Source: Halobacteriovorax marinus SJ
GTDB lineage: Bacteria; Bdellovibrionota; Bacteriovoracia; Bacteriovoracales; Bacteriovoracaceae
DNA length: 64,000 nucleotides
Assembly: GCF_000210915.2 (NCBI RefSeq)
Contig: NC_016620.1
Coordinates: 124,001 to 188,000, forward strand
Direction: 5' to 3'
Positions 1 to 64,000 of this stretch are shown piece after piece. Position numbers and translations under genes: made by a program. Positions within the stretch are counted from its first letter, which is position 1. Every line of letters starts with the position of its first letter. The notes under the pieces are model-generated. The model did no database searches, had not been told where the DNA came from, and was given only the letters and a program-made list of their open reading frames with translations.

Positions 1-495
1 CCATATAAAGAGCATTTCATAAAAGAAGTTACTTTAAATGAGGAAGTAGAGCTTCTTGGCGCAATAAATTGTATCGCCAGAAGAGGGGATAAATACTTTG
101 GTACTAATACTGATTATTTGGCAGTGGACTCTTTAATAAAGAAGAACTTTCTTAAAAAGAATATAGTTATTCTCGGCAATGGAGTAATGGCTAGAATTAC
201 TATTACTGTACTGAAAAAGTTGGATATTAAATTTAGACAATTCTCTAGAAAGTTAGACGGTGATTTAAATCATATTTCACTTGAGGATGAAAACTTACTT
301 GTAATTAACACATGTTCGCGCAGTTTTCATTTTAATAATCAGTTAAGTGATGATGCTATTTTCTGGGACTATAATTACGCTTTCCCTGCTCATATCGAGT
401 ATTTCAAGGGGAAGAGATACGAATATATTGATGGCCTTGAGATGCTTGAGTTGCAAGCAAAGTTTGCATTAGAGTTTTGGAATATACCCGAGTAG
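1..495 (+). CDS. aroE: Shikimate dehydrogenase-like protein, 5' end outside window
   Basis: This is the C-terminal 164 residues of a shikimate dehydrogenase (NADPH-dependent reduction of 3-dehydroshikimate, aromatic amino-acid pathway). The reading frame is open from base 1, so the N-terminus lies upstream. Family signposts appear in order: PYKE at residues 2-4, where the Lys matches the catalytic Lys; GAIN near 20; NTD at 36-38 with the catalytic Asp; a nucleotide-binding loop GNGVMAR at 59-65 in place of the usual GAGGAAR; and a C-terminal GLEML..Q helix near 145. About 100 residues are missing compared with the usual 270. The altered NADP loop and weak middle part mean a divergent paralog is possible. 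A second aromatic-pathway gene, aroQ, lies near 14836. Confidence 0.75.
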   Translation, partial: PYKEHFIKEVTLNEEVELLGAINCIARRGDKYFGTNTDYLAVDSLIKKNFLKKNIVILGNGVMARITITVLKKLDIKFRQFSRKLDGDLNHISLEDENLLVINTCSRSFHFNNQLSDDAIFWDYNYAFPAHIEYFKGKRYEYIDGLEMLELQAKFALEFWNIPE

Positions 496-529
496 ATTCG
501 TGGGGCAATTCTAACCTATTAAAATTCTT

Positions 530-556
530 TAAATAGTTTTTAGATAAATCCGATAA
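530..556 (+). promoter_or_regulatory. Sigma-28 (FliA)-type promoter of pilB
   Basis: TAAATAGT at 530-537, an 11-base spacer, then TCCGATAA at 549-556. The known FliA consensus is TAAAGTTT-N11-GCCGATAA, so the spacing is exact and the -10 element differs at one base. The pilB ATG follows 33 bases later. No transcript evidence is available here. Confidence 0.6.
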
Positions 557-589
557 TATATATATAAGTACTTTTAATTACGGATTTTT

Positions 590-2263
590 ATGTTTAGGAA
601 AGAATTTGCAGACGTGATTGGCAAAACGGGAATGATCCCGATTAAAGATTTGCGTCCTCTTCTTTTAGATAAAAACCCATCGAAGGTTTCTGAGTTAGGC
701 CTTCTTTCTCTCTCATTCTTTGATGACATAAAATTCGCAAAACAAGTAGCTGAAAACTACAACCTAACTTTCATTGATTTATCAAAAGCAAAGATTCCAG
801 ATAAAACAATCAAGCTAATTAGAAAGACTGATGTTTTAAAGTATCGAGTTCTACCAATACAAAAGACAGCTAAGGCAGTAAGTCTTGCTGTTTATGACCC
901 TTCAGTTGTTGCACTTAAGACAGAACTACAAACATTGTTTCAGCATCCGGTAGAATTCATTTTAACGAATATTGGTTCGTGGGCAAAAATATTTGAAAGA
1001 GTTACAGAATCTATTGATGAGCTTCTTGAAACAATTAAAGAAGTAAAGCCTACAGATCAAAAAGAAGAAGCTGTTAATGAAGAAGATATCGGTGAAGATG
1101 TAATTAGATTTGTTAATAGAATCTTAGCCGATGCGTATGTTCGAAAAGCATCAGATATTCATATTGAACCCTATGAGAATAACTTTAGGGTTAGATTTAG
1201 AGTTGATGGTACTTTGATGGAGGTCGCGAAACCACCTAAGAACTTGATGGCGCCTATGACTTCGAGAATGAAAATCATGGCCCAGATGGATATTTCTGAA
1301 AAGAGAAAGCCACAAGATGGTAGGATTAAGCTTTCGGTTGGTGGTAAGCCAATTGATTATAGAGTTTCAAGTTTACCAACTCTCTTTGGAGAAAAGATTG
1401 TTCTAAGACTTCTTGATCAATCTAACCTCCAGTTGGATATGACAAAACTTGGTTTTGAACCACAGCAATTGAAAATTTTTAAAGAAGGTATTCATCAACC
1501 TTATGGAATGTGTCTTGTTACAGGTCCTACGGGATCAGGTAAGACAACGACACTATACTCTGCACTCGCTGAGCTGAATGTTGTGGGGAATAATATCTCT
1601 ACAGCAGAAGATCCTGTTGAATTCAACCTAGAGGGGATTAATCAGGTTAACGTAAAGAAAGAAGTAGGTTTAACATTTCCTTTCGCTCTTAAGGCCTTCC
1701 TTAGGCAGGATCCAGATATTATCATGGTTGGGGAGATTAGGGATTTAGAAGTTGGTGAGATCGCAGTTGAGGCGGCCCTTACTGGTCACATGGTTTTATC
1801 AACTCTGCATACGAATGATGCGCCATCAACAGTAACCAGATTGCTTAATATGGGGATTGAGCCTTTCCTTGTAACGGAGGCCTTAAATGTTGTCGTTGCT
1901 CAAAGACTTTGTAGAAGAATTTGTTCTTCATGCAAAGAGATAGATACAAAAGTTACAAAAGAAGAAATTATATCTTGTGGGATTGCACCCAGCTCTGCTG
2001 AGAAGATTAAAATCTATAAGGGTAAGGGATGCGATATGTGCAATGGAACTGGATATAAAGGAAGGGTTGCCATTTATGAAGTGATGGATCTCTCCCCAAG
2101 AGTTAAAGAATTAATTTTAAAGCATGCTTCATCTGATGAAATAAAGAAGCAGGCAATTAAAGATGGAATGAAAACACTTAGAATGTGTGCACTGACTAAA
2201 GTTGCCAAGGGTGAAACAACACTTGAAGAGGCAGTTAATAATTCAAGTGCAGATAAGTTTTGA
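590..2263 (+). CDS. pilB: Type IV pilus extension ATPase PilB
   Basis: A cytoplasmic hexameric ATPase that powers pilin polymerisation. The 557 residues match the GspE/PilB family length. An N-terminal MshEN-type domain (about 15-120) is followed by DIHIEPY near 190, Walker A GPTGSGKTT at 312-320, the Asp box EDPVEF, Walker B with IIMVGEIRD near 377, and the His box STLHTND. A C-terminal zinc tetracysteine is present as CRRICSSC near 440 and CDMCNG near 480; it is typical of PilB/GspE and absent from PilT. It is the first gene of pilB-pilT-pilC and sits behind a sigma-28-type promoter, which is unusual for a pilus motor. The identification as PilB and not GspE rests on the adjacent pilT, pilC and pilin. 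Confidence 0.95.
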   Translation: MFRKEFADVIGKTGMIPIKDLRPLLLDKNPSKVSELGLLSLSFFDDIKFAKQVAENYNLTFIDLSKAKIPDKTIKLIRKTDVLKYRVLPIQKTAKAVSLAVYDPSVVALKTELQTLFQHPVEFILTNIGSWAKIFERVTESIDELLETIKEVKPTDQKEEAVNEEDIGEDVIRFVNRILADAYVRKASDIHIEPYENNFRVRFRVDGTLMEVAKPPKNLMAPMTSRMKIMAQMDISEKRKPQDGRIKLSVGGKPIDYRVSSLPTLFGEKIVLRLLDQSNLQLDMTKLGFEPQQLKIFKEGIHQPYGMCLVTGPTGSGKTTTLYSALAELNVVGNNISTAEDPVEFNLEGINQVNVKKEVGLTFPFALKAFLRQDPDIIMVGEIRDLEVGEIAVEAALTGHMVLSTLHTNDAPSTVTRLLNMGIEPFLVTEALNVVVAQRLCRRICSSCKEIDTKVTKEEIISCGIAPSSAEKIKIYKGKGCDMCNGTGYKGRVAIYEVMDLSPRVKELILKHASSDEIKKQAIKDGMKTLRMCALTKVAKGETTLEEAVNNSSADKF

Positions 2264-2274
2264 TGGAGTAATAA

Positions 2275-3408
2275 ATGTGTAGTGATGAAACTAAAGCAGA
2301 CAAAACCTTTACGAAAACCAAGAAGGCAGGCGCTGAGAATGTAAAGATTCAACAGCTCTTTAAATTGATGGTTGAGAGTGGTGGATCAGATCTACATCTA
2401 ACCGTTGGGACGCCTCCTGGACTTCGAGTTAATGGAGAAATCGTTAGAGTTAAAATACCTGCGTTAACAGCAGTGGATACTAAGAGATTAATTTATCAAA
2501 TCCTGACAGAAGAGCAGAAGAATGAATTAGAAAAGAATCTTGAGCTAGACTTCTCTTTTGGTATCAAAGGCTTGGCTAGATTTAGATCAAATGTCTTCTA
2601 TTCAAAAGGTGGTGTTGCCGCTGTTTTTAGACAGATTCCTAGTATTATTCCAGATTTCAAGGCCCTTCGGTTACCTAATGTTCTCCTAGAGATGACAGAC
2701 GTATCGAATGGATTGATTCTTGTTACAGGACCTACTGGTTCAGGTAAGTCAACTACACTGGCCGCTCTTATTGATAGGTTAAATGAAAATGAATCAGGAC
2801 ATATTATAACGCTAGAGGATCCAGTGGAATTTGTTCACCCTCACAAGAGTTGTATTGTAAATCAACGTGAAATTGGAACGGACTCTTTAAACTTTAAAAG
2901 TGCGATGAAGTCACTTCTAAGACAGGATCCTGATATCGTACTGGTTGGGGAGATGAGAGATGTTGAGACAATTGAAGCTGCTTTAACGATTGCAGAAACG
3001 GGTCACCTTGTCTTTGGAACTCTTCACACGAATAGTTGTGTGCAAACAATTAATAGAATTATAAATGTTTTTCCAGCTGACCATCAAGACCAGGTTAGAA
3101 CGCTCTTAAGTTTCGTACTTCAAGGCGTGATTTCCCAGCAGCTTCTCCCAAAATCATTTGAGCCGGGGAGATGTTTAGGTATGGAGGTTCTTGTTCCAAC
3201 TCCTGCGATTAGAAACCTTATTCGAGAAGATAAAATTCACCAAGTTTATTCTCAGATGCAGATTGGTCAAGATAAGACAGGAATGATGACCATGAACCAA
3301 ACAATTAAGAAGCACGTTGATGCTGGTTTAATTGATACTGATACGGCCATGAGTTATTCAACAAACCCAGAAGAACTAGCGAAGCAATTGGGAGTTAAGG
3401 GTAGATAA
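2275..3408 (+). CDS. pilT: Type IV pilus retraction ATPase PilT
   Basis: PilT drives depolymerisation of the pilus and hence twitching. The 377 residues contain an N-terminal PAS-like domain with DLHLTVGTPP (about 38-47), Walker A GPTGSGKST near 152, EDPVEFVH, Walker B RQDPDIVLVGEMRD and GTLHTNS. The PilT-specific AIRNLIRE motif lies near 311 and separates it from PilB. It lacks the PilB tetracysteine. It starts 11 bases after the pilB stop, behind GATGGAGTAATAA, and its stop overlaps the pilC start by one base (TAATG), so the three motor genes are translationally coupled. An approximately 25-residue polar N-terminal extension precedes the usual PilT start. Confidence 0.95.
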   Translation: MCSDETKADKTFTKTKKAGAENVKIQQLFKLMVESGGSDLHLTVGTPPGLRVNGEIVRVKIPALTAVDTKRLIYQILTEEQKNELEKNLELDFSFGIKGLARFRSNVFYSKGGVAAVFRQIPSIIPDFKALRLPNVLLEMTDVSNGLILVTGPTGSGKSTTLAALIDRLNENESGHIITLEDPVEFVHPHKSCIVNQREIGTDSLNFKSAMKSLLRQDPDIVLVGEMRDVETIEAALTIAETGHLVFGTLHTNSCVQTINRIINVFPADHQDQVRTLLSFVLQGVISQQLLPKSFEPGRCLGMEVLVPTPAIRNLIREDKIHQVYSQMQIGQDKTGMMTMNQTIKKHVDAGLIDTDTAMSYSTNPEELAKQLGVKGR

Positions 3409-4628
3409 TGGCCAATTGGAGATACGAAGGTTTAAATAAAGAAGGAAAGAGAGTATCGGGGACAATTGTTGCTACCTCAGAAAAAGAGGTGCGTCGAATC
3501 TTACGTAATGAAAAGATACGTGCTCGTAAAATTATACCTCCATCAATTTTAGAATTTGATCTCGGCGATTGGATGGTTGAAAAAGGTTTTGCAGCACCAT
3601 TTGGAGCAAAGGATCTTGCCAACTTTACAAAGCAATTATCTATTATGATAAATGCAGGTGTACCAATCCTTCAGGCCTTAGAAATTATTTTTAAATCAGA
3701 AAAGCAACCAACCTTAAAAAAGTCAGTTAAAAATATTGCTAGAGATGTAGGCGAGGGACAAACTATTGCCGAAGCGATGGAGAAGCAAAAAGGTTTTAAT
3801 AAACTCTATTGTAATCTAGTGAAAGCGGGTGAAGCAGGGGGGATTCTAGATGAAATTCTGGAGAAGCTCTCTGTGCACTTGGAAAAGCAAGAAAAAACAA
3901 AGGCACAAGTGAAGTCTGCAATGATGTATCCATTCATTGTTACGCTTGTTGGTTTTGGTGTTATTTGGGGGATGATGGTTTTTGTGGTTCCTCAATTTGT
4001 TGGGATGCTGGCAGATACGGGGCAAGAGCCTCCTTGGATTACTCAAATGGTTATTGATACTTCAGAGTTTCTTGGCCTTCACTCATTAAAAATGCTTGGG
4101 GTACTATTTGTTCTTGGAGTAATTGTTAATAGCTTTATCAAGACTCCTTCTGGAAAGGTTGTTTTCGATTCGCTTACGATGAAGATGCCAATCTTTGGAA
4201 TGATTATTATTAAAGGTAACTTAAGTACTTTCTCTAGAACGCTTGCCACAATGCTGAGCTCTGGCGTTTCTCTAATTGATTCCTTAGATATTTGTATTGA
4301 AACGATTGATAATGGTGTGATTGCTAATGATGTAAAAGTGATCAGAAAAGAAGTTGTGCAAGGTAAGACTCTTACAGAGCCATTAATGAAGATTGAGTAC
4401 TTTCCGGATATGGTTTCTCAGATGATTAAAGTTGGAGAGCAGACTGGGCAGATAGATCAAATGCTTGAGAAGGTCTCCGATGTCTTTGAGGATGAGGTTA
4501 ATACCCTAGTTGAGGGGATGACCAAGATGATAGAGCCAATTATTATTGTCGTTCTCGGTGGTATCATTGCCTGTATTTTAGTGGCCATGTATTTACCAAT
4601 GTTTATGAGTGCCGGAGGTGCGGACTAA
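3408..4628 (+). CDS. pilC: Type IV pilus inner-membrane platform protein PilC
   Basis: PilC is the membrane platform on which PilB and PilT act. At 406 residues it has the family length and carries two T2SSF domains (about 70-190 and 275-395). Each is followed by hydrophobic helices: one near 175-195, one near 220-240 and one at the C-terminus (about 375-400). The family motif around F-tkQLSiminAGVPIlqaL is clear near residue 70. It begins with ATG overlapping the pilT stop by one base. The next 240 bases to pilA hold no gene. Confidence 0.95.
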   Translation: MANWRYEGLNKEGKRVSGTIVATSEKEVRRILRNEKIRARKIIPPSILEFDLGDWMVEKGFAAPFGAKDLANFTKQLSIMINAGVPILQALEIIFKSEKQPTLKKSVKNIARDVGEGQTIAEAMEKQKGFNKLYCNLVKAGEAGGILDEILEKLSVHLEKQEKTKAQVKSAMMYPFIVTLVGFGVIWGMMVFVVPQFVGMLADTGQEPPWITQMVIDTSEFLGLHSLKMLGVLFVLGVIVNSFIKTPSGKVVFDSLTMKMPIFGMIIIKGNLSTFSRTLATMLSSGVSLIDSLDICIETIDNGVIANDVKVIRKEVVQGKTLTEPLMKIEYFPDMVSQMIKVGEQTGQIDQMLEKVSDVFEDEVNTLVEGMTKMIEPIIIVVLGGIIACILVAMYLPMFMSAGGAD

Positions 4629-4679
4629 ATAGTTGAAATATAATAATTTTTTTGGAAAGAAAAAAAGTTTTTCCTAAAG

Positions 4680-4707
4680 TTAATATTAATTTAAACGATG
4701 TTATAAT
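4680..4707 (+). promoter_or_regulatory. Possible sigma-70 promoter of pilA
   Basis: TATAAT at 4702-4707 with a weak TTAATA 16 bases upstream at 4680-4685. It would give a leader of about 160 bases for pilA. No GG-N10-GC sigma-54 element was seen, in contrast with the PilR/sigma-54-controlled pilA of Myxococcus and Pseudomonas. Confidence 0.35.
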
Positions 4708-4831
4708 TATAAATAAGAGTTGTAGGAACTTAATATTGTCTCAAGGTTTGATTCTAAATATCCGACCAGTAAGAACAAGTTAAGTTAGTACAGTGAATAT
4801 TTACTTCTCTCAATGGAGTAAAATAACTAAC

Positions 4832-4850
4832 TACCGATCTTAATTCGGTA
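4832..4850 (+). promoter_or_regulatory. Stem-loop in the pilA leader
   Basis: TACCGA (4832-4837) pairs perfectly with TCGGTA (4845-4850) around a 7-base loop. It ends a few bases before the strong ribosome site AAGGAAGGAGG of pilA, so it could set mRNA stability or ribosome access. Function is inferred from position only. Confidence 0.45.
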
Positions 4851-4869
4851 CTAAAAGGAAGGAGGCTTT

Positions 4870-5448
4870 ATGAAAAGCTTTAAAAACGAAGAAGGTTTCA
4901 CACTTGTGGAGCTGATGGTGGTTGTTGCGATCATTGGTATTTTATCAGCGGTTGCGATTCCAAACTTTAAAAAGTATCAAGCAAAAACAAAGACCTCAGA
5001 AGCAAAGCTTCAGTTGTCTTCAATCTACTCAGCTGAAACTGCTCTTCAGTCTGACTTTGATGCCTACGCATCTTGTTTAACAGATGCAGGGTACTTACCT
5101 CCAAAGGGTGGTAACTACTATGCAGTAGGTTTCCCAGATTCAGATACAGGTGGAATTTCTACAGTTACTTCAAACGGTGGTACTTGTACTGGTGGTGCTG
5201 GTAATACTGGTGGTCCTTCAAATAAGACGGTTGCTGGTAAGAGTGCCGCTGATGGCGATCTCGGATTTACAATTGTTAAGACAACTGCTGGTTTATCGCA
5301 ATCTTCGAACTCTGTTGAAGCTGACGGACTAGGATTTGTCGCTGGTGCTGTTGGTTATATCGATTCAGATAAGGCCAAGGCAAACGTTGCTGATATTTGG
5401 GCAATCGATGAAAACAAGAACCTTGTTCATGATGTAATTGGTTACTAG
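4870..5448 (+). CDS. pilA: Major type IVa pilin PilA
   Basis: A prepilin of 192 residues. The nine-residue leader MKSFKNEEG is followed by FTLVE, which gives the +1 Phe and +5 Glu of class IVa pilins, then a hydrophobic helix to about residue 32 and an AIPNF turn. PilD would cleave after Gly9 and methylate Phe10. The C-terminal domain is rich in Gly, Thr and Ser near 95-125 and has cysteines near 64 and 112 that could form the D-loop disulfide. A very strong SD (AAGGAAGGAGG) precedes the ATG, as expected for an abundant protein. It stands alone between a 240-base leader region and a strong terminator. Confidence 0.95.
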
Positions 5449-5473
5449 ATTAAATTTAAAATTAAAAAAGTAA

Positions 5474-6283
5474 TTAGGGAGAGGACTTAGTCCTCTCCTT
5501 TTTTTTCTTAGGACGAAACTTCTTCCACTCTCTTTGCGCTCTATAGCTTCCTTCTCGTAAGAGATAATCCTCACCAAAGAGGTCTTGCGCTTGGCAACCT
5601 TCTTTTATTGTATTCAAACATTTTAGATCTATCTCTGCTTTTAATCCGTAGAGGTCTTCTCTAAGTCTATCCTTAAGCTTTCCATCAGGAGTATTGTTAT
5701 AGTGATTCGTAAGAATAATCAAAGCCTCTTCTAGGCCTCCACTCTCTGCCTGTATTCTACCAACTAGTGAAGGAAGGTATTTTGAATGGGCCATCGCTTC
5801 AGGAGACTCAAGAGCAATCTTATATTTTTTTAGCGCAGCTTCTTTATCTTGGAGTTCAAAGTAATCATTGAAGGCACCATTATAATTTAGACGAAAATCA
5901 CGAGGGTAATATTTAAGACCTAGATTGTATATATCGGCAGCACCTTCAACATCATCTTTTATAACTGAAAGATATAGTCCTCCATATATATAGTTTTCAT
6001 AGAATAGAGGTTCTAAAGATGAAATAGTGTTGAAGCGGTAGTACATCCATGAATTGCCATCTTCAACTCGCTCAATATCACTTTCAAGCATTGTGTGAAT
6101 CCATAGTAAGTTTGATAGCATTCTCTTTTGTCCGATCGAAAAAATATTAACTAAGGACTTATTTAGATTTAAGCTTTGCTCTTCTTTAGAAACTTTCAAA
6201 TTTGGAAGATTAATATTTGCTTTTAGAAAGTTTGAAATAACTAAGAATATAGGTATGATTAATATAATAATAATTTTCTTCAT
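5474..6283 (-). CDS. Membrane-anchored TPR protein in the PilG position
   Basis: 269 residues with an N-terminal hydrophobic segment (about 3-20), suggesting a signal anchor with the rest in the periplasm. The middle has TPR-like helices (about 85-200). The segment around residues 45-65, FSIGQKRMLSNLLWIHTML, resembles the membrane-proximal part of TPR proteins found beside ABC transporters in deltaproteobacteria. The C-terminus is strongly basic. In the Myxococcus pil cluster pilG occupies this place, between pilA and pilH-pilI; here the gene is reversed. A PilG-like accessory role is inferred from position, not from a sequence match. Only 26 bases separate its start from the divergent ABC gene. 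Confidence 0.55.
   Translation of the reverse strand: MKKIIIILIIPIFLVISNFLKANINLPNLKVSKEEQSLNLNKSLVNIFSIGQKRMLSNLLWIHTMLESDIERVEDGNSWMYYRFNTISSLEPLFYENYIYGGLYLSVIKDDVEGAADIYNLGLKYYPRDFRLNYNGAFNDYFELQDKEAALKKYKIALESPEAMAHSKYLPSLVGRIQAESGGLEEALIILTNHYNNTPDGKLKDRLREDLYGLKAEIDLKCLNTIKEGCQAQDLFGEDYLLREGSYRAQREWKKFRPKKKKERTKSSP
5478..5506. terminator. Rho-independent terminator after pilA
   Basis: GGAGAGGAC (5478-5486), loop TTA, GTCCTCTCC (5490-5498), then eight T. It stops pilA transcription on the plus strand. It lies inside the last codons of the opposite gene (5474-6283), whose C-terminal residues KERTKSSP it encodes. Confidence 0.85.
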
Positions 6284-6309
6284 AGAATTATTTTAAACGC
6301 GGTATTGAA

Positions 6310-7212
6310 ATGTTTGAAGTAAAAGATATAAAAAAAAGTTATAAGTCTGACTTTTGGGCAGCTCCTGTTGAAGTTCTTAAGGATGTTAGCTTTTCAATTG
6401 GAAAAGGCCAGGTTGTTGGCTTCTTGGGAGCCAATGGGGCAGGGAAGACTACATTGATTAAAATTATGATGGGCTTTACTAATTCAAATAGTGGTTCTGT
6501 TCACTTCTTTGACGGAAGGTCATTTCAGTCTATATCAAGTAAAGTGGGATATTTGCCAGAAAGGCCATACTTCTACCCTCATCTCTCTGGACGGGAGATG
6601 GTTGAGTTTATGGGAGGACTTTGTAATTTATCTGAGAATCAGATTGAAAAAGGAATCGAGAGGTATGCTCATAGATTGAAAATACACTTTGCTCTTGAGA
6701 GGAAAATAAAAGGATATTCCAAGGGGATGCTACAAAGATTAGGAATGCTCTGTACACTACTTCATAATCCAGAGTTGGTAATATTAGATGAGCCTCTCTC
6801 GGGATTAGATCCTCAAGGAAGAAAGGATATTAAAGATCTTCTACTTGAACTCTCTTCAGAGGGAAAAACAATCTTCTTCTCAAGCCATATTGTCTCTGAT
6901 GTTGAAGAAGTTTGTGAGAAAGTCGTTGTTTTAGATAAAGGGATTGTTGTTTACGACGGAGATATAAGTGAACTAATCCAAGAAAATAGTCGATCAGAGT
7001 ACCTTATTACTGTTGATAAAAAAGTATATGAACAAGATCGAGATGACTTTAAATATGTCGAAATAGGGAGTCATTTAACTTATTCAGTAGGTGAAGCACT
7101 TAAGAATGATTTTATTAAGAATTGCTTAGAGAGTGATATAAATATTTTGAAACTGACTAAGAATAGCCCAACACTAGAAGAGGTCGTCTATAAAACGGGT
7201 AGGTCAATTTGA
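6310..7212 (+). CDS. ABC transporter ATP-binding protein, PilH-like
   Basis: A 300-residue cytoplasmic ATPase of the ABC-2 type exporter class. Walker A GANGAGKTT is at 40-48, the signature is YSKGMLQRLG, Walker B is LVILDEPLSGLDP, and the switch is FFSSHI. The last 70 residues form the usual accessory domain. Its stop overlaps the permease start (GTGA-like overlap of four bases), then the permease overlaps pilD. In Myxococcus the ABC genes pilG-pilH-pilI lie between pilA and pilD and are needed for pilus formation; the same order here supports a PilH role. No Shine-Dalgarno sequence is seen before the ATG. Confidence 0.8.
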   Translation: MFEVKDIKKSYKSDFWAAPVEVLKDVSFSIGKGQVVGFLGANGAGKTTLIKIMMGFTNSNSGSVHFFDGRSFQSISSKVGYLPERPYFYPHLSGREMVEFMGGLCNLSENQIEKGIERYAHRLKIHFALERKIKGYSKGMLQRLGMLCTLLHNPELVILDEPLSGLDPQGRKDIKDLLLELSSEGKTIFFSSHIVSDVEEVCEKVVVLDKGIVVYDGDISELIQENSRSEYLITVDKKVYEQDRDDFKYVEIGSHLTYSVGEALKNDFIKNCLESDINILKLTKNSPTLEEVVYKTGRSI

Positions 7213-7973
7213 AGTCATTAACGGTAGCAAAATATACTTTTTCAGAGTTTGTTCAAAGTAAGATTCTCTACAATGTCTTCTTTCTCTCTCTCGGACTTCT
7301 ACTTATGACATATGTGGCAAGTGAATTTACTTATGGGGTGCCAAATAAAGTAGCGCTCGATTTTGGCCTTGGTGCTTCTAGTATCTCAACTCTCTTGATT
7401 TCTATTTTTCTCGGTGCGAACTTAATTGTGAGAGAAGTAGAAAATAGAACCCTCTATATGATTATCTCGAGACCGATTTCAAGAGTAGAGTTTATGCTCG
7501 GAAAGATTATTGGCTTAATCGGAATTGTATTTATAAATACGCTCATTCTAGGAGGGGTTTCACTCTCACTTTACTTCTTCATGGGAGGAGCATGGAATTC
7601 ACTCATTCCTTTTGCATTCTTCTTTATAATTTTAGAGTCAATTATTGTTCTCTTAATTGTGATTCTTTTCTCTCTCGTAACTAATACAATTTTAGCAGTT
7701 GTGAATACGATTGTTGTTTATACGACTAGCTATGCTATCTTTGAGGTGGGGAAAACAACTTTTGCTAATAACAATCTATTCTTTAAGAAAATGATAGCTA
7801 TTGGAAATTATCTTCTACCAAGTCTATCTAACTTTAATATTAAGGACTACATACTCTATGAAAAGATTATATCTTATCCGAGTTTGAGTTATGGAGTTAT
7901 CTATGGAGTAAGTTACATTTTATTTTTACTCTTTATTTGTATTTTAATTTTTAACCAGAAGAATTTAGATTGA
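7209..7973 (+). CDS. ABC-2 type permease, PilI-like
   Basis: A 254-residue inner-membrane protein with about six hydrophobic segments (near 20-35, 50-70, 100-125, 130-160, 160-180 and 225-248). An amphipathic stretch with REVENRTLYMIISRPISR (about 76-93) is the typical NosY/ABC-2 permease loop that couples to the ATPase. It starts with TTG four bases inside the upstream ATPase gene and overlaps pilD by one base. By position it corresponds to Myxococcus PilI. The transported substrate cannot be read from the sequence. Confidence 0.75.
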   Translation: MKSLTVAKYTFSEFVQSKILYNVFFLSLGLLLMTYVASEFTYGVPNKVALDFGLGASSISTLLISIFLGANLIVREVENRTLYMIISRPISRVEFMLGKIIGLIGIVFINTLILGGVSLSLYFFMGGAWNSLIPFAFFFIILESIIVLLIVILFSLVTNTILAVVNTIVVYTTSYAIFEVGKTTFANNNLFFKKMIAIGNYLLPSLSNFNIKDYILYEKIISYPSLSYGVIYGVSYILFLLFICILIFNQKNLD

Positions 7974-8740
7974 TGTCATTATATATAGTATTCTTTATTT
8001 TTGGAGCGATGATAGGCAGCTTCCTTAATGCTGTTATTTATAGACTGCCTAGAAAGATTAATATTGCTCATCCCAGGTCTCATTGTACTAAATGTAAAAA
8101 ACTTATTTATTGGTATGAGAATATTCCAATACTCAGCTATATTTTCTTAAGAGGAAAGTGCTCAAAGTGTAAGGAGCCATATAGTATTCAGTATCCTTTA
8201 GTTGAGCTCTTTATAGGTTTAGTTTCAATTTTTCTGATGCCAAGGTCGCTAGACTCTATGTCTATAATGTACTTCTTCCTTTACTTTGGAATCTTTTGTG
8301 CACTATTTTGCCATTTTTTAATTGATGTTAAGCACCAGATACTGCCAGACTCTATCAATATATATTTAGGATTGAGCTTTCTCTGTATATCACTTTTAAA
8401 GAACCCTCCAGTATTCTATCTTTCGGGTGCAGCAATCGGTTTTCTCTTTCCCTATCTCGTTACCTTGGCCTTTTATCACCTAAAGGGTCAGCAAGGGCTT
8501 GGCGGAGGAGATATTAAACTCTTCGCTGTTTTAGGAATTATTCTTGGTCCTGTTGGAATAATTAATAATATTTTTCTGAGTTGTTTCTTTGGAGCACTAT
8601 TTAGCTTAGTGATGATGGCCCTTGGAAAAATGTCTCGGACTACGAAGTTAGCATTCGGTCCATTTATTATTATTGTTGCGGTGTTTCAGGTTTATTTTCC
8701 TACATTATTTAAACAATTTTCCTCATTGTGGAGCATTTAG
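7973..8740 (+). CDS. pilD: Prepilin peptidase / N-methyltransferase PilD
   Basis: PilD cleaves prepilins and methylates the new N-terminus at the inner membrane. The N-terminal domain has the GSFLNAVIYRLP motif and two CxxC pairs (CTKC and CSKC) of the bifunctional enzymes. The aspartyl-protease residues are in DVKHQILPD (about 118-126) and GGGDIKL (about 177-183), within about eight membrane helices. The ATG at 7973 overlaps the permease stop (TGATG); a TTG three bases earlier is also possible. A second, shorter A24 peptidase without the Cys domain is in the Tad locus at 56839. Confidence 0.93.
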   Translation: MSLYIVFFIFGAMIGSFLNAVIYRLPRKINIAHPRSHCTKCKKLIYWYENIPILSYIFLRGKCSKCKEPYSIQYPLVELFIGLVSIFLMPRSLDSMSIMYFFLYFGIFCALFCHFLIDVKHQILPDSINIYLGLSFLCISLLKNPPVFYLSGAAIGFLFPYLVTLAFYHLKGQQGLGGGDIKLFAVLGIILGPVGIINNIFLSCFFGALFSLVMMALGKMSRTTKLAFGPFIIIVAVFQVYFPTLFKQFSSLWSI

Positions 8741-8762
8741 TTTTAAACTGCGCAGTAATTAC

Positions 8763-8792
8763 TTGAATTCAATAGTTTTAATGCGTTATAAT
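8763..8792 (+). promoter_or_regulatory. Sigma-70-type promoter of pilM-pilP
   Basis: TTGAAT (8763-8768), 18-base spacer, TATAAT (8787-8792). It lies 31 bases upstream of the pilM TTG start and after the pilD stop. Confidence 0.6.
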
Positions 8793-8823
8793 TTAATGGC
8801 ATTGGAAGCATCGAGGAAATTTT

Positions 8824-9927
8824 TTGGATTCAAAAAAAGTTATTAATGATTTAATTTCTCAAGTTAAAGAAGTACTTAAGCTTGGACCAAGTGGGTACCT
8901 TGGTATTGATATAGGACTAAGCTCTGTGAAAGTCGCTCAACTTGAGGGAAGTGAAGACTCGGGCTTTAAACTGATAGCTTATGGTTCACAGCCTCTTCCG
9001 GAAGGGGCCATCATTGAAGATGATATCCAAAAAGAAGAAGAAATTATTGAAGCGATTAAAGAAGCGATTAAGAATGCTGGAATATCTTCTGTAAATGCTG
9101 TTTTCGGCTTGGCCGGACCAAATACTGTGGCCAGAAAGTTACAACTTGCTGGAGGTTCCGAAGAAGAGATTGAAGATCAGGTTTCTTGGGAAGTTGAACA
9201 GTATATTCCTTTCAGTGTCGAAACTTCTAAGGTCTCCTTTCATATCATAGGTGAGAATGAGGGTGGTGGTGTTGACGTTATCGTTGCTGCTGCTAAGGGT
9301 GAAGTTGTTGAGTCCTACAAAGAACTTCTCGAGAAAGCAGACTTAAAGCCTAAGATTTTTGACCTTGGTCTACTCGCTGTAGTGAATGTGTTTGAGCTTG
9401 TATATGCAGAAAAGCTAGAAGACCCTAACGAGTCTTGGATCCTCATGGATCTAGGAGCACAAAAAACAGAATTTATAATCTATAAAAATAATAAAGTTAT
9501 GTTCACCAAAGAAATTATGATTGGTGGAGTTATTATAACGGAAGAAATTCAAAGACAAATGGGTGTTAATTACTATGAAGCTGAGGATTTAAAAAATCAC
9601 GGTGATGAAAATGGAAATTTACCAGAAGAAATACTAGAGATTATAGATAGTGTTGTTGAAAGCTTCTTTGCAGAAATTAAGAAAACAGTAGATTTTTATA
9701 TCAGTTCAACATCAGATGAGTCTTTTGTTGAATGTGTATTAACAGGCGGAAGTTCTTTAATACCAGGGTTAACTGAGGGTCTTGAGGCCCTACTTGGTAT
9801 TAGTGTTAGTATCATGAACCCGTTCGAAGTCATTAGCTTTGATGAAAAGAAAATCAAAGAAGAGCAGTTAAATGAGATTGCTTACAGAGGTGCGAGTGTT
9901 CTAGGTCTTGCTATGAGGTCTACGTAA
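8824..9927 (+). CDS. pilM: Type IV pilus assembly actin-like protein PilM
   Basis: PilM is a cytoplasmic actin-fold protein that links PilN to the pilus motor. The 367 residues show the phosphate-1 motif LGIDIGLSSVK (about 22-32), WEVEQYIPFSVE (about 123-134), a second nucleotide motif ILMDLGAQKTEF (about 207-218) and VLTGGSSLIPGL near 305. The start is TTG, supported by GAGGA six bases upstream. It begins the pilMNOP run, with a one-base gap to pilN. An N-terminal extension of about 20 residues precedes the usual start of the family. Confidence 0.93.
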   Translation: MDSKKVINDLISQVKEVLKLGPSGYLGIDIGLSSVKVAQLEGSEDSGFKLIAYGSQPLPEGAIIEDDIQKEEEIIEAIKEAIKNAGISSVNAVFGLAGPNTVARKLQLAGGSEEEIEDQVSWEVEQYIPFSVETSKVSFHIIGENEGGGVDVIVAAAKGEVVESYKELLEKADLKPKIFDLGLLAVVNVFELVYAEKLEDPNESWILMDLGAQKTEFIIYKNNKVMFTKEIMIGGVIITEEIQRQMGVNYYEAEDLKNHGDENGNLPEEILEIIDSVVESFFAEIKKTVDFYISSTSDESFVECVLTGGSSLIPGLTEGLEALLGISVSIMNPFEVISFDEKKIKEEQLNEIAYRGASVLGLAMRST

Positions 9928-9928
9928 T

Positions 9929-10540
9929 ATGATTAAGATTAACCTACTGGAGCAGAAAAAACCGTTTAAGATGCCTGTCGTCCTAGGGATAGACCTTGGG
10001 GATCTAAACTGGAAGGCCTTAATAGCAGTAGGTATATTGAGTTATATTCCAGACTTCTTTGTCTACCCAAGCTGGGAAGAAGAAATGAAAAATCTTCAAT
10101 CTCAAATTACTGTACTTCAAAATAATAGTAGAAAGCTTCAGCGAGATTTGAAGAAGAACTCTGGTGTAAAAGAGAGACTTGCGGCTTTTAATAAGCAAGT
10201 AGAGAAGTTGCAAAAAAGGTCAGTTCAAGTTGATTTAATCTTGAAAGAGAAGAGAAATCCAAATCAAATAATGGAAAAAATCGCTAGAAAATTACCTAGT
10301 GATATGTGGTTTAGCACCTTTCTAATTGATGAAGATAAATCAATTACGATCAAAGGGGGAGGAATTCACTATAAGAGTATTGGTGACTTTCTCTCTAGTG
10401 TAAATAGTGCAGGCTTTTTCGATCAACCTTTAAGTTTAACAGAATCAAAAACTGTTGAAGAGGGAAGAAACGGAGAATATAGGGTCCAGATTTTCACCAT
10501 AAAAGGTAGGATTGATAAGTTCGATCCTTGGGCGCAGTAA
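9929..10540 (+). CDS. pilN: Type IV pilus alignment protein PilN
   Basis: 203 residues. The N-terminus MIKINLLEQ is the conserved PilN peptide that binds PilM. A membrane helix follows at about 30-48, then a coiled coil (about 50-100) and a small periplasmic ferredoxin-like domain with ILKEKRNP and KLPSDMWFSTF. It acts as a heterodimer with PilO in the inner-membrane alignment complex. The gene lies directly between pilM and pilO. Confidence 0.9.
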   Translation: MIKINLLEQKKPFKMPVVLGIDLGDLNWKALIAVGILSYIPDFFVYPSWEEEMKNLQSQITVLQNNSRKLQRDLKKNSGVKERLAAFNKQVEKLQKRSVQVDLILKEKRNPNQIMEKIARKLPSDMWFSTFLIDEDKSITIKGGGIHYKSIGDFLSSVNSAGFFDQPLSLTESKTVEEGRNGEYRVQIFTIKGRIDKFDPWAQ

Positions 10541-10549
10541 GGAAATAAG

Positions 10550-11206
10550 TTGAAAGGTTTAGTATCAAAAATACATATTTTCATTTTCTTGTATCTCGCC
10601 TTCGGAGTATTTACAAAGTGGCAGGAACACTCAGAGAAATTGAGTCAAATGGAGATGCAAATACCTGCTGTTACCGCCAAAATAAATAAGAGTAAGCGTG
10701 AGAAAAAACAGATAACTGCGTATTTAAAGGACGTTGAGGCAGCAAAAGAGAGAATCGAATTAGTTGCTCAGGAAGTTGAAAAAATTCAAAGAAAACTCCC
10801 CGATGTGGTTGATGACACGAAGAATCTATCACTTTTAAAAAATCTTGCAGAGAAGCTAAATATCAGAAGTATTTACCTTACTCCTCTAGATGAAATTACA
10901 AAGGGTTTCTATATCGCGAAGAGGTATAGCCTTAAAGCTTCCGGAACTTTTCTTCAATTTCTAATGCTAATGGAGCAAATTGGAAGTACTCAAACAATTT
11001 TAAATGTGAAGAGGATTTCACTAGAGAATCAACAGGAAAAGCAAAGAGGAAGGTTTCAAATTATTGATGCCGACATTATAATAGAAACATATCGATATAA
11101 CTCCAACTATAAAGAAAGTAGAGGAATTGAGGATATTGAAAAGAACCTCGCTGAGCAGGCTAAGCCTAAGAGAGGAAAAAAGAAATCAAGGATAAAGAAG
11201 AAGTAA
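10550..11206 (+). CDS. pilO: Type IV pilus alignment protein PilO
   Basis: 218 residues with one N-terminal membrane helix (about 7-22), a coiled coil (about 25-85) and a periplasmic alpha/beta domain (about 90-185), the PilO arrangement. The C-terminus (about 200-218) is a run of Lys and Arg. The start is TTG, placed after TAAGGA at the end of pilN. It partners PilN and hands over to PilP. Assignment leans on order as much as on sequence, since PilO is poorly conserved. Confidence 0.88.
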   Translation: MKGLVSKIHIFIFLYLAFGVFTKWQEHSEKLSQMEMQIPAVTAKINKSKREKKQITAYLKDVEAAKERIELVAQEVEKIQRKLPDVVDDTKNLSLLKNLAEKLNIRSIYLTPLDEITKGFYIAKRYSLKASGTFLQFLMLMEQIGSTQTILNVKRISLENQQEKQRGRFQIIDADIIIETYRYNSNYKESRGIEDIEKNLAEQAKPKRGKKKSRIKKK

Positions 11207-11207
11207 A

Positions 11208-11672
11208 ATGAAAGTATTTTTTATTGCGATTATATTTTTTTCTATGAATTCATTTGCTGTAAATGGAAAGGGGCCTGAGTTTATAGAGGAGAACTCAGCA
11301 ATTAAAAACCCTCTGGAACTTAGAGATCCTTTTAAAAGAGAGCTTAGAAGAAAGAGAACTGGAAAGAGAGAATATCCAGGTTCAAAAACGGTTTTCACAA
11401 ATATTCAAACTATAGATAATACCCCTCTAGATAGAATTAAGATTACGGGAATTTTAATTGGTAATGAGCGTAGAGCTGTCGCAAAAACAGTTGATGAGAC
11501 GGGTAAAGAAAGTGATCAGGCTTACATATTAAAAGAAGGGATGAAGCTTGGTGAAAATAGTGCGGAAATTAAAGCGATCCTTCCGGGTGGGATTGTATTA
11601 GTTGAGAAAATTCGTAATGTTTACGATCAAGATGAATACCTAGAAACAATAATTCCTGTCGCAAGTGATTAA
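11208..11672 (+). CDS. pilP: Type IV pilus protein PilP
   Basis: 154 residues with a short N-terminal hydrophobic segment (about 2-17) that serves as a signal peptide. No clear lipobox Cys is present, unlike many PilP lipoproteins. A disordered stretch with LRDPFKR (about 38-44) is the PilP segment that contacts PilN/PilO. The C-terminal beta domain (about 70-150) contains IKITGILIGNERRAV and ends before the pilQ promoter. PilP joins the inner-membrane complex to the PilQ secretin. Confidence 0.88.
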   Translation: MKVFFIAIIFFSMNSFAVNGKGPEFIEENSAIKNPLELRDPFKRELRRKRTGKREYPGSKTVFTNIQTIDNTPLDRIKITGILIGNERRAVAKTVDETGKESDQAYILKEGMKLGENSAEIKAILPGGIVLVEKIRNVYDQDEYLETIIPVASD

Positions 11673-11677
11673 AAAAA

Positions 11678-11707
11678 TTAACACGCACTTTTTTCCTGTG
11701 TTATAAT
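11678..11707 (+). promoter_or_regulatory. Sigma-70-type promoter of pilQ
   Basis: TTAACA (11678-11683), 18-base spacer, TATAAT (11702-11707). It lies right after the pilP stop and 54 bases before the pilQ ATG, so the secretin gene may have its own transcript. Confidence 0.55.
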
Positions 11708-11761
11708 TTAAGAGATATATAGTTTCTAATATGGAAACATTTACCTTAGGAAGAGGTTATA

Positions 11762-13591
11762 ATGAAGTTAAGAAGTTTTCTTTTTAAACTCGTATTGGTC
11801 AATTTACTTTTATCTAGTGGCGTGTGGGCCACAACTCTAGAGCAAATAAATTTTAAATTAAAAGATGAAGTTGCAAGACTTGAGCTGAAGTTTGATGGTA
11901 ATGAGGCGCAGGCGAAGAAGTTCCACGTAACTGAAGACAAGCAAATTATTATTGATTTAAAAGATGTTCAAGCAACAGATAGAGTGATGAGAGCATTTGA
12001 TACTTCGGAGTTTAGTGGAAGTATTGTTTTTGTATCAGCTTATAGAAAATCTGCTAATCCAAATGACTTGCGAATTGCAATCCAGCTTAGAGATAACGTA
12101 AGAAGTTTACTAAAGAGAGAGCCAAATAAAATCGTAATCGAAGTTGAGAGTAGATTTGGTGTTTTTTCACAGAGATCACTTGAAGAAACTAAAACTTATG
12201 ATGAAAAAATTACTATCGAAGAAAGAGCGGTAGGGAAACTAAGTATTCCAAAATCAGACAGTGTAGAAGATATTCTTGAGAATTTAACTCTCTCAGGAAG
12301 AAAGAAGTATATTGGAAAGAAGATCACTTTCAATATTAAAGATCTCGCTGTCGCAGATATCTTGAATATGATCGCCGATGCTTCTGGATTTAATATTATT
12401 TTAACAGATGAAGTAAAAGGTCTTCCACCTTTATCATTAAACTTGACAAATATTCCTTGGGATCAAGCCCTTGATACTATTCTTGGTCTTAATAAATTAG
12501 TTGCAAAGAAGAATGGTGTCATTCTAATGATAACAACTTTTGAGAAAGCTGCTGAAGAGCAGAAGAAGGCCATTGAACAAAAGAAACTTACTGAAAAAGA
12601 AGTTCCTCTTGTAACTAAAGTATTCCCAATTTCATATGCTACTACGAAAGAGCTTATTGAAGTTCTTAATAATTACATTACAGAGAGAGGGACATTGAAT
12701 GAAGATGTTAGAACGAACTCTCTAATAGTTAAAGATACAGCGGATACAATTGAGAGAATTAAAAAAATTGTAGATGTTCTAGATACTCAGACGCCACAAG
12801 TTTTAATTGAATCAAAGATTGTTGAGGTTAATGAAAATTATAGAAAAGAGATTGGTCTGCAAAATGGTGTTAACTTTGGTTACGATCCAATTGGGCAGAT
12901 TGGAAGTGCTAATCCTACTGTAGTTGGGTCAGACGTGTTGCCAGGTACAAATGCTGGTCCTGGTTTCTCTTTTAGTTCTGCTCCTTCTTCGGGTGATGGG
13001 GCAAGATCGCTCTTTGGATTAACTGTTACGAGATTTAATAGATTATTAAATCTATCCTTTACGCTTCAATTATTAGAAACAGAATCAAAGGGTAAGATTG
13101 TAGCGAGTCCAAAAGTTATCACTCAAAATAAGAAAAAAGCAGTGATCTCAACGAAAGAGACAACATCATTTTCGAAGTCACTTTCAACAAATGGACAAGC
13201 TCAAGAAATTACATTTGAAGAAGCCGAAGCAAGTTTAAGTTTAGAGGTTACGCCTCAGGTTACAAATGAAGGTTCAATTTCCTTAGAACTCGATCTACTC
13301 AAGCAGCAATTTGGTACGAGACCATCTGCGGCTGCACCACCAGATAAGCAAGAGAGAAGAGTTACCACAAACGTTTTAGTCGATAATGGATCGACAATTG
13401 TAATCGGTGGTGTGTATAACTATGAGAAGAGAGAGTCTCACTCTGGTGTACCGTTCTTAAAAGATATTCCACTTGTTGGTTGGTTATTTAGAACACCGTA
13501 TGCTCCAGAAGTGATTAAGCAGGAACTTCTAATTTTCTTGACTCCAAGAATTGTGAATCAAGAAGAAGCTGGGATTATTGAGAACTCATAA
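11762..13591 (+). CDS. pilQ: Type IV pilus secretin PilQ
   Basis: The outer-membrane secretin channel through which the pilus passes. 609 residues: signal peptide 1-21 (ending VWA), one AMIN domain (about 25-120) that binds peptidoglycan, an STN/N0-type domain (about 190-260, KITFNIKDLAVADILNMI), a secretin N1-type domain (about 285-345), and the secretin core (about 360-600) with VLIESKIVEV and VDNGSTIVIGGVY. Only one AMIN copy is visible. An SD AGGAAGAGG precedes the ATG. It closes the pilMNOPQ series. Confidence 0.95.
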   Translation: MKLRSFLFKLVLVNLLLSSGVWATTLEQINFKLKDEVARLELKFDGNEAQAKKFHVTEDKQIIIDLKDVQATDRVMRAFDTSEFSGSIVFVSAYRKSANPNDLRIAIQLRDNVRSLLKREPNKIVIEVESRFGVFSQRSLEETKTYDEKITIEERAVGKLSIPKSDSVEDILENLTLSGRKKYIGKKITFNIKDLAVADILNMIADASGFNIILTDEVKGLPPLSLNLTNIPWDQALDTILGLNKLVAKKNGVILMITTFEKAAEEQKKAIEQKKLTEKEVPLVTKVFPISYATTKELIEVLNNYITERGTLNEDVRTNSLIVKDTADTIERIKKIVDVLDTQTPQVLIESKIVEVNENYRKEIGLQNGVNFGYDPIGQIGSANPTVVGSDVLPGTNAGPGFSFSSAPSSGDGARSLFGLTVTRFNRLLNLSFTLQLLETESKGKIVASPKVITQNKKKAVISTKETTSFSKSLSTNGQAQEITFEEAEASLSLEVTPQVTNEGSISLELDLLKQQFGTRPSAAAPPDKQERRVTTNVLVDNGSTIVIGGVYNYEKRESHSGVPFLKDIPLVGWLFRTPYAPEVIKQELLIFLTPRIVNQEEAGIIENS

Positions 13592-13601
13592 GGGCGAGTA
13601 A

Positions 13602-14744
13602 GTGCAAAAAAGTCAAATCTTAGATAAGTATTTATCAGCATTGGAGAAGGATCCAAAATCTAGGGTCTTTGCTCCACTTGCCGAATACTATAGAAAGAGT
13701 GGACTTCTCTCTCAAGCAATTGAGACTTTAAATCAAGGGATAAAACACAATCCTGACTATGTCTTGGGTCACCTAGGTTTAGCATTTTGTTATTATGAAA
13801 ATGGCGATGCGAAGAGATCATATGATATTCTAAGACCATTGATTGATACAAATAGAGATAATCTTAGAATGTTGAGGCTCTATTCTGATGCTTGCCTTGA
13901 GTTATCTAAAAATGAAGAAGCTCTCGAGACATTGAAGTACCTACTCTTTGTTAATCCTAAGGATAAAGAAGCGGCCGAGAAAATTAAGCTGATTGAAAAT
14001 GATAATAAGAAATTTGGACCTATCAAATTCAACCTTGAAGATCTAATTTCACCTGAAGAAGAGTCTCAAGCTGAAGCTGAGGTAATTCAATTTAATGTTG
14101 ATGAGCTAGACACTAGTCTCTCAAAAGAAAAAAGTATTGATGAGTGGACGAAGTTAGATTTATCTAATGAAAAAGATAGTGAAGATAGCTTAGATACATG
14201 GTCTATGAACCAAAAACCAATACTGAAAGAAGAAGCTTCTGTCTCGCCAGTGAGTGAAGTGGAAGCGGAGCGCGAGTTTAGAGTAGAAAAGGTAAAAGTT
14301 GAGCAACCTCAATCTAGCTCTCCGGTAATCACCCATACATTAGTAGATCTCTACTGCAACCAAGGTTACCTAGATAAGGCTAAAGACTTATTAGAGAAGA
14401 TCTTGGAGCTAAACCCTGGAGATCTTAAGACAAAGTTGAAACTTCAAGAAGTTGATCGAGTCTTAAATGAGTCTTTTGTAGATGATGAACCACAAGATTT
14501 TGAAGAAGAGGGAGCTGTTGAAGTTTTTGCTGAGCCTAGTAAAGTGGACTCACCTAAAGAGTCAGATGGACGCGATAACTTAATGAATCTCTTTGATCAA
14601 AAATTTAATAATAATACTCCAGAAAAAATCATTGAAGAGCCATCGAACGATTCAGCTTTAGAAGAATTTAAAAAAGTTGAAGCAAAGTTATGGGAATTTC
14701 ATAAGGCCTTAGAAGCTAGGGCCAAAACCATCTTATCCCGTTAA
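13602..14744 (+). CDS. TPR protein following pilQ
   Basis: 380 residues, soluble, no signal peptide. TPR-like repeats lie at about 5-125 (AEYYRKSGLLSQAIETL, LGLAFCYYENGDAKRSY), followed by a long acidic, low-complexity linker (about 145-235), another TPR pair at about 240-285 (LVDLYCNQGYLDKAKDLLEKIL) and a C-terminal helix. The GTG start lies 10 bases after the pilQ stop. A cytoplasmic scaffold role for the pilus or for the following genes is inferred from position; the family is not recognised. Confidence 0.7.
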   Translation: MQKSQILDKYLSALEKDPKSRVFAPLAEYYRKSGLLSQAIETLNQGIKHNPDYVLGHLGLAFCYYENGDAKRSYDILRPLIDTNRDNLRMLRLYSDACLELSKNEEALETLKYLLFVNPKDKEAAEKIKLIENDNKKFGPIKFNLEDLISPEEESQAEAEVIQFNVDELDTSLSKEKSIDEWTKLDLSNEKDSEDSLDTWSMNQKPILKEEASVSPVSEVEAEREFRVEKVKVEQPQSSSPVITHTLVDLYCNQGYLDKAKDLLEKILELNPGDLKTKLKLQEVDRVLNESFVDDEPQDFEEEGAVEVFAEPSKVDSPKESDGRDNLMNLFDQKFNNNTPEKIIEEPSNDSALEEFKKVEAKLWEFHKALEARAKTILSR

Positions 14745-14835
14745 TACAACGTCATAAGCCTTTACAACCTGCCTTTGGATTGATATTTTGACGCATTATT
14801 TAAAATCGTAAATTTAAGTATTTGAGGCTAGTTCT

Positions 14836-15279
14836 ATGACTAGAAAGTTTATGATCATTAATGGACCCAATTTAAATCTTTTAGGCACAAGAGAGCCTGA
14901 GGTTTATGGTTCAGACAATCTCAGTGATATTGAAAAGTATACTAATGAGCAATTAAAGCTACTATGGAATGAGCCAGTAGAATTAGATTGGTACCAGTCT
15001 AATATTGAAGGTGAAATCGTAAACAAAGTTCAAGAATTATTGAAAAGCGATTACGAGGCCTTAATAATTAATCCTGCCGCTTATTCTCACACTTCAGTAG
15101 CTATCTTAGATGCATTAAAAACATTAAATATTCCTGTAATAGAAGTTCATTTGAGCAATACACATCTTCGTGATGCGTTTCGTCAGCAAAAGTTGACGGC
15201 CAAAAGTTCGACTATCATAATGGAGGGGCTTGGGAAGAGGGCCTATCTCTTAGGAATACTTTCACAATTAATAAAATAG
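14836..15279 (+). CDS. aroQ: Type II 3-dehydroquinate dehydratase
   Basis: Converts 3-dehydroquinate to 3-dehydroshikimate in the shikimate pathway; the type II enzyme is a cytoplasmic dodecamer. 147 residues, the usual length. Motifs: INGPNLNLLGTREPEVYG (about 8-25, with the catalytic Tyr24), QSNIEGEIV, INPAAYSHTSVAI with its Asn and His, and EVHLSN near 113. The Arg of the lid loop is in LGTRE. It is 11 bases upstream of efp; the order aroQ-efp-accB-accC is a recurring bacterial cluster. Confidence 0.95.
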   Translation: MTRKFMIINGPNLNLLGTREPEVYGSDNLSDIEKYTNEQLKLLWNEPVELDWYQSNIEGEIVNKVQELLKSDYEALIINPAAYSHTSVAILDALKTLNIPVIEVHLSNTHLRDAFRQQKLTAKSSTIIMEGLGKRAYLLGILSQLIK

Positions 15280-15290
15280 AGGATTAAAAA

Positions 15291-15869
15291 ATGGCACGTG
15301 AGTTACAAACTACAGAATTAAAAAAAGGCGTAAGGTTAGAATTAGAAAATAAGCCATACCAAATTATGAAAGCTGATTTCACTAACCCAGGTAAGGGTTC
15401 AGCATTTACAATTTGTAAGTTAAAGAATCTTGAGACAGGCGCTGTTTTTGATAGAACTTTTAAGTCGGGTGTAGCAACAGGCGTTTTTGAGCCAGACTTG
15501 GAACTTTTAATTGTAGAATACATGTACTCAGATCCAGATGGGTTTAACTTCATGGATCAAACGACGTACGAAACAATTCATGTAACAACTGAACAAGTTG
15601 GAGAGGCAGCCGGTTACTTACAAGAAGGAATTAAATTAGATTTATTATTTTATAAAGGAAATCCAATCGCGATTGATTTACCAAACTTTGTCGTGTTGAA
15701 AATTGCCGAGACTGATCCAGGTCTTAAGGGTGATACAGCTCAAGGTGGAACGAAAGTAGCAATTATGGAGACAGGTCTTCAGGTTAAGGTTCCGCTTTTT
15801 ATTAAAGAGGGTGAGATCATTAAGATTGACACCAGAACTGGTGACTATATTGAAAGGGCAAAAGAATAG
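15291..15869 (+). CDS. efp: Translation elongation factor P
   Basis: EF-P relieves ribosome stalling at polyproline stretches. 192 residues in three beta domains. The tip loop NPGKGSAF places the modifiable Lys at position 35, where beta-lysylation occurs in EpmA organisms. The C-terminal signature V-P-LFIKEGEIIKIDTRTGDYIERAKE is intact. An SD (GAGG) is present before the ATG. No epmA or epmB gene lies in the window. Confidence 0.97.
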   Translation: MARELQTTELKKGVRLELENKPYQIMKADFTNPGKGSAFTICKLKNLETGAVFDRTFKSGVATGVFEPDLELLIVEYMYSDPDGFNFMDQTTYETIHVTTEQVGEAAGYLQEGIKLDLLFYKGNPIAIDLPNFVVLKIAETDPGLKGDTAQGGTKVAIMETGLQVKVPLFIKEGEIIKIDTRTGDYIERAKE

Positions 15870-15877
15870 GATTAATT

Positions 15878-16318
15878 ATGGATTTTAAAGAATTAGAAAA
15901 GTTTATTGCAATTGCTAAAGAAGCAGGCGCAAGTGAGTTAAAGTATCAAAGTGAAGATAAGAAGTTTGGAATTTCATTTCCTGTAGCAGGAGCAACTCCA
16001 GTTGCTGCGACAGTAATGGCCCCACAGGTTCAAGCGGCACCAGCCCAAGTAGCTACTCAAGCATCTTCTGCTAACAGTGGTCTAGTTGATGTAACTTGTC
16101 CATTTGTTGGTACATTCTATAGAAGTCCTTCTCCAGAAGCTTCTGTATATGTGAAAGTTGGAGATAGAGTTTCTAAAGGTCAGGTTCTTTGTATTGTTGA
16201 AGCAATGAAGATCATGAATGAAATTGAATCAGATGTAGATGGTGAAATTGTAGAAATTTGTGTGGAAAATGAAACTTACGTAGAGTTTGGACAAGTTTTA
16301 TTTAAAGTAAAACCATAA
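15878..16318 (+). CDS. accB: Biotin carboxyl carrier protein of acetyl-CoA carboxylase
   Basis: 146 residues. An N-terminal domain (1-35), an Ala/Pro-rich linker (about 36-68) and the biotinyl domain (69-146). The biotin-accepting Lys is Lys111 in EAMKIMNE. It carries CO2 from AccC to the carboxyltransferase in the first step of fatty-acid synthesis. It lies 8 bases after efp and 13 bases before accC, as expected for the accBC operon. Confidence 0.97.
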   Translation: MDFKELEKFIAIAKEAGASELKYQSEDKKFGISFPVAGATPVAATVMAPQVQAAPAQVATQASSANSGLVDVTCPFVGTFYRSPSPEASVYVKVGDRVSKGQVLCIVEAMKIMNEIESDVDGEIVEICVENETYVEFGQVLFKVKP

Positions 16319-16331
16319 CAACGAGTAGGTT

Positions 16332-17675
16332 ATGAAATTCAAAAAAGTACTGATTGCGAATCGAGGTGAGATCGCAATTAGAATTGCAAGAACTTGTAAA
16401 GAGCTTGGTATTTCAACAGTTGCTGTTCATTCAAGTGCAGATGAAAACTCACTGCATGTGAAGCTTGCTGATGAGTCAGTTTGCATTGGACCAGCTAAGC
16501 CAACATTAAGTTATTTAAATATACCTAGTATTTTGTCAGCAGCAGAAATTACTGGTGCTGATGCCATTCATCCTGGCTTTGGCTTCCTCTCTGAGAATAA
16601 AGAGTTTGCGCAAATGTGTGCGAAGTGGGGAGTTGAATTTATTGGTCCTAATGTAGAGTGCATTGAAAAGATGGGAGATAAAATTATCTCTAAAGAAATT
16701 GCAGAAGCGGCAGGTGTTCCAATCTTAAAGCCAATTGCTGTTAATGGTAGAGAGGATAAAGATATTCTCGCTGACGTTGAAGAAATGGGTCTACCAGTTC
16801 TTGTTAAGGCCTCTGCTGGTGGCGGTGGTCGAGGAATGAAGAAAATTGAAGACATTAGTGATCTTCTAGTAACTATCACTCGATTAAAAACAGAAGCTAA
16901 GGCCGGCTTTGGTGACGATACTCTTTTCATTGAGAAATTTGTCACAAACCCGAGACACGTAGAAGTCCAAATTATGGCCGATAGGCATGGAAATGTTCTT
17001 CACTTGGGCGAGAGAGATTGTACTGTACAAAGAAGATTTCAAAAAGTTGTAGAGGAATCTCCATGTCCAGTTTTGTCTGAAGAGAAGAGAGCTGAGATTT
17101 GTGAATCGGCCGTTGCTCTTGCAAAGCACGTAAACTACGACTCTGTTGGAACTGTAGAATATTTGTATGATCAAGATGAAGATAAATTCTACTTTATGGA
17201 GATGAATACAAGAATTCAGGTAGAGCACCCTGTGACTGAACAAAGAACAGGAGTTGACTTAATTGCTCAACAAATTCTTTCAGCTAGTGGTGAAAAGCTT
17301 CCAATGAAGCAAGAAGAGATTAAATTTGTCGGCCATTCAATTGAATGTCGTTTAAATGCTGAAGACCCTGAGACTTTTGCTCCGTCTCCAGGACATATTC
17401 TTCATTACCATAGACCTGCGGGAATTGGAGTAAGAGTAGATGATTTTATCTATTCTGGTTACACAGTTTCACCATTTTACGACTCTATGTTGGCGAAAAT
17501 TATTGTTTCTGGTGTAAATAGAGATGAATGTTTAAGACGTATGGAACGAGCTCTAGAGGAAACAGTAATCGAAGGAATTAAGACAAATAAAACTCTGCAT
17601 CTTATGATTATTAGAGATGAAGACTTTAGGGGCAATAATTACGCTACCGACTTTCTTGTTAAGAAATTGAAGTAA
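16332..17675 (+). CDS. accC: Biotin carboxylase subunit of acetyl-CoA carboxylase
   Basis: 447 residues, ATP-grasp enzyme that carboxylates the biotin on AccB. Motifs: KKVLIANRGEIAIRI (about 4-18), HPGFGFLSEN (about 79-88), the Gly-rich ATP loop SAGGGGRGMKK (about 161-171), ERDCTVQRRFQKVVEESP (about 231-248) and EMNTRIQVEHPVTEQ (about 290-304). Full length and intact. The operon aroQ-efp-accB-accC probably ends here, before a nested palindrome. Confidence 0.97.
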   Translation: MKFKKVLIANRGEIAIRIARTCKELGISTVAVHSSADENSLHVKLADESVCIGPAKPTLSYLNIPSILSAAEITGADAIHPGFGFLSENKEFAQMCAKWGVEFIGPNVECIEKMGDKIISKEIAEAAGVPILKPIAVNGREDKDILADVEEMGLPVLVKASAGGGGRGMKKIEDISDLLVTITRLKTEAKAGFGDDTLFIEKFVTNPRHVEVQIMADRHGNVLHLGERDCTVQRRFQKVVEESPCPVLSEEKRAEICESAVALAKHVNYDSVGTVEYLYDQDEDKFYFMEMNTRIQVEHPVTEQRTGVDLIAQQILSASGEKLPMKQEEIKFVGHSIECRLNAEDPETFAPSPGHILHYHRPAGIGVRVDDFIYSGYTVSPFYDSMLAKIIVSGVNRDECLRRMERALEETVIEGIKTNKTLHLMIIRDEDFRGNNYATDFLVKKLK

Positions 17676-17680
17676 AATAA

Positions 17681-17724
17681 GAGTTAAGTAATTGTATTCA
17701 TTTGAATACTGAACGTTTTAACTC
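17681..17724 (+). repeat. Nested inverted repeat between accC and the TPR gene
   Basis: Outer arms GAGTTAA (17681-17687) and TTAACTC (17718-17724); inner arms GTATTCA (17694-17700) and TGAATAC (17703-17709). Both pairs are perfect. No T-run follows, so it is not a standard terminator. It ends nine bases before the ATG at 17734, so it could control translation of that gene or protect the accC mRNA end. Confidence 0.5.
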
Positions 17725-17733
17725 AAGAATTTT

Positions 17734-19308
17734 ATGGATGAATTAGCAAGCAATATTGAAAGACTGGTTTTTGAAAATAAAATTTCAAAGGCCAGTTTTG
17801 AAATAAAGAAATATCTCTCTCAGGCTCCTGAGGTAAATCAAAATATATTCGAAATCATTTGCAGGGTTTTTGAGCTCACAAATGAAAGTGATATCAATAT
17901 TAAAATTCAACTTATAGAAAGTTCATCCAACTTAAATATTAAAAGTTATATTTTAAATGTCTTAGGTGAGAGTTCAGATGAAGAATTCTACTTTCTTTAT
18001 CCATCTATTAAAAAGTACTTTATAGGAAATGGGCTCTTATACGAATTTGAGAAGGTATTCGAAAAGTATAAGAACCTCTGTCTACTTTCAAAGTCCTACA
18101 CTAAATTAGAAAAAGAGATTGAGGAATTGATTGATGCTGGACTTGAGTTAGAGTTATCAAAGAAAGAAATGGCAATGATTCACTTTGGACAGGGTGATGT
18201 CGATTACTTTGAAAGAGAGTATGCAAATGCTCTAGAGATAGAAGGAGAGTCTCCCTTACAAGAGATAAATATAAGCTTTGATGATCCAGTATGGAGGAAG
18301 CAAAGCTTTATAATGAAAGAAATTGTCTTGAGAACCCATGGAGACAGAGCATTAGAGCGGAAAAAAGAATTTCTAAAGTCTATCTATGAGTTATTACTTG
18401 TTAATAGCGAAACCCCACAGACGTTAGAATACTTACTAGAGTATTCAGTAGAGATGGGTCACAAAGATTTGGCAGATGAGGTTAAAGCTCTATTAGTTAA
18501 AGACTTTCATTACTTAGAAGAGGAATTAGATCGAAAGACTTCAAGAATAGTTAAAGTAAAAAGAGAGGCCATTGAAGAGATTGATCTTGCAGATGATTTA
18601 TTTGGAGATGAGCCAGAATCAAAAGATATAACAATTAGAAGACTTGTTAATCAAATAAATCTTTTGAAGGATGAGAAAGATTTAGAGGGAGCAACCGAGC
18701 TTCTAAGAAAATTAAAAGAAATTGATAAAGAACATACACTAGTCAAGGAACTAGAAGAAAAAGAGCATAAAGTAAAAGGCTCTAAGTTATCTCTTCCTAA
18801 GAGAACAATTGCAGAAATAGAACAAGAACTCTTAAATGAACTATCTGTCTATGTAGATAAAGTTGAGACAACTACAGACGAAGATTCATATTTAAGAATT
18901 TATACAAAGAAGAATGTAGAATTAATGAAAATTGAGGAGTTAGAAAGCCAGTTTCGTGAGTTGGTTTATTCCTATAACTCCCTAGGGTTTTACGAGAATT
19001 CAATCTTGGTACTTGATAGAATTTATGATGAAACTAATCTGGAAATTAAAGCGGAGTTAGAAGTCCTCTTTTTGAAAGCAGAGGTCATGAGAATGGCCCA
19101 GAACTATTATGGAGCATTGAATATTATAGAGAGATGTTTGGATGAAAAGCCAATGACAGATAACGAGAAATTATCATTTTATTACTTAAAGGGAGAGTTA
19201 CTTAGAGAAGTGGGAAGAAAGAAAGATGCTCTTGTTGCTTACTCAAAAGTATATTCGATTAACAAGAAGTATAGAATGGTAGCGTATAGGTTAAAAGAGA
19301 TTGAATAA
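17734..19308 (+). CDS. Large helical TPR-like protein upstream of tamB
   Basis: 524 residues, no signal peptide, almost entirely helical and rich in Glu, Lys and Leu. TPR-like helices are clearest at the C-terminus (about 400-520: FYENSILVLDRIYDE, YYGALNIIERCLDEKP, KDALVAYSKVYSI). The middle (about 275-345) looks like a coiled coil. Its last eight bases overlap the TTG start of the TamB-like gene, so the three genes 17734-26193 appear coupled. The family is not recognised; a scaffold role in outer-membrane protein assembly is inferred from neighbours only. Confidence 0.65.
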   Translation: MDELASNIERLVFENKISKASFEIKKYLSQAPEVNQNIFEIICRVFELTNESDINIKIQLIESSSNLNIKSYILNVLGESSDEEFYFLYPSIKKYFIGNGLLYEFEKVFEKYKNLCLLSKSYTKLEKEIEELIDAGLELELSKKEMAMIHFGQGDVDYFEREYANALEIEGESPLQEINISFDDPVWRKQSFIMKEIVLRTHGDRALERKKEFLKSIYELLLVNSETPQTLEYLLEYSVEMGHKDLADEVKALLVKDFHYLEEELDRKTSRIVKVKREAIEEIDLADDLFGDEPESKDITIRRLVNQINLLKDEKDLEGATELLRKLKEIDKEHTLVKELEEKEHKVKGSKLSLPKRTIAEIEQELLNELSVYVDKVETTTDEDSYLRIYTKKNVELMKIEELESQFRELVYSYNSLGFYENSILVLDRIYDETNLEIKAELEVLFLKAEVMRMAQNYYGALNIIERCLDEKPMTDNEKLSFYYLKGELLREVGRKKDALVAYSKVYSINKKYRMVAYRLKEIE

Positions 19309-22300
19309 GTTAAATAAAATTTTAATATTATTTTCAATTTTTACGGCATTTCTAATTATGTCTACGTGGAGATTCGTCCAATCTGAATACTTTGGTTCAA
19401 TAATTACCAAAGAGATAAATAAGAATATTAGTAAGAAGTTAGATATAGACTTACGATTTTCAAATGTTGAAATCGAAATGTTTCCACCTTCAACAAAGTT
19501 AAAGAATGTTACAATTTTAAGCTCTAGAGAAGACTACAAAGTGGATATCAGTGCTGGAAGCTTACTAATGTCATTTGCAATTAGTGACCTCTTTGAGAAT
19601 AAATTCTCTATTGATAAAGTTGGATTTGAAGATGCGATCATAGATCTTAGTGAATTGAAGACAACTGGAGGCTCCAAGAGTGAAGAGCTTAAGCCAGAAG
19701 AGCTCTTTCCGCTAGTAAAAGACTTATTGTACGAAAAGCTTCCTGTGAAAATAAGTGGAATCCTATTAGAACGTACAAGTCTTAAGTCTAATTATCTAAG
19801 TGGAGATTTTAAGAAGCTAGATGTCGACATTTATAACTCAGTAATAGAAGCGAGCATAAGTGGATACGATTTAGAATTTAGTAATAAGATAATTAAAGAG
19901 AGTAAGCTGAGGGAGCTAGATTATTTAACTATTGAGTTTCATCTCAATGAAGATAAGCTTCTGTTGAAAAAGAGTGAGATTTGGAAGGGGACGCAGAGTG
20001 CAAGTATATCAGGTGCTCTGATCTTTGGTGAGAAGTTAAGATTTGATGGCGATGGTAACTTTAGAGGAATGTTAGATAAGTTATCATTCTTAAAGTCGAA
20101 TGAAATCTATAAAGATATTAATCCTCGAGGTGTTATTGAGCTCAAAAGTAAAATTAATACAGATCTAAAAAGTGTTTATAATTTAGATGGCTCTGTCAGA
20201 GTTATAGATCTGGAGTCAAATTATGCGAAAGTTGAAAGTGCATACGTGGACTTTCAGGTGACAGATAAAGAAATTGTTATAGAAGAGGCTTTGGTTGAGG
20301 ATAGAGGCGGATCAATAGAAATTAAGGAAAGGCACTCTATTTATAGCTTTTTAGACTCAAAAATATCTAACGAAAGTGTTCCAATTATTTTTAAAAATTT
20401 TCATACTAACTCACTACTTTTTTTCATAAAAGAAGAGTTGGATATTTTAAAAGGAAGATTGAACGGTACTGTCGACTCAAGATGGAATGATGAAAAGCTC
20501 GTATTTAATATTCGAGAGGAAAGTAGTTTAGACTTCTTTAAACTTCAGGTAGAAGATAAAACACCTATACTTCAAAACTCAAAAGTTAAAATCAATAATT
20601 CACTAATCGATGTTACATTGGATGGTGTTGTTAATTTTGATTTTGATATTGCAGTTGGCAATGAAACAAAACTAAAAGGTAATGGGATTGTTGACGGAGC
20701 AAATGTAAATTTCAATGTCTCTAAGTCAAAGGCTAATTTTGAAGAAATTGGGCCGATCGCTGGCCTACCTCTATTTGGTAGCGGTGATTTTGCTATGACA
20801 ATTAAAGGTGGTGGGGCTGATGTCAACTTCGACTTTGATTTAAATATGTCAAAAGTTAAAATCCTAGACTTCAATATACAAAAGTTAAAGGGAAAGTTAG
20901 GTCTAAATCTTGAGGACCTTCTCTTAAGTGTCAAAGGAGTAACAGGAGACTTTAAAGGGACATCTTATAACTCTAGTGGGTTTATTGATTTTGATAAGAA
21001 TAAAATTAATCTAGGCATTGATGTTAGAAAGTCTGACCTAGAGGACGCCTTATTTATACTAGAGCCAATCGTAAAAGATATTGAGTTTTTAAAGTCTAAG
21101 TACCTTGATTTAAGTTTTAAATCCAAAGTTAAGCTTACAGGAGGGCTCTCTGGTGATGAATTAAGAGTCTATGGAATTTTGGATGGGCAGGACTTAAGCA
21201 TTTACAAAGAAAAGGCAGAGTCGTTGCAATTTAATTTTGATTTTTCTAATAATCTTCTCTCTTTCAATGATGTGAAAGTGAGGCAATCATCTTCTGAACT
21301 TATAGGTAATTATAAAATTAATACTAAGAGCGAATACTTTGAATATGAGGCTAAATTAGTAACTGGCCAATTGGAAGACTTTGAAGCGTATCGTTTTTTG
21401 AATCTAGGTTATTCAAGTGAAATATCTGGAGAGTTTTACGGGAAAGGTACACTTAGTGACTTTTCAACAAGATCCCACTTGAAATTTACGAATAGCTTTT
21501 TGGGAAATGTACAAGTTCCTGAGTCGCTCCTCACTATTTATAATAACTCTAAAGAAGTTTTCTCAAGTGGTAATTTTCTCGGCGATAGGTCTTCTTATAA
21601 TCTCTATCTTAATTTTGACGAGAATAACCCACAGAAGTCTTATATTAATTCTTTTGTGAACTTCAAAAATATTAAAGAGCTCGTTGGGATACTTTCCAAT
21701 CATAATATGGAAAATGAATCTATTTCGGGAAGAATGAAGGGAAGTCTTAAAAGTAGCTTCTCTGTATATGAATTGGAGAAATTATCTCTTGAGGCTATTG
21801 TAGATGATTTAATATTTAAGAAAGATGATGAAGTCATTCGAATAAACGGAAGTCGTGCTAATTATACAATTAAAGACGGTGCTGTTGAAAATGTTAATTT
21901 TAAGTTGATAAGTAATAAAAATAACTTCTTCAGCCTCTTAGGCCGAGGTGATTTCACAAATGGTATCAATATAAGACAAGAGTTTAGACTGGACTCTTCT
22001 TTTCTTGAACTCTTCTCTTCTAAGGTCTCTAAGTCAAGTGGAGTTATTTCAGGAGCTGGAAGTATTAATGGTGACATTGATAATCTTGTCTTTGATCATG
22101 TCTTTAATGGAGAGAAAATCTTCTTAAATATCTTAGGTATTCCGAGCTCATTCTCTGATATTGATTTTAATATCGTATTTGAACAAAATAGCTTAATGAT
22201 TAATAAGTTGACTGGGCAATTTGGTAAAGGTGATATTGAGACAAAGGGTTTTGTTAAATTTGTACTGCCTTATCCTCAAATAGATTTAGGTCTTTCATTT

Positions 22301-23341
22301 ACGAATAGCTATATTCCTTTATTTAAGAAGAGTGGTGTTCTTGCTTCTGGTCTCGCAAAAATTGAAGGTAATGAATTTCCATACTTATTAAATGGTAGTG
22401 TCACTATTTTAAATGGAACAATTAATGATGAATTACAAGACCTAACTCCGCCAAGTGTTTCTGGCTCAGGTGTGACGACTAAGTATGTGCCCGAAAATAA
22501 ATTTGATAATAAGTTTGATCTCTTCGACTTAGATTTATCTATAAATTTTGATAAGCCAATCGTTGTAAGAAACTTACTAACTGATTTAAGACTTCTTGGA
22601 AATGGAAGGGTTAGAGGAAAACTTTATAAACCAACGGTGAATGGAGTTATTGAGGTTGTTCCAGGGTTGAGTAAATTATTATTCAAAGGAAATGAGTTTA
22701 TTCTAAAAGAAGGAACAATTGTCTTTAGTGAGGATAAGGGATTGGTTCCTGAGTTAAACTTTACGAGTAGTAGTTCTGTAAATCAATATACTGTTAACTT
22801 AGACGTTTATGGTCTAGCCAATAACCCTCAGTTAAATATTTCGTCCGATCCTTTCTTAAATCAAGAAGATATTTTCAGTTTACTAACCTTGGGATTCACT
22901 TCAGAGGTTTCGGATCAATTAGAAGAAAAGGAAAGAAGATCAGCTACTACACTTGGTATTGGAACACTTCTCTTTGACCAATTACTAAAAAATCAGGGCC
23001 TTAATTCTAATCTCGGATTGAAACTAAGTGTTCTCCCAGAGTTTGAAGAAAATGAATCCTCACTTTTAAAAGGAAAATCTGGCGTTTCTGAAAGTAGGTC
23101 GGGTCGCTATAAAAGTGCGACTAAAATAAAGCTTGAGAAAAAAATTAGTAGAAATGTAGATCTATCGCTGGCGAGTACTGTCGGTGGAAGTGCTGAGCAA
23201 AAGCAGGAGATGAATATTAACTATAATATTTTAAAGAATGTTTCACTTGAGGGAGTTTATGAAATAAACTCTACCAATGAAGAGCAATCTAAAGAACCAA
23301 AATCATTTGGTGTGGACGTAAAGATTCAATGGACTTACTAA
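19301..23341 (+). CDS. TamB-like translocation and assembly module protein
   Basis: 1346 residues. One N-terminal membrane helix (about 7-26) anchors it in the inner membrane, followed by a very long repetitive beta-rich body of AsmA/TamB type and a C-terminal DUF490/TamB domain (about 1000-1346) with VNGVIEVVPGLSKLLFKGNEF and NPQLNISSDPFLNQEDIFSLLTLG. Such proteins bridge the periplasm and act in phospholipid transport or outer-membrane protein insertion. TTG start, eight bases inside the previous gene. Its 3' end overlaps the Omp85 gene by 13 bases, the usual tamA-tamB partnership in reverse order. Confidence 0.88.
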   Translation: MNKLNKILILFSIFTAFLIMSTWRFVQSEYFGSIITKEINKNISKKLDIDLRFSNVEIEMFPPSTKLKNVTILSSREDYKVDISAGSLLMSFAISDLFENKFSIDKVGFEDAIIDLSELKTTGGSKSEELKPEELFPLVKDLLYEKLPVKISGILLERTSLKSNYLSGDFKKLDVDIYNSVIEASISGYDLEFSNKIIKESKLRELDYLTIEFHLNEDKLLLKKSEIWKGTQSASISGALIFGEKLRFDGDGNFRGMLDKLSFLKSNEIYKDINPRGVIELKSKINTDLKSVYNLDGSVRVIDLESNYAKVESAYVDFQVTDKEIVIEEALVEDRGGSIEIKERHSIYSFLDSKISNESVPIIFKNFHTNSLLFFIKEELDILKGRLNGTVDSRWNDEKLVFNIREESSLDFFKLQVEDKTPILQNSKVKINNSLIDVTLDGVVNFDFDIAVGNETKLKGNGIVDGANVNFNVSKSKANFEEIGPIAGLPLFGSGDFAMTIKGGGADVNFDFDLNMSKVKILDFNIQKLKGKLGLNLEDLLLSVKGVTGDFKGTSYNSSGFIDFDKNKINLGIDVRKSDLEDALFILEPIVKDIEFLKSKYLDLSFKSKVKLTGGLSGDELRVYGILDGQDLSIYKEKAESLQFNFDFSNNLLSFNDVKVRQSSSELIGNYKINTKSEYFEYEAKLVTGQLEDFEAYRFLNLGYSSEISGEFYGKGTLSDFSTRSHLKFTNSFLGNVQVPESLLTIYNNSKEVFSSGNFLGDRSSYNLYLNFDENNPQKSYINSFVNFKNIKELVGILSNHNMENESISGRMKGSLKSSFSVYELEKLSLEAIVDDLIFKKDDEVIRINGSRANYTIKDGAVENVNFKLISNKNNFFSLLGRGDFTNGINIRQEFRLDSSFLELFSSKVSKSSGVISGAGSINGDIDNLVFDHVFNGEKIFLNILGIPSSFSDIDFNIVFEQNSLMINKLTGQFGKGDIETKGFVKFVLPYPQIDLGLSFTNSYIPLFKKSGVLASGLAKIEGNEFPYLLNGSVTILNGTINDELQDLTPPSVSGSGVTTKYVPENKFDNKFDLFDLDLSINFDKPIVVRNLLTDLRLLGNGRVRGKLYKPTVNGVIEVVPGLSKLLFKGNEFILKEGTIVFSEDKGLVPELNFTSSSSVNQYTVNLDVYGLANNPQLNISSDPFLNQEDIFSLLTLGFTSEVSDQLEEKERRSATTLGIGTLLFDQLLKNQGLNSNLGLKLSVLPEFEENESSLLKGKSGVSESRSGRYKSATKIKLEKKISRNVDLSLASTVGGSAEQKQEMNINYNILKNVSLEGVYEINSTNEEQSKEPKSFGVDVKIQWTY

Positions 23342-26193
23342 AGATTCTTTTGGCCTCATTCATTTTAATCTCTCTTTCTAGTGTATCAGCTAGAACAATA
23401 GAGACCTTCGATCTTAGTTGTACAGGAACTGAGGCTAAGTGCTTAGATGTTCGCTCTGATTTAGAGTCTAAGATAAATGGAGGACTAGATTCTTCAGCAA
23501 TTAAAGATTATTTAAATTTAGTTCTCTACGATAATTCTATTTCAAAACTTTCATTCAATACTGAAGATAGTAAATTAAATATCAATATTTCATTCTACAA
23601 GAAAGTAGAAAGCTTTAAAATTCTTCATTTAACAGAAGTTGACACTACGGCCATTGAGAGACTTGTCGGGTTGTCTGAGGGATCATTCTATAAGAAAGAT
23701 GTTCTTGAGAAGGCAAAAGAGCAGGTGTTGAATTATTTTGTTGAAAGAGGATACACAAACGCTTCAATTAAACTTCAAACTTCTGAGAAGGATTATCGAG
23801 TTTCTATAGAGTTTAAGGTGACGACAGGTTCGTTTACAAAAGTACGAGATATTGAAGTTGTATCAAAAAGTCCTAAGGGAACAATCTCACTCATCTCTAG
23901 ACGCTTTAATAAGTTTCAAAATAAAGTGTGGAATAAAATAGATTTAAAGTTTGAGGTGGAGAGGCTTGCCGCAGATTTATTTAATCAAGGATATTTCTCT
24001 AGTACGGTCTCAATGCTTGAGCCAGAAGTCATCAATGATAGCTTCGTTAAGCTAAGAGTGAAGATCGATCTTGGTGATAAGAATAGTTTCAGTTTTCATG
24101 GTAATAATATCTTCACTCATCAAGAGATTCTCCTGGGGTTAAAAGAGAGCATTAAGTCTAACCTTGGAGCCTTCTCGGAAGAGGATCTGCGAACTCTCGT
24201 TGTAAAGATGTATGAGAATATAGGTATTTTTAATACAGATGTATCCGTTTATAGAAACCTGGGAACAGATAAGGATGGACAGTCTTTTATTAATTACTTC
24301 TTCAATATTCATGAAGGGATAAAAATAATTACTAACTCTCTGTCCTTTGTTGGAAATATTGATTTCTCAATTGAAGAAATTCGAAAGCATTACTATGACA
24401 ATTCGACGGTTTTGGCCACACGAGGATTCTTGGATCTAAACTACGTAAATAGTTTCTCTTCTTTATTAAGAGAGAAATATCTTAGAAGCGGTTACGTTCA
24501 AGTAGATGTTTCAAAACCTAGAATTACGTACAATAAATTAAGAACGAGAGTTGATATTGAGTATCGAATAAAAGAGAGACAGAAGGCCAATCTGGAGCGA
24601 GTGAGCTTTAATGGTGTTCCTCTTGTTTTTAGGGATGATATTCGCAAGCTTTTAACAAATAAGAAGAATAAACCAGTAAATGTGCTTGAGGTTGATAGTG
24701 ATATTGATAAAACAGTACAGTTTCTAAAGTCAAAAGGTTACTTCTTCGCAGTAGCAAATAAGTTGAAGTCTAAAGATGTTTTAATGTATGACCCCAGCTT
24801 CACAATTGCGAATTTAAATATCGATATTAATCTAGGCGATAAAGTAACATTCAATGATGCTCTTATTTCTGGATACTCTAAAACAAAGAGGATTGTAATA
24901 GAGAGAGAGATGGAATTTTCTCAAGGTGAAATTTTAACTCCGGAGAAAGTCCAGGACTTAAAGAATAGGCTGACTTCACTTGGTTTATTCTCAAGCATTG
25001 AAATTAAACCCCTCTTTGATAAAGAAACCAAGAATTATAATCTCTTGATTCAAGTTCAGGAAAAGGACTTTGGAACAGCTTTCTTCGCTCCTGGATATAG
25101 AACGGATATTGGTTATAAAGTATCTGTAGGTACAAATTATAACAATATTGGTGGCATGAATAGAATTGGAACACTTCGAGCTCAGGTGAATAGAAGGGAT
25201 AGCTATAGGGCCTTCGATGCCAGAAGACGTTCTGAGGAAAAGGATATGCTAGAGTTCTATTTGAGAGGGAACTTAACGGAGCCTTACTTTGTTCCAGAGC
25301 TCTTTGGGAAAAAGCTTGAGGCAGACCTAGGGTTTTCTGTTGAGAGAAAGCGCTACTATGAATTTGATGCTGATCGACTTCGAATTTCTCCGACTCTTTC
25401 AAAGAAGTTCAATGATTTCTTTTCTGCATCACTTAAGTATCAGTGGGAGAGGATTAATCAATATGATGCTACCAGCGATATTAATAATGATGACTTTAAT
25501 ATTGGTGGTATCACTCCAGGTGTTTCACTGGACTTTAGAGATGACCCTATCTCACCTAGAAGAGGAAGCTTTTTTAGTTTATCTGTAGAGTTTGCCAATA
25601 AGTTCTTTGGCTCTATGGATAATGACACTATAAAGGTGAATTATTACAAATTAGTTTCTAGGAATAGATTTTATTATCCAATGGGTAACTTTGTATTTGC
25701 CCTGAGCGCTAGCTGGGGAGTTCAGAAGAACTTCGCTAACCAGACAAAAGTGGACGCTCTTGGAAATCCTATCTTAGATGCCGATGGAAATATTCAAACA
25801 GAAGGCTATATTCCATCAATTAAGGTATTTAGATTAAACGGTGTTGATATCGTAAGGGGATTTGCAGAAGACGAAATAAATATCCTCTTAAATGATACTG
25901 ATATTGGCGATACCGTTATTAGAGATAAGGCCTACTTTGCTAATCTAAAGTTTGAGGCAAGATATTCAGTTACTGATACGTTTGTTATGGGGCCTTTCTT
26001 GGATGCTGGTCGAGTTTTTGTAGATAAATTTCAACCACTTAAGCTCCGAAGTGCTGTTGGGCTAACTTTGAAATACATTACTCCTGTGGGATCACTAGAT
26101 TTTGACTATGGTGTGAAAACGAGGAGATTTAGACGAGACGCACAAGGGCGTGAGAGTTTTGGAAGATTTCACCTTTCTATAGGGTTCTTCTAA
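23329..26193 (+). CDS. Omp85-family outer-membrane protein, TamA/BamA type
   Basis: 954 residues: signal peptide (about 1-21), several POTRA domains (about 90-560; for example FVERGYTNASIKLQ and LFNQGYFSSTVSM) and a C-terminal beta barrel (about 580-954) with PRRGSFFSLSVEF and VRGF-EDEI motifs of the surface-antigen family. It ends in an aromatic Phe, as the beta-signal requires. It is longer than TamA (about 580) and BamA (about 800), so there are probably five or more POTRA units. The overlap with the TamB-like gene argues for a TamA role; it could also be the organism's BamA, since no other copy is in the window. Confidence 0.88.
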   Translation: MDLLKILLASFILISLSSVSARTIETFDLSCTGTEAKCLDVRSDLESKINGGLDSSAIKDYLNLVLYDNSISKLSFNTEDSKLNINISFYKKVESFKILHLTEVDTTAIERLVGLSEGSFYKKDVLEKAKEQVLNYFVERGYTNASIKLQTSEKDYRVSIEFKVTTGSFTKVRDIEVVSKSPKGTISLISRRFNKFQNKVWNKIDLKFEVERLAADLFNQGYFSSTVSMLEPEVINDSFVKLRVKIDLGDKNSFSFHGNNIFTHQEILLGLKESIKSNLGAFSEEDLRTLVVKMYENIGIFNTDVSVYRNLGTDKDGQSFINYFFNIHEGIKIITNSLSFVGNIDFSIEEIRKHYYDNSTVLATRGFLDLNYVNSFSSLLREKYLRSGYVQVDVSKPRITYNKLRTRVDIEYRIKERQKANLERVSFNGVPLVFRDDIRKLLTNKKNKPVNVLEVDSDIDKTVQFLKSKGYFFAVANKLKSKDVLMYDPSFTIANLNIDINLGDKVTFNDALISGYSKTKRIVIEREMEFSQGEILTPEKVQDLKNRLTSLGLFSSIEIKPLFDKETKNYNLLIQVQEKDFGTAFFAPGYRTDIGYKVSVGTNYNNIGGMNRIGTLRAQVNRRDSYRAFDARRRSEEKDMLEFYLRGNLTEPYFVPELFGKKLEADLGFSVERKRYYEFDADRLRISPTLSKKFNDFFSASLKYQWERINQYDATSDINNDDFNIGGITPGVSLDFRDDPISPRRGSFFSLSVEFANKFFGSMDNDTIKVNYYKLVSRNRFYYPMGNFVFALSASWGVQKNFANQTKVDALGNPILDADGNIQTEGYIPSIKVFRLNGVDIVRGFAEDEINILLNDTDIGDTVIRDKAYFANLKFEARYSVTDTFVMGPFLDAGRVFVDKFQPLKLRSAVGLTLKYITPVGSLDFDYGVKTRRFRRDAQGRESFGRFHLSIGFF

Positions 26194-26253
26194 ATATCCA
26201 TTGTTTTCTCTGTATTTTATTACCATTATTTTTGAAGAGTTCGATTTTAACTC

Positions 26254-26283
26254 TTGACTAGTGGCCCAATAATCCAGTATAAG
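26254..26283 (+). promoter_or_regulatory. Promoter of rplM-rpsI
   Basis: TTGACT (26254-26259), 18-base spacer, TATAAG (26278-26283), 73 bases before the L13 start. It is the strongest-looking sigma-70 element in this part of the window, as expected for ribosomal-protein genes. Confidence 0.6.
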
Positions 26284-26356
26284 GTTGAACACTCGTGTTT
26301 TGAGTAATAAGAAAATAACATATTGCAGTAATATATTTTACTTGGAAGGTAGTTTT

Positions 26357-26797
26357 ATGTACACGCAGAAGTCTTTTGTATTGAAGCCAGCTGACGCAGA
26401 CAAAAAGTGGTATCTAATAGATGCTCAAGATAAAGTTGTTGGAAGACTTGCGACTGAAATAGCAAATGTCCTGAGAGGGAAAAACAGTCCTAAATATACT
26501 CCACATACTGATTCTGGTGACTTTGTTGTAGTGATCAACGCTGATAAAGTTAAGTTTACAGGTGCTAAATGGGATGACAAAGTTTACTATTGGCACACTA
26601 ATCACATTGGTGGATTAAAATCTAGAACAGCTAAAGAGCAATTAGAGAGAAAGCCAGAGCAGATTCTTATGAATGCTGTTAAAGGTATGCTTCCTAAAAA
26701 TTCTTTAGGTAGAAAACAACTAACTAAGCTTAAGGTTTTCGCTGGTGAGACACACTCTCACGAAGCACAACAACCAGTAGCTTTAGAAATTAAATAA
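26357..26797 (+). CDS. rplM: 50S ribosomal protein L13
   Basis: 146 residues, the normal L13 length counted from [13 protein letters not shown]. Motifs include [25 protein letters not shown] and [13 protein letters not shown]. The ATG at 26357 is chosen because GGAAGG stands just upstream and the family begins here; the frame stays open for 24 more codons upstream, but those residues are not L13-like and would start inside the promoter leader. It is cotranscribed with rpsI. Confidence 0.96.
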
Positions 26798-26812
26798 TTG
26801 AGAGGAATTGCA

Positions 26813-27217
26813 ATGGCTACTAAAGGTAAAACTTACGATGCACATGCTGTAGGAAGAAGAAAGACCTCTGTTGCTAGAGTCTATGTAAAAGAAGGTTCTG
26901 GTAAAATTACAGTTAATAAAAGAGAATTCAAAGAATACTTTGATAAAGGGACTAACAGATACGTTGTTACTCAACCTTTAAACTTAGTAAAGCTTGCTGA
27001 CAAATATGACATTAATATTAATGTTTATGGTGGTGGAACTACTGGTCAAGCAGGTGCTGTTAGACTTGGAATCGCAAGAGCAATCTTAAAAGTTGATCCT
27101 TCTTTAAGAGGAGAACTTAAGGCAGCTGGATTCCTTACAAGAGACCCTAGAAAGGTTGAACGTAAGAAATACGGTCTTAAAGGTGCAAGAGCGAAGTACC
27201 AATTCTCAAAGCGTTAA
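26813..27217 (+). CDS. rpsI: 30S ribosomal protein S9
   Basis: 134 residues from the ATG at 26813. The S9 signature [19 protein letters not shown]-type segment, [23 protein letters not shown] and the basic C-terminal tail ending in KR, which reaches the P-site tRNA, are intact. GAGAGGA precedes the start; a TTG five codons upstream is less likely. It lies 15 bases after rplM and ends before a strong terminator. Confidence 0.96.
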
Positions 27218-27243
27218 TAAATTTTATAATTTATACTTTGAAG

Positions 27244-27266
27244 GGCCCACAATGTGGGCCTTTTTT
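27244..27266 (+). terminator. Terminator after rpsI
   Basis: GGCCCAC (27244-27250) pairs with GTGGGCC (27254-27260) around a three-base loop and is followed by six T. It ends the ribosomal-protein operon 12 bases before the next gene. Confidence 0.85.
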
Positions 27267-27277
27267 ATTTGTAGGCA

Positions 27278-29875
27278 ATGAACCATACTCATATAACTAT
27301 TAAGGGAGCGAGAACTCATAATTTAAAAGATGTTGATGTTCGCTTTGCTTTGAATTCTATTACGTGTATTGCTGGTCCTTCTGGTTCAGGAAAATCATCT
27401 TTGGTTTTTCATGCTATTCTTACTGAGTCTAAAAGACGCTTCATGAATTCATTTCCAAATGATGTTAAGTTCTTTTGGGATATTCCTCAGTCTGCAGATG
27501 TTGATGAGATTTTTCCTGTTCTTCCGGTTTGGGGACTCGCTCAAAATAATCCAGTAGTTGGTTCTAGGCCTAGTGCTTTTGATTTAATGGGGATTGGGGA
27601 TGTTCTCTCTAAAATGCTTTTCTATTTGGGGAAAAGTTATTGTTCATCTCATCACATTCCTCTGGAGTCTTCTGTAACCGTAAGAGGTGTCAAAGATTTC
27701 CTTTATGATCAGGAGTTGGGTGATAAAGAAATTATTCACTTCTTCTTAGCATCTGATGACTACTTAAAAATTCATGGTGAAGGCTTCTACCCGGCAAGAT
27801 CTTTTAAAGAGACTGTTGGGGAATTTGAAAAAAGTGATCCCTACTGGGAGCTTTTTAGAATAAGAACTTCTAAGATTGAAAGTGTTTCAAAGAAGCTTTC
27901 GGAGTTGGGCCTATCCGAAGTGGATGGTTCAATACTTGTTTTTATTCCCTCTCTTGGACTTCAGCAAGCATTCACAATTAGTAAGAATAAGCAGTGCCGA
28001 AAATGTGGAGAAAAGGAAAATATAAAAATTACTTCGCCATCGAATTTTTCTCCATTTACTCCCTTGGGAGCTTGTGTGAGGTGTTCTGGTCATGGACGTA
28101 ATTTAGAGTACGATAGGTCCAAAATTGTTAAAGATGACCGACTCTCTCTTAAAGAGGGTGCTGTAAACTTTCTAACATATTCGCGCTTTTCTCATATAGG
28201 GCCGGTAATGCTTAGAGAGGCAAAGAAAAATGGTATAGATGTCACTGTTGCGTTTAAAGATTTAAATCAGAAGAAGGTATGGAACTTTCTTGAAAATGGT
28301 TCTGGGCAATATGGTGGATTATTTGAGCTCTATGATTACTTAGAGTCAAAGAGATATAAGAAGAATGTAAGAATATTGATTCGTTCACTTAAGACAGAAG
28401 TACTTTGTGAGGAGTGTAGTGGAACAAGACTTAAGAGTGATCTTTTAAAGGTAAGAATTCCTGAGATTAAAAAGTATTCACTAAGAGATATTTTACTCTT
28501 CAATTTTAATGAACTTTCTGAATTTATAGAGAATATAAAGAGCATTAAGGATGAGTTTGAGAATTGGAATGAAGTAAAAAAAATAATTTCTACTATTGAT
28601 CGAACTCTAAAGGTAGCTCTAGACCTTGGCTTAGGAGGACTCTTGTTACAAGATAAAGTGAAGAGCCTCTCTATTAATGATTACCAGAAAATTCTTTTAG
28701 TCAAATATTTATCGTTCGAAGGTTCAGGTTCTCTTTTCATACTTGATGAGGCGAGCCTTTCACTAGACTCCACTGAAGTAAAAGTTCTCTTTAAATATTT
28801 ACAGAAACTAAAAAAAGCTGAGAATACCATTATTCTTGTTGATCATAATGATTACTTACAGAGTAAGTGTGATGAGTTGATCTTAATGGGCCCTGGTGCA
28901 GGACATCTTGGTGGTGAGATTACTTATCAAGGGAAGTTTAAGAAAGAAAAGCTAGAAAGAATCGCAGAAATTGAAAAGAGAAAGCTTAAGAGGACAGTAA
29001 TTAGCGGTGTTAGTTTTAACAATATAGAAAATAAAGAGATCAGCTTTGCTTCAAATGGTGTGACTCAAGTTAAGGGAAAAAGCTACTCTGGCAAAAAAGA
29101 TATTTATATTGAGGCCTTGGCCAATATTGTAAGTGAAGTTCTTGGGCTAGAGAAAATTACATCAAAAGAAGTACAGTTTAAAAGACCTAAAAATCTCTTC
29201 GATTTTCAAAGAGTACTCGTTCTTAATGCAAAATTTAATAAGGTGAGCTCGAGATCCACAGTAGGCACAATGATTGGACTTGCTCCTTACCTTCGAAAGC
29301 ATTTCGCATCTCTTCCGGTTTCAAAGAATTTAAATTTAAAGGACGGGCACTTCTCTCCTAATTCGGACTTAGGTAAATGTACGACATGTGAAGGGCGAGG
29401 TGTATTAAATATAGATATGCAGTTTTTGGAAGATGTTCAGTTAATGTGTGATGACTGTAATGGAATGAAGCTAAAACCATTTATTGCAACGATTTCAGAT
29501 GGGTATCACACTGTCCATGAAACATTTAATCTTCCTATGAGTGAGGTGCTTGGAAATTTAAAATTAACACCGAAGGGGAAGAGGATTTGGGAATATCTTA
29601 AACTTTTAAACCTAGACTACTTGAGTTTAGATAGACCTCTAAGCTCACTTTCTGGTGGAGAGAAGCAAAGACTTAAGCTCTTGTCAGAGCTTCAAAGTAA
29701 GGTTGAGAATTCACTTATTATTTTTGAAGACCTATCTTTTGGCCTTTCTAGAAGGGAGATCTTGCGCTTGGGTGAGTTTGTTCAAGATCTCTGTACAAAA
29801 GGAAATACAGTCATTTTAGTCGATGAAAATGAGCATTTTTCAGATTTTGTGGACGAAATTCAGATTTTTGAATAA
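27278..29875 (+). CDS. UvrA paralog with one intact and one degenerate ATP site
   Basis: 865 residues with the full UvrA layout: Walker A GPSGSGKSS at 33-41, a first zinc module (CRKC ... CVRC near 240-270, with FSPFTPLGACVRCSGHG), CEECSGTRL near 375, a second zinc module CTTCEGRG ... CDDCNG (about 700-730) and an NBD2 signature LSGGEKQR near 790. NBD1 has an intact Walker B (LFILDEA near 485) but its signature is LSINDY. NBD2 has a ruined Walker A (GKSYSGKKD near 600) and Walker B FED where LDE is usual. One composite site is therefore complete and the other lost. True UvrA is longer (about 940) with both sites intact, so this is a divergent paralog, perhaps in DNA repair or toxin resistance. 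Confidence 0.85.
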   Translation: MNHTHITIKGARTHNLKDVDVRFALNSITCIAGPSGSGKSSLVFHAILTESKRRFMNSFPNDVKFFWDIPQSADVDEIFPVLPVWGLAQNNPVVGSRPSAFDLMGIGDVLSKMLFYLGKSYCSSHHIPLESSVTVRGVKDFLYDQELGDKEIIHFFLASDDYLKIHGEGFYPARSFKETVGEFEKSDPYWELFRIRTSKIESVSKKLSELGLSEVDGSILVFIPSLGLQQAFTISKNKQCRKCGEKENIKITSPSNFSPFTPLGACVRCSGHGRNLEYDRSKIVKDDRLSLKEGAVNFLTYSRFSHIGPVMLREAKKNGIDVTVAFKDLNQKKVWNFLENGSGQYGGLFELYDYLESKRYKKNVRILIRSLKTEVLCEECSGTRLKSDLLKVRIPEIKKYSLRDILLFNFNELSEFIENIKSIKDEFENWNEVKKIISTIDRTLKVALDLGLGGLLLQDKVKSLSINDYQKILLVKYLSFEGSGSLFILDEASLSLDSTEVKVLFKYLQKLKKAENTIILVDHNDYLQSKCDELILMGPGAGHLGGEITYQGKFKKEKLERIAEIEKRKLKRTVISGVSFNNIENKEISFASNGVTQVKGKSYSGKKDIYIEALANIVSEVLGLEKITSKEVQFKRPKNLFDFQRVLVLNAKFNKVSSRSTVGTMIGLAPYLRKHFASLPVSKNLNLKDGHFSPNSDLGKCTTCEGRGVLNIDMQFLEDVQLMCDDCNGMKLKPFIATISDGYHTVHETFNLPMSEVLGNLKLTPKGKRIWEYLKLLNLDYLSLDRPLSSLSGGEKQRLKLLSELQSKVENSLIIFEDLSFGLSRREILRLGEFVQDLCTKGNTVILVDENEHFSDFVDEIQIFE

Positions 29876-29916
29876 GTTTTCAATGGTTTAGCAGACACTT
29901 AAGTTGAGTAAATTTG

Positions 29917-29943
29917 TAAAGTTTTGTCAGAAATACCCGATAA
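29917..29943 (+). promoter_or_regulatory. Sigma-28 (FliA) promoter of the metalloprotease operon
   Basis: TAAAGTTT (29917-29924), an 11-base spacer, CCCGATAA (29936-29943). Against the FliA consensus TAAAGTTT-N11-GCCGATAA only one base differs. It lies 30 bases before the ATG at 29974. Confidence 0.75.
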
Positions 29944-29973
29944 TATAGATAGGGTAAAGCTTAGGACAAAACT

Positions 29974-30714
29974 ATGTTTCAAAAATTTCTAATACTATTT
30001 CTCTTTCTAAATGTGAGTGTGTTTTCCACAACTTTCATTCCTCTATCACTAGACAAGCAGCTTGAAGATGCGAACGGTGTCTTAAGAGCGAAGTTCTCAA
30101 GTCTTGAATATAAGAAAGTCTCTAATGATAGAATAATTACTGAAGCGACATTTAAAATTGTTGAGAGTATTGGAATAAAGCAAAGTGAGATTATCAACAA
30201 GAATAACTTTAAAGTTATTTATCCTGGTGGAAAGTGGCAAGATCTAGACTATAGAGTTTCTGGAGCACCAAGCTTTAAACCAAATGAAGAAGCCCTTTTA
30301 ATTTTGAAGAAAACTTCAATGGGTTACGCCGTAAAAGGCCTAGGCATGGGGAAGTATAAAATTATAGAAACAGAGGATGGAGAATTTTATCAATCTTCTG
30401 TATTTCCAAAGCACCCGTCCCTAGGAAGAATTACAGAAAATGATTTTGACTCTGCTCTAATAAGAAAATTTGGTGCAGATCTTCAAAAAGTTAAATCAGA
30501 TAAATTCGTAAATATTCCAGTTCAAAAAGAGGTTGTTGAAAAAAATAAGTCTGGTCGCTTCCCTGCTAGTGTCGAAAGAGGGCCAGCACAAGTCGAACTC
30601 GACTCAACGAAAGAGGCATCGCAGTCCTCTAATCCAATTTGGATCGTTGTTCTCTTCTCTTTATTGGGGGCGATTTCTGTCTATACAATAAGAAGGTCTA
30701 AGGGCCATAAGTAA
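29974..30714 (+). CDS. Secreted protein with C-terminal membrane tail, partner of the metalloprotease
   Basis: 246 residues: signal peptide (about 1-18, ending VFS), a soluble beta-rich domain (about 20-170), a polar linker (about 180-215) and a C-terminal hydrophobic helix (about 219-238) followed by RRSKGHK. That tail keeps the protein in a membrane or serves as a sorting signal. SD TTAGGA lies seven bases from the ATG. The stop overlaps the metalloprotease start by one base (TAATG), so the two are coupled. The sigma-28 promoter upstream suggests coexpression with flagella. The family is not recognised. Confidence 0.7.
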   Translation: MFQKFLILFLFLNVSVFSTTFIPLSLDKQLEDANGVLRAKFSSLEYKKVSNDRIITEATFKIVESIGIKQSEIINKNNFKVIYPGGKWQDLDYRVSGAPSFKPNEEALLILKKTSMGYAVKGLGMGKYKIIETEDGEFYQSSVFPKHPSLGRITENDFDSALIRKFGADLQKVKSDKFVNIPVQKEVVEKNKSGRFPASVERGPAQVELDSTKEASQSSNPIWIVVLFSLLGAISVYTIRRSKGHK

Positions 30715-32510
30715 TGAATAGACTATTAATTACATTAATATTTTTCTTCAGTGCTACTGCGCACTCGTATGTAATTAATAGAACAGAAAGTGGTGAGATC
30801 ATTAAGTGGAGTTCTTCAAAGAATATAAATCTTTTTCTTTCAACATCAACGCCAGACTTATCCAGTATAGATGTAAATAGCATCGTAACAAGTTCAGTTG
30901 CCGAGTGGTCTTCGAGAGTTAGTAATCAAGTTAATCTTGTGACTAGCAACGACGGCGCGGTTAGTGGTCGTAATGATATTTACTTTCAAAGTGATGATGA
31001 GTTCTTTAGTGATTCCTCAATCGTTGCGGTCACTCAGTACATAGTTAATTCAAATACAACATATATTCATGAAGCAGATATCATTCTCAATGATTCTATT
31101 TATACATTTTCATCTAATAATCTAGATACAGAATACTTAGGAAATGTGCTTACACACGAAATGGGACATCTACTTGGAATGGGTCATAGTCAGGTCATTG
31201 AATCATCTATGTATTATGAGCTTAGAAAGGGACAGGCAACGTTGCATGGAGATGATGATAGTGGAATTAGATACCTCTACGGATCTTCAACTCTTGGAAC
31301 AATAAGCGGAACAGTTGCTGGAGGTAAGGATGCTCTCTCTGTTTTTGGAGCTCACGTTACTGCATTTAGTTTACAAACAGGGGAGATTGTCTCTGCCGCA
31401 GTAAGTGATTCAAATGGTGATTTTACAATTAGTAACCTACCTTTAAATGATACTTACTTCCTTTATACTGAACCTCTTAATAACTTGGGTTCACTTCCAA
31501 ACTATTATAGTGTGGCCAAGAAGGATTACTGTGATTCGAATCAGGACTATAAGGGTTCTTTCTTTCAGCGCTGCTTTGGAAGTGATAGAGGAAATCCTTA
31601 TGGAATAAAAGTAAACTCTTCAAATAAGAATATAAATGTAGGAACAGTTTCGATAAGATGTGGGCTTGATGTTCCTGGTGATTATAATAGGGCGAAAGGA
31701 AGTAGCTATGACATTTCTCTCGTCTCTTCTGACATTAATAATTACTATGTAGGTAGCTCAAGTGTCGGTTATTTTAATTCTAGAATAGATGCAGGGACAG
31801 TAAAGTTTGACGATGTAGAAGATGAGTACAACCTAGATCTGTCTTTATATGATCTTTATACGTACTTTCCTGGAAAATCACTCTATCTACAAGTACAAGT
31901 TCATACACAGCCATTCTTCTCTCCACTAAGAATTGTTACAACTTTGGATCATGATGATTTTATGACTCCTTCTGTTTATCCAAATCTTGGAGCTCCAATT
32001 GATGTTGATGAAAATGGAAACTACAATGTAGATGTAAAATTAAATTTACCTCTCTATGCAGATAGAACTAAGAATCAATACTCTTTAAAAATTGCTCCAC
32101 ATAATATTGATCAATTATATGGAACAAGCGTTGTTGCGAATATCTTTTCTACAGGACGATATAATTATAATGAAAGTAGACACTTTTATTTTATAACAAC
32201 TAGGTTAGTCGAAAAGGTTGGTACTGATTATCTACCGGTGAGCGAAAAGAATTATGGGGAGCTTACTGATAATAGTAGCTGTCTTGATGCAAGCTCAACG
32301 TATCAAGTTACAGGAAATGTTGTTGGCTCAAGTGCTGAGACACTTAGAAAGTCAGTAAAGAAAGAAGACTCCCTAGGTCTTGCTTGTGGGTCAGTACTTT
32401 ATGTTGATAACTCATCACCTCCAGGGAATGGACCACTCGCGTCACTGACTTTGGTCGCAATTTTTATGCTTTTATCTATAAAATTCAATTCTTCTAAGAT
32501 AGTTGAATAA
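30714..32510 (+). CDS. Secreted matrixin-type zinc metalloprotease
   Basis: 598 residues: signal peptide (about 1-18), metzincin catalytic domain (about 20-190) with HEMGHLLGMGH at 148-158 (three zinc His, catalytic Glu149) and a Met-turn Met in ESSMYY about ten residues later. A carboxypeptidase-regulatory-like beta domain follows (about 193-265), then beta-rich domains with several cysteines. The C-terminus has SPPGNGPLASLTL and a hydrophobic helix (about 570-588) ending in polar and basic residues, a tripartite tail like a sorting or anchoring signal. It probably acts at the cell surface. In a predator a role in prey wall or protein degradation is attractive but is inference. Confidence 0.85.
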   Translation: MNRLLITLIFFFSATAHSYVINRTESGEIIKWSSSKNINLFLSTSTPDLSSIDVNSIVTSSVAEWSSRVSNQVNLVTSNDGAVSGRNDIYFQSDDEFFSDSSIVAVTQYIVNSNTTYIHEADIILNDSIYTFSSNNLDTEYLGNVLTHEMGHLLGMGHSQVIESSMYYELRKGQATLHGDDDSGIRYLYGSSTLGTISGTVAGGKDALSVFGAHVTAFSLQTGEIVSAAVSDSNGDFTISNLPLNDTYFLYTEPLNNLGSLPNYYSVAKKDYCDSNQDYKGSFFQRCFGSDRGNPYGIKVNSSNKNINVGTVSIRCGLDVPGDYNRAKGSSYDISLVSSDINNYYVGSSSVGYFNSRIDAGTVKFDDVEDEYNLDLSLYDLYTYFPGKSLYLQVQVHTQPFFSPLRIVTTLDHDDFMTPSVYPNLGAPIDVDENGNYNVDVKLNLPLYADRTKNQYSLKIAPHNIDQLYGTSVVANIFSTGRYNYNESRHFYFITTRLVEKVGTDYLPVSEKNYGELTDNSSCLDASSTYQVTGNVVGSSAETLRKSVKKEDSLGLACGSVLYVDNSSPPGNGPLASLTLVAIFMLLSIKFNSSKIVE

Positions 32511-32516
32511 AATCAC

Positions 32517-32545
32517 TTGGATTCCTGTTCTATAAGTATCATAAT
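32517..32545 (+). promoter_or_regulatory. Promoter of the AMIN-lon operon
   Basis: TTGGAT (32517-32522), 17-base spacer, CATAAT (32540-32545), 40 bases before the ATG at 32586 and directly after the metalloprotease stop. Confidence 0.45.
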
Positions 32546-32585
32546 ATTATAGTGTTAATGACTGATTTCATTAGGAAATTACATT

Positions 32586-33059
32586 ATGAGAAAATGGATT
32601 TTTTCAATTATTATTTTAAGTTTATCAATTACTTCTTTCGCTCAAGATTTAATGGGGGAGAGGATTCGTCGAGTTTCAGGTACAAAGAAATCTGTATATT
32701 TTGATAGCGGTATTTTCCACAATGGTGGACCTAAGCGTAAGTCTTCTCTTAAGGCCGTAAGACACTCTTACACTGAAAAAAGAGGGTATGAGAGAGTCGT
32801 ACTTGATTTTGAAACGAAAGAGATACCTAGAGTCTATGGGAATATTTCTTCTAGTGAGAAGAAACTCTATATAGACCTATTTGATACAACCATCAAGTCA
32901 ATGGCGGACTCATTTGGAAAAAGTAAGTTCGTTGAAGACATTAAATTCTTTCCTATAAGCAAAGATTCACTTTCAGTAGAGATTACATTTAACAAAGTTG
33001 TAAATGTCGATATCTTCTACTTGAATTCACCAGGTAGACTGGTTTTTGATATTAAATAA
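32586..33059 (+). CDS. Periplasmic AMIN-domain-like protein
   Basis: 157 residues: signal peptide (about 1-19, ending SFA) and one AMIN-like beta domain (about 58-157) with YERVVLDFE and a C-terminal PGRLVFDIK, the same pattern as the N-terminal domain of PilQ and of amidase targeting domains. AMIN domains bind peptidoglycan and localise proteins in the envelope. It has no catalytic domain. It lies 13 bases upstream of lon and shares its promoter, though a functional link with Lon is not evident. Confidence 0.7.
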   Translation: MRKWIFSIIILSLSITSFAQDLMGERIRRVSGTKKSVYFDSGIFHNGGPKRKSSLKAVRHSYTEKRGYERVVLDFETKEIPRVYGNISSSEKKLYIDLFDTTIKSMADSFGKSKFVEDIKFFPISKDSLSVEITFNKVVNVDIFYLNSPGRLVFDIK

Positions 33060-33072
33060 TTAAGGAGACATC

Positions 33073-35559
33073 ATGTCAGATCATGAAAATGATTATCAGG
33101 TCGAAATTAGACCGAGCGATATGGATGAAACAACTTTCCCTGAGTCAGTTGTTATTATCCCAATTATGAATAGCCCTATTTTTCCAGGGATGATTGCACC
33201 AATTATTTTAACAGAAGATAAATTTACACCAGAGCTAGATGAACAATTATTAAAGACTGGTTACATTGCTCTCAATCTTGTTAAGTCAGACTTAAAGGAT
33301 GAGTCTGGACAATTTGTTCCAGAAGAAGAGTTAGACTTAGAGTCGAGAGAGATTTCATCTAAAGATATCTATAAAGTCGGTGTGCTCTGTAAAGTCGTTA
33401 AGAAATTAAAGTTACCAGATGGTTCTGTGAATATTTTAGTTCATGGGATTAAGAGATATAGAGCATCAAATATTTCTCAAGAGGCACCTCTTATTTTAAC
33501 TAAGATTGATGTTTTCGAAGATATTTTAGAAACTGATGAAGAGCTTGATGCTTACACTAGATCGGTTATTAACCAAGTTAAGAAATTAAGTGAGATCAAT
33601 CCATACTTCAACGAAGAGATGAAGCTTGCTATGCTTAATCCTCCTTCGCCAGGTGCTCTTGCTGACTTAGTCGCATTTGCAATTTCACTAGATATTCCAG
33701 AGGCTCAAGACTTCTTAGAAACTCTTGTTGTAAAGAAGAGATTTGCAAAGCTCTTAGTTTACTTAAAAAGAGAAAAAGATGTGGCTGATATTCAGAAGAA
33801 AATCTCTGATGAAGTTAATGATAAAGTTAATAAGTATCAAAGAGAATACTTTTTAAGAGAGCAGTTAAAGGTCATTAGATCCGAACTTGGAATGGATGAG
33901 GATGAGAAGTCTCGTGACTTAAAAAGAATGCGCGAGCAAATAGAAGAGGCCAATCTTCCTGAAGATACAGTGAAGTCTATAAATGAAGAGCTAGATAGAT
34001 TAGAAGTTATTCCTGACTCTTCTCCAGAATATAACGTTGCTAGAACTTATATTAATTGGATGTTGGACCTACCATGGGATAAATCAACAGATGATAAAGT
34101 TGATATGCCTATGGCAGCAAAGATCCTTGAAAAAGATCATTACGGTTTAGAGAAAGCTAAAGAAAGAATTTTAGAATTTTTAGCCGTGAGAAAATTAAAG
34201 CCAGGATACGACGGAACAATTCTATGTCTTTCTGGTCCTCCTGGTGTTGGTAAGACTTCACTAGGTAGAAGTGTTGCTGAGGCACTTGGAAGAAAGTTCT
34301 ATCGCTTTAGTCTTGGTGGAATGAGAGACGAAGCAGAAATTAAAGGTCATAGAAGAACATACGTTGGAGCAATGCCAGGTAGAATCATTCAGGCATTGAA
34401 GAGAGTAGAAGTTAATAATCCTGTTATCATGCTGGATGAAATCGATAAGCTTGGTCAATCTTTCCAAGGTGATCCTGCTTCTGCGCTACTTGAAGTTTTA
34501 GATCCTGAGCAGAACTCAACTTTTATCGATAACTATCTAGATATACCTTTTGATCTTTCAAAAGTTCTCTTCATTGCTACGGCCAATTACTTAGGTGATA
34601 TTCCTGAGCCTCTATTGGATAGAATGGAAGTCATTGAGCTAAGTGGTTATACGATTGAAGAGAAAGTTTCAATTGCAACAAAGTGGGTAATTCCTAAGCA
34701 GCTTAAGAAGCACGGTCTAGTGAAGAGTGATTTCTCTTTATCAGCTTCTGTATTAAAGAAGCTAATTTCTGATTATGCTAGAGAGCCTGGTGTAAGGATT
34801 ATGGAGCAATACGTAGCTAAGCTATGTAGAAAAGCAGCTCTTCTTAAAGTGAATGCTAAGAGAAAGGCGAAGAAGTTTTCTCCTTCTCCTGCAGACCTAG
34901 AGAAACTTGTTGGAAGTGCACGCTATCAAAGTGATGTTGCACAGAAAGCAGTTAAACCAGGTGTAGTAACAGGTCTAGCGTGGACATCTTTTGGTGGAGA
35001 AATTCTCTTTATCGAGACTTTACCACTTTCTGGAAAAGGTGGATTTAAGTTAACTGGTCAGTTGGGAGACGTAATGCATGAGTCTGCAAACTTGGCCTAT
35101 AGCTACGTTAAGAAAATCCTTCAAGATGAAATTGAAGCAGAACTTAGTAAAAAGCCTAAGAAGAGAACTAAAAAAGATGCAGATGAAGAAATGCCAGAGG
35201 ATTATCTTTCTGAGCACGAAGTTCATTTACATTTACCTGCTGGAGCGACACCAAAAGATGGGCCAAGTGCAGGTATAACAATGGCCTTGGCACTTTATAG
35301 TTTAGCTACTAATAAGAAGATTAGACCACAGTTGGCGATGACTGGAGAGTTAAGCTTAACTGGAAAAGTCCTTCCTGTCGGAGGAATTAAAGAGAAGGTT
35401 CTTGCAGCAAAGAGAGCGGGAATTAAAGAAGTTATTATTCCGAAAGATTGTGAAAAGGATTTAAAAGAAGTTCCTGACAGACATAGAAAGGGGCTTAAGT
35501 TCTACCCAGTAGAGCATTTTGATGAAGTCTTAAAGATAGCATTTAAAAAGAAGAGATAA
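33073..35559 (+). CDS. lon: ATP-dependent protease Lon
   Basis: 828 residues: N-terminal substrate-binding domain (about 25-230, VVIIPIMNSPIFPGM), AAA+ module with Walker A GPPGVGKTS near 386 and Walker B VIMLDEIDKLG, and the protease domain with catalytic Ser in PKDGPSAG (about 728) and Lys in GGIKEKVLAAKRAG (about 771). A Lys/Glu-rich insert (about 690-715, KKPKKRTKKDADEE) interrupts the start of the protease domain and is not seen in the E. coli enzyme. SD AAGGAG precedes the ATG. It degrades misfolded and regulatory proteins in the cytoplasm. Confidence 0.96.
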   Translation: MSDHENDYQVEIRPSDMDETTFPESVVIIPIMNSPIFPGMIAPIILTEDKFTPELDEQLLKTGYIALNLVKSDLKDESGQFVPEEELDLESREISSKDIYKVGVLCKVVKKLKLPDGSVNILVHGIKRYRASNISQEAPLILTKIDVFEDILETDEELDAYTRSVINQVKKLSEINPYFNEEMKLAMLNPPSPGALADLVAFAISLDIPEAQDFLETLVVKKRFAKLLVYLKREKDVADIQKKISDEVNDKVNKYQREYFLREQLKVIRSELGMDEDEKSRDLKRMREQIEEANLPEDTVKSINEELDRLEVIPDSSPEYNVARTYINWMLDLPWDKSTDDKVDMPMAAKILEKDHYGLEKAKERILEFLAVRKLKPGYDGTILCLSGPPGVGKTSLGRSVAEALGRKFYRFSLGGMRDEAEIKGHRRTYVGAMPGRIIQALKRVEVNNPVIMLDEIDKLGQSFQGDPASALLEVLDPEQNSTFIDNYLDIPFDLSKVLFIATANYLGDIPEPLLDRMEVIELSGYTIEEKVSIATKWVIPKQLKKHGLVKSDFSLSASVLKKLISDYAREPGVRIMEQYVAKLCRKAALLKVNAKRKAKKFSPSPADLEKLVGSARYQSDVAQKAVKPGVVTGLAWTSFGGEILFIETLPLSGKGGFKLTGQLGDVMHESANLAYSYVKKILQDEIEAELSKKPKKRTKKDADEEMPEDYLSEHEVHLHLPAGATPKDGPSAGITMALALYSLATNKKIRPQLAMTGELSLTGKVLPVGGIKEKVLAAKRAGIKEVIIPKDCEKDLKEVPDRHRKGLKFYPVEHFDEVLKIAFKKKR

Positions 35560-35565
35560 AAAAAA

Positions 35566-35590
35566 GGGAGCAATTAAGCTCCCTTTTTTT
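35566..35590. terminator. Bidirectional terminator between lon and rpoZ
   Basis: GGGAGC (35566-35571), loop AATTAA, GCTCCC (35578-35583), with nine A before and seven T after. It serves the convergent lon and rpoZ genes on both strands. Confidence 0.85.
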
Positions 35591-35610
35591 ATATATAATT
35601 TTAGAAATTA

Positions 35611-35823
35611 TTAGAATTCGTCAGAATCGTACTCACTAACTGGAGCGTGCTTAACTTTACCGGCCGCAATCTCTCTAAGTGCAGTAACAACTTCTTTGTT
35701 CTTGCTTCTTACTAATGATTCAGAACCTTCTCTAAGTTGCTTAACTCTTTTTACTGCCAGGTGAACAAGCTCGTATCTGTTTTCAACTCTTTCCAAGCAA
35801 TCTTCAATTGTAATTCTGGCCAT
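35611..35823 (-). CDS. rpoZ: RNA polymerase omega subunit
   Basis: 70 residues. The omega signature [23 protein letters not shown] and [16 protein letters not shown] are clear, with the acidic C-terminal tail. It binds the beta-prime subunit, helps RNA polymerase assembly and in many bacteria takes part in ppGpp response. SD GGAG precedes the ATG. It stands alone here, without the gmk or spoT partner found in enterobacteria. Confidence 0.93.
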
Positions 35824-35858
35824 ATGTATCTCCGTTTAATTAAATATATGGATATTTC

Positions 35859-35887
35859 TAAATATGATATTTCTAACGTAATGTCAA
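35859..35887 (-). promoter_or_regulatory. Promoter of rpoZ with overlapping direct repeat
   Basis: Read on the minus strand: TTGACA (35887-35882), 17-base spacer, TATTTA (35864-35859). A direct repeat TTAGAAATATC occurs twice with a 15-base period around the -10 element, a possible operator. Confidence 0.5.
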
Positions 35888-35895
35888 AGTTACCA

Positions 35896-37716
35896 TTAGT
35901 TATACAATGCGTCGATCTCTTTATCAAACCTTTTTAAAATCTCTTTCTTCTTAAGCTTTAAAGATGGTGTGATGAGCCCCGATTCTGGAGTGAACTCTAT
36001 GGGGGCAATATAGAACTTCTTTATTGTCTCAAAGCTAGCAAGCTCCTTGTTGACGCTTTCGATATCTTCCTTAATAAGATTGATAACTCCCTGATTTTTT
36101 GAGAGTTCTTCAATATCAACATTGCTTGGCAGATCGAGAGCAGGGAGAACTTCTAGGAAAGACTCCTTTTCAATACCAACAACGCCAGTGAGAAACTTCC
36201 TCTTGTCTCCGACAACCATAAAGTGAGTAATATACTTTCTTATTTTTAGTAGATTCTCAATTTTTTGTGGCGCGACATTCTTCCCGCCCGATGTGATGAT
36301 GATATCCTTCTTTCTGTCTGTTATTTGAAGATATCCGCTACTATTTAATGAGCCAATATCACCGGTTCTAAACCAACCATCCTTGAAGGCCTTCTGCGTC
36401 TCTTCTTCATTCTTATAATATCCACTAAAGAGCCCTGAGGATTTAACCAGTATTTCTCCATCATCATCGAATTGGAATTGAGTGTCTCCAAGTGGAAGAC
36501 CAACAGTCCCTGGCATTTGCTTAGATACTGGATTTACGCAACATGGGGCAATAGTCTCTGTTAGGCCATATCCTTCGAGAACAGTAAGGTTTGCGCATCT
36601 GAGGAATTTAATAATATCTACACCTAGGGGAGCGCCACCAGAAACAAAGAAGCGTATCTTTCCACCAAAGCGGTTATATATTTTTGAAAATACTGTTTGG
36701 TAAGCGAGGTTTCTTGCTATCAAAACTTTACTTGGAGGAGATTGATCCCTATCCAGATAGTCAAAGTACTCACCAGAAATAGACTCTGCCCAAGAGAAGA
36801 GCTTCTTCTTTATGAAACTTTCTTTTTCAATTGTATCTTGGGTCTTAGAATAAATTTTTTCAAAAATTCTTGGAACTGAGATCATAACTGTAGGCTGGGC
36901 AACAGAGATATTGTCGACAAGTTTATCAATACTTTCTGCGTATATATTCTCAATTCCTAGTGATAGATTGAGCATAGAATCGCATCTACCTAAAACATGT
37001 GAGAGAGGTAGAAATGTCAGTAATCTATCTGATTCATTTATATTGTGCCCAAGACCCGACTTCACATTTTGTAACATAGACCAAAAAGCATTATGGCGAA
37101 TCATCGCTCCCTTGGGTTGTCCAGTCGTTCCAGAAGTGTAGACAATAGAAGCTAGAGAATTATCTTGCACGCTATCTATAAGCTCTTCAAGTCTATTAGG
37201 CTTATCCAAGGTAATGAGCTTTCCTTTTTCTAGTAGCTCAGTATGGGTATAGATCTTAGTGTACTTACTACACTTTTGAATGAGTTCTTGATTTTTAATC
37301 TCAGTGAGGATGATAAGAGTTTTAAGGGTCGTTAACTGAGAGATTACGTTTGAAATTTTTGAAAGTTGTTTTTCTGAGTCGATGACCAGTACGTTAGATT
37401 CAGAGTGGTTAACAATATATTCAGCCTCTTCATCAGTATAAGTAGGATAGATAGGAACTACTGTAGCATTCAGACACAGACAAGATAGATCATAGAGGTG
37501 CCAGATATGGGAAGTGTCAGCTAGTATTGAAACTTTATCATTAGACCTTAGGCCAACTTCCTCTAGTGCAGTCGCTATCTTGGCAATACATTCGTAATAC
37601 TCGTGAGTATTTAAAGTTGTAACTTTCCCATTCTTAATCCAACCGATTGACTTTGATTGGGAGTTTGTTTTGTATTTATGTAAAAGTAGCGCAGGAATAT
37701 TTCTTTTAATTGTCAT
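35896..37716 (-). CDS. Long-chain fatty-acid--CoA ligase (AMP-forming)
   Basis: 606 residues of the ANL superfamily, activating fatty acids with ATP and CoA. Motifs: P-loop YTSGTTGQPKGAM (about 193-205), FLPLSHVLGR, GYGLTETIAPCC (about 389-400), TGDIG and the hinge DRKKDIIITSGGKNVAPQKIE (about 478-498). The sequence is closest to the bacterial LACS/AMP-dependent synthetase type. It is monocistronic on the minus strand, upstream of rpoZ, which has its own promoter. Substrate chain length cannot be read here. Confidence 0.9.
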   Translation of the reverse strand: MTIKRNIPALLLHKYKTNSQSKSIGWIKNGKVTTLNTHEYYECIAKIATALEEVGLRSNDKVSILADTSHIWHLYDLSCLCLNATVVPIYPTYTDEEAEYIVNHSESNVLVIDSEKQLSKISNVISQLTTLKTLIILTEIKNQELIQKCSKYTKIYTHTELLEKGKLITLDKPNRLEELIDSVQDNSLASIVYTSGTTGQPKGAMIRHNAFWSMLQNVKSGLGHNINESDRLLTFLPLSHVLGRCDSMLNLSLGIENIYAESIDKLVDNISVAQPTVMISVPRIFEKIYSKTQDTIEKESFIKKKLFSWAESISGEYFDYLDRDQSPPSKVLIARNLAYQTVFSKIYNRFGGKIRFFVSGGAPLGVDIIKFLRCANLTVLEGYGLTETIAPCCVNPVSKQMPGTVGLPLGDTQFQFDDDGEILVKSSGLFSGYYKNEEETQKAFKDGWFRTGDIGSLNSSGYLQITDRKKDIIITSGGKNVAPQKIENLLKIRKYITHFMVVGDKRKFLTGVVGIEKESFLEVLPALDLPSNVDIEELSKNQGVINLIKEDIESVNKELASFETIKKFYIAPIEFTPESGLITPSLKLKKKEILKRFDKEIDALYN

Positions 37717-37824
37717 GAATTATTAATCCTAATTAAGCTCTGGTTTAATTTAGAGAACTTATAAAATGAAAGTTTATCCTTAATTTTAATATATCTCCCC
37801 GAGAAAAGGAAATGGGAGAAAGTT

Positions 37825-38076
37825 TTGAATGAGGTAATTGTTATATCTGTGTGCGAGAAAGTCGTTAAAACAAATAAGTTATGTGGATATGAGTTTCATT
37901 TTAGAGGATTCTTTAAGGGCGAGAAGATAAATAAAATAAATGTTCGAACTAGAGAAACATTCTCCATAGGGGAAGAGTATCTCTTATTCTTAGAAATTGA
38001 GGATGTTCTAAGTCTTAGCCTTAATACTAAATTAATTCAGTCTACTGAATTGAAAAAAATTAGTTTTCCAAATTAA
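37825..38076 (+). CDS. Small conserved-looking protein of unknown function
   Basis: 83 residues, beta-rich by residue pattern, no signal peptide, two cysteines (Cys10 and Cys20). The start is TTG at 37825, supported by GGGAGA eight bases upstream; no in-frame ATG is available nearby. It is divergent from the acyl-CoA ligase and 32 bases upstream of the small helical gene at 38109. I do not recognise the family. The codon use matches the neighbours, which supports a real gene. Confidence 0.5.
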   Translation: MNEVIVISVCEKVVKTNKLCGYEFHFRGFFKGEKINKINVRTRETFSIGEEYLLFLEIEDVLSLSLNTKLIQSTELKKISFPN

Positions 38077-38108
38077 CTGTTGTGCTATGATTTAGCTTAG
38101 GAGTCGGT

Positions 38109-38357
38109 ATGGAAACATCAGTTGAAGAATTAGCAATGGCAGAGAGAAAGTTTTTACATGACCTTAGTAATCATATTGTGGTTGCTCAAGGAATGGGAAA
38201 TGTTGCCTTAAGAAATCTCCAATCAAATGATGGAGAAGAAGTTGATCCAAAAATAATTGAAAAGTTAGAGAAGTCTGTTGGAGCAATTAATAAGATGATT
38301 GCTTTAGTGAAAGAGCGCAGGGCCGTCCTACACTCTTTAACAAAGAAAGTTATTTAA
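38109..38357 (+). CDS. Stand-alone histidine-kinase dimerisation (DHp)-like helical hairpin
   Basis: 82 residues forming two predicted helices. The first carries FLHDLSNHIVVAQG (about 16-29), which matches the H-box of histidine kinases (HDLxNPL), with His18 as candidate phospho-acceptor. The second (about 52-80) resembles the second DHp helix. No ATP-binding domain follows; the gene ends at 38357 and overlaps the opposite gene by eight bases. It could be a phosphotransfer protein or a decoy dimeriser. It could also be the remains of a kinase, but the start (ATG with TAGGAG upstream) and stop look proper. Confidence 0.6.
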   Translation: METSVEELAMAERKFLHDLSNHIVVAQGMGNVALRNLQSNDGEEVDPKIIEKLEKSVGAINKMIALVKERRAVLHSLTKKVI

Positions 38358-38751
38358 CTTTAACGTTTACCTTGTCGCCAATCATAAAGCCGCCAATATC
38401 ATAAACCTTTGCGTCTTTACCAATATTAGACTCTTTAAGAGTAGCAATCGCAGTATCTTTTTCAGTATGAAGAACCTCTAATTCTCCAATTTTAACTTGG
38501 TATTGATAGCGCTGTTTTGTTTCATAGGGGTCTAGTCTTGAAATTGTTCTATAAACATCAAGTGTCGTACCGAGGTCTACTCCCTGCTCACTTCCAATAT
38601 TCACATAGAAGTTCTTATTAACAGTTTCATTTTGATAGCCCATTGGTAAGTCTTGAACGATGCTGAAGATTATAAAGTCTCTGGCAAAGCCCATGCTTGC
38701 AGTAAACATAAAAATTACAATGGCGATAATTTGCAGGTTTATCTTTTTCAT
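38350..38751 (-). CDS. Secreted protein resembling the FlgT C-terminal domain
   Basis: 133 residues from the ATG at 38751, chosen because AGGA lies six bases upstream and MKKINLQII starts a good signal peptide (cut about residue 24, SMGFA). An ATG 14 codons further upstream in the frame would add residues unlike a signal peptide. The mature part has NIGSEQGVDLGTTLDVYR and IGELEVLHTEKDTAIATL, a pattern like the C-terminal domain of flagellar assembly protein T and other QGVxxGxxxxVYR proteins. A tail-to-tail overlap with the DHp-like gene is seen. Function uncertain. Confidence 0.6.
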   Translation of the reverse strand: MKKINLQIIAIVIFMFTASMGFARDFIIFSIVQDLPMGYQNETVNKNFYVNIGSEQGVDLGTTLDVYRTISRLDPYETKQRYQYQVKIGELEVLHTEKDTAIATLKESNIGKDAKVYDIGGFMIGDKVNVKVK

Positions 38752-38840
38752 TTCCATTCCTAAGTAGCAGGTTAACCAATAACAATTGGTCATAACTACT
38801 CATCGTTAGAAATGCTTAGATACTAAAATGATCAAGTTTT

Positions 38841-38861
38841 AAAACCCCTCTGGTAGAGGGG
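38841..38861 (-). terminator. Terminator of the peptide-binding protein gene
   Basis: CCCCTC (38845-38850), five-base loop, GAGGGG (38856-38861). Read on the minus strand the stem is followed by TTTTAAAA, about 60 bases after the stop of the gene at 38918. Confidence 0.65.
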
Positions 38862-38917
38862 ATGTGGAGCTTTTTGCCGATTTTCTTAAGCAAGTGAGCG
38901 CCCTTTCGAGCGCTTAG

Positions 38918-40642
38918 CTATTTTTGATTAAGTCTTAGATATTTAAAATTATTATAGATCAGGTCAGAGTGACGATAGTTATTTAGCCTGTCATGATAAA
39001 GGATGTAGTTCCTAGAATAGTACTGCATTACCCATGGTAAATCGTGGATAATAATCTCCTCCATTCTCTTCATAACCTCAATCTTCTCAGGTCCGTTTGG
39101 CATAACTTTTAGTTTATTAAAGAGCTTATCAAATTCCTTATTTGAGTAGAACGTTGAGTTTGGCCCAGGAGCATGGTTCTTTGATATTAGAAGCTGAAGA
39201 ACATTCTCTGAATCTGGATAATCTAGGGCCCATCCATCTTGCCAGAATTGTAGTTTTCCTTGTCTTGCTTTTTCTAGAAATGCTGGGAAGTTGTTAAGAG
39301 CGACCTGAACATTGATGCCTATCTTACCGAGTTCTGATTTAACAAAGTCCGCTTGTTGTCTATTTGTAGCACTAACACCTCTTACATCGTAAGTGAGTGT
39401 TGGAAGACCCTTACCATTTGGGTAGCCTGCTTTCTTTAAGAACTCACGTGCCTTTTCTAGATTATATTCATAAGGTAATTGAGCAGATGGGTCGTACCCT
39501 GGAATTCCTGGAGGATAAATCGAGTTAGATTTCTGTCCAATATTATTAGTAAATACTTTGATATATCTTTCAACATCTATAGCATGCGCGATCGCCTTTC
39601 TTAGATTTAAATTCTTTCCAAGTAATGGATCTTGCATATTGAATGATAGCCACCAATAAGTAAGAGTTGGAAAAATTTGTAACTTTATATTCTCTTCTTG
39701 AAGTTCTTTTGTAAGATTCCCATTTGGATCAACAGCTGAACTATAATTGTCTTTAGGAATGATTAGAAAGTCGATCTTCTTGGCCTTAAAGTTAAGCCAT
39801 CTTGTTTGTGCTTCTTTATAGACGTTGTATTCAACCTTATCAATAAAAGGAATAACCTTTCCTGAGTCCTTTAGTAGATTCCTTGAGTTTGCAATTCTAT
39901 CGCCTTGCCCAGGATAAAAAGCTTTTCGATAGTTTTCATTCTTTATAAGTCTTAATTTTGTAGATGATGTCCAAGAATCTAATTTAAATGGACCAGTTCC
40001 TATAATTTTATCGTTTAAGTTATTCTCATACATCTCAATTGCTTCAATAGGCATTGGTGAAGTGAAGCTCATTGCTAATGTGTAGAGCATTTGTGGGTAA
40101 CTTTCATTTAACTCAATGACAAGAGTGTGGTCATCGATTGCCTTTAGGCCTTCTATTTTTGTCGTTTTAAATTTCTCAAAATCTCTTCCTACAGAGTTTC
40201 TAAAGTCATTCAATCCTTTGATTTTTTGATCAAATAGCCACCATCCATTACTATTAGTTGGTAAGTAGGCCAGCCTTTTGATTTGATTAATAAAATCTTC
40301 TGCTTTTACAAATCTTGCTTTTCCTTTGAAAGCAGGGTCATCATGATATTGAATATTCTTTTTGATTTTGATTGTATACTTTCTTCCATTGTCTTCAATG
40401 ATAGGCATCGCTTCTGCTAAAAGTGGTTGAATAGTATAGGGTCTCTTTAAATAGTGGTACTCATATAGAGGTTCATAGCCTTGGTAAACGATAGACGCTG
40501 AAATTGTATCGTAACTATTTGCTGGGTCTAGTGTAGAGATCTCACCCGAAATTGAGACATTTAAGGTATTAGAGTCATCCTTTTTCTTACAAGAAAATAG
40601 AGAAATAGTAAAAATGAGTAAGAGTACTTTAGCTAAATTCAT
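38918..40642 (-). CDS. Oligopeptide-binding lipoprotein (family 5 solute-binding protein)
   Basis: 574 residues. The signal peptide ends in the lipobox LFSC, so Cys18 is lipidated. The family-5 pattern is clear: GEISTLDPANSYD, EGLKAIDDHTLVIEL, IGTGPFKL, LRKAIAHAIDVERYI and GWALDYPDSENVL, as in OppA/DppA. It binds peptides for an ABC importer. No permease or ATPase gene is adjacent, so it is an orphan receptor here. SD AAAGGA stands before the ATG. Confidence 0.92.
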   Translation of the reverse strand: MNLAKVLLLIFTISLFSCKKKDDSNTLNVSISGEISTLDPANSYDTISASIVYQGYEPLYEYHYLKRPYTIQPLLAEAMPIIEDNGRKYTIKIKKNIQYHDDPAFKGKARFVKAEDFINQIKRLAYLPTNSNGWWLFDQKIKGLNDFRNSVGRDFEKFKTTKIEGLKAIDDHTLVIELNESYPQMLYTLAMSFTSPMPIEAIEMYENNLNDKIIGTGPFKLDSWTSSTKLRLIKNENYRKAFYPGQGDRIANSRNLLKDSGKVIPFIDKVEYNVYKEAQTRWLNFKAKKIDFLIIPKDNYSSAVDPNGNLTKELQEENIKLQIFPTLTYWWLSFNMQDPLLGKNLNLRKAIAHAIDVERYIKVFTNNIGQKSNSIYPPGIPGYDPSAQLPYEYNLEKAREFLKKAGYPNGKGLPTLTYDVRGVSATNRQQADFVKSELGKIGINVQVALNNFPAFLEKARQGKLQFWQDGWALDYPDSENVLQLLISKNHAPGPNSTFYSNKEFDKLFNKLKVMPNGPEKIEVMKRMEEIIIHDLPWVMQYYSRNYILYHDRLNNYRHSDLIYNNFKYLRLNQK

Positions 40643-40712
40643 AATAATCCTTTGTTCATTAAAAATTTAACATAAATAATTTTGAGTGTGAACTGAGATT
40701 CGGATTAATGAG

Positions 40713-41207
40713 TTACTGAGAGAGATTCTTGATGTTGGAGAAAGTCTCTTTCACTTCATCTAGGTCATGTCCTTTAGAAAGACAGTGTCTAATAATCTTT
40801 TGTATAGAAGGTGAGAAGAAGTCTAGATCTGGTGTGAGCTTAGTTGTTCTTAGCTTCTTTTCAATAATCGTTTCAATTTGAACTCTCGTCGTTTGACGAT
40901 ACTCTTGAAATAATTCAGCTAGCTCTTGTGTACTTACGAAGAGATTCTCTTCTGATAACTTAGAGATAATCAAATTGGGATGATTATTTTTAAGCATCAG
41001 TGATTTGGCTTTGGACATAGCATACTCATTCTCTCTTAAGTAACCTTTGTCTTCAACCTCTTGAATAGCCTCCTCTATATGATTAGATGAAAACCCTCTT
41101 GTCTTAAGCTTATTTGCTAATTTGTATTTAGAGTAATCTCTCTTTGTGAGTAGCTTTATAATATAGAGGTATGCGTTCTTTGTTGATGATTCTTGCAGTT
41201 GAGTCAT
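40713..41207 (-). CDS. recX: Regulatory protein RecX
   Basis: 164 residues. RecX binds RecA filaments and limits their extension. The RecX three-helix repeats are visible: LYIIKLLTKRDYSKYKLANKLKTRGFSSNHIEEAI (about 14-48), then VEDKGYLRENEYA. It lies downstream of recA on the same strand, with a terminator-like hairpin in the 58-base gap, as in other bacteria where read-through controls RecX. Confidence 0.9.
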   Translation of the reverse strand: MTQLQESSTKNAYLYIIKLLTKRDYSKYKLANKLKTRGFSSNHIEEAIQEVEDKGYLRENEYAMSKAKSLMLKNNHPNLIISKLSEENLFVSTQELAELFQEYRQTTRVQIETIIEKKLRTTKLTPDLDFFSPSIQKIIRHCLSKGHDLDEVKETFSNIKNLSQ

Positions 41208-41210
41208 ATT

Positions 41211-41247
41211 TAGAAAAATAGGGGCCAGATATTCATCTGGGCCCTAT
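41211..41247 (-). terminator. recA terminator / recX attenuator
   Basis: On the minus strand a 13-base stem (41247-41235 with 41230-41218, one mismatch) around a four-base loop is followed by TTTTCTA. It lies between the recA stop and recX start, so partial read-through would set the RecA:RecX ratio. Confidence 0.75.
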
Positions 41248-41265
41248 TGTGCGATAGAAGTTTAA

Positions 41266-42390
41266 TTATTGAATTGTTTTCTTCGATTTCTTTGCTTTTG
41301 TTTTCTTTTCTACTGGAGCTGTCTCTTCGATAATCTCTCCAGTTTCTTTGTCGACAGCTTCTTCTTCTAAAGTGATTAAACCATTCTTTGCTAGAACTTT
41401 GTTTCTAATCTCTTCAAAGATATCTTTGTTCTCACTTAAGAAGTTCTTTGAGTTCTCTCTACCTTGACCAATTTTTGCATTATTGTATGAGAACCATGCT
41501 CCTGCCTTTTCAACAACACCGTGTTCAACAGCGAGGTCAAGAACATCACCTGTTTTAGAAATACCTTCTCCATACATAATGTCGAATTCAATTTGCTTAA
41601 ACGGTGGAGCAACTTTATTTTTAACAATCTTAACTCTTGTTCTACTTCCTACAACTTCGTCACCATTTTTAATAGCACCGATTCTTCTAATATCTACTCT
41701 AACAGAAGCGTAGAACTTAAGGGCGTTACCACCAGTAGTTGTTTCAGGGTTTCCAAACATAACACCAATTTTCATTCTTAACTGGTTAATGAAAATAACT
41801 GTTGTATTTGATCTTGAAATCGAACCTGTAAGCTTTCTAAGGGCTTGAGACATTAGTCTTGCTTGAAGACCCATGTGTGAGTCACCCATATCACCTTCGA
41901 GCTCTGCTCTAGGAGTAAGGGCAGCAACAGAGTCGACGATAAGAAGGTCAACAGCACCTGAGCGAACAAGCATATCAGCTATTTCTAGTGCTTGTTCCCC
42001 AGAATCTGGTTGAGATATAAGTGTATTAGGAACGTCGACTCCTAGCTTTTCTGCGTAATAAGTATCTAGTGCATGCTCAGCATCGATAAATGCAACTGTA
42101 CCACCAGCTTTTTGACATTCTGCTGCCGCATGAAGAGTTAAAGTTGTTTTACCAGATGACTCTGGACCGTATACTTCAATAATTCTACCTTGAGGGATAC
42201 CACCAACTCCAAGAGCGAGGTCTAGTCCAAGACAACCTGTTGAGATAGCCGGAACTTTTTCAAGTTTCTTTTCAGAATCGAGCTTCATGATAGCTCCCTT
42301 TCCAAATTGCTTTTCAATTGTGGCAAGGGCCAGGTCTAGTGCTTTTGTTTTGTTTGCCTCTGTTGAAGAGGTAGTTGATTTTGAAGCCAT
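41266..42390 (-). CDS. recA: Recombinase RecA
   Basis: 374 residues. Walker [10 protein letters not shown] at 75-83, MAW-like [12 protein letters not shown], loop L2 [26 protein letters not shown] and the C-terminal acidic/Lys-rich tail are intact. RecA forms the homologous-recombination filament and the SOS co-protease. GTAGGAG precedes the ATG. The 244 bases upstream hold repeated GCGTAAGT elements. recX follows. Confidence 0.98.
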
Positions 42391-42541
42391 CTTCTTTACT
42401 CCTACATTGTAATTATTGAAATGTGTGATTCGTTTACGCTATCACTTTAGGTGCCTTTAAGCACGGTTAAACTTATGCAAAAAGCTCCACTTTATTGAAA
42501 TTCAAATGCTTGTAATTAATGATTATTTGCATTCTAAAATT

Positions 42542-42559
42542 CAAGTTTTGAGAAACTTG
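42542..42559. repeat. Perfect inverted repeat upstream of recA
   Basis: CAAGTTT (42542-42548), TGAG, AAACTTG (42553-42559). It lies in the pgpA-recA intergenic region; no T-run follows, so an operator role is as likely as a terminator. Confidence 0.4.
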
Positions 42560-42586
42560 CTAATCAGTTTATATATTAAATTATTT

Positions 42587-42645
42587 GCGTAAGTGGTGCG
42601 TAAGTCAAGAGAAAAATGCGTAAGTTGCGTAAGTTTAAATTACGC
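42587..42645. repeat. Four GCGTAAGT direct repeats plus one inverted copy near recA
   Basis: GCGTAAGT at 42587, 42598, 42618 and 42627 on the plus strand. The last copy also forms an inverted repeat: GCGTAA (42627-42632), seven bases, TTACGC (42640-42645). The array sits between the pgpA stop and the recA promoter region and looks like a cluster of protein-binding sites. Confidence 0.6.
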
Positions 42646-43123
42646 CTAGCGCATTAATGATCAAATAGACAAAACCTGCAAAGAGACCGCTTATGATATC
42701 GTCTAATATCGTACCGGCACCATGGTGTACTTTCTTATCGAAATAGCTTGCTGGCCATATTTTCACGATATCAAAGAATCGAAATAGGGCAAAAATTATT
42801 GTATAATGTAGCACCGAGTGATTCTGGAGAAAGAGCCATGTTGTGGCCACGCCGAGAGATTCATCAATAACTATCCATGAAGGGTCATGTAGTTTATATT
42901 TTCTTTGCGTGAAGTCTGTGACAAAGCAAGCTCCAGCGGTGGAAATTACCAGAAAGGGAATGTATAAGAAAAATGGAGCGCCAAGAGTTCCCAATGCAAA
43001 TAAGAACGGCATGGTGACAAGAGTTCCAAAAGTTCCTGGGGCCCATGGAAAGAATCCCGATCCAAATACTGAAAGGAAGAGGATGTCTATGTTTTTAAGA
43101 CTTGGCTTATTTTTTTCTGACAT
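42635..43123 (-). CDS. pgpA: Phosphatidylglycerophosphatase A
   Basis: 162 residues, the PgpA length, with several membrane helices. The motif GFFPWAPGTFGT (about 18-29), DPSWIVIDESLG near 79-90 with metal-binding acidic residues, and FRFFDIVKIWPA are diagnostic. The C-terminal HHGAGTILDDIISG is intact. It dephosphorylates PGP to phosphatidylglycerol in the inner membrane. It lies upstream of recA on the same strand; its stop codon abuts the GCGTAAGT array. Confidence 0.93.
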   Translation of the reverse strand: MSEKNKPSLKNIDILFLSVFGSGFFPWAPGTFGTLVTMPFLFALGTLGAPFFLYIPFLVISTAGACFVTDFTQRKYKLHDPSWIVIDESLGVATTWLFLQNHSVLHYTIIFALFRFFDIVKIWPASYFDKKVHHGAGTILDDIISGLFAGFVYLIINALGVI

Positions 43124-43166
43124 AGCTTCATGGTATTTTATTTTGTTCTTTAAGGAAATAGATTAA

Positions 43167-44393
43167 ATGGTTAGACCTGATTATTTATCAAAATATATGT
43201 TCGATTGGGAAATACTCGATGTTGTTGTCGGGGGAAGATCGGCACTCGATTCTAAATTCTTTGTCACACCATTGATGGAAGCGAATCAAATAAATCAATT
43301 CCTAAAAGGATATGGACTCGATCCGAATGATCCAATTAGTAAGGCCGAGCTATTTGGAAACTTTCAAGAGGCCATGCAATTTGTACGCAGATACTTTTTA
43401 AAAGAGGGTAATAGTGAAGGTCTCGACTTAAAGATTCCTAACTCTCTTTATATGATTACAGATGTTAGTGAACTTCTTATGCTTGCAACGGGACAGAAAG
43501 AAGGTACAGAGAGAGAAGATCAGCTGTGGGCCGAAATTATTCTTAAGGTTATGCATACAATTCTTCACGTAGATAAAGATCTGAGATCAACGTACTTCTC
43601 TGTTATCCAAACACAAATTTTTGATAAGTTTTATAAGTATATAACTAGAGACTCTGACAGCCTCTTTCTCTCCAATGGAGAGGAGAAGATTAAGCTTATC
43701 GACTTTGAGACTAAATCAAAGAAAGCTCGAGAAAGTGTTATTATTAAATTACTTCATAAAGTCGAAAATGTTGCTGAGGAGCTATTTGATAGAGTTGGAG
43801 TAAGGTTTATAACTGAGTCAAAGTTTGATGCTCTTAGAGTTGTAAATTTTTTAGTGAGAGAAAATATTATAATTCCTCATAATATTAAGCCAAGTCGCTC
43901 GATAAATACTCTGGTCAATCTACAGGACTTAAAAGAAAAGTATCAAAATATAATTAAGATGAGTTTGCGTAACGACTTAGCTGAAGATCGTTTCTTAAAT
44001 GCAATTGAGAGAGAAATTGCTGAGAATATAGGTTTAACTGATCAAGATAGAAATAAACACACTTCTAAAAAATATAAGGCCATTCAATTCACTTGTAGGC
44101 AGTTGATCAAATATAAGAATCCATTCTTTAAAGAATTTAGTGCAGTAAGAAAAGCTGCTAAAGAAGATGGTGAGAGTGAACTAGCAAAGAGTATAATGAA
44201 TTTAGACCTCTCAATGATTGCTAGAGATGTTAGATTCTTTTATCCATTTGAAGTTCAAATTGCTGACCTAAAATCCCATAAAGAAAACACTGAGGGCGAA
44301 GCTTCTCATGCTGAGTATAAGAAGGCACAAACTCGCTCGGCCATGAAGAGAGTATTTGGAAACTTAATTAAGTATAAGAACTTAGAAGTCTAA
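43167..44393 (+). CDS. Conserved protein of TIGR04552 type, possible RelA/SpoT-like nucleotidyltransferase fold
   Basis: 408 residues, soluble. The middle (about 190-300) has ARESVIIKLLHKVENVAEELFDRVGVRFITES, cut here in description as a Lys-rich helix followed by D-RVGVRF, which resembles the (p)ppGpp synthetase core pattern of a Lys helix then D-x-x-GvR. The rest is helical. I recall similar proteins in myxobacteria and Bdellovibrio under the label TIGR04552; the catalytic role is not known to me. SD AAGGA stands upstream; it is divergent from pgpA. The ends of this gene and the hydrolase gene overlap by four bases. Confidence 0.6.
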   Translation: MVRPDYLSKYMFDWEILDVVVGGRSALDSKFFVTPLMEANQINQFLKGYGLDPNDPISKAELFGNFQEAMQFVRRYFLKEGNSEGLDLKIPNSLYMITDVSELLMLATGQKEGTEREDQLWAEIILKVMHTILHVDKDLRSTYFSVIQTQIFDKFYKYITRDSDSLFLSNGEEKIKLIDFETKSKKARESVIIKLLHKVENVAEELFDRVGVRFITESKFDALRVVNFLVRENIIIPHNIKPSRSINTLVNLQDLKEKYQNIIKMSLRNDLAEDRFLNAIEREIAENIGLTDQDRNKHTSKKYKAIQFTCRQLIKYKNPFFKEFSAVRKAAKEDGESELAKSIMNLDLSMIARDVRFFYPFEVQIADLKSHKENTEGEASHAEYKKAQTRSAMKRVFGNLIKYKNLEV

Positions 44394-45274
44394 GTTCTTT
44401 TGATAAAAGTTTCTATTCTCTTATTTGTAAGTTCTGGGAAATCAATTTGCGGAACGTGGCTTCCGTCTTTTAGAATATAGAGCTTTGAACTCGGTAGATA
44501 TTGATGCAGGATTCTTTGAAGGTAGTTTGGTATAACTTTATCTGAATCCCCACCGATTATAAGCGTTGGAGTGTTGATATTTTCAAGTGATGAAATAATA
44601 TCGTGCTCTTTCATTTGATCTAAAAGATGAAAGAAAATGTCTTTGGGTAATTCACTGATTTTCTTCATGTAGATTTGTACAAAAGAGTCTTCAACTTTCT
44701 TAGTATTGAATCCTCCATCTAAAACTATTTTTCTTGCGATGGGATTCTTATAAGAATTCTTCCATATAAATTCAAAAACCTTCGGGTTGTCCTTTGCGAA
44801 TGATTTTATAAAAGGTGATGCAACATCAACAATATTAGAATCAAACATAATGTCTTGTGGAGGAAGAACTGTCCCAGAGATAACAACTGCTTTATAGACA
44901 TCTTGTGGATAGTTCTTGCAATACTCTAAAGTGACATTTACTCCCATACTATGACCAATCATAATAGGGTTCTTAATATCTAAGAGAGTGAGAATCCCTT
45001 TTAAATCTTTAGTAATATTTTTAAAGGTACATGACTCGATTTGGTCTTGTCCTGATGAACTATAGTGGGCACGATAGTCGTGGATTAAAATCTTATATCC
45101 TAAGTTATCGAAATACTCCTCTTGTGGGGAGAAGTGTTTACGGTTGCAAACAAGACCGTAATTAAAGACGATAACAACTTCATCTTCATTCAGTTCTTCT
45201 TTTTTAAAATTTGTTAAATAGAAAATTCTAGTGCCATCTTCGGAATAGAAATAATCTGGGTACTCATTCTTCAT
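44390..45274 (-). CDS. Alpha/beta hydrolase
   Basis: 294 residues with the alpha/beta-hydrolase order: oxyanion strand VIVFNYGLVCN (about 34-44), nucleophile elbow GHSMG with Ser109, acid in IIGGDSDKVIP (about 240-250) and His in DGSHVPQID (about 268-276). No signal peptide. The start overlaps the upstream FHA-like gene by 11 bases, so it ends a minus-strand operon. Substrate unknown; esterase or lipase is the general expectation. Confidence 0.85.
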   Translation of the reverse strand: MKNEYPDYFYSEDGTRIFYLTNFKKEELNEDEVVIVFNYGLVCNRKHFSPQEEYFDNLGYKILIHDYRAHYSSSGQDQIESCTFKNITKDLKGILTLLDIKNPIMIGHSMGVNVTLEYCKNYPQDVYKAVVISGTVLPPQDIMFDSNIVDVASPFIKSFAKDNPKVFEFIWKNSYKNPIARKIVLDGGFNTKKVEDSFVQIYMKKISELPKDIFFHLLDQMKEHDIISSLENINTPTLIIGGDSDKVIPNYLQRILHQYLPSSKLYILKDGSHVPQIDFPELTNKRIETFIKRT

Positions 45275-45689
45275 TATATTTTATTCTCTCTAGATGTATA
45301 AACTCTTGCTCAATATGAGAGAAAATACTTTCTAACTCAGGACACTCTTCAATTCTCTTGGAATAAAGACTTTCAGTGTCTGTAATTGGATCTATGTGAC
45401 TATATTGAAAATCGACCACTTTAAAGTGGAAGTCAAGGTATGAAAATTGATCTCCGATAGACAGAGATTTCTTACCTGAAATTTTCTTTCCATTTATTTT
45501 GTAAAAGACATTCTTTTTTTTGTTCTCAATGTAGAGTTTGTCATTTGCAACATTTAGATTGAAAACTTCAAGATTACTATCTGATATATTATGTCTCTTT
45601 GCTTTTCCAATAGAAATCATATTCCCATAATTTTTATGAGGGCCTAAAAGAAAAGGATTATGTGATTCAAGAACATCTAATATAATCAT
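45264..45689 (-). CDS. FHA-like small protein
   Basis: 141 residues. The segment about 12-95 has the rhythm of an FHA domain: LGPHKNYGNMISIGKAKRHN, then NDKLYIENKKKNVFYKINGKKI and LSIGDQF. The canonical GR..S..H phosphothreonine-binding residues are not clear, so it may be a degenerate FHA fold or another small beta sandwich. The C-terminal 40 residues are acidic and helical. It lies 29 bases after recG and overlaps the hydrolase. Confidence 0.5.
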   Translation of the reverse strand: MIILDVLESHNPFLLGPHKNYGNMISIGKAKRHNISDSNLEVFNLNVANDKLYIENKKKNVFYKINGKKISGKKSLSIGDQFSYLDFHFKVVDFQYSHIDPITDTESLYSKRIEECPELESIFSHIEQEFIHLERIKYNEE

Positions 45690-45718
45690 TGCTTTTATTT
45701 TACCAAAAAAGGGAATGA

Positions 45719-47860
45719 CTAAATAGTGGAAAAAACTTTTGCATCTTTTGCCAGGGATTCGAGCTTTCTCTTAAAATGAGAAGTGTTTTGCTTAAGTATC
45801 TCTGAGAGGTCATCTCTTACGGCCTGCAAAGTTGAGAAATCTAAAATAATATTAGCAATTTTCTTTCCATTATTACTGCCTGATTGCTCTTTTCCAAAAG
45901 TATCTCCGGCACCTCTAATTTTTAGATCCTCTTCAGCTATCTGAAATCCATCGCTATATTTTTCGATAACTTGAACACGGTGAATACTTTCCTGAGATAC
46001 ACTCTTGTCAATAACGAGAAAGCAAAAGCCAGGCTTATCACCTCTGCCGACTCTTCCACGAAGCTGGTGAAGTGAGCTAAGACCAAATCTCTCAGGGTTC
46101 ATGATGGCCATAACGGTTGCATTTAAAATATTTATCCCTACTTCAATTACACTTGTTGCAATAAGGATATTTACTTCGTTATTTTTAAATTCTTTCAATA
46201 CTTGATTCTTATCTTCATTCTTGAGCTGGCCATGTAGGCCTTGAACATTTAGATTTGGAAAAAACTTTTTAAACTTCTCAAGAACTTCCTCTAGATTTAA
46301 CATATCTTGTTTGGGGCTCTCTGTAATTGCTGGAACTACTATATAGATCTGTTCTCCCATGCTCGCCCTCGTATTTATAAAATTTAAAAACTTTCCAAAG
46401 TTTTCAGGCATAACAATTCTTGTTTTTGAACCCTTTCTTCCTGATGGAATTGTTTTTATAGTCGAAATATTTAAATCTCCATATTGAGTCATACTAAGAC
46501 TTCTAGGAATAGGTGTGGCCGACATAATTAAGCAATGAGTTCCTTCACCTTTGTTTAGAAGTTTTAGTCTTTGATCAACTCCAAATTTATGTTGTTCATC
46601 AATAATAGCAAGTGCAAGATTTTTGAATTTAACTTCGTTCTGTATAAGTGCATGGGTTCCAATAATAAAATCAACTTCTCCATTTTCAAGACCTTTTAGA
46701 ATTTCCTTCTTATCTTTGGAGCTCGTCGAGCCACAAAGAAGCTTTGAGGTGAATTTGAGATCGTGGCAATATGATTGAATTTCTTCAAAGTGTTGTTTTG
46801 CTAGAGCTTCGGTTGGACACATAAGGGCCACTTGAAGACCACTATTAATAATTAAAAATGAAGAAGTAATGGCAACGGTTGTTTTTCCACATCCAACATC
46901 GCCTTGTACAAGTCTCATCATCCTTTTTCCCGAATTAAGGTCGATGCAAATTTCTTTAAGGGTAGAGTCTTGATCTGGTGTTAGCTCATAAGGGTATATA
47001 GATGAGTATTTCTTACGATCTACATCCTTAATCTCTAGCTTAATGGCAGAAATATTGATGTTCTTTTTCTTTCTTAGATGAATTTTTAATTGCTCGTCTA
47101 GAAACTCTTCATATATTAGTCTCTTCTTCGCCTCTTCATATAGACCGTCGCTCCACTTCTCTAAGTGTTCTGTCTTCGCATGAATAAGTAAGAAAGATTG
47201 ATCTAGGGGGAGAAGTTTTCTTTGTTCTCGAATATCTTCTGGAATAATATCTTCTATCTCTCTCCAGAGTTGTGCCGGAATCTTATCTATAACTTTTTTT
47301 ATATTACTGGAATTAACACCATTTATAGTGGGATATTGAATTTTTAAATTTGGAAGAGGATTCTCCTCTTCTTCTTTAGTAGGAAGCTCTGTACTAAGAA
47401 TACTTTCAAAGTCAGGATTCACAATTTGCTTTGAACTATTATAGATTTGCACCTTTCCGCTAAACTTTAGATAGTCTAATTTTTGAATGCTCTGTGATTG
47501 AGAAGGGTAGGCATTGAACCACTTTAATTCAATAATGTTGTCAGAAAATATATCTTTAACTATTGCTGTAATATTTAATAGGGGAGCTTGATTTTTTCCT
47601 CTTCCCTTGAAGCTTGGCAGTGACTTTGTTGAAAGTACTTTTCCTACTCCACTGAAGAGACATTCTTCGTATGCATTTTGAAAATTTTTAATGACTGGAG
47701 TGGCCTGTGTTCGTAGTGGAATAATCCAAAGAAGTTGCCAGAGAGTTGAGTAACCAGCGTCTATAAGAGATTGAGCGCTTTTAGTAGGACCTCTTGAGTA
47801 GAGGTCCTGAATATTTGAGTTCCAGTTAAGACTAGATGTACTCAAATGACTCGACTTCAT
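45719..47860 (-). CDS. recG: ATP-dependent DNA helicase RecG
   Basis: RecG remodels stalled replication forks and Holliday junctions. 713 residues from the chosen ATG. N-terminal wedge/OB domain (about 10-200), helicase motif I QGDVGCGKTT, motif II IIDEQHKFG, motif III SATPIPRS and motif VI QLRGRVGRGDKPGFC. The ATG at 47860 is preferred, since AAAGGTGA lies eight bases upstream and the residues before it in the frame are not RecG-like; this gives a 29-base overlap with greA. It is part of the run 49125-44390. Confidence 0.95.
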   Translation of the reverse strand: MKSSHLSTSSLNWNSNIQDLYSRGPTKSAQSLIDAGYSTLWQLLWIIPLRTQATPVIKNFQNAYEECLFSGVGKVLSTKSLPSFKGRGKNQAPLLNITAIVKDIFSDNIIELKWFNAYPSQSQSIQKLDYLKFSGKVQIYNSSKQIVNPDFESILSTELPTKEEEENPLPNLKIQYPTINGVNSSNIKKVIDKIPAQLWREIEDIIPEDIREQRKLLPLDQSFLLIHAKTEHLEKWSDGLYEEAKKRLIYEEFLDEQLKIHLRKKKNINISAIKLEIKDVDRKKYSSIYPYELTPDQDSTLKEICIDLNSGKRMMRLVQGDVGCGKTTVAITSSFLIINSGLQVALMCPTEALAKQHFEEIQSYCHDLKFTSKLLCGSTSSKDKKEILKGLENGEVDFIIGTHALIQNEVKFKNLALAIIDEQHKFGVDQRLKLLNKGEGTHCLIMSATPIPRSLSMTQYGDLNISTIKTIPSGRKGSKTRIVMPENFGKFLNFINTRASMGEQIYIVVPAITESPKQDMLNLEEVLEKFKKFFPNLNVQGLHGQLKNEDKNQVLKEFKNNEVNILIATSVIEVGINILNATVMAIMNPERFGLSSLHQLRGRVGRGDKPGFCFLVIDKSVSQESIHRVQVIEKYSDGFQIAEEDLKIRGAGDTFGKEQSGSNNGKKIANIILDFSTLQAVRDDLSEILKQNTSHFKRKLESLAKDAKVFSTI

Positions 47861-48308
47861 ATTCAATATCACCTTTTGGTGCTTTAACAATAACCGTGTC
47901 ACCTTCTTCTTTTCCAATAACTGCTTTTCCTAGAGGTGATTTATAAGAGATTTTACCTTCTTTCATATTGGATTCAATCTCTCCAACAATTTTATAAACA
48001 ACAGTTTCATCTTCTTCTACATTAAGTAGAGTTACAGTTGCGCCAAATACGATTTTATCAGTGCTTACTGTCTTAGGATCAATAACTTGAGCGTTAGCAA
48101 TAACACCCTGAAGTTGCATAATTCTACCCTCAACAACAGATTGCTTTTCTTTGGCAGAGTGGTACTCGGCATTCTCTTTAAGATCACCAAGTTCTCTCGC
48201 TTCAGCAATTGTTGTTTTAAGCTCTTCTCTTTCTACTTTTATTAAATGATCTAGCTCAGCTTGAACTTTATCGTATCCTTCTTTTGTAATTGGCGTTTCA
48301 TTACTCAT
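47832..48308 (-). CDS. greA: Transcript cleavage factor GreA
   Basis: 158 residues. N-terminal coiled coil (about 8-75) with the acidic tip in ELGDLKENAEYHSAKE and a C-terminal globular domain (about 80-158) with SPLGKAVIGKEEGDTV. GreA rescues backtracked RNA polymerase. It ends inside the recG start region and begins 11 bases after the small zinc-ribbon gene. Confidence 0.96.
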   Translation of the reverse strand: MSNETPITKEGYDKVQAELDHLIKVEREELKTTIAEARELGDLKENAEYHSAKEKQSVVEGRIMQLQGVIANAQVIDPKTVSTDKIVFGATVTLLNVEEDETVVYKIVGEIESNMKEGKISYKSPLGKAVIGKEEGDTVIVKAPKGDIEYEVESFEYI

Positions 48309-48319
48309 ACATTCTTTCC

Positions 48320-48631
48320 TTAGTCTTTAAATAGTGAGTTTGCGGCGCTTAGGAGATCATCTTTATTACTTCCACCGCCAGAGTGACCTTTTAAAATGAA
48401 ATAGTCACAAAAGTTAGCCTTTTCCTTATCTACAATTCTATCAGCGCTAGGCTCGCGGCACTCATTATAGGCTGTTGAATCGTAGAATTCACACATTTTA
48501 CAGCAATGCACACTCGCGTAGCAATAGGGGCATTCTTCGCTCCTTAGTACCTTTGCATTTTGTTCAAGGTCTAGACTCTTATTACATGAATGACAATTAA
48601 TCTTGGTCTCTGGCGTCACTAAAAGCTCCAC
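48320..48631 (-). CDS. Small cysteine-rich zinc-ribbon protein
   Basis: 103 residues with two CxxC pairs forming a ribbon (CHSC near 13-16 and CPYC near 34-37) and a second cysteine group (CCKMCEFYD near 43-51, NECREP, ANFCDYF). The block CKMCEFYD..AYNECREPSADRIVDKEKANFCDYF recurs in small hypothetical proteins of several proteobacterial groups, to my knowledge without a known role. It overlaps its upstream neighbour by 13 bases and sits directly before greA. Confidence 0.7.
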   Translation of the reverse strand: MELLVTPETKINCHSCNKSLDLEQNAKVLRSEECPYCYASVHCCKMCEFYDSTAYNECREPSADRIVDKEKANFCDYFILKGHSGGGSNKDDLLSAANSLFKD

Positions 48632-49125
48632 TTCTTTTCTAAATAAACTGTCTTATAGCTATTACTTTTCTTATTGCCTAGTCCTGTTTGATTAAACTCA
48701 ATCTGAGGTAGATTTCTCTTATTATATTCTAGGATTGCGCGGTTCAAATGCCTTTCGTTTGAAGCCTCAAACGTTCTGGCCATTAGAAAATTTACAATAA
48801 TAGAAGTGATACCACCAATGAGTAGTGTTTTCTTATTACTTCCACTGGAGTTTACAAAGAAGCTAGAGATAATCATTGAGGTACCAATCGTTCCAAGGGC
48901 GGCGTTGTGCCACTGCACTTTAGTACCATCTTGATACTTTTCAAGAAATTCCGAGGCCACCTTATCTCTTTCAAGATAATGCCTTAGCCCCTCTCCCTTT
49001 TGAGTTGCATTTGAGTCAATTAAGACTTCTTGTTGATTGATTACGGCTGTTCTAGAGCAGGTTTCTTGTCCATGGGCCGTTGTAGATACAATCAAAAAAA
49101 TAAGCAAAATAGAGACTGTTTTAAT
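48619..49125 (-). CDS. Membrane/secreted protein of unknown function with probable AUU start
   Basis: 168 residues if translation starts at the ATT at 49125-49123. That codon has AGGAG exactly six bases upstream and adds KTVSI, which gives a normal signal peptide (IKTVSILLIFLIVSTTAHG, cleaved near residue 20). A TAG four codons upstream closes the frame, and no ATG or GTG exists. The only ordinary choice, TTG at 49107, has no ribosome site and no basic residue in the signal peptide. The mature part has two more hydrophobic stretches (about 75-115). Family not recognised. First gene of the run that includes greA and recG. Confidence 0.55.
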   Translation of the reverse strand: MKTVSILLIFLIVSTTAHGQETCSRTAVINQQEVLIDSNATQKGEGLRHYLERDKVASEFLEKYQDGTKVQWHNAALGTIGTSMIISSFFVNSSGSNKKTLLIGGITSIIVNFLMARTFEASNERHLNRAILEYNKRNLPQIEFNQTGLGNKKSNSYKTVYLEKKWSF

Positions 49126-49246
49126 CGGTTTCTCCTAATCGTTCGTAAAGTTCCATTCTAACTTACTTTGCACTCTTTTTAAATAGACATTGGTGGGATG
49201 CTTTTGCCGCTTATTTGTGTAGTGTGTAATGAGTTAAGATAAGTAT

Positions 49247-50965
49247 ATGGATTTAATTAAAACAGGTATTGGAATAACCAAAACAATTCGAAATGTTTCT
49301 CGCTTGAGAGAAATTCTTGTCATCTTTGCTCGCCACGGATTTGACGAATTTATATCTGGTTCATTAACGCAGCTTATTCCAAACTTTGTTTTACCAAGAA
49401 GTAAGAAAGGGATCAAAAAAGAGCTAGAAGAACAGGGGCATAAAGACTGGGGTGAACTGCTAGGTTTTAGACTTAGAAAATGTTTCGAAGAACTTGGGCC
49501 GGCCTTTGTTAAATTTGGTCAATTGCTCTCATCGAGAGAAGATATATTTGATGAATCCTTTATCGCTCAAATGAAAATTTTGCGAGATCAAGTTAAGCCC
49601 GTACCTTTTGATGATTCTGTAAAAATTATTAATGAAAGCTTAGGGGAGTCTTGGAAGAATGTATTTTCTGATATTGATCCTGAGCCTATTGGAACCGCAT
49701 CTATTGGTGTTGTTTATAGAGGAACTTTAAAAAACGGATCAAAAGTTGTTTTAAAAGTTCAAAGACCTAATATTAAGAAAGTTATGATTACTGATTTCTC
49801 TATTATGAACTTTGTTTCAAAGCAAATAGAGAAAGTAAGTGATGAAATTAGATATCTTGGAATTTCAAGAATCGTAAAAGACTTTTCCATTTCTCTGCAA
49901 AATGAGCTTAACTTTAATATTGAGGCATTAAATAGTGAGAAGCTAAAAAAGAATCTAGCTGTTCACGACAAGGAAGGTCTCTTTTATATTCCTAAAGTAT
50001 ATAAAGAGTATAGTTCTGAGCGAGTTCTTGTTATGGAACTACTTGATGGAACTCCCTTTAGTGAAGCTGAACACTTTGAGGGACAAATTGAAAAAATTGC
50101 ACCTCAACTTGAGAAGGGGTTAAAAACTTTTATTAAAACCTTTCTAACTGATGGCTTCTTTCATGCAGATCTTCATGGTGGGAACTTCTTCTATCTTAAG
50201 GATGAAAATATTGGACTAATAGACTTTGGTCTAATGGGGCACTTGAGTAAGAAGGGGCGAGAAAATTTCATTGCCATAATTTATGCTCTTCTAACCTTTA
50301 ACTATGAGAATCTTGTTTACGAGTTTCTAGACGTTGCGGAATATGAATCAATTCCCGATATAGACGAACTAACTTCTGATATCAGAGATGCACTTTCTCC
50401 TTTTGTTGGATTAACTGTTCAGCAGACAAATTTTAATGTTGTACTACGAGAAGTGATTACGACACTTAGAAAGCACGAGATATTTCTTCCGAGAGAGTGG
50501 TTTATTGTCTTTAGAGCTTTAATCACTTTAGATGGAGTTGGCAAAAGTCTCAATATGGATATTGATCTCTTCTCGTTAATGGAGAGTGATATTTATTCTA
50601 TTGTTAAAAATAGTTTCAAGAAGGAAGATCTTATTGAAGAGGCGGTCTGGCTGGGGAGAGATTTTCTTTCAAGCTCCAAAGTTCTTCCTCGTCATATTAA
50701 GTGGTTTTTAAAAGATTTCTCAAAGAAGGGATATGCATTTGAGATTGTACACAAGGGACATGAGAAACAATTTGACCAGGTTACAACTGCAATTCTTTTC
50801 TTAAGTCACTCATTACTTGCATCAGTCTTTATTGGTTCTGGTATTTTCCTTATTGGAACTAGAGTAGTGAATCACTTTGCTGATATACCAACGGTTACAT
50901 ATATACTTTGGGCAATTGCTACAGTCCTTCTCTTAAAGGGATTTAATTTGTCTAGAAAGCTTTAG
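49247..50965 (+). CDS. UbiB/ABC1-family atypical kinase
   Basis: 572 residues. The family's KxGQ motif is KFGQLLSSR at 89-97, followed by EPIGTASIGVVYRGTL (an Ala-type nucleotide loop with LKVQRP Lys), NFNIEALNSEKL, DGFFHADLHGGNFF (catalytic HADLHxGN) and LIDFGLMG (DFG). Two hydrophobic helices lie at the C-terminus (about 515-570). UbiB-type proteins support ubiquinone synthesis or lipid homeostasis at the inner membrane through ATPase activity. The stop is directly adjacent to the stop of the opposite gene. Confidence 0.92.
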   Translation: MDLIKTGIGITKTIRNVSRLREILVIFARHGFDEFISGSLTQLIPNFVLPRSKKGIKKELEEQGHKDWGELLGFRLRKCFEELGPAFVKFGQLLSSREDIFDESFIAQMKILRDQVKPVPFDDSVKIINESLGESWKNVFSDIDPEPIGTASIGVVYRGTLKNGSKVVLKVQRPNIKKVMITDFSIMNFVSKQIEKVSDEIRYLGISRIVKDFSISLQNELNFNIEALNSEKLKKNLAVHDKEGLFYIPKVYKEYSSERVLVMELLDGTPFSEAEHFEGQIEKIAPQLEKGLKTFIKTFLTDGFFHADLHGGNFFYLKDENIGLIDFGLMGHLSKKGRENFIAIIYALLTFNYENLVYEFLDVAEYESIPDIDELTSDIRDALSPFVGLTVQQTNFNVVLREVITTLRKHEIFLPREWFIVFRALITLDGVGKSLNMDIDLFSLMESDIYSIVKNSFKKEDLIEEAVWLGRDFLSSSKVLPRHIKWFLKDFSKKGYAFEIVHKGHEKQFDQVTTAILFLSHSLLASVFIGSGIFLIGTRVVNHFADIPTVTYILWAIATVLLLKGFNLSRKL

Positions 50966-51988
50966 TTAGATCGAATCAACTCCACCAATATAGATGCCTG
51001 GAATAATCTGTTCAAACTCCTTAATGGGAGTAGGTCCGAAGATCCCAGTGAGAAATTCATCAACTTTAAAATCAAATGAATTATTTAAGTAAGAAATATT
51101 GATTTCATTTTTCATAAATGAGTTGATACTCAATTGATCATTTGTAAGTTCTCTTAAAAAGTTTGACAGAAGGATAGGATTGGCAATTTTCATAAATGAG
51201 CTATAAAAAATATCTTTCTTATTAAATACCTTATTATATTTTTCTGGTAGCCAAAGTTGATAATCGGAAAAGAGCTCGTACTGATCAATAGGGTCATGAG
51301 AAGTAATGAACTCATGAATAATATTTGTGAGGTCGTTACCTTTTCCTTTTATAAAATATGAATTAATAACATCACTCTTTTTAATATATAGATTAGATGA
51401 GGTTATTTCCTTTATTTGATCCCAGTCGCTCTCACTTCTCTTTAGAGTTAGGTTATTCTGATTCGCGTAGAGATCTTTAATTTGATTAAAGTCTTCTGGA
51501 CTTAAACTTTTAAAAGTTGTTTGCTTCCAATCACTAGAGAGGTTTTCATTTAATAACTTCTTCGTTCCTGTCTGAATAACTCCACCGGCCTCGTAAAACT
51601 CAAAGCGATTGTAGAGAGACTTAAGGTCTGACCATAATAGAAAGAGAGAATTATCATCTTTATACCTTTCTAGAATATTCTTAAAGAAGGGAGTGAAGTT
51701 TCCCTGTTGTTGATAGCGCTCATCTATAACGATTCCACCAATAAGAGCAACTGGTGTTTCTATTCCTTTATAGTGGAGAGTTCTCTCTTTCACGGCAATG
51801 TGGCCAATGACTTTCTTGTTATCAATTAAAAGGTGGCAGTTGTGATGATTGAGTGGCCCAAGAAGAGGATAGAAGTCAGTAAGAAAACTATGATGTGTGG
51901 GATATTTAAATCCCTTCTCTATTAATGAGATCGTTTCATCAAAGTAGTCAGGTGCTTGAGCTAATGTTGTTTGAAAAAAGTCTTTCAT
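50966..51988 (-). CDS. GNAT-family N-acetyltransferase
   Basis: 340 residues. The N-terminal half (about 10-160) has the GNAT fold: GHIAVKERTLHYKG, the acetyl-CoA strand IGGIVIDERYQQQGNFTPFF (about 82-101, with Q-x-x-G for the pyrophosphate) and YNRFEFYEAG. The C-terminal half is longer than a single GNAT domain and may be a second, degenerate one. Substrate unknown. It is divergent from the flagellins, whose leader region begins about 60 bases from its start. Confidence 0.75.
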   Translation of the reverse strand: MKDFFQTTLAQAPDYFDETISLIEKGFKYPTHHSFLTDFYPLLGPLNHHNCHLLIDNKKVIGHIAVKERTLHYKGIETPVALIGGIVIDERYQQQGNFTPFFKNILERYKDDNSLFLLWSDLKSLYNRFEFYEAGGVIQTGTKKLLNENLSSDWKQTTFKSLSPEDFNQIKDLYANQNNLTLKRSESDWDQIKEITSSNLYIKKSDVINSYFIKGKGNDLTNIIHEFITSHDPIDQYELFSDYQLWLPEKYNKVFNKKDIFYSSFMKIANPILLSNFLRELTNDQLSINSFMKNEINISYLNNSFDFKVDEFLTGIFGPTPIKEFEQIIPGIYIGGVDSI

Positions 51989-52194
51989 AATTCATTATTC
52001 TAACGGAGAAATACTTTAATTATTTTTTTATTTTTGAATACTTTTTCTACATTTTGGTCTTCTATGAGTGAGGAAATAATAAAAATGTGTATTAAGTTGT
52101 TGATATTATTGGTTGTTGGGCAATCTTTGCCTGTCTAAAGATTAAACACTTTTTTCTAAAGAAAGGGAGAAACGCGACGAAGAGTTACATGAAG

Positions 52195-52257
52195 AATATG
52201 TCATGGATGGACATATTGATCAGTAGAACGAGTCTACTGACACTCACATCAAGGAGG
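52195..52257 (+). promoter_or_regulatory. Structured leader of flagellin 1: two hairpins and SD
   Basis: Hairpin 1: AATATGTC (52195-52202), loop ATGGATG, GACATATT (52210-52217). Hairpin 2: CAGTAGA (52221-52227), loop ACGAG, TCTACTG (52233-52239). Then CAAGGAGG (52250-52257). A GGA in loop 1 and a second GGA in the SD match the known geometry of CsrA target sites. The rest of the 274-base gap from 51989 shows no gene and no clear promoter. Confidence 0.6.
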
Positions 52258-52262
52258 ATGAA

Positions 52263-53111
52263 ATGGGACTTCGTATTAACACAAATGTTGCGTCACTTAA
52301 TGCACAAAGAAATCTAAGTGGTACGCGTATCAACATGAACAAGTCGTTAGAGAAACTATCGTCTGGTCAAAGAATTAACAGAGCTGGTGACGATGCCGCT
52401 GGACTCGCAATTTCAGAAAATTTAAAAGCACAGATTAAAGGTCTTGGACAAGCAAAGAGAAATGCTGAAGATGGTATCTCTTTAGTTCAAATTGCTGAAG
52501 GTGCCTTAGGGGAAGTATCAAATATACTAATCCGTCTTAGAGAGCTCTCAGTACAGGCCGCTTCTGATACTATCGGAGCAACAGAGAGAAAATTTCTTAA
52601 TGTTGAATTCGAGCAATTAACATCAGAGATGGATAGAATTGCAAACTCTACAGAGTTTAACAGAGTTCCACTACTAAACGGAACTGGAGCAGTATTTGAT
52701 ATTCAGATCGGAACGAGAAATGACCCTATAAGTGATAGATTAACTTTTGATGCTTCAAGCGCAGACGTTAACGTTGCCGCTTTAGGATTAAATCTTGCTT
52801 CTGTAGCTGACAAGATCTCATCTCAGAACTCATTGTCTTCAATTGACTCTGCGATTGTATCTGTATCAGGTATTAGAGCTGACTTTGGTGCTTTACAAAA
52901 TAGACTTCAATCAACAATTAACAACATTGCTGTAAGTGTTGAGAACCTTTCTGCTGCTAACTCAAGAGTTAGAGACACAGATATCGCTGCAGAGACTGCA
53001 GAGTTAACTAAGCAGAATATCTTAATGACAGCTGGTACATCAGTTCTATCTCAAGCGAACTCTAGTACAAAGAACGCCTTAAGCTTAATTCAATCAGCCT
53101 CTCAAGGGTAA
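52263..53111 (+). CDS. fliC: Flagellin 1
   Basis: 282 residues, a compact flagellin with only the D0 and D1 domains. The N-terminus MGLRINTNVASLNAQRNL and SSGQRINRAGDDAAGLAISE, and the C-terminus RVRDTDIAAETAELTKQNIL..A.TSVLSQAN, are standard. Exported by the flagellar apparatus and assembled into the filament. The ATG at 52263 lies five bases after AGGAGG; an out-of-frame ATG overlaps that spacer. In BALOs several flagellins build one sheathed filament; the second copy follows at 53375. Confidence 0.95.
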   Translation: MGLRINTNVASLNAQRNLSGTRINMNKSLEKLSSGQRINRAGDDAAGLAISENLKAQIKGLGQAKRNAEDGISLVQIAEGALGEVSNILIRLRELSVQAASDTIGATERKFLNVEFEQLTSEMDRIANSTEFNRVPLLNGTGAVFDIQIGTRNDPISDRLTFDASSADVNVAALGLNLASVADKISSQNSLSSIDSAIVSVSGIRADFGALQNRLQSTINNIAVSVENLSAANSRVRDTDIAAETAELTKQNILMTAGTSVLSQANSSTKNALSLIQSASQG

Positions 53112-53112
53112 G

Positions 53113-53133
53113 CTAGTGACCAATGGTCACTAG
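53113..53133 (+). terminator. Stem-loop after flagellin 1
   Basis: CTAGTGACC (53113-53121), AAT, GGTCACTAG (53125-53133), perfect nine-base stem directly after the stop codon, followed by GATTTTG. The short T-run suggests a leaky terminator or an mRNA-stabilising end. Confidence 0.6.
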
Positions 53134-53354
53134 GATTTTGAATTAACTTAAACTTTGTATTAAGAGGGCCAGATGATTGGACCAAATGGATGAATAATCT
53201 ATAGCAATTGATTATCCTGCAAGATTCAGTTGCTTTATAAAAATAAGAATACAAAAGAACAATAAATAGAACAAAGTAATTAAGAAGAAATAGAAACTAA
53301 TATATTAATAATTTTTTTGAACAAGAGGTTCGAAGTACGCCACAGGAGGTAGCA

Positions 53355-53372
53355 ATGTTTGAAGGGGATTAA
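53355..53372 (+). CDS. Five-codon upstream frame (MFEGD) before flagellin 2
   Basis: ATG at 53355 has ACAGGAGG five bases upstream, a better ribosome site than the flagellin's own. The frame encodes Met-Phe-Glu-Gly-Asp and stops at 53370-53372, two bases before the flagellin ATG. The GGGGA used by the flagellin start lies inside this frame, so ribosomes on the leader would control or feed flagellin translation. Real translation is inferred. Confidence 0.5.
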   Translation: MFEGD

Positions 53373-53374
53373 TC

Positions 53375-54208
53375 ATGGGAATGAGAATAAATACTAACGT
53401 ATCGTCGCTATCAGCACAAAGAACGTTAAGTACTACAAACAGAAATATGAACGACAACCTGAGGAAACTTTCTTCAGGAGAGAGAATAACTAGAGCTGCG
53501 GATGATGCAGCAGGACTCGCTATAAGCGAAAACTTGAAGGCCCAGATTAGAGGGATGCGACAAGCAAAGAGAAATGCAAACGATGCAATCTCCCTAATCC
53601 AGACAGCTGAAGGTGGTTTAAATGAGATTTCAAACATTATTATCAGACTTAGAGAACTCTCAGTACAAGCTGCCAACGACACACTTGGACCAGAGGAAAG
53701 AAAGTACTCTGACATTGAATTCCAAAACCTTAAAGAAGAGATTGACAGAATCTCAAGGTCGAGTGAATTCAACGGAGTTAAGCTACTCGATGGAACAGGT
53801 GGGAGAATGGAGTTTCAGGTCGGTATTCACAATGATCCAATCAACGATAGACTCGTCTATGATGGAACTGGATCAGATGCTACGATCTCAACTCTTGGGC
53901 TTTCAGCAGATAATGTTGCCTCTAAAGAGGGAGCTCAGTCTTCTCTACAAAAACTTGATGATGCACTTGTGCAAGTCAATGGAATTAGGGCCAATATGGG
54001 TGCCCTACAAAACAGACTCTCGTCAACTGTTAACAACTTGGGGATCAGTGATGAGAATTTAAGTGCGGCTAAGTCAAGAATTAGAGATGTAGATATCGCT
54101 GCCGAAACAGCAGAGTTAGCTAAAAACAACATCCTAATTCAATCTGGAACATCAGTGTTATCGCAAGCTAACCAGTTCCCGAGCATAGCCAACAAATTAC
54201 TTGGTTAA
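53375..54208 (+). CDS. Flagellin 2
   Basis: 277 residues, D0-D1 flagellin similar to flagellin 1 throughout; N-terminus MGMRINTNVSSLSAQRTL, and RIRDVDIAAETAELAKNNIL near the C-terminus. The last residues (NQFPSIANKLLG) differ from copy 1, which ends STKNALSLIQSASQG, so they are not a recent duplication. It has its own leader with an upstream five-codon frame and ends before a strong terminator. Confidence 0.95.
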   Translation: MGMRINTNVSSLSAQRTLSTTNRNMNDNLRKLSSGERITRAADDAAGLAISENLKAQIRGMRQAKRNANDAISLIQTAEGGLNEISNIIIRLRELSVQAANDTLGPEERKYSDIEFQNLKEEIDRISRSSEFNGVKLLDGTGGRMEFQVGIHNDPINDRLVYDGTGSDATISTLGLSADNVASKEGAQSSLQKLDDALVQVNGIRANMGALQNRLSSTVNNLGISDENLSAAKSRIRDVDIAAETAELAKNNILIQSGTSVLSQANQFPSIANKLLG

Positions 54209-54222
54209 ATATTGTTCTTTAT

Positions 54223-54256
54223 TGCCCTTGCTTCGAATGAAGCACGGGCATTTTTT
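54223..54256 (+). terminator. Terminator after flagellin 2
   Basis: TGCCC (54223-54227) and TGCTTC (54229-54234), loop GAAT, GAAGCA (54239-54244) and GGGCA (54246-54250), with one mismatch, followed by six T. Confidence 0.85.
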
Positions 54257-54285
54257 CGTTTATTTTCCTGGAAATTAAATAGTGG

Positions 54286-54291
54286 TATGAT
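54286..54291 (+). promoter_or_regulatory. -10 element placed for a leaderless transcript
   Basis: TATGAT at 54286-54291 with TTTCCT about 17 bases upstream. Six bases separate it from the ATG at 54298, so transcription would begin at or beside the start codon. No ribosome site is present. Confidence 0.35.
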
Positions 54292-54297
54292 ACTTCT

Positions 54298-55296
54298 ATG
54301 GAAAATGTCACAACTCTAGTACCAAAAAGAGAAAAAACAATTTTAATATTCGGTCTATCATCTTTTGTTGGATCAAACCTTGCTGAGTTCTTTAAAAAAG
54401 ATTTTAGAGTTGTTGGTACATATAATAAAAATCCAATCTTTATTCCAGGTGTTCTAGCGCTACCATGTGATGTTTTAAATAAAGAAGAGGTGCAACTCGC
54501 TCTCTATGCTTTTAAGCCTGATATTACAATATATGCTGTTGGGCTCTCGTCTGTAATGGAGTGTTCAAGAAATCCTGATCTCGCTGATGCTCTCAATGCA
54601 AGTGGTTTATTCAATGTTGTAGAGTACTGCCAGAGGTATAAATCTCAAGTTTGCTATTTATCTTCGGGCTTTGTTTTTGCTGGTGAAGATAAGCAGTATA
54701 TAGAAATGGATATACCTGATCCAAATACTGTTTATGGAAAGACTCAGGCCTCTGCCGAGTTTTATATACAGAAGTCGTCGCTAAATTATATTATTTTTAG
54801 AAGTTGTAAACTCTATGGGCGCGGTCATATTGAAAATAGAAAGACTTTCTTTGAAACGATTCAAAAAGACTTTATGGATCGAAAGAATATTTCTTGTGAT
54901 GATAATGTGAAAACAGGTTATTTAGATGTTTACTACCTTGCCATGATCTTAAAGATTTGTTTTGAAAAGGGTGTAAAGAATAGACTCTTTCAAATTAGTT
55001 CCAATAATACGGCAAGCTTTAATGAATTTGTTAAGGATTACTGCGAGATCTTCTCGGAAAGTTCTGGTCTTGTACAAAAGGGTCGATGGCCATTTCCATT
55101 CGTTGCCTCTGCTGCAACTCTTCCGTCCGGAGATAAAATTAACTTTGATTTAGATATCTCAAATATCGAAGGCTTCCTAAATATTAATATGCCTACCGTG
55201 AAAGAGTCACTAGAGTTCACTTTTAAACGATTTATGGGTAAAGCAAAAACTGCACGAGGCGGCTCCTCTGGTGGAGAAGACGTAACTTTTATTTAA
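54298..55296 (+). CDS. RmlD/NAD-dependent epimerase-like short-chain reductase
   Basis: 332 residues of the extended SDR family, close in pattern to dTDP-4-dehydrorhamnose reductase (RmlD). NAD(P) loop FGLSSFVGSNLAEFF (about 18-32), DVLNKEEVQLALYAFKPDITIYAVG (about 60-84), SSGFVFAGE, and catalytic Tyr/Lys in YGKTQ (about 143-147). The C-terminal 20 residues are Gly/Ser-rich and unlike the family. It may act on a nucleotide sugar for surface polysaccharide, perhaps flagellar glycan, since it follows the flagellins; that is inference. No SD precedes the start. Confidence 0.75.
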   Translation: MENVTTLVPKREKTILIFGLSSFVGSNLAEFFKKDFRVVGTYNKNPIFIPGVLALPCDVLNKEEVQLALYAFKPDITIYAVGLSSVMECSRNPDLADALNASGLFNVVEYCQRYKSQVCYLSSGFVFAGEDKQYIEMDIPDPNTVYGKTQASAEFYIQKSSLNYIIFRSCKLYGRGHIENRKTFFETIQKDFMDRKNISCDDNVKTGYLDVYYLAMILKICFEKGVKNRLFQISSNNTASFNEFVKDYCEIFSESSGLVQKGRWPFPFVASAATLPSGDKINFDLDISNIEGFLNINMPTVKESLEFTFKRFMGKAKTARGGSSGGEDVTFI

Positions 55297-55304
55297 AGTT
55301 GAAA

Positions 55305-55838
55305 TTATCTTGCAGAATTTCTAATAAACTCAGAAAGGTAATGTCTTACAAGGGCTTCAGGCTCGACAACTTCACCGTTAAATCTCCACGTGATGTCATT
55401 GAATGGACCTAGGTGGGCCCTTACTTCATGAACACCCTGTGATCCACTTGAGTCTGTCGATCTAAGACGTGCTGAGAAAACTTCTTTTCCATTGGCCAGA
55501 AAACCAATTGTGATGAGGTCGGCAGCTTTTCTTGCAATGATAAGTCTTAAGCTATTTCTAAATAGCATAAAATCATTGATGGTATTTGATATTTTAAAGA
55601 TCTTAATAGCAGAGCCCGACTGATGAGAGCCTCTATATTCATTAAATTTTGAAACAAAAATTTCGAATTTTTCGCGGAGTTCATCCATGAAGTCGATAGA
55701 TGACTCTTCGAGCATGTGGAGAGGGTTGAGGTGGTCATTGAAGTTTACTACTCCAGACTCTTCCATGTTAATTTCCTCAAGAGCTAAGCTCTCGATCCAC
55801 TTTGTTGAAACTTCTTTTTGTTGATTTAATTGATCCAT
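55305..55838 (-). CDS. Hypothetical protein downstream of the 6S RNA gene
   Basis: 177 residues, soluble and acidic at the N-terminus (about 1-60), then a helical part (about 50-75) and a mixed alpha/beta C-terminal domain (about 80-177, KAADLITIGFLANGKEVF and NDITWRFNGEVVEPE). No signal peptide or known motif. No SD stands before the ATG. TTGACA (minus strand 55873-55868) with GATGAT 17 bases on would start transcription at the ATG, which suggests a leaderless message. The ends of this gene and the reductase gene are eight bases apart. Confidence 0.6.
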   Translation of the reverse strand: MDQLNQQKEVSTKWIESLALEEINMEESGVVNFNDHLNPLHMLEESSIDFMDELREKFEIFVSKFNEYRGSHQSGSAIKIFKISNTINDFMLFRNSLRLIIARKAADLITIGFLANGKEVFSARLRSTDSSGSQGVHEVRAHLGPFNDITWRFNGEVVEPEALVRHYLSEFIRNSAR

Positions 55839-55895
55839 ATAACAATCATCCGTAACTGTTCGTTTTCTGTCAAATTTTTAGTGATTTTAGATGTA

Positions 55896-56088
55896 AGAAA
55901 AGAGGGTCAGGAGCTGTCAAATTGGAGTCTTCCGCCCGCCATTTGACAGGTGGTTGCAGTAAGTAATTATTTTAGGCTTCTCGCTCCTTAGATAGAATCC
56001 AAGTGCAAGCTTGCTCACCATAATCAGGGACCGCCTCCGTGAAAGAGATTGTAGGGCGAAAAAACTATTATTGCCAACTACAAGACCC
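55896..56088 (-). ncRNA. ssrS: 6S RNA
   Basis: On the minus strand the stretch reads GGTGAGCAAGCTTGC (56020-56006), a hairpin, then GAGAAGCCTAAAAT (55982-55969) and CAACCACC. E. coli 6S RNA has GGTGAGCATGCTCGG, then GAGAAGCCTTAAAAC, then TTCACC in the same order. A nine-base hairpin CTGTCAAAT...ATTTGACAG (55949-55914) follows the CACC, just as a hairpin does in E. coli. Terminal arms GGGTC (56088-56084) and GACCC (55908-55904) close the rod; TCTTTTCTT follows. TATAAT at 56100-56095 gives a start at about 56088. The length near 190 fits. 6S RNA mimics an open promoter and sequesters sigma-70 polymerase. Ends are approximate. Confidence 0.85.
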
Positions 56089-56094
56089 ACAACC

Positions 56095-56100
56095 ATTATA
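56095..56100 (-). promoter_or_regulatory. -10 element of the 6S RNA gene
   Basis: Minus-strand TATAAT at 56100-56095, seven bases before the inferred 5' end of 6S RNA. No good -35 match was seen. The rest of the 489-base gap 55839-56327 holds only the 6S gene and the flp promoter. Confidence 0.55.
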
Positions 56101-56190
56101 CCTTTCTTTTGATTGAATAGCACTTTAAACAAGTAAATCTTGTAATTTTAATAGGTTGTCTAAAAGAGTTAGGAAAAACGTGAAATTGCT

Positions 56191-56218
56191 TTGGTGTGTC
56201 ATTGAATGGGTATATAAT
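56191..56218 (+). promoter_or_regulatory. Promoter of the Flp pilin gene
   Basis: TTGGTG (56191-56196), 16-base spacer, TATAAT (56213-56218), about 110 bases before the flp ATG. The leader in between shows no obvious hairpin. Confidence 0.5.
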
Positions 56219-56327
56219 AGTACTAAGCTTGAGTGATTTAGTATGTTGTTGAAAACTCTAAAATAATGGAAGTTTTTCTTAAGTTAGAGCAGAAAATGAC
56301 CGACAAAGTTATTCAAAGGAGTAAGTT

Positions 56328-56513
56328 ATGAAAAAAACTTTGCTGGCCTATTTAAAAGACGAAAGTGGGCAAACTTCAACAGAATATATTCTTCTGGTTG
56401 CGGTTGTAGCATTAATCGTTTTTAAATTCAAAGATGTTGCCTCATCAAGATTAAATAAAATCACTGAGGACGTTTTTGGTAAAGCGGAAGGCTTCGTAGA
56501 CAGTATAGAATAA
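56328..56513 (+). CDS. flp: Flp-type (IVb) major pilin
   Basis: 61 residues, the size of Flp pilins. The leader MKKTLLAYLKDESG is followed by QTSTEYILLVAVVALIVF: cleavage after Gly14 leaves the +5 Glu and +6 Tyr typical of Flp. The C-terminal part is short and charged. SD AAGGAG lies seven bases before the ATG. A long stem-loop overlaps its stop and a 116-base gap separates it from the rest of the Tad locus, an arrangement that would let the major pilin be made in excess. Confidence 0.9.
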   Translation: MKKTLLAYLKDESGQTSTEYILLVAVVALIVFKFKDVASSRLNKITEDVFGKAEGFVDSIE

Positions 56514-56553
56514 TAGATTTAGAGCTATAGTCTAGCTGCTAGGTCTATTATTC
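56508..56553 (+). repeat. Nested stem-loop over the flp stop codon
   Basis: GAATAATAGA (56508-56517) pairs perfectly with TCTATTATTC (56544-56553); inside, AGCTA (56523-56527) pairs with TAGCT (56533-56537). The flp TAA (56511-56513) is within the first arm. No T-run follows, so partial read-through into the downstream pseudopilin genes is expected. Confidence 0.6.
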
Positions 56554-56629
56554 TAAATTGTTCGCCACAAAACTAGGAATTTAATTCCTAAGTGTCTTAT
56601 CGTATTTAAAACTCTGTTACTTTAGATAC

Positions 56630-56839
56630 ATGGTTAAAGGTAGTGCCGGTCAGGCCCTAATAGAGTATCTAATTCTATTTGCATTCATGTCACTAATTGC
56701 TCTTAATATGGTTAAGGGGATGGGTGGTATGATGTCCGACTCCGTCAGGAGTATTGGATTTCAATTAACACAGCAATTGACTATAGGTGTTTGTGAAGAA
56801 GAGTGTTGGTATTCAGATTATCAAAATAGGACGAAGTAA
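56630..56839 (+). CDS. Flp/TadE-like pseudopilin
   Basis: 69 residues. A short leader MVKGSAG, then QALIEYLILFAFMSLIALNMV, so a prepilin peptidase site after Gly7 with +5 Glu and a single membrane helix. The tail has two cysteines in CEEECWY. Too short to be a TadE; more likely a minor Flp pilin. No clear SD. The stop overlaps the tadV-like start by one base. Confidence 0.75.
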   Translation: MVKGSAGQALIEYLILFAFMSLIALNMVKGMGGMMSDSVRSIGFQLTQQLTIGVCEEECWYSDYQNRTK

Positions 56840-57345
56840 TGCCAATATCAGTCTATCTCTTTCTAGTAGTACAACTCTTCTTTGTCGCTTCTCACGATGT
56901 TACTCACAAGAAAATTTCTAACTTTTGGCCGCTCATAAATATTTCATTCTATTTACTAAGTGTCTTCTTTTTTCCCGACCACTATAATTTTGGATGGAGT
57001 ACATTTGTCTTTCCAATTGCATTCTTTATTGTAGGAATATTTCTATTCACTTTAAAAATTATGGGAGCGGGGGATTCGAAATACTTATTATCTTTTTACT
57101 TGTTGATCCCAGTTTCTCTACATGAGACAGCATTTATCTTTCTCGCTTACTCTACTGTTGTTGTCGGGCTTTCTCTTTTATTAACCAATATAATTAAAAG
57201 ATCTGATATCATTAAATTAGCAATTAAAACTAAGAACTTAAGATTAATAAAAACAATCTTTGGACAAAGGTTTTCATACGCACCAGTTATATTAGTTTCG
57301 TGGTTATGGTTTGGATGGACAATAAGAGCAAAAATATTTTATTAG
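56839..57345 (+). CDS. tadV: Tad prepilin peptidase (TadV/CpaA)
   Basis: 168 residues, an A24 aspartyl peptidase of the short type without the Cys domain of PilD. The two active Asp are in DVTHKKISN (about 20-28) and GAGDSKY (about 75-81), within four to five membrane helices. It would process the Flp and TadE-like precursors around it. The start overlaps the upstream stop (TAATG). The next gene begins inside its 3' end. Confidence 0.9.
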   Translation: MPISVYLFLVVQLFFVASHDVTHKKISNFWPLINISFYLLSVFFFPDHYNFGWSTFVFPIAFFIVGIFLFTLKIMGAGDSKYLLSFYLLIPVSLHETAFIFLAYSTVVVGLSLLLTNIIKRSDIIKLAIKTKNLRLIKTIFGQRFSYAPVILVSWLWFGWTIRAKIFY

Positions 57346-57629
57346 AAGAAAGAGGGCAAAGTGCTGTTGAGTACATAATGTTACTCGCAGTTATAAGCTT
57401 AATTACTTTCTCCATTGTAAACTCTAATAAATTTAAAGATTTTATGGGAGAGGATTCTGGATTCTTTGCAGGCTTAAGGTCTCAGTTGGAGTACTCCTAT
57501 CGCCATGGTTATTTAAATAGTGAAGCTGATCGAAGCGATGATAACTACAGTGGTCCGCATGAGACATACTACGATATTGATGACGGTCGAACACGTTTTT
57601 TTACAGGAGGGGAGCAATATCCACGCTAA
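57315..57629 (+). CDS. Flp-like minor pilin
   Basis: 104 residues from the ATG at 57315, which overlaps tadV by 31 bases; a GTG at 57300 and ATG at 57306 are alternatives. MDNKSKNILLEERG is a typical leader and QSAVEYIMLLAVISLITFSIV the pilin helix, with +5 Glu. The tail is polar and acidic. The frame contains T_TTT_TTT at 57596-57602, ten codons before its stop, followed by AGGAGG, the elements of a -1 frameshift site into the next frame. Confidence 0.8.
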   Translation: MDNKSKNILLEERGQSAVEYIMLLAVISLITFSIVNSNKFKDFMGEDSGFFAGLRSQLEYSYRHGYLNSEADRSDDNYSGPHETYYDIDDGRTRFFTGGEQYPR

Positions 57630-58141
57630 TTAGAAAAGAGGAAGGGCAATCTACGATAGAGTTCTTAATGACTTTCGTATTTTCGTTCGGATTTATTTTT
57701 CTCTTTTATAAAATCTCTATTGATGCAACAAGTGGATTCTACATCCACTATGCCAACTTCATGGCGGCCCGTACATATTTAACGGTAGAGAATAATAGTG
57801 CCAATATTGCAGGTTCCGATGGGTTTGCTTTTCAGCAAGCTCAAAATGTTTTTAATAGTTATAAGCCAGAAGTTATGGTTACTGGCTTTAACGGAGGGAT
57901 CAGTGTCAACGATCCGTCATCCACACCAAATAAACTCTATGTTGGGACTGTGGTTGATTACTCTGTTCCTTTTTCATTTAGTAATTTGATTGGAGGGAGA
58001 GATCCCGTCTTTTATAAATCGGAAACATTTTTGGGAAGAGAGCCAACTCGCTCTGAATGTCTTGCCCGAGTCTGCAAAGTGATGCAGGACTTAGGGGCAG
58101 ATTGTAATACCCATGTAACTTTTTTTGATAATGGCTGTTAA
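57617..58141 (+). CDS. TadE-like pseudopilin without a canonical start codon
   Basis: The frame encodes RKEEG, then QSTIEFLMTFVFSFGFIFLFYKI, the TadE leader and helix, then about 130 residues with C-terminal cysteines. The first ATG (57668) lies inside the helix and would destroy the processing site. Upstream to the TGA at 57581 there is no ATG, GTG, TTG or CTG. Candidate starts are ATA at 57617, six bases after AGGAGG, or ATT at 57629, overlapping the previous stop as TAATT. A -1 shift at 57596-57602 from the previous gene would also enter this frame. 57617 is given as the most upstream plausible start (174 residues). Confidence 0.65.
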   Translation: MSTLIRKEEGQSTIEFLMTFVFSFGFIFLFYKISIDATSGFYIHYANFMAARTYLTVENNSANIAGSDGFAFQQAQNVFNSYKPEVMVTGFNGGISVNDPSSTPNKLYVGTVVDYSVPFSFSNLIGGRDPVFYKSETFLGREPTRSECLARVCKVMQDLGADCNTHVTFFDNGC

Positions 58142-58664
58142 GAAATTAAAGAAGAATATTCTAAGAAATGAAGAGGGGCAGGCAATCTTTGAATTTGTTC
58201 TCTTTCTCCCGTTCATAATTTTTCTCTATACTGTACTTATCAATATAACGAATTCAATCAATGGGTCGATTAATCAGCAAAAGGCCACAAGAGGTTACTT
58301 TTATAGATTGGTTAAACATGATTCAAGAACACCCAATAGAGTTGATATTGAGTTCCTACTTGGAAGTGGAATAAACGTTATGGGCGCTTCAAGTGTGGGG
58401 TGGCGGAGAAAATCCGTCGGAGATACTCAATCATTTGGTACTTGCTATAAATTTATGAATTTCTTTGGAAATGAAACAGACGAAGAGTGTGATGAGAGTA
58501 GAATTGGAGAAGTAACTTCCAACTTTATAAAGCTATTTACATTCTATGGTGTCTGCGGAGAAACCTATATGAAATCCACTTCTGGCTACGTCGAAGGAAC
58601 TAATTTCCTCAGGTATGGTAGCTTTGCTGATCAGCTCGGATATGATCAGTGTGTCCAAAAATAA
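58131..58664 (+). CDS. TadE/TadF-like pseudopilin
   Basis: 177 residues from the ATG at 58131, which overlaps the previous gene by 11 bases. Leader MAVKKLKKNILRNEEG, cleavage after Gly16, then QAIFEFVLFLPFIIFLYTVL with +5 Glu. The periplasmic part has several cysteines (about 108, 122, 147 and C-terminal) that may form disulfides. It is the last of five pilin-like genes; a 90-base gap then leads to cpaB. Confidence 0.8.
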   Translation: MAVKKLKKNILRNEEGQAIFEFVLFLPFIIFLYTVLINITNSINGSINQQKATRGYFYRLVKHDSRTPNRVDIEFLLGSGINVMGASSVGWRRKSVGDTQSFGTCYKFMNFFGNETDEECDESRIGEVTSNFIKLFTFYGVCGETYMKSTSGYVEGTNFLRYGSFADQLGYDQCVQK

Positions 58665-58754
58665 TCACCTAGACTGATACTTCTTTCCCCATCCTCAACT
58701 GACCGTAATTATTTGTTAAAATTAATAGTAGTCACTTAAGTAGGGTAGTAAAGA

Positions 58755-59570
58755 ATGAACACTAGAGCACTCACATTGGCCTTGATTATTGCAGTCTTTG
58801 CAATGTTCATGGTTTATACGTATATCGATGATGAAAAAACTAAAATCATAAAGAAGTATGGTAAAGAGCAGTCAGTTGTCATTGCTAAAGTTGATATCAA
58901 AGAACTTGAACTCATTGATGATTCAAAAGTAACTGTTACATCAATGCCTTCAAACTTTGTTCACGAGAAAGCATTTAAAACAATTAAGGAAATTCAAAAC
59001 ACTGTTGCAACAGTTCCTATTCTTAAGGGCGAGCAAATTACCAAGCCAAGAGTTAGTTGGCCGGATGAGAGAAGTGGTCTTTCAAGACAGGTTGCTGTAG
59101 GGAAGAGAGCAATCTCTTTAGACGTATCTGAAAGAGCTTCAGTTGGTAAATTGATTAAGCCCGGAGATAGGGTAGATATTCTGGCGGGAATTGACTATGC
59201 AGGTGGTAGAAAAGATTTACAGAAAATGAAGACGATACTTCAAGATGTTCTTATTCTTTCAACGGGTAAGAGTATTTCTGGAAACCTTCCTATTATTGGT
59301 GTTAAGACACCAAGAGTAATTAAGAAAATGAAGCTTAATACATATAGTGACTATGGAACGGTAACACTTGAGTTAGATCCATATGAAGTACAGAAGCTAG
59401 TTTTTATTCTTAGTTATAATTCTGGTACTCCACCATATCTAGCACTAAGAAATAATACGGATAAAGAAGTTGTTCGAATTAAGTCGACTAAACTCTTCGA
59501 TATCCTTGGAGAGGATGCGTCTGAGGCAAAGATATTCTTCTCTGAAAAATACAAGAGTCAAGGCAACTAA
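58755..59570 (+). CDS. cpaB: Flp pilus assembly protein CpaB/RcpC
   Basis: 271 residues: N-terminal membrane helix (about 6-24), SAF domain (about 40-105, VVIAKVDIKELELIDDSKVTV) and the RcpC/CpaB domain (about 110-240, VAVGKRAISLDVSERASVGKLIKPGDRVDIL). It works in the periplasm with the secretin and may modify or gate the channel. It is coupled to cpaC by a TAATG overlap. Confidence 0.92.
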   Translation: MNTRALTLALIIAVFAMFMVYTYIDDEKTKIIKKYGKEQSVVIAKVDIKELELIDDSKVTVTSMPSNFVHEKAFKTIKEIQNTVATVPILKGEQITKPRVSWPDERSGLSRQVAVGKRAISLDVSERASVGKLIKPGDRVDILAGIDYAGGRKDLQKMKTILQDVLILSTGKSISGNLPIIGVKTPRVIKKMKLNTYSDYGTVTLELDPYEVQKLVFILSYNSGTPPYLALRNNTDKEVVRIKSTKLFDILGEDASEAKIFFSEKYKSQGN

Positions 59571-61051
59571 TGAGACTTGTTAAAACTTTTTTAATATTCA
59601 TTTATACCATTTCGATCTTTGCTCAGCAGGGAAAGAATGTTCCTGAGAAAAAAGTTGAAGTTGTTCTAGGTATAGACCATGTAGAGAAACTCGATTTTGC
59701 ACCTTCTACAAAAGTGCAAGTTGGTAATGATACCATTTTAAATCACGTAATTATTCCACAAAAAAGAGAGATCACATTTAAAGGTCTTAAACCGGGACAG
59801 ACATCTGTAATGGTAAGAAATACTGTTGGAGATATTAAGGCCAAGTTCTTAGTAAATATCACTGCAACTGACCAATCTAAGGTTGTTCAAGAGTTAAAAG
59901 AATTTCTTGGTGATGTTGAAGGTCTGGAAATTGGTATCAAGGGTAATAAGGTCTACGTAGGTGGAGAGATTGTTGTCCCATCAGATATTGGTAGGGTGAT
60001 CGTTGTTCTTGGTGGGTATCCAGACGTTGTACAATTAGTAGAACTCTCTCCTCAGACCCAGAGAGTTATCGCTCGTAATATGCAAAAAGAAATTCAAAAA
60101 AGTAATATGCCAGATGTAACGGTAAGGGTTGCGAATGGACTCTTTATGCTTGAAGGTGTTGTTAGTTCTGATGTGGATAAGACTAGGGCCGAGCAAATCG
60201 CTGCTGTCTATGTTCCTGACATGATTCAAAACCTTGCGAGACGAACTGAAGCGGTAAAGGCGGCGGAGAAAGATATTATTCAAAACTTTATTAGTGTAAA
60301 TGCGAAGAAGAAGCCTGCGCCAATTCCAAAGATGATAAAAATCTCTGCCCAATTTGTTGAGCTTACAAAAGATTATAATAAAATTTTTGGGTTTAAGTGG
60401 GAGCCAGTTCTCGGTGGAGGCGGTGGTACTATAAATATTGGTAAGGGCGCCGATGGTGGTGTGACATCTTCATCTAGTGGAACCCTTGCTGGAACCATTT
60501 CAAATCTCTTTCCAAAGTTAGCATCAGCTAAGAGTGCCGGTTATGCGAGAGTTATTCAATCTGGTGTCATTATAACTAAAGATAAGATAGCGAGTAAGAT
60601 CGTTAAGAGAAGTGAGAAGCCTTTTGCAATTGGTACTGGAGAGTTTGTTAGAACTGAGAAAGCAACTGCTGGGTTTGATCTCTCTATCACTCCTACAATT
60701 TTGCCACAAGAGAAAGTTGACTTGAGTATGGGACTAACCGTCAGTGCAAACGTAGGTGATCCTCCAGAGACAACATCTAATACTATTCAAACTGCATTAG
60801 TTGTTAAAAGTAAGGAGAGTGCTGTTGTTGGTGGTGTTGTTGTAAATAAATCTTCAACAGATTTTGACAGAAACCCACCGGGTGGAGTTGATGAAGTAGA
60901 AGATGGAAGTAAATTATTTTCTTTTGTGAAGTCGAAGGCATATTTAACGAATAAGTCTCAGTTTGTTGTTTTCGTAACACCTGAGATTATCGAATCAGCT
61001 TCGACAGGAACTGAAGAGATAAAAAGAAAATTTAGAAGTAGAAGGCGATAA
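59570..61051 (+). CDS. cpaC: Tad pilus secretin CpaC/RcpA
   Basis: 493 residues: signal peptide (about 1-18, ending FAQQ), pilus-formation N-terminal domain (about 28-105), two BON-like segments (about 110-215, GLEIGIKGNKVYVGGEIV and NMPDVTVRVANGLFMLEGVV) and the secretin core (about 250-480) with FGFKWEPVLGGGG, VIQSGVIITKD and VVGGVV. It forms the outer-membrane channel for the Flp pilus, distinct from PilQ. TAATG overlaps on both sides bind it to cpaB and the ATPase gene. Confidence 0.93.
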   Translation: MRLVKTFLIFIYTISIFAQQGKNVPEKKVEVVLGIDHVEKLDFAPSTKVQVGNDTILNHVIIPQKREITFKGLKPGQTSVMVRNTVGDIKAKFLVNITATDQSKVVQELKEFLGDVEGLEIGIKGNKVYVGGEIVVPSDIGRVIVVLGGYPDVVQLVELSPQTQRVIARNMQKEIQKSNMPDVTVRVANGLFMLEGVVSSDVDKTRAEQIAAVYVPDMIQNLARRTEAVKAAEKDIIQNFISVNAKKKPAPIPKMIKISAQFVELTKDYNKIFGFKWEPVLGGGGGTINIGKGADGGVTSSSSGTLAGTISNLFPKLASAKSAGYARVIQSGVIITKDKIASKIVKRSEKPFAIGTGEFVRTEKATAGFDLSITPTILPQEKVDLSMGLTVSANVGDPPETTSNTIQTALVVKSKESAVVGGVVVNKSSTDFDRNPPGGVDEVEDGSKLFSFVKSKAYLTNKSQFVVFVTPEIIESASTGTEEIKRKFRSRRR

Positions 61052-63285
61052 TGGCTGGTCATATAATTACAATTATTGGTGGAAAAGGCGGGCAAGGGAA
61101 ATCCCAAGTTGCTGCAAACTTGGCATTTGCTTATGCTGTTGAGTCGCGCCAAAAAGTAATGCTATTAGATTTTGATAAGAATGCTAGTGGTGATCAAAAC
61201 TTTATTACAGGTATAAAGTCGAAGAAAACAGTAAAGGACTTATCAGAGTTTTCTGGTGCCATTGATCCACGCTCTATTATGCAGTTCTTAACACCACATC
61301 CCGCAGGTGTAAATTATATTGGAATGCCTTCTGATCCAACTGCAAGTAATAGTATTAATGCTGATGGACTGGGTAAAACTCTTAAGGCCATTACAAATAT
61401 CTTTCCCTTAACAATTATTGATGCTGGAAGCGAGATGAATGATCTTGCGGCTAAGGCCCTTGAGTTTTCGACAATGATTTTTCTCGTCGTTACTCCAGAT
61501 ATTCTCGCTCTCAATCAGACGAAGAGATTATACTCTGATCTTGTAACGATGATGTTTCCAAAAGATATGATGCAAGTTCTACTGAATCAGCATCAAAAAG
61601 GGCACCCTGTAACACCTGAAGTTGTAGGCAAAGCAATGGGGAAGCCTGTTTTTGCGACTATCCCAAAAGATGATCAAACTTGTGTGATGGCACTAAACCA
61701 GAAGAAGCCAGTAATGGTTATTGCAAAGAAGAGTAACTTTGCTAAAGGTATTACAGAGTGTGCCAGAAAAATTATTCAAAAAAATATTTTAAAATCACTC
61801 GCAAAACTTAATAAACCTACAGATGTTGGGGCTAAGGCCGATTCTGGCGCTCCAATGGATGGGAAGACGAAGAGTGCTTGGACAGAATTAAAATCAAGAA
61901 TTCATAAGGCCCTTGTTGATGAAATGGACTTAAAGAATTCAGACGACAATGATCCAAAAGCGGCCATCATTATGCGTGAGCAAACTAAGAAGATGGTTGT
62001 TGAACTTCTCGGCAAGGAAGACACTAAGAGTGTTTTCCAAACAAGAGAAGATATGAATAGAATCGTTAAGGAGATTTTGGATGAGGCCCTTGGACTTGGT
62101 CCTCTGGAAGATCTACTTGCCGATAAAGAATGTTCAGAGATTATGGTCGTAGGCCCTGATAAAATATTCTATGAAAAAAGTGGTAAGGTTAAAAAATCAG
62201 ATATTACTTTCACTAATGATCGTCAGGTTCTCAATGTAATTGAAAGAATCGTTGCACCTATCGGAAGAAGGATTGATGAGAAGACTCCATACGTAGATGC
62301 TAGACTTAAAGATGGCTCCAGAGTTCACGCCATCATTCCACCTTCGGCCTTAGATGGTTGCTGTATTACAATTCGAAAATTTCCTGAAGAGGTTGTGACT
62401 TATAAAGACTATATAAAGTGGGGATCTCTCACGCAGAATATGGCCGACTTTCTTAGGATTGCAGTTGAAGGGCATAGAAATATTGTTGTTAGTGGTGGTA
62501 CTGGTTCAGGTAAGACAACTCTAATTAATATTCTTGGAGGATTTATTCCTGCCAATGAACGTATCATTACTTGTGAGGACTCTGCTGAACTTAACTTTCC
62601 ACAAGATCACGTCGTTCGTCTTGAAACGAGACCACCTTCGCTAGAGGGTGATGGGGAAATTGATATTCGTTGTCTGGTTAAACAAACACTAAGAATGAGA
62701 CCTGAAAGAATCGTTGTTGGAGAGTGTCGTGGTGGTGAAACCCTGGATATGCTTCAGGCAATGGGGACAGGTCACGATGGATCGATGACAACAGTTCACT
62801 CTAATAATCCGAGAGAGTGTATTGGTCGTCTTGAGACATTAGTTCAATATGCAGGTGCCGGTTTAAGTCCAAAAGCAATTAGAGAGATGATCGCAAACTC
62901 TGTACATATGATTATTCAGCAAAAACGTCTGGATGATGGTTCTAGAAAGATGACTCATATTTCAGAGATTGGTGGTATTCAAGGTGATGTTGTCACACTT
63001 CAAGATATCTTTCTCTTCCAACAAAGAGATATTGATAAGAATGGTAAAATAATAGGTGAGTTTCAGGCCACAGGGTTTATTCCTAAGTTTATCGAAATTC
63101 TAGAGCGTAAAGGTTACAACGTTCCTCGTGGTCTCTTTAGTAATAGTGCCGGCGGTAGTGGAGGCGGTAGTACTCCTCCTCCTGCGAGTGGAGGCTCTAA
63201 AGCACCTGGTGGTGGCGATGCTAAGCCTAGGCCAAAACAGAGGCCTAATGGACAAAATAGACCTGTAAAGAAGAGGCCTAGTTAA
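61051..63285 (+). CDS. CpaE (TadZ)-CpaF (TadA) fusion: ParA-like localiser joined to pilus ATPase
   Basis: 744 residues. The N-terminal 245 are a MinD/ParA-type ATPase of the CpaE/TadZ class (deviant Walker A GGKGGQGKS at 10-18, LLDFDKNASGDQNFI, IDAGSEMND). After a linker (about 250-275) comes a full CpaF ATPase (about 276-690): GPLEDLLADKECSEIMV, Walker A SGGTGSGKTT near 480, CEDSAEL, RMRPERIVVGE and TVHSNNPRE. The C-terminal 45 residues are Gly/Pro/Lys-rich. In most bacteria the two functions are separate genes. No stop or ribosome site breaks the frame between them. TAATG overlaps with cpaC and tadB place it in the operon. Confidence 0.93.
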   Translation: MAGHIITIIGGKGGQGKSQVAANLAFAYAVESRQKVMLLDFDKNASGDQNFITGIKSKKTVKDLSEFSGAIDPRSIMQFLTPHPAGVNYIGMPSDPTASNSINADGLGKTLKAITNIFPLTIIDAGSEMNDLAAKALEFSTMIFLVVTPDILALNQTKRLYSDLVTMMFPKDMMQVLLNQHQKGHPVTPEVVGKAMGKPVFATIPKDDQTCVMALNQKKPVMVIAKKSNFAKGITECARKIIQKNILKSLAKLNKPTDVGAKADSGAPMDGKTKSAWTELKSRIHKALVDEMDLKNSDDNDPKAAIIMREQTKKMVVELLGKEDTKSVFQTREDMNRIVKEILDEALGLGPLEDLLADKECSEIMVVGPDKIFYEKSGKVKKSDITFTNDRQVLNVIERIVAPIGRRIDEKTPYVDARLKDGSRVHAIIPPSALDGCCITIRKFPEEVVTYKDYIKWGSLTQNMADFLRIAVEGHRNIVVSGGTGSGKTTLINILGGFIPANERIITCEDSAELNFPQDHVVRLETRPPSLEGDGEIDIRCLVKQTLRMRPERIVVGECRGGETLDMLQAMGTGHDGSMTTVHSNNPRECIGRLETLVQYAGAGLSPKAIREMIANSVHMIIQQKRLDDGSRKMTHISEIGGIQGDVVTLQDIFLFQQRDIDKNGKIIGEFQATGFIPKFIEILERKGYNVPRGLFSNSAGGSGGGSTPPPASGGSKAPGGGDAKPRPKQRPNGQNRPVKKRPS

Positions 63286-64000
63286 TGAGTTTCTTTATAG
63301 CTTTAATCGGAAAGTCAGGTGTCATTGGTCTAATAGGGTTTGCTCTATTCCTGCTGTGCTATAAGCACTCTCAAGGAATATTTGATTGGATCGAGAATCA
63401 AACTTTTGGTACTCGAAGCTATATTATGGAGAAGCTAGAACTTCTCTTTATTGAAATTCCTGAACAAAAAATTACTTACGCACTATTGGGTTGTTCTGTG
63501 GGGCTTGGGTGTTTTATGTTTCTACTCTTTGGTGTATTAGGCCAATGGGTAATAGGATTTATTCTTGGATTAATTTTTGGATTCATTGGTTTTAAAGTTC
63601 CAAAGCCATTAATTAATTATCTTGTGGATAGAAGAATAAATGCATATTCAGCACAAATGGTTGATGCGCTTACACTTCTCTCAAATGGTATTCGTGCAGG
63701 TCTCTCTGTTCCTCAGGCAATTGGGATGGTTGTAGACGAAATGCCTGCACCTGTTTCACAAGAGTTCAATATGATCTTACAGCAAAACAGGATTGGAGTA
63801 CCTCTAGAGGAGTGCTTTGATAATCTTTCAAAAAGAATTCCTACAGAAGACAATGATATGTTTGTCTCTTCTATTAATATTCTAAGGGAAACCGGTGGTA
63901 ACCTTGCCGAGGTTTTCGATACTATTGTTGACGTTATTCGAGAAAGGGTTCGCCTAAAACAAAAGATTGATACGTTTACAGCACAGGGTATGTTTCAGGG
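63285..64000 (+). CDS. tadB: Tad pilus platform protein TadB, 3' end outside window
   Basis: The first 239 residues are visible. N-terminal membrane helix (about 11-25), two more (about 67-86 and 88-105) and the start of a T2SSF domain (about 125 onward) with MVDALTLLSNGIRAGLSVPQAI and NILRETGGNLAEVFDTI, the TadB pattern. It forms the inner-membrane platform with TadC for the CpaF motor. The start overlaps the fusion-gene stop by one base (TAATG). tadC and tadD are expected next, beyond the window. Confidence 0.92.
   Translation, partial: MSFFIALIGKSGVIGLIGFALFLLCYKHSQGIFDWIENQTFGTRSYIMEKLELLFIEIPEQKITYALLGCSVGLGCFMFLLFGVLGQWVIGFILGLIFGFIGFKVPKPLINYLVDRRINAYSAQMVDALTLLSNGIRAGLSVPQAIGMVVDEMPAPVSQEFNMILQQNRIGVPLEECFDNLSKRIPTEDNDMFVSSINILRETGGNLAEVFDTIVDVIRERVRLKQKIDTFTAQGMFQ

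Follow-up and report, generated by a model that had tools for sequence, protein, structure and literature searches.

The DNA analyzed here, a stretch of 64,000 nucleotides from Halobacteriovorax marinus SJ (contig NC_016620.1, positions 124,001 to 188,000; the window), contains a site resembling the promoters of the flagellar sigma factor FliA (sigma28) in front of two nonflagellar genes. As the sequence-only reading had stated, the first of these genes encodes an exported protein and the second a metalloprotease; the former, of 246 amino acids, we call SEC1, and the latter is a matrixin (Table 1). The two genes share a stop/start overlap, suggesting that SEC1 and the protease are translationally coupled, and the SEC1 start codon lies 30 nt downstream of the FliA site, on the plus strand.

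Among the 59 relatives searched, 28 family genomes carry a homolog of SEC1, and the order SEC1, M10 protease, AMIN-domain protein is kept in 27 of the 28, with the Lon gene next in nearly all. Eight family genomes in which the first search had not found SEC1 were tested; seven of them also lack a full-length protease, and in the eighth, where the protease is present, a diverged SEC1 was found upstream. SEC1 stands without an adjoining protease in G015, G050, G082, G162, G175, G138, G127, and G170 (the last on a short contig), which speaks against a strict one-to-one pair; all seven genomes of this kind that were searched hold at least smaller metzincins elsewhere. Upstream of the operon, an 865-amino-acid UvrA-like protein with only modest UvrA domain matches is encoded (window positions 27278 to 29875), as it is in many relatives; in others it is absent from this place.

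Table 1. Features of the SEC1-protease locus (window positions)
Feature	Position	Strand	Basis
FliA (sigma28) -35 element, TAAAGTTT	29917..29924	+	Sequence; kept in family
FliA -10 element, CCCGATAA, core CCGATAA	29936..29943	+	Sequence; kept in family
Likely ribosome-binding site, AGGA	29963..29966	+	Sequence and inference
SEC1, 246-aa protein of predicted TIMP/NTR fold; signal peptide, TM anchor at the C terminus, no cysteine	29974..30714	+	Fold model; no Pfam/NCBIfam match
SEC1 signal peptide, predicted cleavage VFS|TTFIP	29974..30027	+	Simple -3/-1 heuristic
Predicted NTR/TIMP-like domain, residues 19-168; T-T-F-I-P over TIMP residues 1-5	30028..30477	+	Model and structure alignment
Linker motif R-F-P-A-S, residues 195-199, in disordered linker	30556..30570	+	Alignment
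SEC1 C-terminal transmembrane helix with basic tail	30637..30702	+	Model and sequence
TAATG stop/start overlap, SEC1/protease	30712..30716	+	Sequence
Matrixin metalloprotease (M10) of 598 aa, lacking a pro-domain and ending in a hydrophobic segment	30714..32510	+	PF00413, MMP fold, HEMGHLLGMGH
Zinc site HEMGHLLGMGH	31155..31187	+	Key residues invariant in family
Met-turn M166	31209	+	Invariant in family
Carboxypeptidase-regulatory-like beta-sandwich domain, behind catalytic domain	31299..31460	+	PF13620 3.2e-6, under the Pfam cut-off
Exported AMIN-domain protein, neighbour kept in relatives, read-through possible	32586..33059	+	Domain match, synteny
Lon protease, conserved neighbour	33073..35559	+	Synteny

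The promoter and its conservation

The description of the site at 29917 to 29943 as a near-consensus FliA promoter was correct: it reads TAAAGTTT-N11-CCCGATAA, a single mismatch from the E. coli FliA consensus TAAAGTTT-N11-GCCGATAA, and in core terms TAAAG-N15-CCGATA, which is the sigma28 spacing. It is the sole site in the window with three or fewer mismatches to that consensus, but since about 1.0 such site per window is expected by chance, a tally at this level is uninformative by itself and was dropped as evidence (93 sites genome-wide versus 69 for the reversed pattern). At the stringent end, the count exceeds chance. A scan of the whole genome (3.44 Mb) returned no perfect, eight one-mismatch, and eight two-mismatch sites, with no one-mismatch and two two-mismatch sites in the reversed-pattern control. 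All but one of the eight one-mismatch sites lie 16 to 64 nt upstream of an open reading frame start, and the reading frames behind them encode, among others, a GAF-HD (HD-GYP-like) protein, an OmpA-like coiled-coil protein, a lipoprotein-like protein, and a further exported protein, as would suit a regulon of nonflagellar attack-phase genes. The single off-consensus base at the SEC1 site, a C for a G, falls at a position that is essentially free in the family (G in 23, A in 19, T in 18, and C in 8 of the 68 family loci), in a logo that is partly circular, as its sites were picked by score.

Two further observations from the genome scan concern other genes. The one-mismatch site of the GAF-HD gene (L005, G000:C1:1882265, reverse strand) lies 34 nt upstream of it, a possible link between FliA and c-di-GMP turnover. 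Two flagellin genes in the window (52263 to 53111 and 53375 to 54208) have no recognizable FliA site, with five to six mismatches at best within 600 nt, and two other flagellin genes (C1:83804 and C1:84920) have weak candidates with five and four mismatches; some flagellins of H. marinus SJ may depend on another sigma factor.

Conservation was assessed by scoring the 160 nt upstream of SEC1 for a FliA-like motif (TMAAGTTT, 11 to 13 nt, CCGATAA; threshold of at least 10). In the first set, this threshold was reached in 26 of 29 loci, versus zero to two loci for each of the control genes of the same regions (S9, uvrA-like, M10, AMIN, and Lon) and a mean of 0.85 loci for shuffled sequences. Forty extra family loci, independent of the setting of the score, gave 38 at the same threshold, with 5% in far-upstream, 2.5% in opposite-strand, and 5% in shuffled controls. 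Once start codons were corrected, 65 of the 68 family loci carried the motif, mostly 7 to 43 nt from the start codon, compared with 0 to 7% in all controls (other genes of the loci, far-upstream regions, the opposite strand, and shuffles). The ortholog comparison, which had been set beforehand as a check on the promoter, thus found the FliA-type motif at the same place across the family. Because of this conservation, FliA control of the operon is well supported, and we consider the sequence at 29917 to 29943 almost certainly a genuine FliA promoter.

Within the family, the second base of the -35 element varies between C and A, and spacings of N15 and N16 occur in 34 loci each. Both the alternative bases and the two spacings fit the attack-phase consensus TTAAG-N16-CCGATA of Bdellovibrio, which is given for 92 of 140 attack-phase promoters (PMC3627812). 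Outside the family, only 1 of the 20 loci tested has the motif (in G062). This genome belongs to family f2, in which three genomes (G037, locus L089; G062, locus L195; and G045, locus L198) carry fliA itself before the SEC1 homolog, either immediately upstream or with one gene in between. These fliA genes match TIGR02479 with 228 to 262 bits; the gap between fliA and the SEC1 homolog is 15 nt in G037, and in G062 the FliA-type site lies between the two genes.

Several loci show additional elements near the promoter. In L065, L067, L068, L069, L072, L079, and L087, a second element, approximately C[CT]GATAAAAT-x-AG, stands directly upstream of the FliA -35 element. It could serve as an operator or as another promoter; the single case inspected has no -35 partner for it at sigma28 spacing. 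Inverted repeats (e.g., CCCCCATGAAT...ATTCATGGGGG) flank the FliA -10 element in L085 (G017) and L086 (G012), possibly as an operator or a leader hairpin. Loss of FliA in G029 was considered as a natural experiment and dropped: its altered -10 element, CCGAAGG, is similar to -10 boxes of relatives that do have FliA, and the assembly is broken into 240 pieces.

The genome of H. marinus SJ has a fliA gene (C1:589392-590060; TIGR02479, 269.6 bits versus a cut-off of 189.6). According to two studies of Bdellovibrio bacteriovorus, FliA is there the master regulator of the attack phase, including nonflagellar proteases and surface proteins, is essential, and drives the TAD pilus operon in an E. coli reporter (PMC3627812; PMC5430801). 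Motile-phase control of the operon described here is therefore expected rather than surprising, and the promoter is a new member of an already known type of regulon. That regulon belongs to a different family, and the SEC1-M10 operon is not described in the parts of the two studies that were consulted (PMC3627812; PMC5430801). Flagellar control of a motile-phase surface or attack function, as proposed in the sequence-only reading, thus stands as far as a conserved FliA-type promoter before a nonflagellar exported pair, in a genome with a FliA gene, is concerned; what that reading missed were the fold and the membrane anchor of the protease's partner. Expression of the pair in the attack phase, its location at the cell surface, and a function in attack would be in line with such control.

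The matrixin protease and SEC1

The metalloprotease proved to be an M10 matrixin (PF00413, 1.1e-13, 51.8 bits versus a cut-off of 24), and the H/E/G/H/M positions of its zinc site and Met-turn are invariant in 27 homologs. Foldseek places its predicted fold closest to the catalytic domains of matrix metalloproteinases (MMPs); the second-ranked match is karilysin as it stands in its complex with PotA (PDB 8b2q). The catalytic domain starts about 12 residues past the signal peptide, and no conserved cysteine precedes the zinc site; the protease therefore lacks a pro-domain and a cysteine switch. We do not call it an animal-type MMP, because the pro-domain with the cysteine switch typical of that label is absent from its sequence. 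All 27 homologs match the catalytic core of NCBIfam NF041905 (MXAN_2677/2678 myxosortase-dependent metalloprotease), although the window protease stays far under the curated cut-off (31 versus 250 bits).

The C terminus is hydrophobic in both the protease and SEC1. For the protease, sorting by a GlyGly-CTERM/rhombosortase system was considered and rejected: no rhombosortase exceeded the cut-off, only a subthreshold generic rhomboid match was obtained (48.4 versus 84 bits), and the search also gives a signal in all 14 control genomes.

SEC1, called a secreted protein in the sequence-only reading, is indeed exported, but its C-terminal transmembrane helix would keep it anchored in the membrane, and it has a predicted TIMP/NTR fold, the TIMPs being the proteins that naturally inhibit animal collagenases. 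At the sequence level, no Pfam or NCBIfam family covers it, a SEC1 profile found no match among PDB sequences, and the family search found no TIMP (PF00965) at an E value of up to 1. The NTR profile matched only 1 of 30 members (E = 0.044), as did NCBIfam MYXO-CTERM (0.005). Since SEC1 has no cysteine at all, it has no lipobox, no Cys-x-Cys, and no domain disulfides. Most members examined from the phylum share an N-terminal start of the form A/S|[TSA]-[TS]-[FYI]. Loss of this motif in genomes without the protease was tried as a proof of inhibition and discarded, as most of them keep A-T-S-F.

The AlphaFold2 model of SEC1, built with 30 homologs, has a pLDDT of 95 to 98 over the domain. Against the PDB, the best 13 Foldseek matches of this model are all TIMPs (E values of 0.002 to 0.016, probability 1.00). 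In VIA-align comparisons with isolated N-TIMP domains, Z scores were 9.5 to 10.7 over 115 to 118 residues, with N-TIMP-3 at 10.7 (3.1 A, 118 residues) and N-TIMP-1 at 9.5 to 10.0. The NtA domain of agrin ties with TIMP (10.0 to 10.5), and complement NTR domains come near; the fold is thus that of the NTR class, the score cannot separate TIMP from NtA, and the fold alone implies no inhibition. PotA does not rank within the top 50 fold matches of SEC1, a result that does not count against a related mechanism.

A further result concerns the register of the alignment. The N-terminal segment of TIMPs binds the MMP zinc through its free amine, and residues 1 to 5 of TIMP-1 are C-T-C-V-P. Residue 19 of the SEC1 model falls on TIMP residue 1, and the predicted signal peptide also ends at residue 19, so that the predicted mature start, T-T-F-I-P, would overlay this segment, with Thr19 as a candidate zinc-chelating free N terminus. 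We do not class SEC1 as a TIMP, as neither the cysteines nor sequence similarity were found on testing, but it may work like one.

Possible function of the pair

A TIMP-like fold beside a protease shifts the likely function of the locus: rather than just two exported proteins, it would make a protease and its cognate partner. The enzyme encoded next to SEC1 belongs to the class inhibited by TIMPs, and this form of it has no latency of its own. On balance, we think it probable that this is a FliA-driven attack-phase operon in which a TIMP-like partner holds a matrixin without a pro-domain inactive. FliA RNA polymerase would transcribe the two genes in the motile attack phase. SEC1 would be exported by Sec, and the cut by signal peptidase I would free the N terminus Thr-Thr-Phe-Ile-Pro, while the C-terminal membrane helix would hold the protein with its NTR domain outside the cytoplasm. 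From the translationally coupled second gene would come the matrixin, which, for want of a pro-domain, has no built-in latency. SEC1, produced first, might then dock with its N-terminal edge in the protease's zinc cleft, keeping the enzyme inactive within the predator's own envelope. Release would occur at contact with prey, through delivery of the protease, displacement of SEC1, or cleavage of SEC1 at the linker motif kept in the family. Among the points against this scheme, SEC1 has no sequence similarity to TIMPs and lacks the disulfides that shape the TIMP edge, agrin NtA scores equally well, some genomes hold SEC1 with no protease beside it, and outside the family the motif is present at only 1 of the 20 loci.

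One objection to this scheme is that the FliA motif is a chance match, or the site of another sigma factor, and that the operon is not under FliA control. The number of sites with up to three mismatches expected per window lends it some plausibility, as do the two flagellin genes of the window without a recognizable site, which suggest that the match to consensus is not the sole determinant. The excess of one-mismatch sites over the reversed control and the fixed place of the motif in the family render it highly improbable. An ordinary attack-phase pair is a rather unlikely but more serious alternative, in which the NTR domain of SEC1 acts as an adhesive or scaffolding domain in the manner of agrin NtA, or displays the protease at the membrane, without any inhibition. 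The tie between NtA and TIMP and the genomes with SEC1 but no adjoining protease would suit such a role; the family-wide coupling of SEC1 to an MMP-fold protease without a pro-domain, and the register of its mature N terminus with TIMP residue 1, argue against it.

SEC1 could also be a substrate and effector of the matrixin, which would cut the linker and shed the NTR domain to act on cell walls or prey, just as Listeria Mtz cleaves and releases the TIMP-like lipoprotein Tim (PMC8235301). The SEC1 linker is indeed disordered (pLDDT of about 50 to 60) and carries an R-x-[PIVL]-A-S-like motif in 28 of 28 family members, and the residue that comes next is often hydrophobic. Together, motif and residue resemble the Pro-x-x-hydrophobic cleavage preference of MMPs. 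However, the residue after the motif is nonhydrophobic in 11 of the 28, the motif is absent from the two members of other families in the alignment, and SEC1 also occurs without the protease. We regard a substrate role as unlikely in itself; cleavage of this kind is compatible with inhibition followed by release.

Inhibition of the matrixin by SEC1 remains our preferred reading. In a more specific form, which we offer tentatively and at somewhat less than even confidence, the Bdellovibrionota would own an inhibitor with the TIMP mechanism, a disulfide-free, membrane-tethered NTR protein whose N terminus, made by signal peptidase, blocks a cotranslated matrixin without a pro-domain, giving a predation weapon and its safety catch switched by the flagellar sigma factor. 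H. marinus, a marine predator of bacteria, may thus both arm itself with a collagenase-like enzyme for attacking prey and hold that enzyme in check while it swims and hunts.

Comparison with known systems

New here is what the operon encodes, a TIMP-like protein beside an MMP-type protease under flagellar control; in the literature collection searched, nothing relevant linked Bdellovibrio and TIMP. Potempins of Tannerella forsythia are small outer membrane lipoproteins, and the inhibitor gene is reportedly located upstream of that for the MMP-like protease, with the beta-barrel inhibitor held at the membrane. The potempin A-karilysin pair (PDB 8b2q) shares with the SEC1 locus this arrangement, in which the gene of a membrane-held inhibitor (putative in the case of SEC1) stands ahead of an MMP-like protease gene; SEC1 is a transmembrane-anchored protein without cysteine. 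With the animal TIMPs (N-TIMP-1, -2, and -3), SEC1 has in common the predicted NTR/OB fold and an N terminus in register with theirs; it differs in having no cysteines, no detectable sequence similarity, and a membrane anchor, and it is a putative inhibitor.

In Listeria and other Gram-positive bacteria, pairs of metzincins and TIMP-fold proteins have been described, by authors who knew of no earlier bacterial TIMP-like proteins (PMC8235301). Listeria Mtz-Tim resembles the pair described here in that a secreted metzincin and a TIMP-fold protein anchored in the membrane are encoded side by side. Tim is a lipoprotein with an acylated and hence blocked N terminus, is encoded by the second gene, is phage derived and under CI/Cro control, and is cleaved by its protease (PMC8235301); SEC1, in contrast, is encoded by the first gene behind a FliA promoter, has a C-terminal transmembrane helix, and would gain a free N terminus by the predicted signal peptidase I cut. 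We liken SEC1 and its matrixin to Mtz-Tim as a pair that may work similarly, not SEC1 to Tim as a homolog. If our reading is true, an entire family of predators has an extracellular protease that is kept under control and tied to a motility sigma factor, and TIMP-style inhibition of MMP-type enzymes is placed in free-living Gram-negative predators. It would then be directly testable whether such inhibition arose more than once and how an armed predator avoids digesting its own envelope. The SEC1 operon would also be a second bacterial pair of a TIMP-fold protein and a metzincin, unlike the Listeria lipoprotein in having a free N terminus, as in the animal TIMPs.

Follow-up and report, generated by a model that had tools for sequence, protein, structure and literature searches.

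A TadE-like minor prepilin gene without an ordinary start codon in Halobacteriovorax marinus SJ probably starts at AUA

We found that a TadE-like minor prepilin gene in the Tad pilus locus of Halobacteriovorax marinus SJ has no ordinary start codon. Our analysis points to an AUA codon (57617) behind a strong Shine-Dalgarno sequence as the probable start, with likely help from coupling to the overlapping pilin gene. The gene lies in the window, the 64,000-nucleotide stretch of DNA that was analyzed, which belongs to a genome of 3.44 Mb in two contigs. Coordinates are positions in the window and are collected in Table 1.

This part of the genome is a Tad pilus locus, with a prepilin peptidase-like gene, pilin genes, the TadE-like gene, a further prepilin-like gene, and genes for RcpC/CpaB, a secretin, and a T2SSE ATPase. 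The available part of a published account of H. marinus SJ describes three Tad-associated flp genes and TadV (PMC5430801). The final 13 bases of the upstream pilin gene are shared with the proposed TadE-like gene. Pilins throughout the family, including that of the window (57300-57629), carry a C-terminal motif, R/H-F-F...Y-P, just ahead of the stop. This motif constrains the overlapping start region of the TadE-like gene.

Table 1. Features of the Tad pilus locus and of another gene for which a non-canonical start is proposed. A slash marks a processing site.
Feature	Coordinates	Strand	Remarks
Prepilin peptidase-like gene	56839..57345	+	Peptidase_A24, 24.4 bits, under the 26.5 cut-off
Upstream Tad-locus pilin gene	57315..57629	+	M-D-N-K start; G/QSAVEY; C-terminal RFF...YP motif
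T_TTT_TTT run	57596..57602	+	Encodes Phe-Phe within the pilin's conserved RFF motif
Shine-Dalgarno (AGGAGG) ahead of the TadE-like gene	57605..57610	+	Duplex energy -11.4 kcal/mol
ATA, proposed start codon	57617..57619	+	Identical in 5/5 genus members
Rival start, an ATT that overlaps the pilin stop (TAATT)	57629..57631	+	ATT in 3/5 genus members
TadE-like minor prepilin gene	57617..58141	+	174 aa counted from AUA
First in-frame ATG, within the hydrophobic helix	57668..57670	+	Rejected as sole start
Next prepilin-like gene	58131..58664	+	ATG start; EEG/QAIFEF
Tad pilus genes (RcpC/CpaB-like, secretin, T2SSE ATPase)	58755..63285	+	
Further gene with proposed AUU start, exported protein	48619..49125 from ATT (region 48619-49134)	-	

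The protein is TadE-like by its position, processing site, and helix. Processing would fall between 57646 and 57647 (EEG/QSTIEF), and GQSTIEF, which we take to be a type IVb prepilin processing site, is invariant in the five genus members. A weak AlphaFold model (pLDDT 64.7) has a helix at 13-51. Thus, the features of a minor prepilin are present: a type IVb processing site with a hydrophobic helix after it, in a Tad locus with RcpC, secretin, and T2SSE genes adjoining. The window protein did not match the Pfam TadE family (PF07811), which was matched by one of the nine members of A2 (E 0.027). Neither the upstream pilin nor the TadE-like protein received a name above the cut-off from Pfam and NCBIfam, and a fold search with the weak AlphaFold model returned no match at E 0.001 or below.

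The initial annotation had claimed that no ATG, GTG, TTG, or CTG precedes the TadE processing site, and both direct and frame reading confirmed this. A TGA lies at 57581-57583, the TadE-like frame is open over 57584-58138, none of the four codons occurs in it from that TGA to the G/Q site (GGG at 57644), and its earliest ATG is at 57668. The codons up to the GGG are CGG TCG AAC ACG TTT TTT TAC AGG AGG GGA GCA ATA TCC ACG CTA ATT AGA AAA GAG GAA, and the pilin frame ends in CGT TTT TTT ACA GGA GGG GAG CAA TAT CCA CGC TAA (stop 57627-57629). The positions given earlier for the T run, the AGGAGG, the ATA six bases beyond it, and the ATT that overlaps the TAA were also correct; the T run is in phase with the pilin, and a -1 shift there would enter the TadE-like frame. 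We compared the window with four relatives, G001 to G004 (L004, L005, L003, and L002), so that the comparison covers five genomes from a single genus. Relative to the window, protein identity was 84% for L002, 81% for L003, 71% for L004, and 68% for L005. Alignment of these orthologs showed that the other four members also have no usual start up to the upstream stop. An indel in the T run as the source of the gap was not borne out, as five separate genomes agree.

We then compared the near-cognate codons ATT, ATA, ATC, CTG, and ACG across the genus. The only one found in all five members was the ATA at codon -9 (57617), and it has a well-placed Shine-Dalgarno sequence. The CAGGAG upstream of this ATA is invariant in the five, forming AGGAGG in three and the weaker AGGAGC in two, and the duplex energies of the ATA site with the anti-Shine-Dalgarno sequence were -11.4, -11.1, -10.3, -7.2, and -6.8. 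That of the window is third among the window's 58 genes (median of the other 57, -4.8). The corresponding site in 99 other pilins of the family had a median energy of -3.3. ATA stands at that site in 32 of these 99 relatives, which have other starts, and the strongest of the 32 was -5.8. The 93 relatives with ATG had a median of -3.7 at the chosen ATG, with one reaching -10. The genus site is therefore stronger than that of most relatives with ATG, so that a weak codon is paired with a stronger Shine-Dalgarno sequence.

The proposed AUA start type occurs in all five genus members and is absent outside the genus. However, the ATA and part of the AGGAGG also encode pilin residues (Q-Y-P and G-G), and thus their conservation is not independent. 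Within the window, AGGAG-N5-8-ATA was not above chance (10 found versus 12.0 expected). Given this dual coding, the ATA in 32 of 99 relatives, and the chance-level motif, the case for AUA is one of conjunction: there is no other start, the site is strong, and conservation is fivefold.

We propose that the ordinary initiator tRNA would start the TadE-like gene at AUA 57617. The AGGAGG six bases upstream, within the 3' end of the pilin gene, would place the ribosome there. Since the AUA precedes the pilin stop by 10 bases, ribosomes finishing the pilin would probably help through coupling. All 36 tRNAs that we found could be typed, and one is an initiator-type CAU tRNA (L189, assigned by eye). 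Because this initiator tRNA looks ordinary, weak third-position pairing at the AUA, as for the AUU of infC, would be the expected mechanism. An odd initiator tRNA was also considered and was rejected; there is no UAU anticodon among the 36. We infer from the sequence that the AUA is actually used. It may give little protein, which would fit a minor pilin beside an abundant pilin, and IF3 may tune it.

The family search found the TadE-like gene in 120 of 129 genomes, and we took a census of starts at 122 distinct family loci. The usual place for a start was defined as after the pilin RFF motif or, if no pilin was recognized, before the processing site. A start was in the usual place at 104 loci (ATG at 94 and GTG or TTG at 10), an ordinary codon was found only farther upstream, within the pilin, at 11, and no start at all was found at 7, these being the five genus members plus L007 and L020. 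Outside the genus, only 2 of 117 loci are without a start all the way to the upstream stop. The five genus members form a single clade in the tree (support, 100/100).

A family-wide lack of starts was considered and dropped. The 11 loci with upstream codons only have an ordinary codon inside the pilin, several with a Shine-Dalgarno sequence: ATG -31 at -9.0 in L006 and L044, ATG -26 at -9.5 in L010, and ATG -32 at -10.5 in L013. We do not claim non-canonical starts for these 11 loci as a class. L006 additionally has TAATG at the pilin stop, with the ATG one base out of the TadE frame beside an A run, which may reflect slippage or an error in the assembly. We also observed a CTG shortly before the processing site of the TadE-like protein in L097 and L028 (both of genus g9) and in L007 (genus g20), with energies of -11.5, -7.4, and -7.5, respectively, and no local ATG, GTG, or TTG. 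These three are candidates for CUG starts of the TadE-like gene in other genera.

Other explanations were weighed against a start at AUA. The ATG at 57668 is the earliest ordinary start codon of the frame, but a product begun there would be without the processing site, and strong selection acts on the codons preceding it. Between the G codon and this ATG, both included, the five genus sequences have 44 synonymous and 0 nonsynonymous pairwise codon differences. There are no stops over this span in the TadE-like frame and 12 and 2 in the other frames, and the shifted frames have mostly nonsynonymous changes. The 44 synonymous versus 0 nonsynonymous differences indicate that the frame is translated ahead of ATG 57668, and we find an internal start scarcely credible. 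The four codons preceding the G have 8 synonymous and 21 nonsynonymous differences, mostly K/R or E/D. Codons -9 to -5 carry no coding signal (2 synonymous and 21 nonsynonymous), so that this test does not pin down the exact start. A homopolymer nearby would allow for a normal start hidden by a sequencing or assembly error. However, five assemblies agree, the other four at 68 to 84% protein identity to the window, which leaves such an error with next to no probability. A different possibility is termination-reinitiation, in which a ribosome ending at TAA 57627 would restart at AUU 57629 (TAATT, a changed TAATG) or at the nearest codon, with codon identity mattering little. The ATT overlaps the pilin stop, and relatives overlap near the same place: L009 has CAATGA, with the ATG overlapping the stop, and the more distant L063 has TAT CCG TGA, with a GTG overlapping the stop, where L002 has TAT CCG TAA. 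A change from CCGTGA to CCGTAA would turn GTG into GTA, and a TGA-to-TAA change of this kind may have removed a GTG start at the origin of the arrangement. However, the ATT at -5 is found in only three of the five genus members (L002 has CTT and L004 has ACT), and the Shine-Dalgarno sequence is 18 bases from ATT 57629 and would stay unexplained. We therefore regard reinitiation as unlikely, though less so than the other alternatives.

A programmed -1 frameshift at T_TTT_TTT, also raised in the initial annotation, would produce a pilin-TadE fusion. In its favor, the window has the heptamer in phase, with the TadE-like frame open from that point. However, the heptamer varies within the genus (T_TTT_TTT, C_TTT_TTT, A_TTT_TTC, A_TTT_TTT, and T_TTT_TTC), only two of the five members carry T at all three X positions of X_XXY_YYZ, and we found no conserved slippery heptamer among the five. 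Among 90 relatives with ordinary starts, TTT-TTT occurs in 46 and the full T_TTT_TTT in 11, a frequency that fits codon use for the conserved Phe-Phe. The 88 bases after the run showed no stimulatory fold relative to shuffles (z 0.60, -0.05, and 0.42 in three species, for folds without pseudoknots), and the fold z of a 101-base span across the run was -0.70. The purine-rich site comes after the T run, not ahead of it. Moreover, in a fusion the TadE processing site would come after the pilin membrane helix and so face the wrong side of the membrane for the prepilin peptidase. A frameshift is therefore very unlikely. Thus, of the mechanisms put forward at the outset, AUA 57617 gained from its conservation and the strength of its Shine-Dalgarno sequence, while the slippery site and AUU 57629 both lost ground.

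The initial annotation had also suggested AUU use at a second gene, and this was supported by its sequence arrangement and by comparison with relatives. On the minus strand, AGGAGA (49136-49131) precedes ATT (49125-49123), and a signal-peptide-like N terminus follows. The ATT is present in four of the five genus members, including G001, G003, and G004; G002 has TTG-ATA. The frame opens at CCG directly ahead of the ATT in G003, and CTG is directly ahead of it in G004. Outside the genus, seven relatives read by eye have one of the codons TTG, GTG, and ATG close to the signal peptide. These observations support a predicted AUU start for the 49125 gene. The infC gene has GGAGG, six bases, and then ATT in all five genus members, with no ATG, GTG, or TTG between the frame opening and the ATT or soon after in any of them. 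We scanned for a conserved near-cognate codon with a Shine-Dalgarno sequence, using two relatives. It flagged five places in the 58 conserved open reading frames (ORFs) of the window, and the TadE-like and 49125 genes alone had no canonical codon upstream. Applied to 118 kb nearby, the scan gave no flags among 81 ORFs. At 2 of 139 ORFs, AUA/AUU-type starts are rare here. Separately, reading the table by eye, we observed that a gene at 42635-43162 (minus strand), presumably PgpA-like, has a conserved in-frame stretch ahead of its ATG without a canonical start in five genomes; anchoring in that table was faulty for some genes.

AUA and AUU starts with a strong Shine-Dalgarno sequence are already known; the proposed AUA start would add to them a pilus gene from a predatory bacterium. 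We found no report of an AUA start of the TadE-like gene in Halobacteriovorax in the literature searched, with most subscription papers outside its scope. In Staphylococcus aureus, the available portion of one study describes AUA starts for ccpN, citZ, and infC and an AUU start for cvfC1; with an extended Shine-Dalgarno sequence these give about 10% of AUG output, and the AUA of ccpN up to 30% in rich medium (PMC13009471). The ccpN, infC, and cvfC1 genes resemble the TadE-like gene in having AUA or AUU, a strong Shine-Dalgarno sequence, and a start type conserved among relatives. The S. aureus starts were, according to that portion, mapped by ribosome profiling and reporters, whereas the TadE-like start is predicted from sequence (PMC13009471). 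The TadE-like gene also differs in encoding a minor pilin, in having its site inside the preceding gene, and in belonging to another phylum.

As far as the accessible text of a second paper goes, the AUU start of infC and IF3 autoregulation are known, and the GTC start of Streptomyces sigR has been shown experimentally to be repressed by IF3 (PMC5472188). The infC AUU has the same Shine-Dalgarno gap as the TadE-like gene, although infC encodes IF3 itself. In sigR, a conserved start of non-canonical type determines the relative amounts of two co-encoded proteins, as may also be the case for the TadE-like gene; sigR differs in its GTC start and in encoding a sigma factor (PMC5472188). The TadE/TadF/TadG minor pilins, for example at the Kil tips of Myxococcus in the accessible part of that report, likewise place a prepilin-type protein in a predator Tad locus (PMC12075869). 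Unlike these, the window protein does not match Pfam TadE, and its role at a pilus tip is conjectural. It is conceivable, but quite improbable, that the AUA and AUU starts of the genus form a small IF3-tuned set (IF3, the pilus-tip protein, and the exported 49125 protein) that would link pilus assembly to the attack/growth switch via the level of the initiation factor.

Gene finders mostly accept ATG, GTG, and TTG only, and therefore truncate or overlook genes of this kind. Shortening the TadE-like gene to an ordinary start would strip the processing signal from a pilus protein. An output reduction like that in S. aureus would suit a minor pilin made beside the pilin. The genus-conserved start type, together with the AUU gene and the AUU of infC, offers a clean natural case in which codon, Shine-Dalgarno sequence, and IF3 can be set against the yield of a minor pilin.
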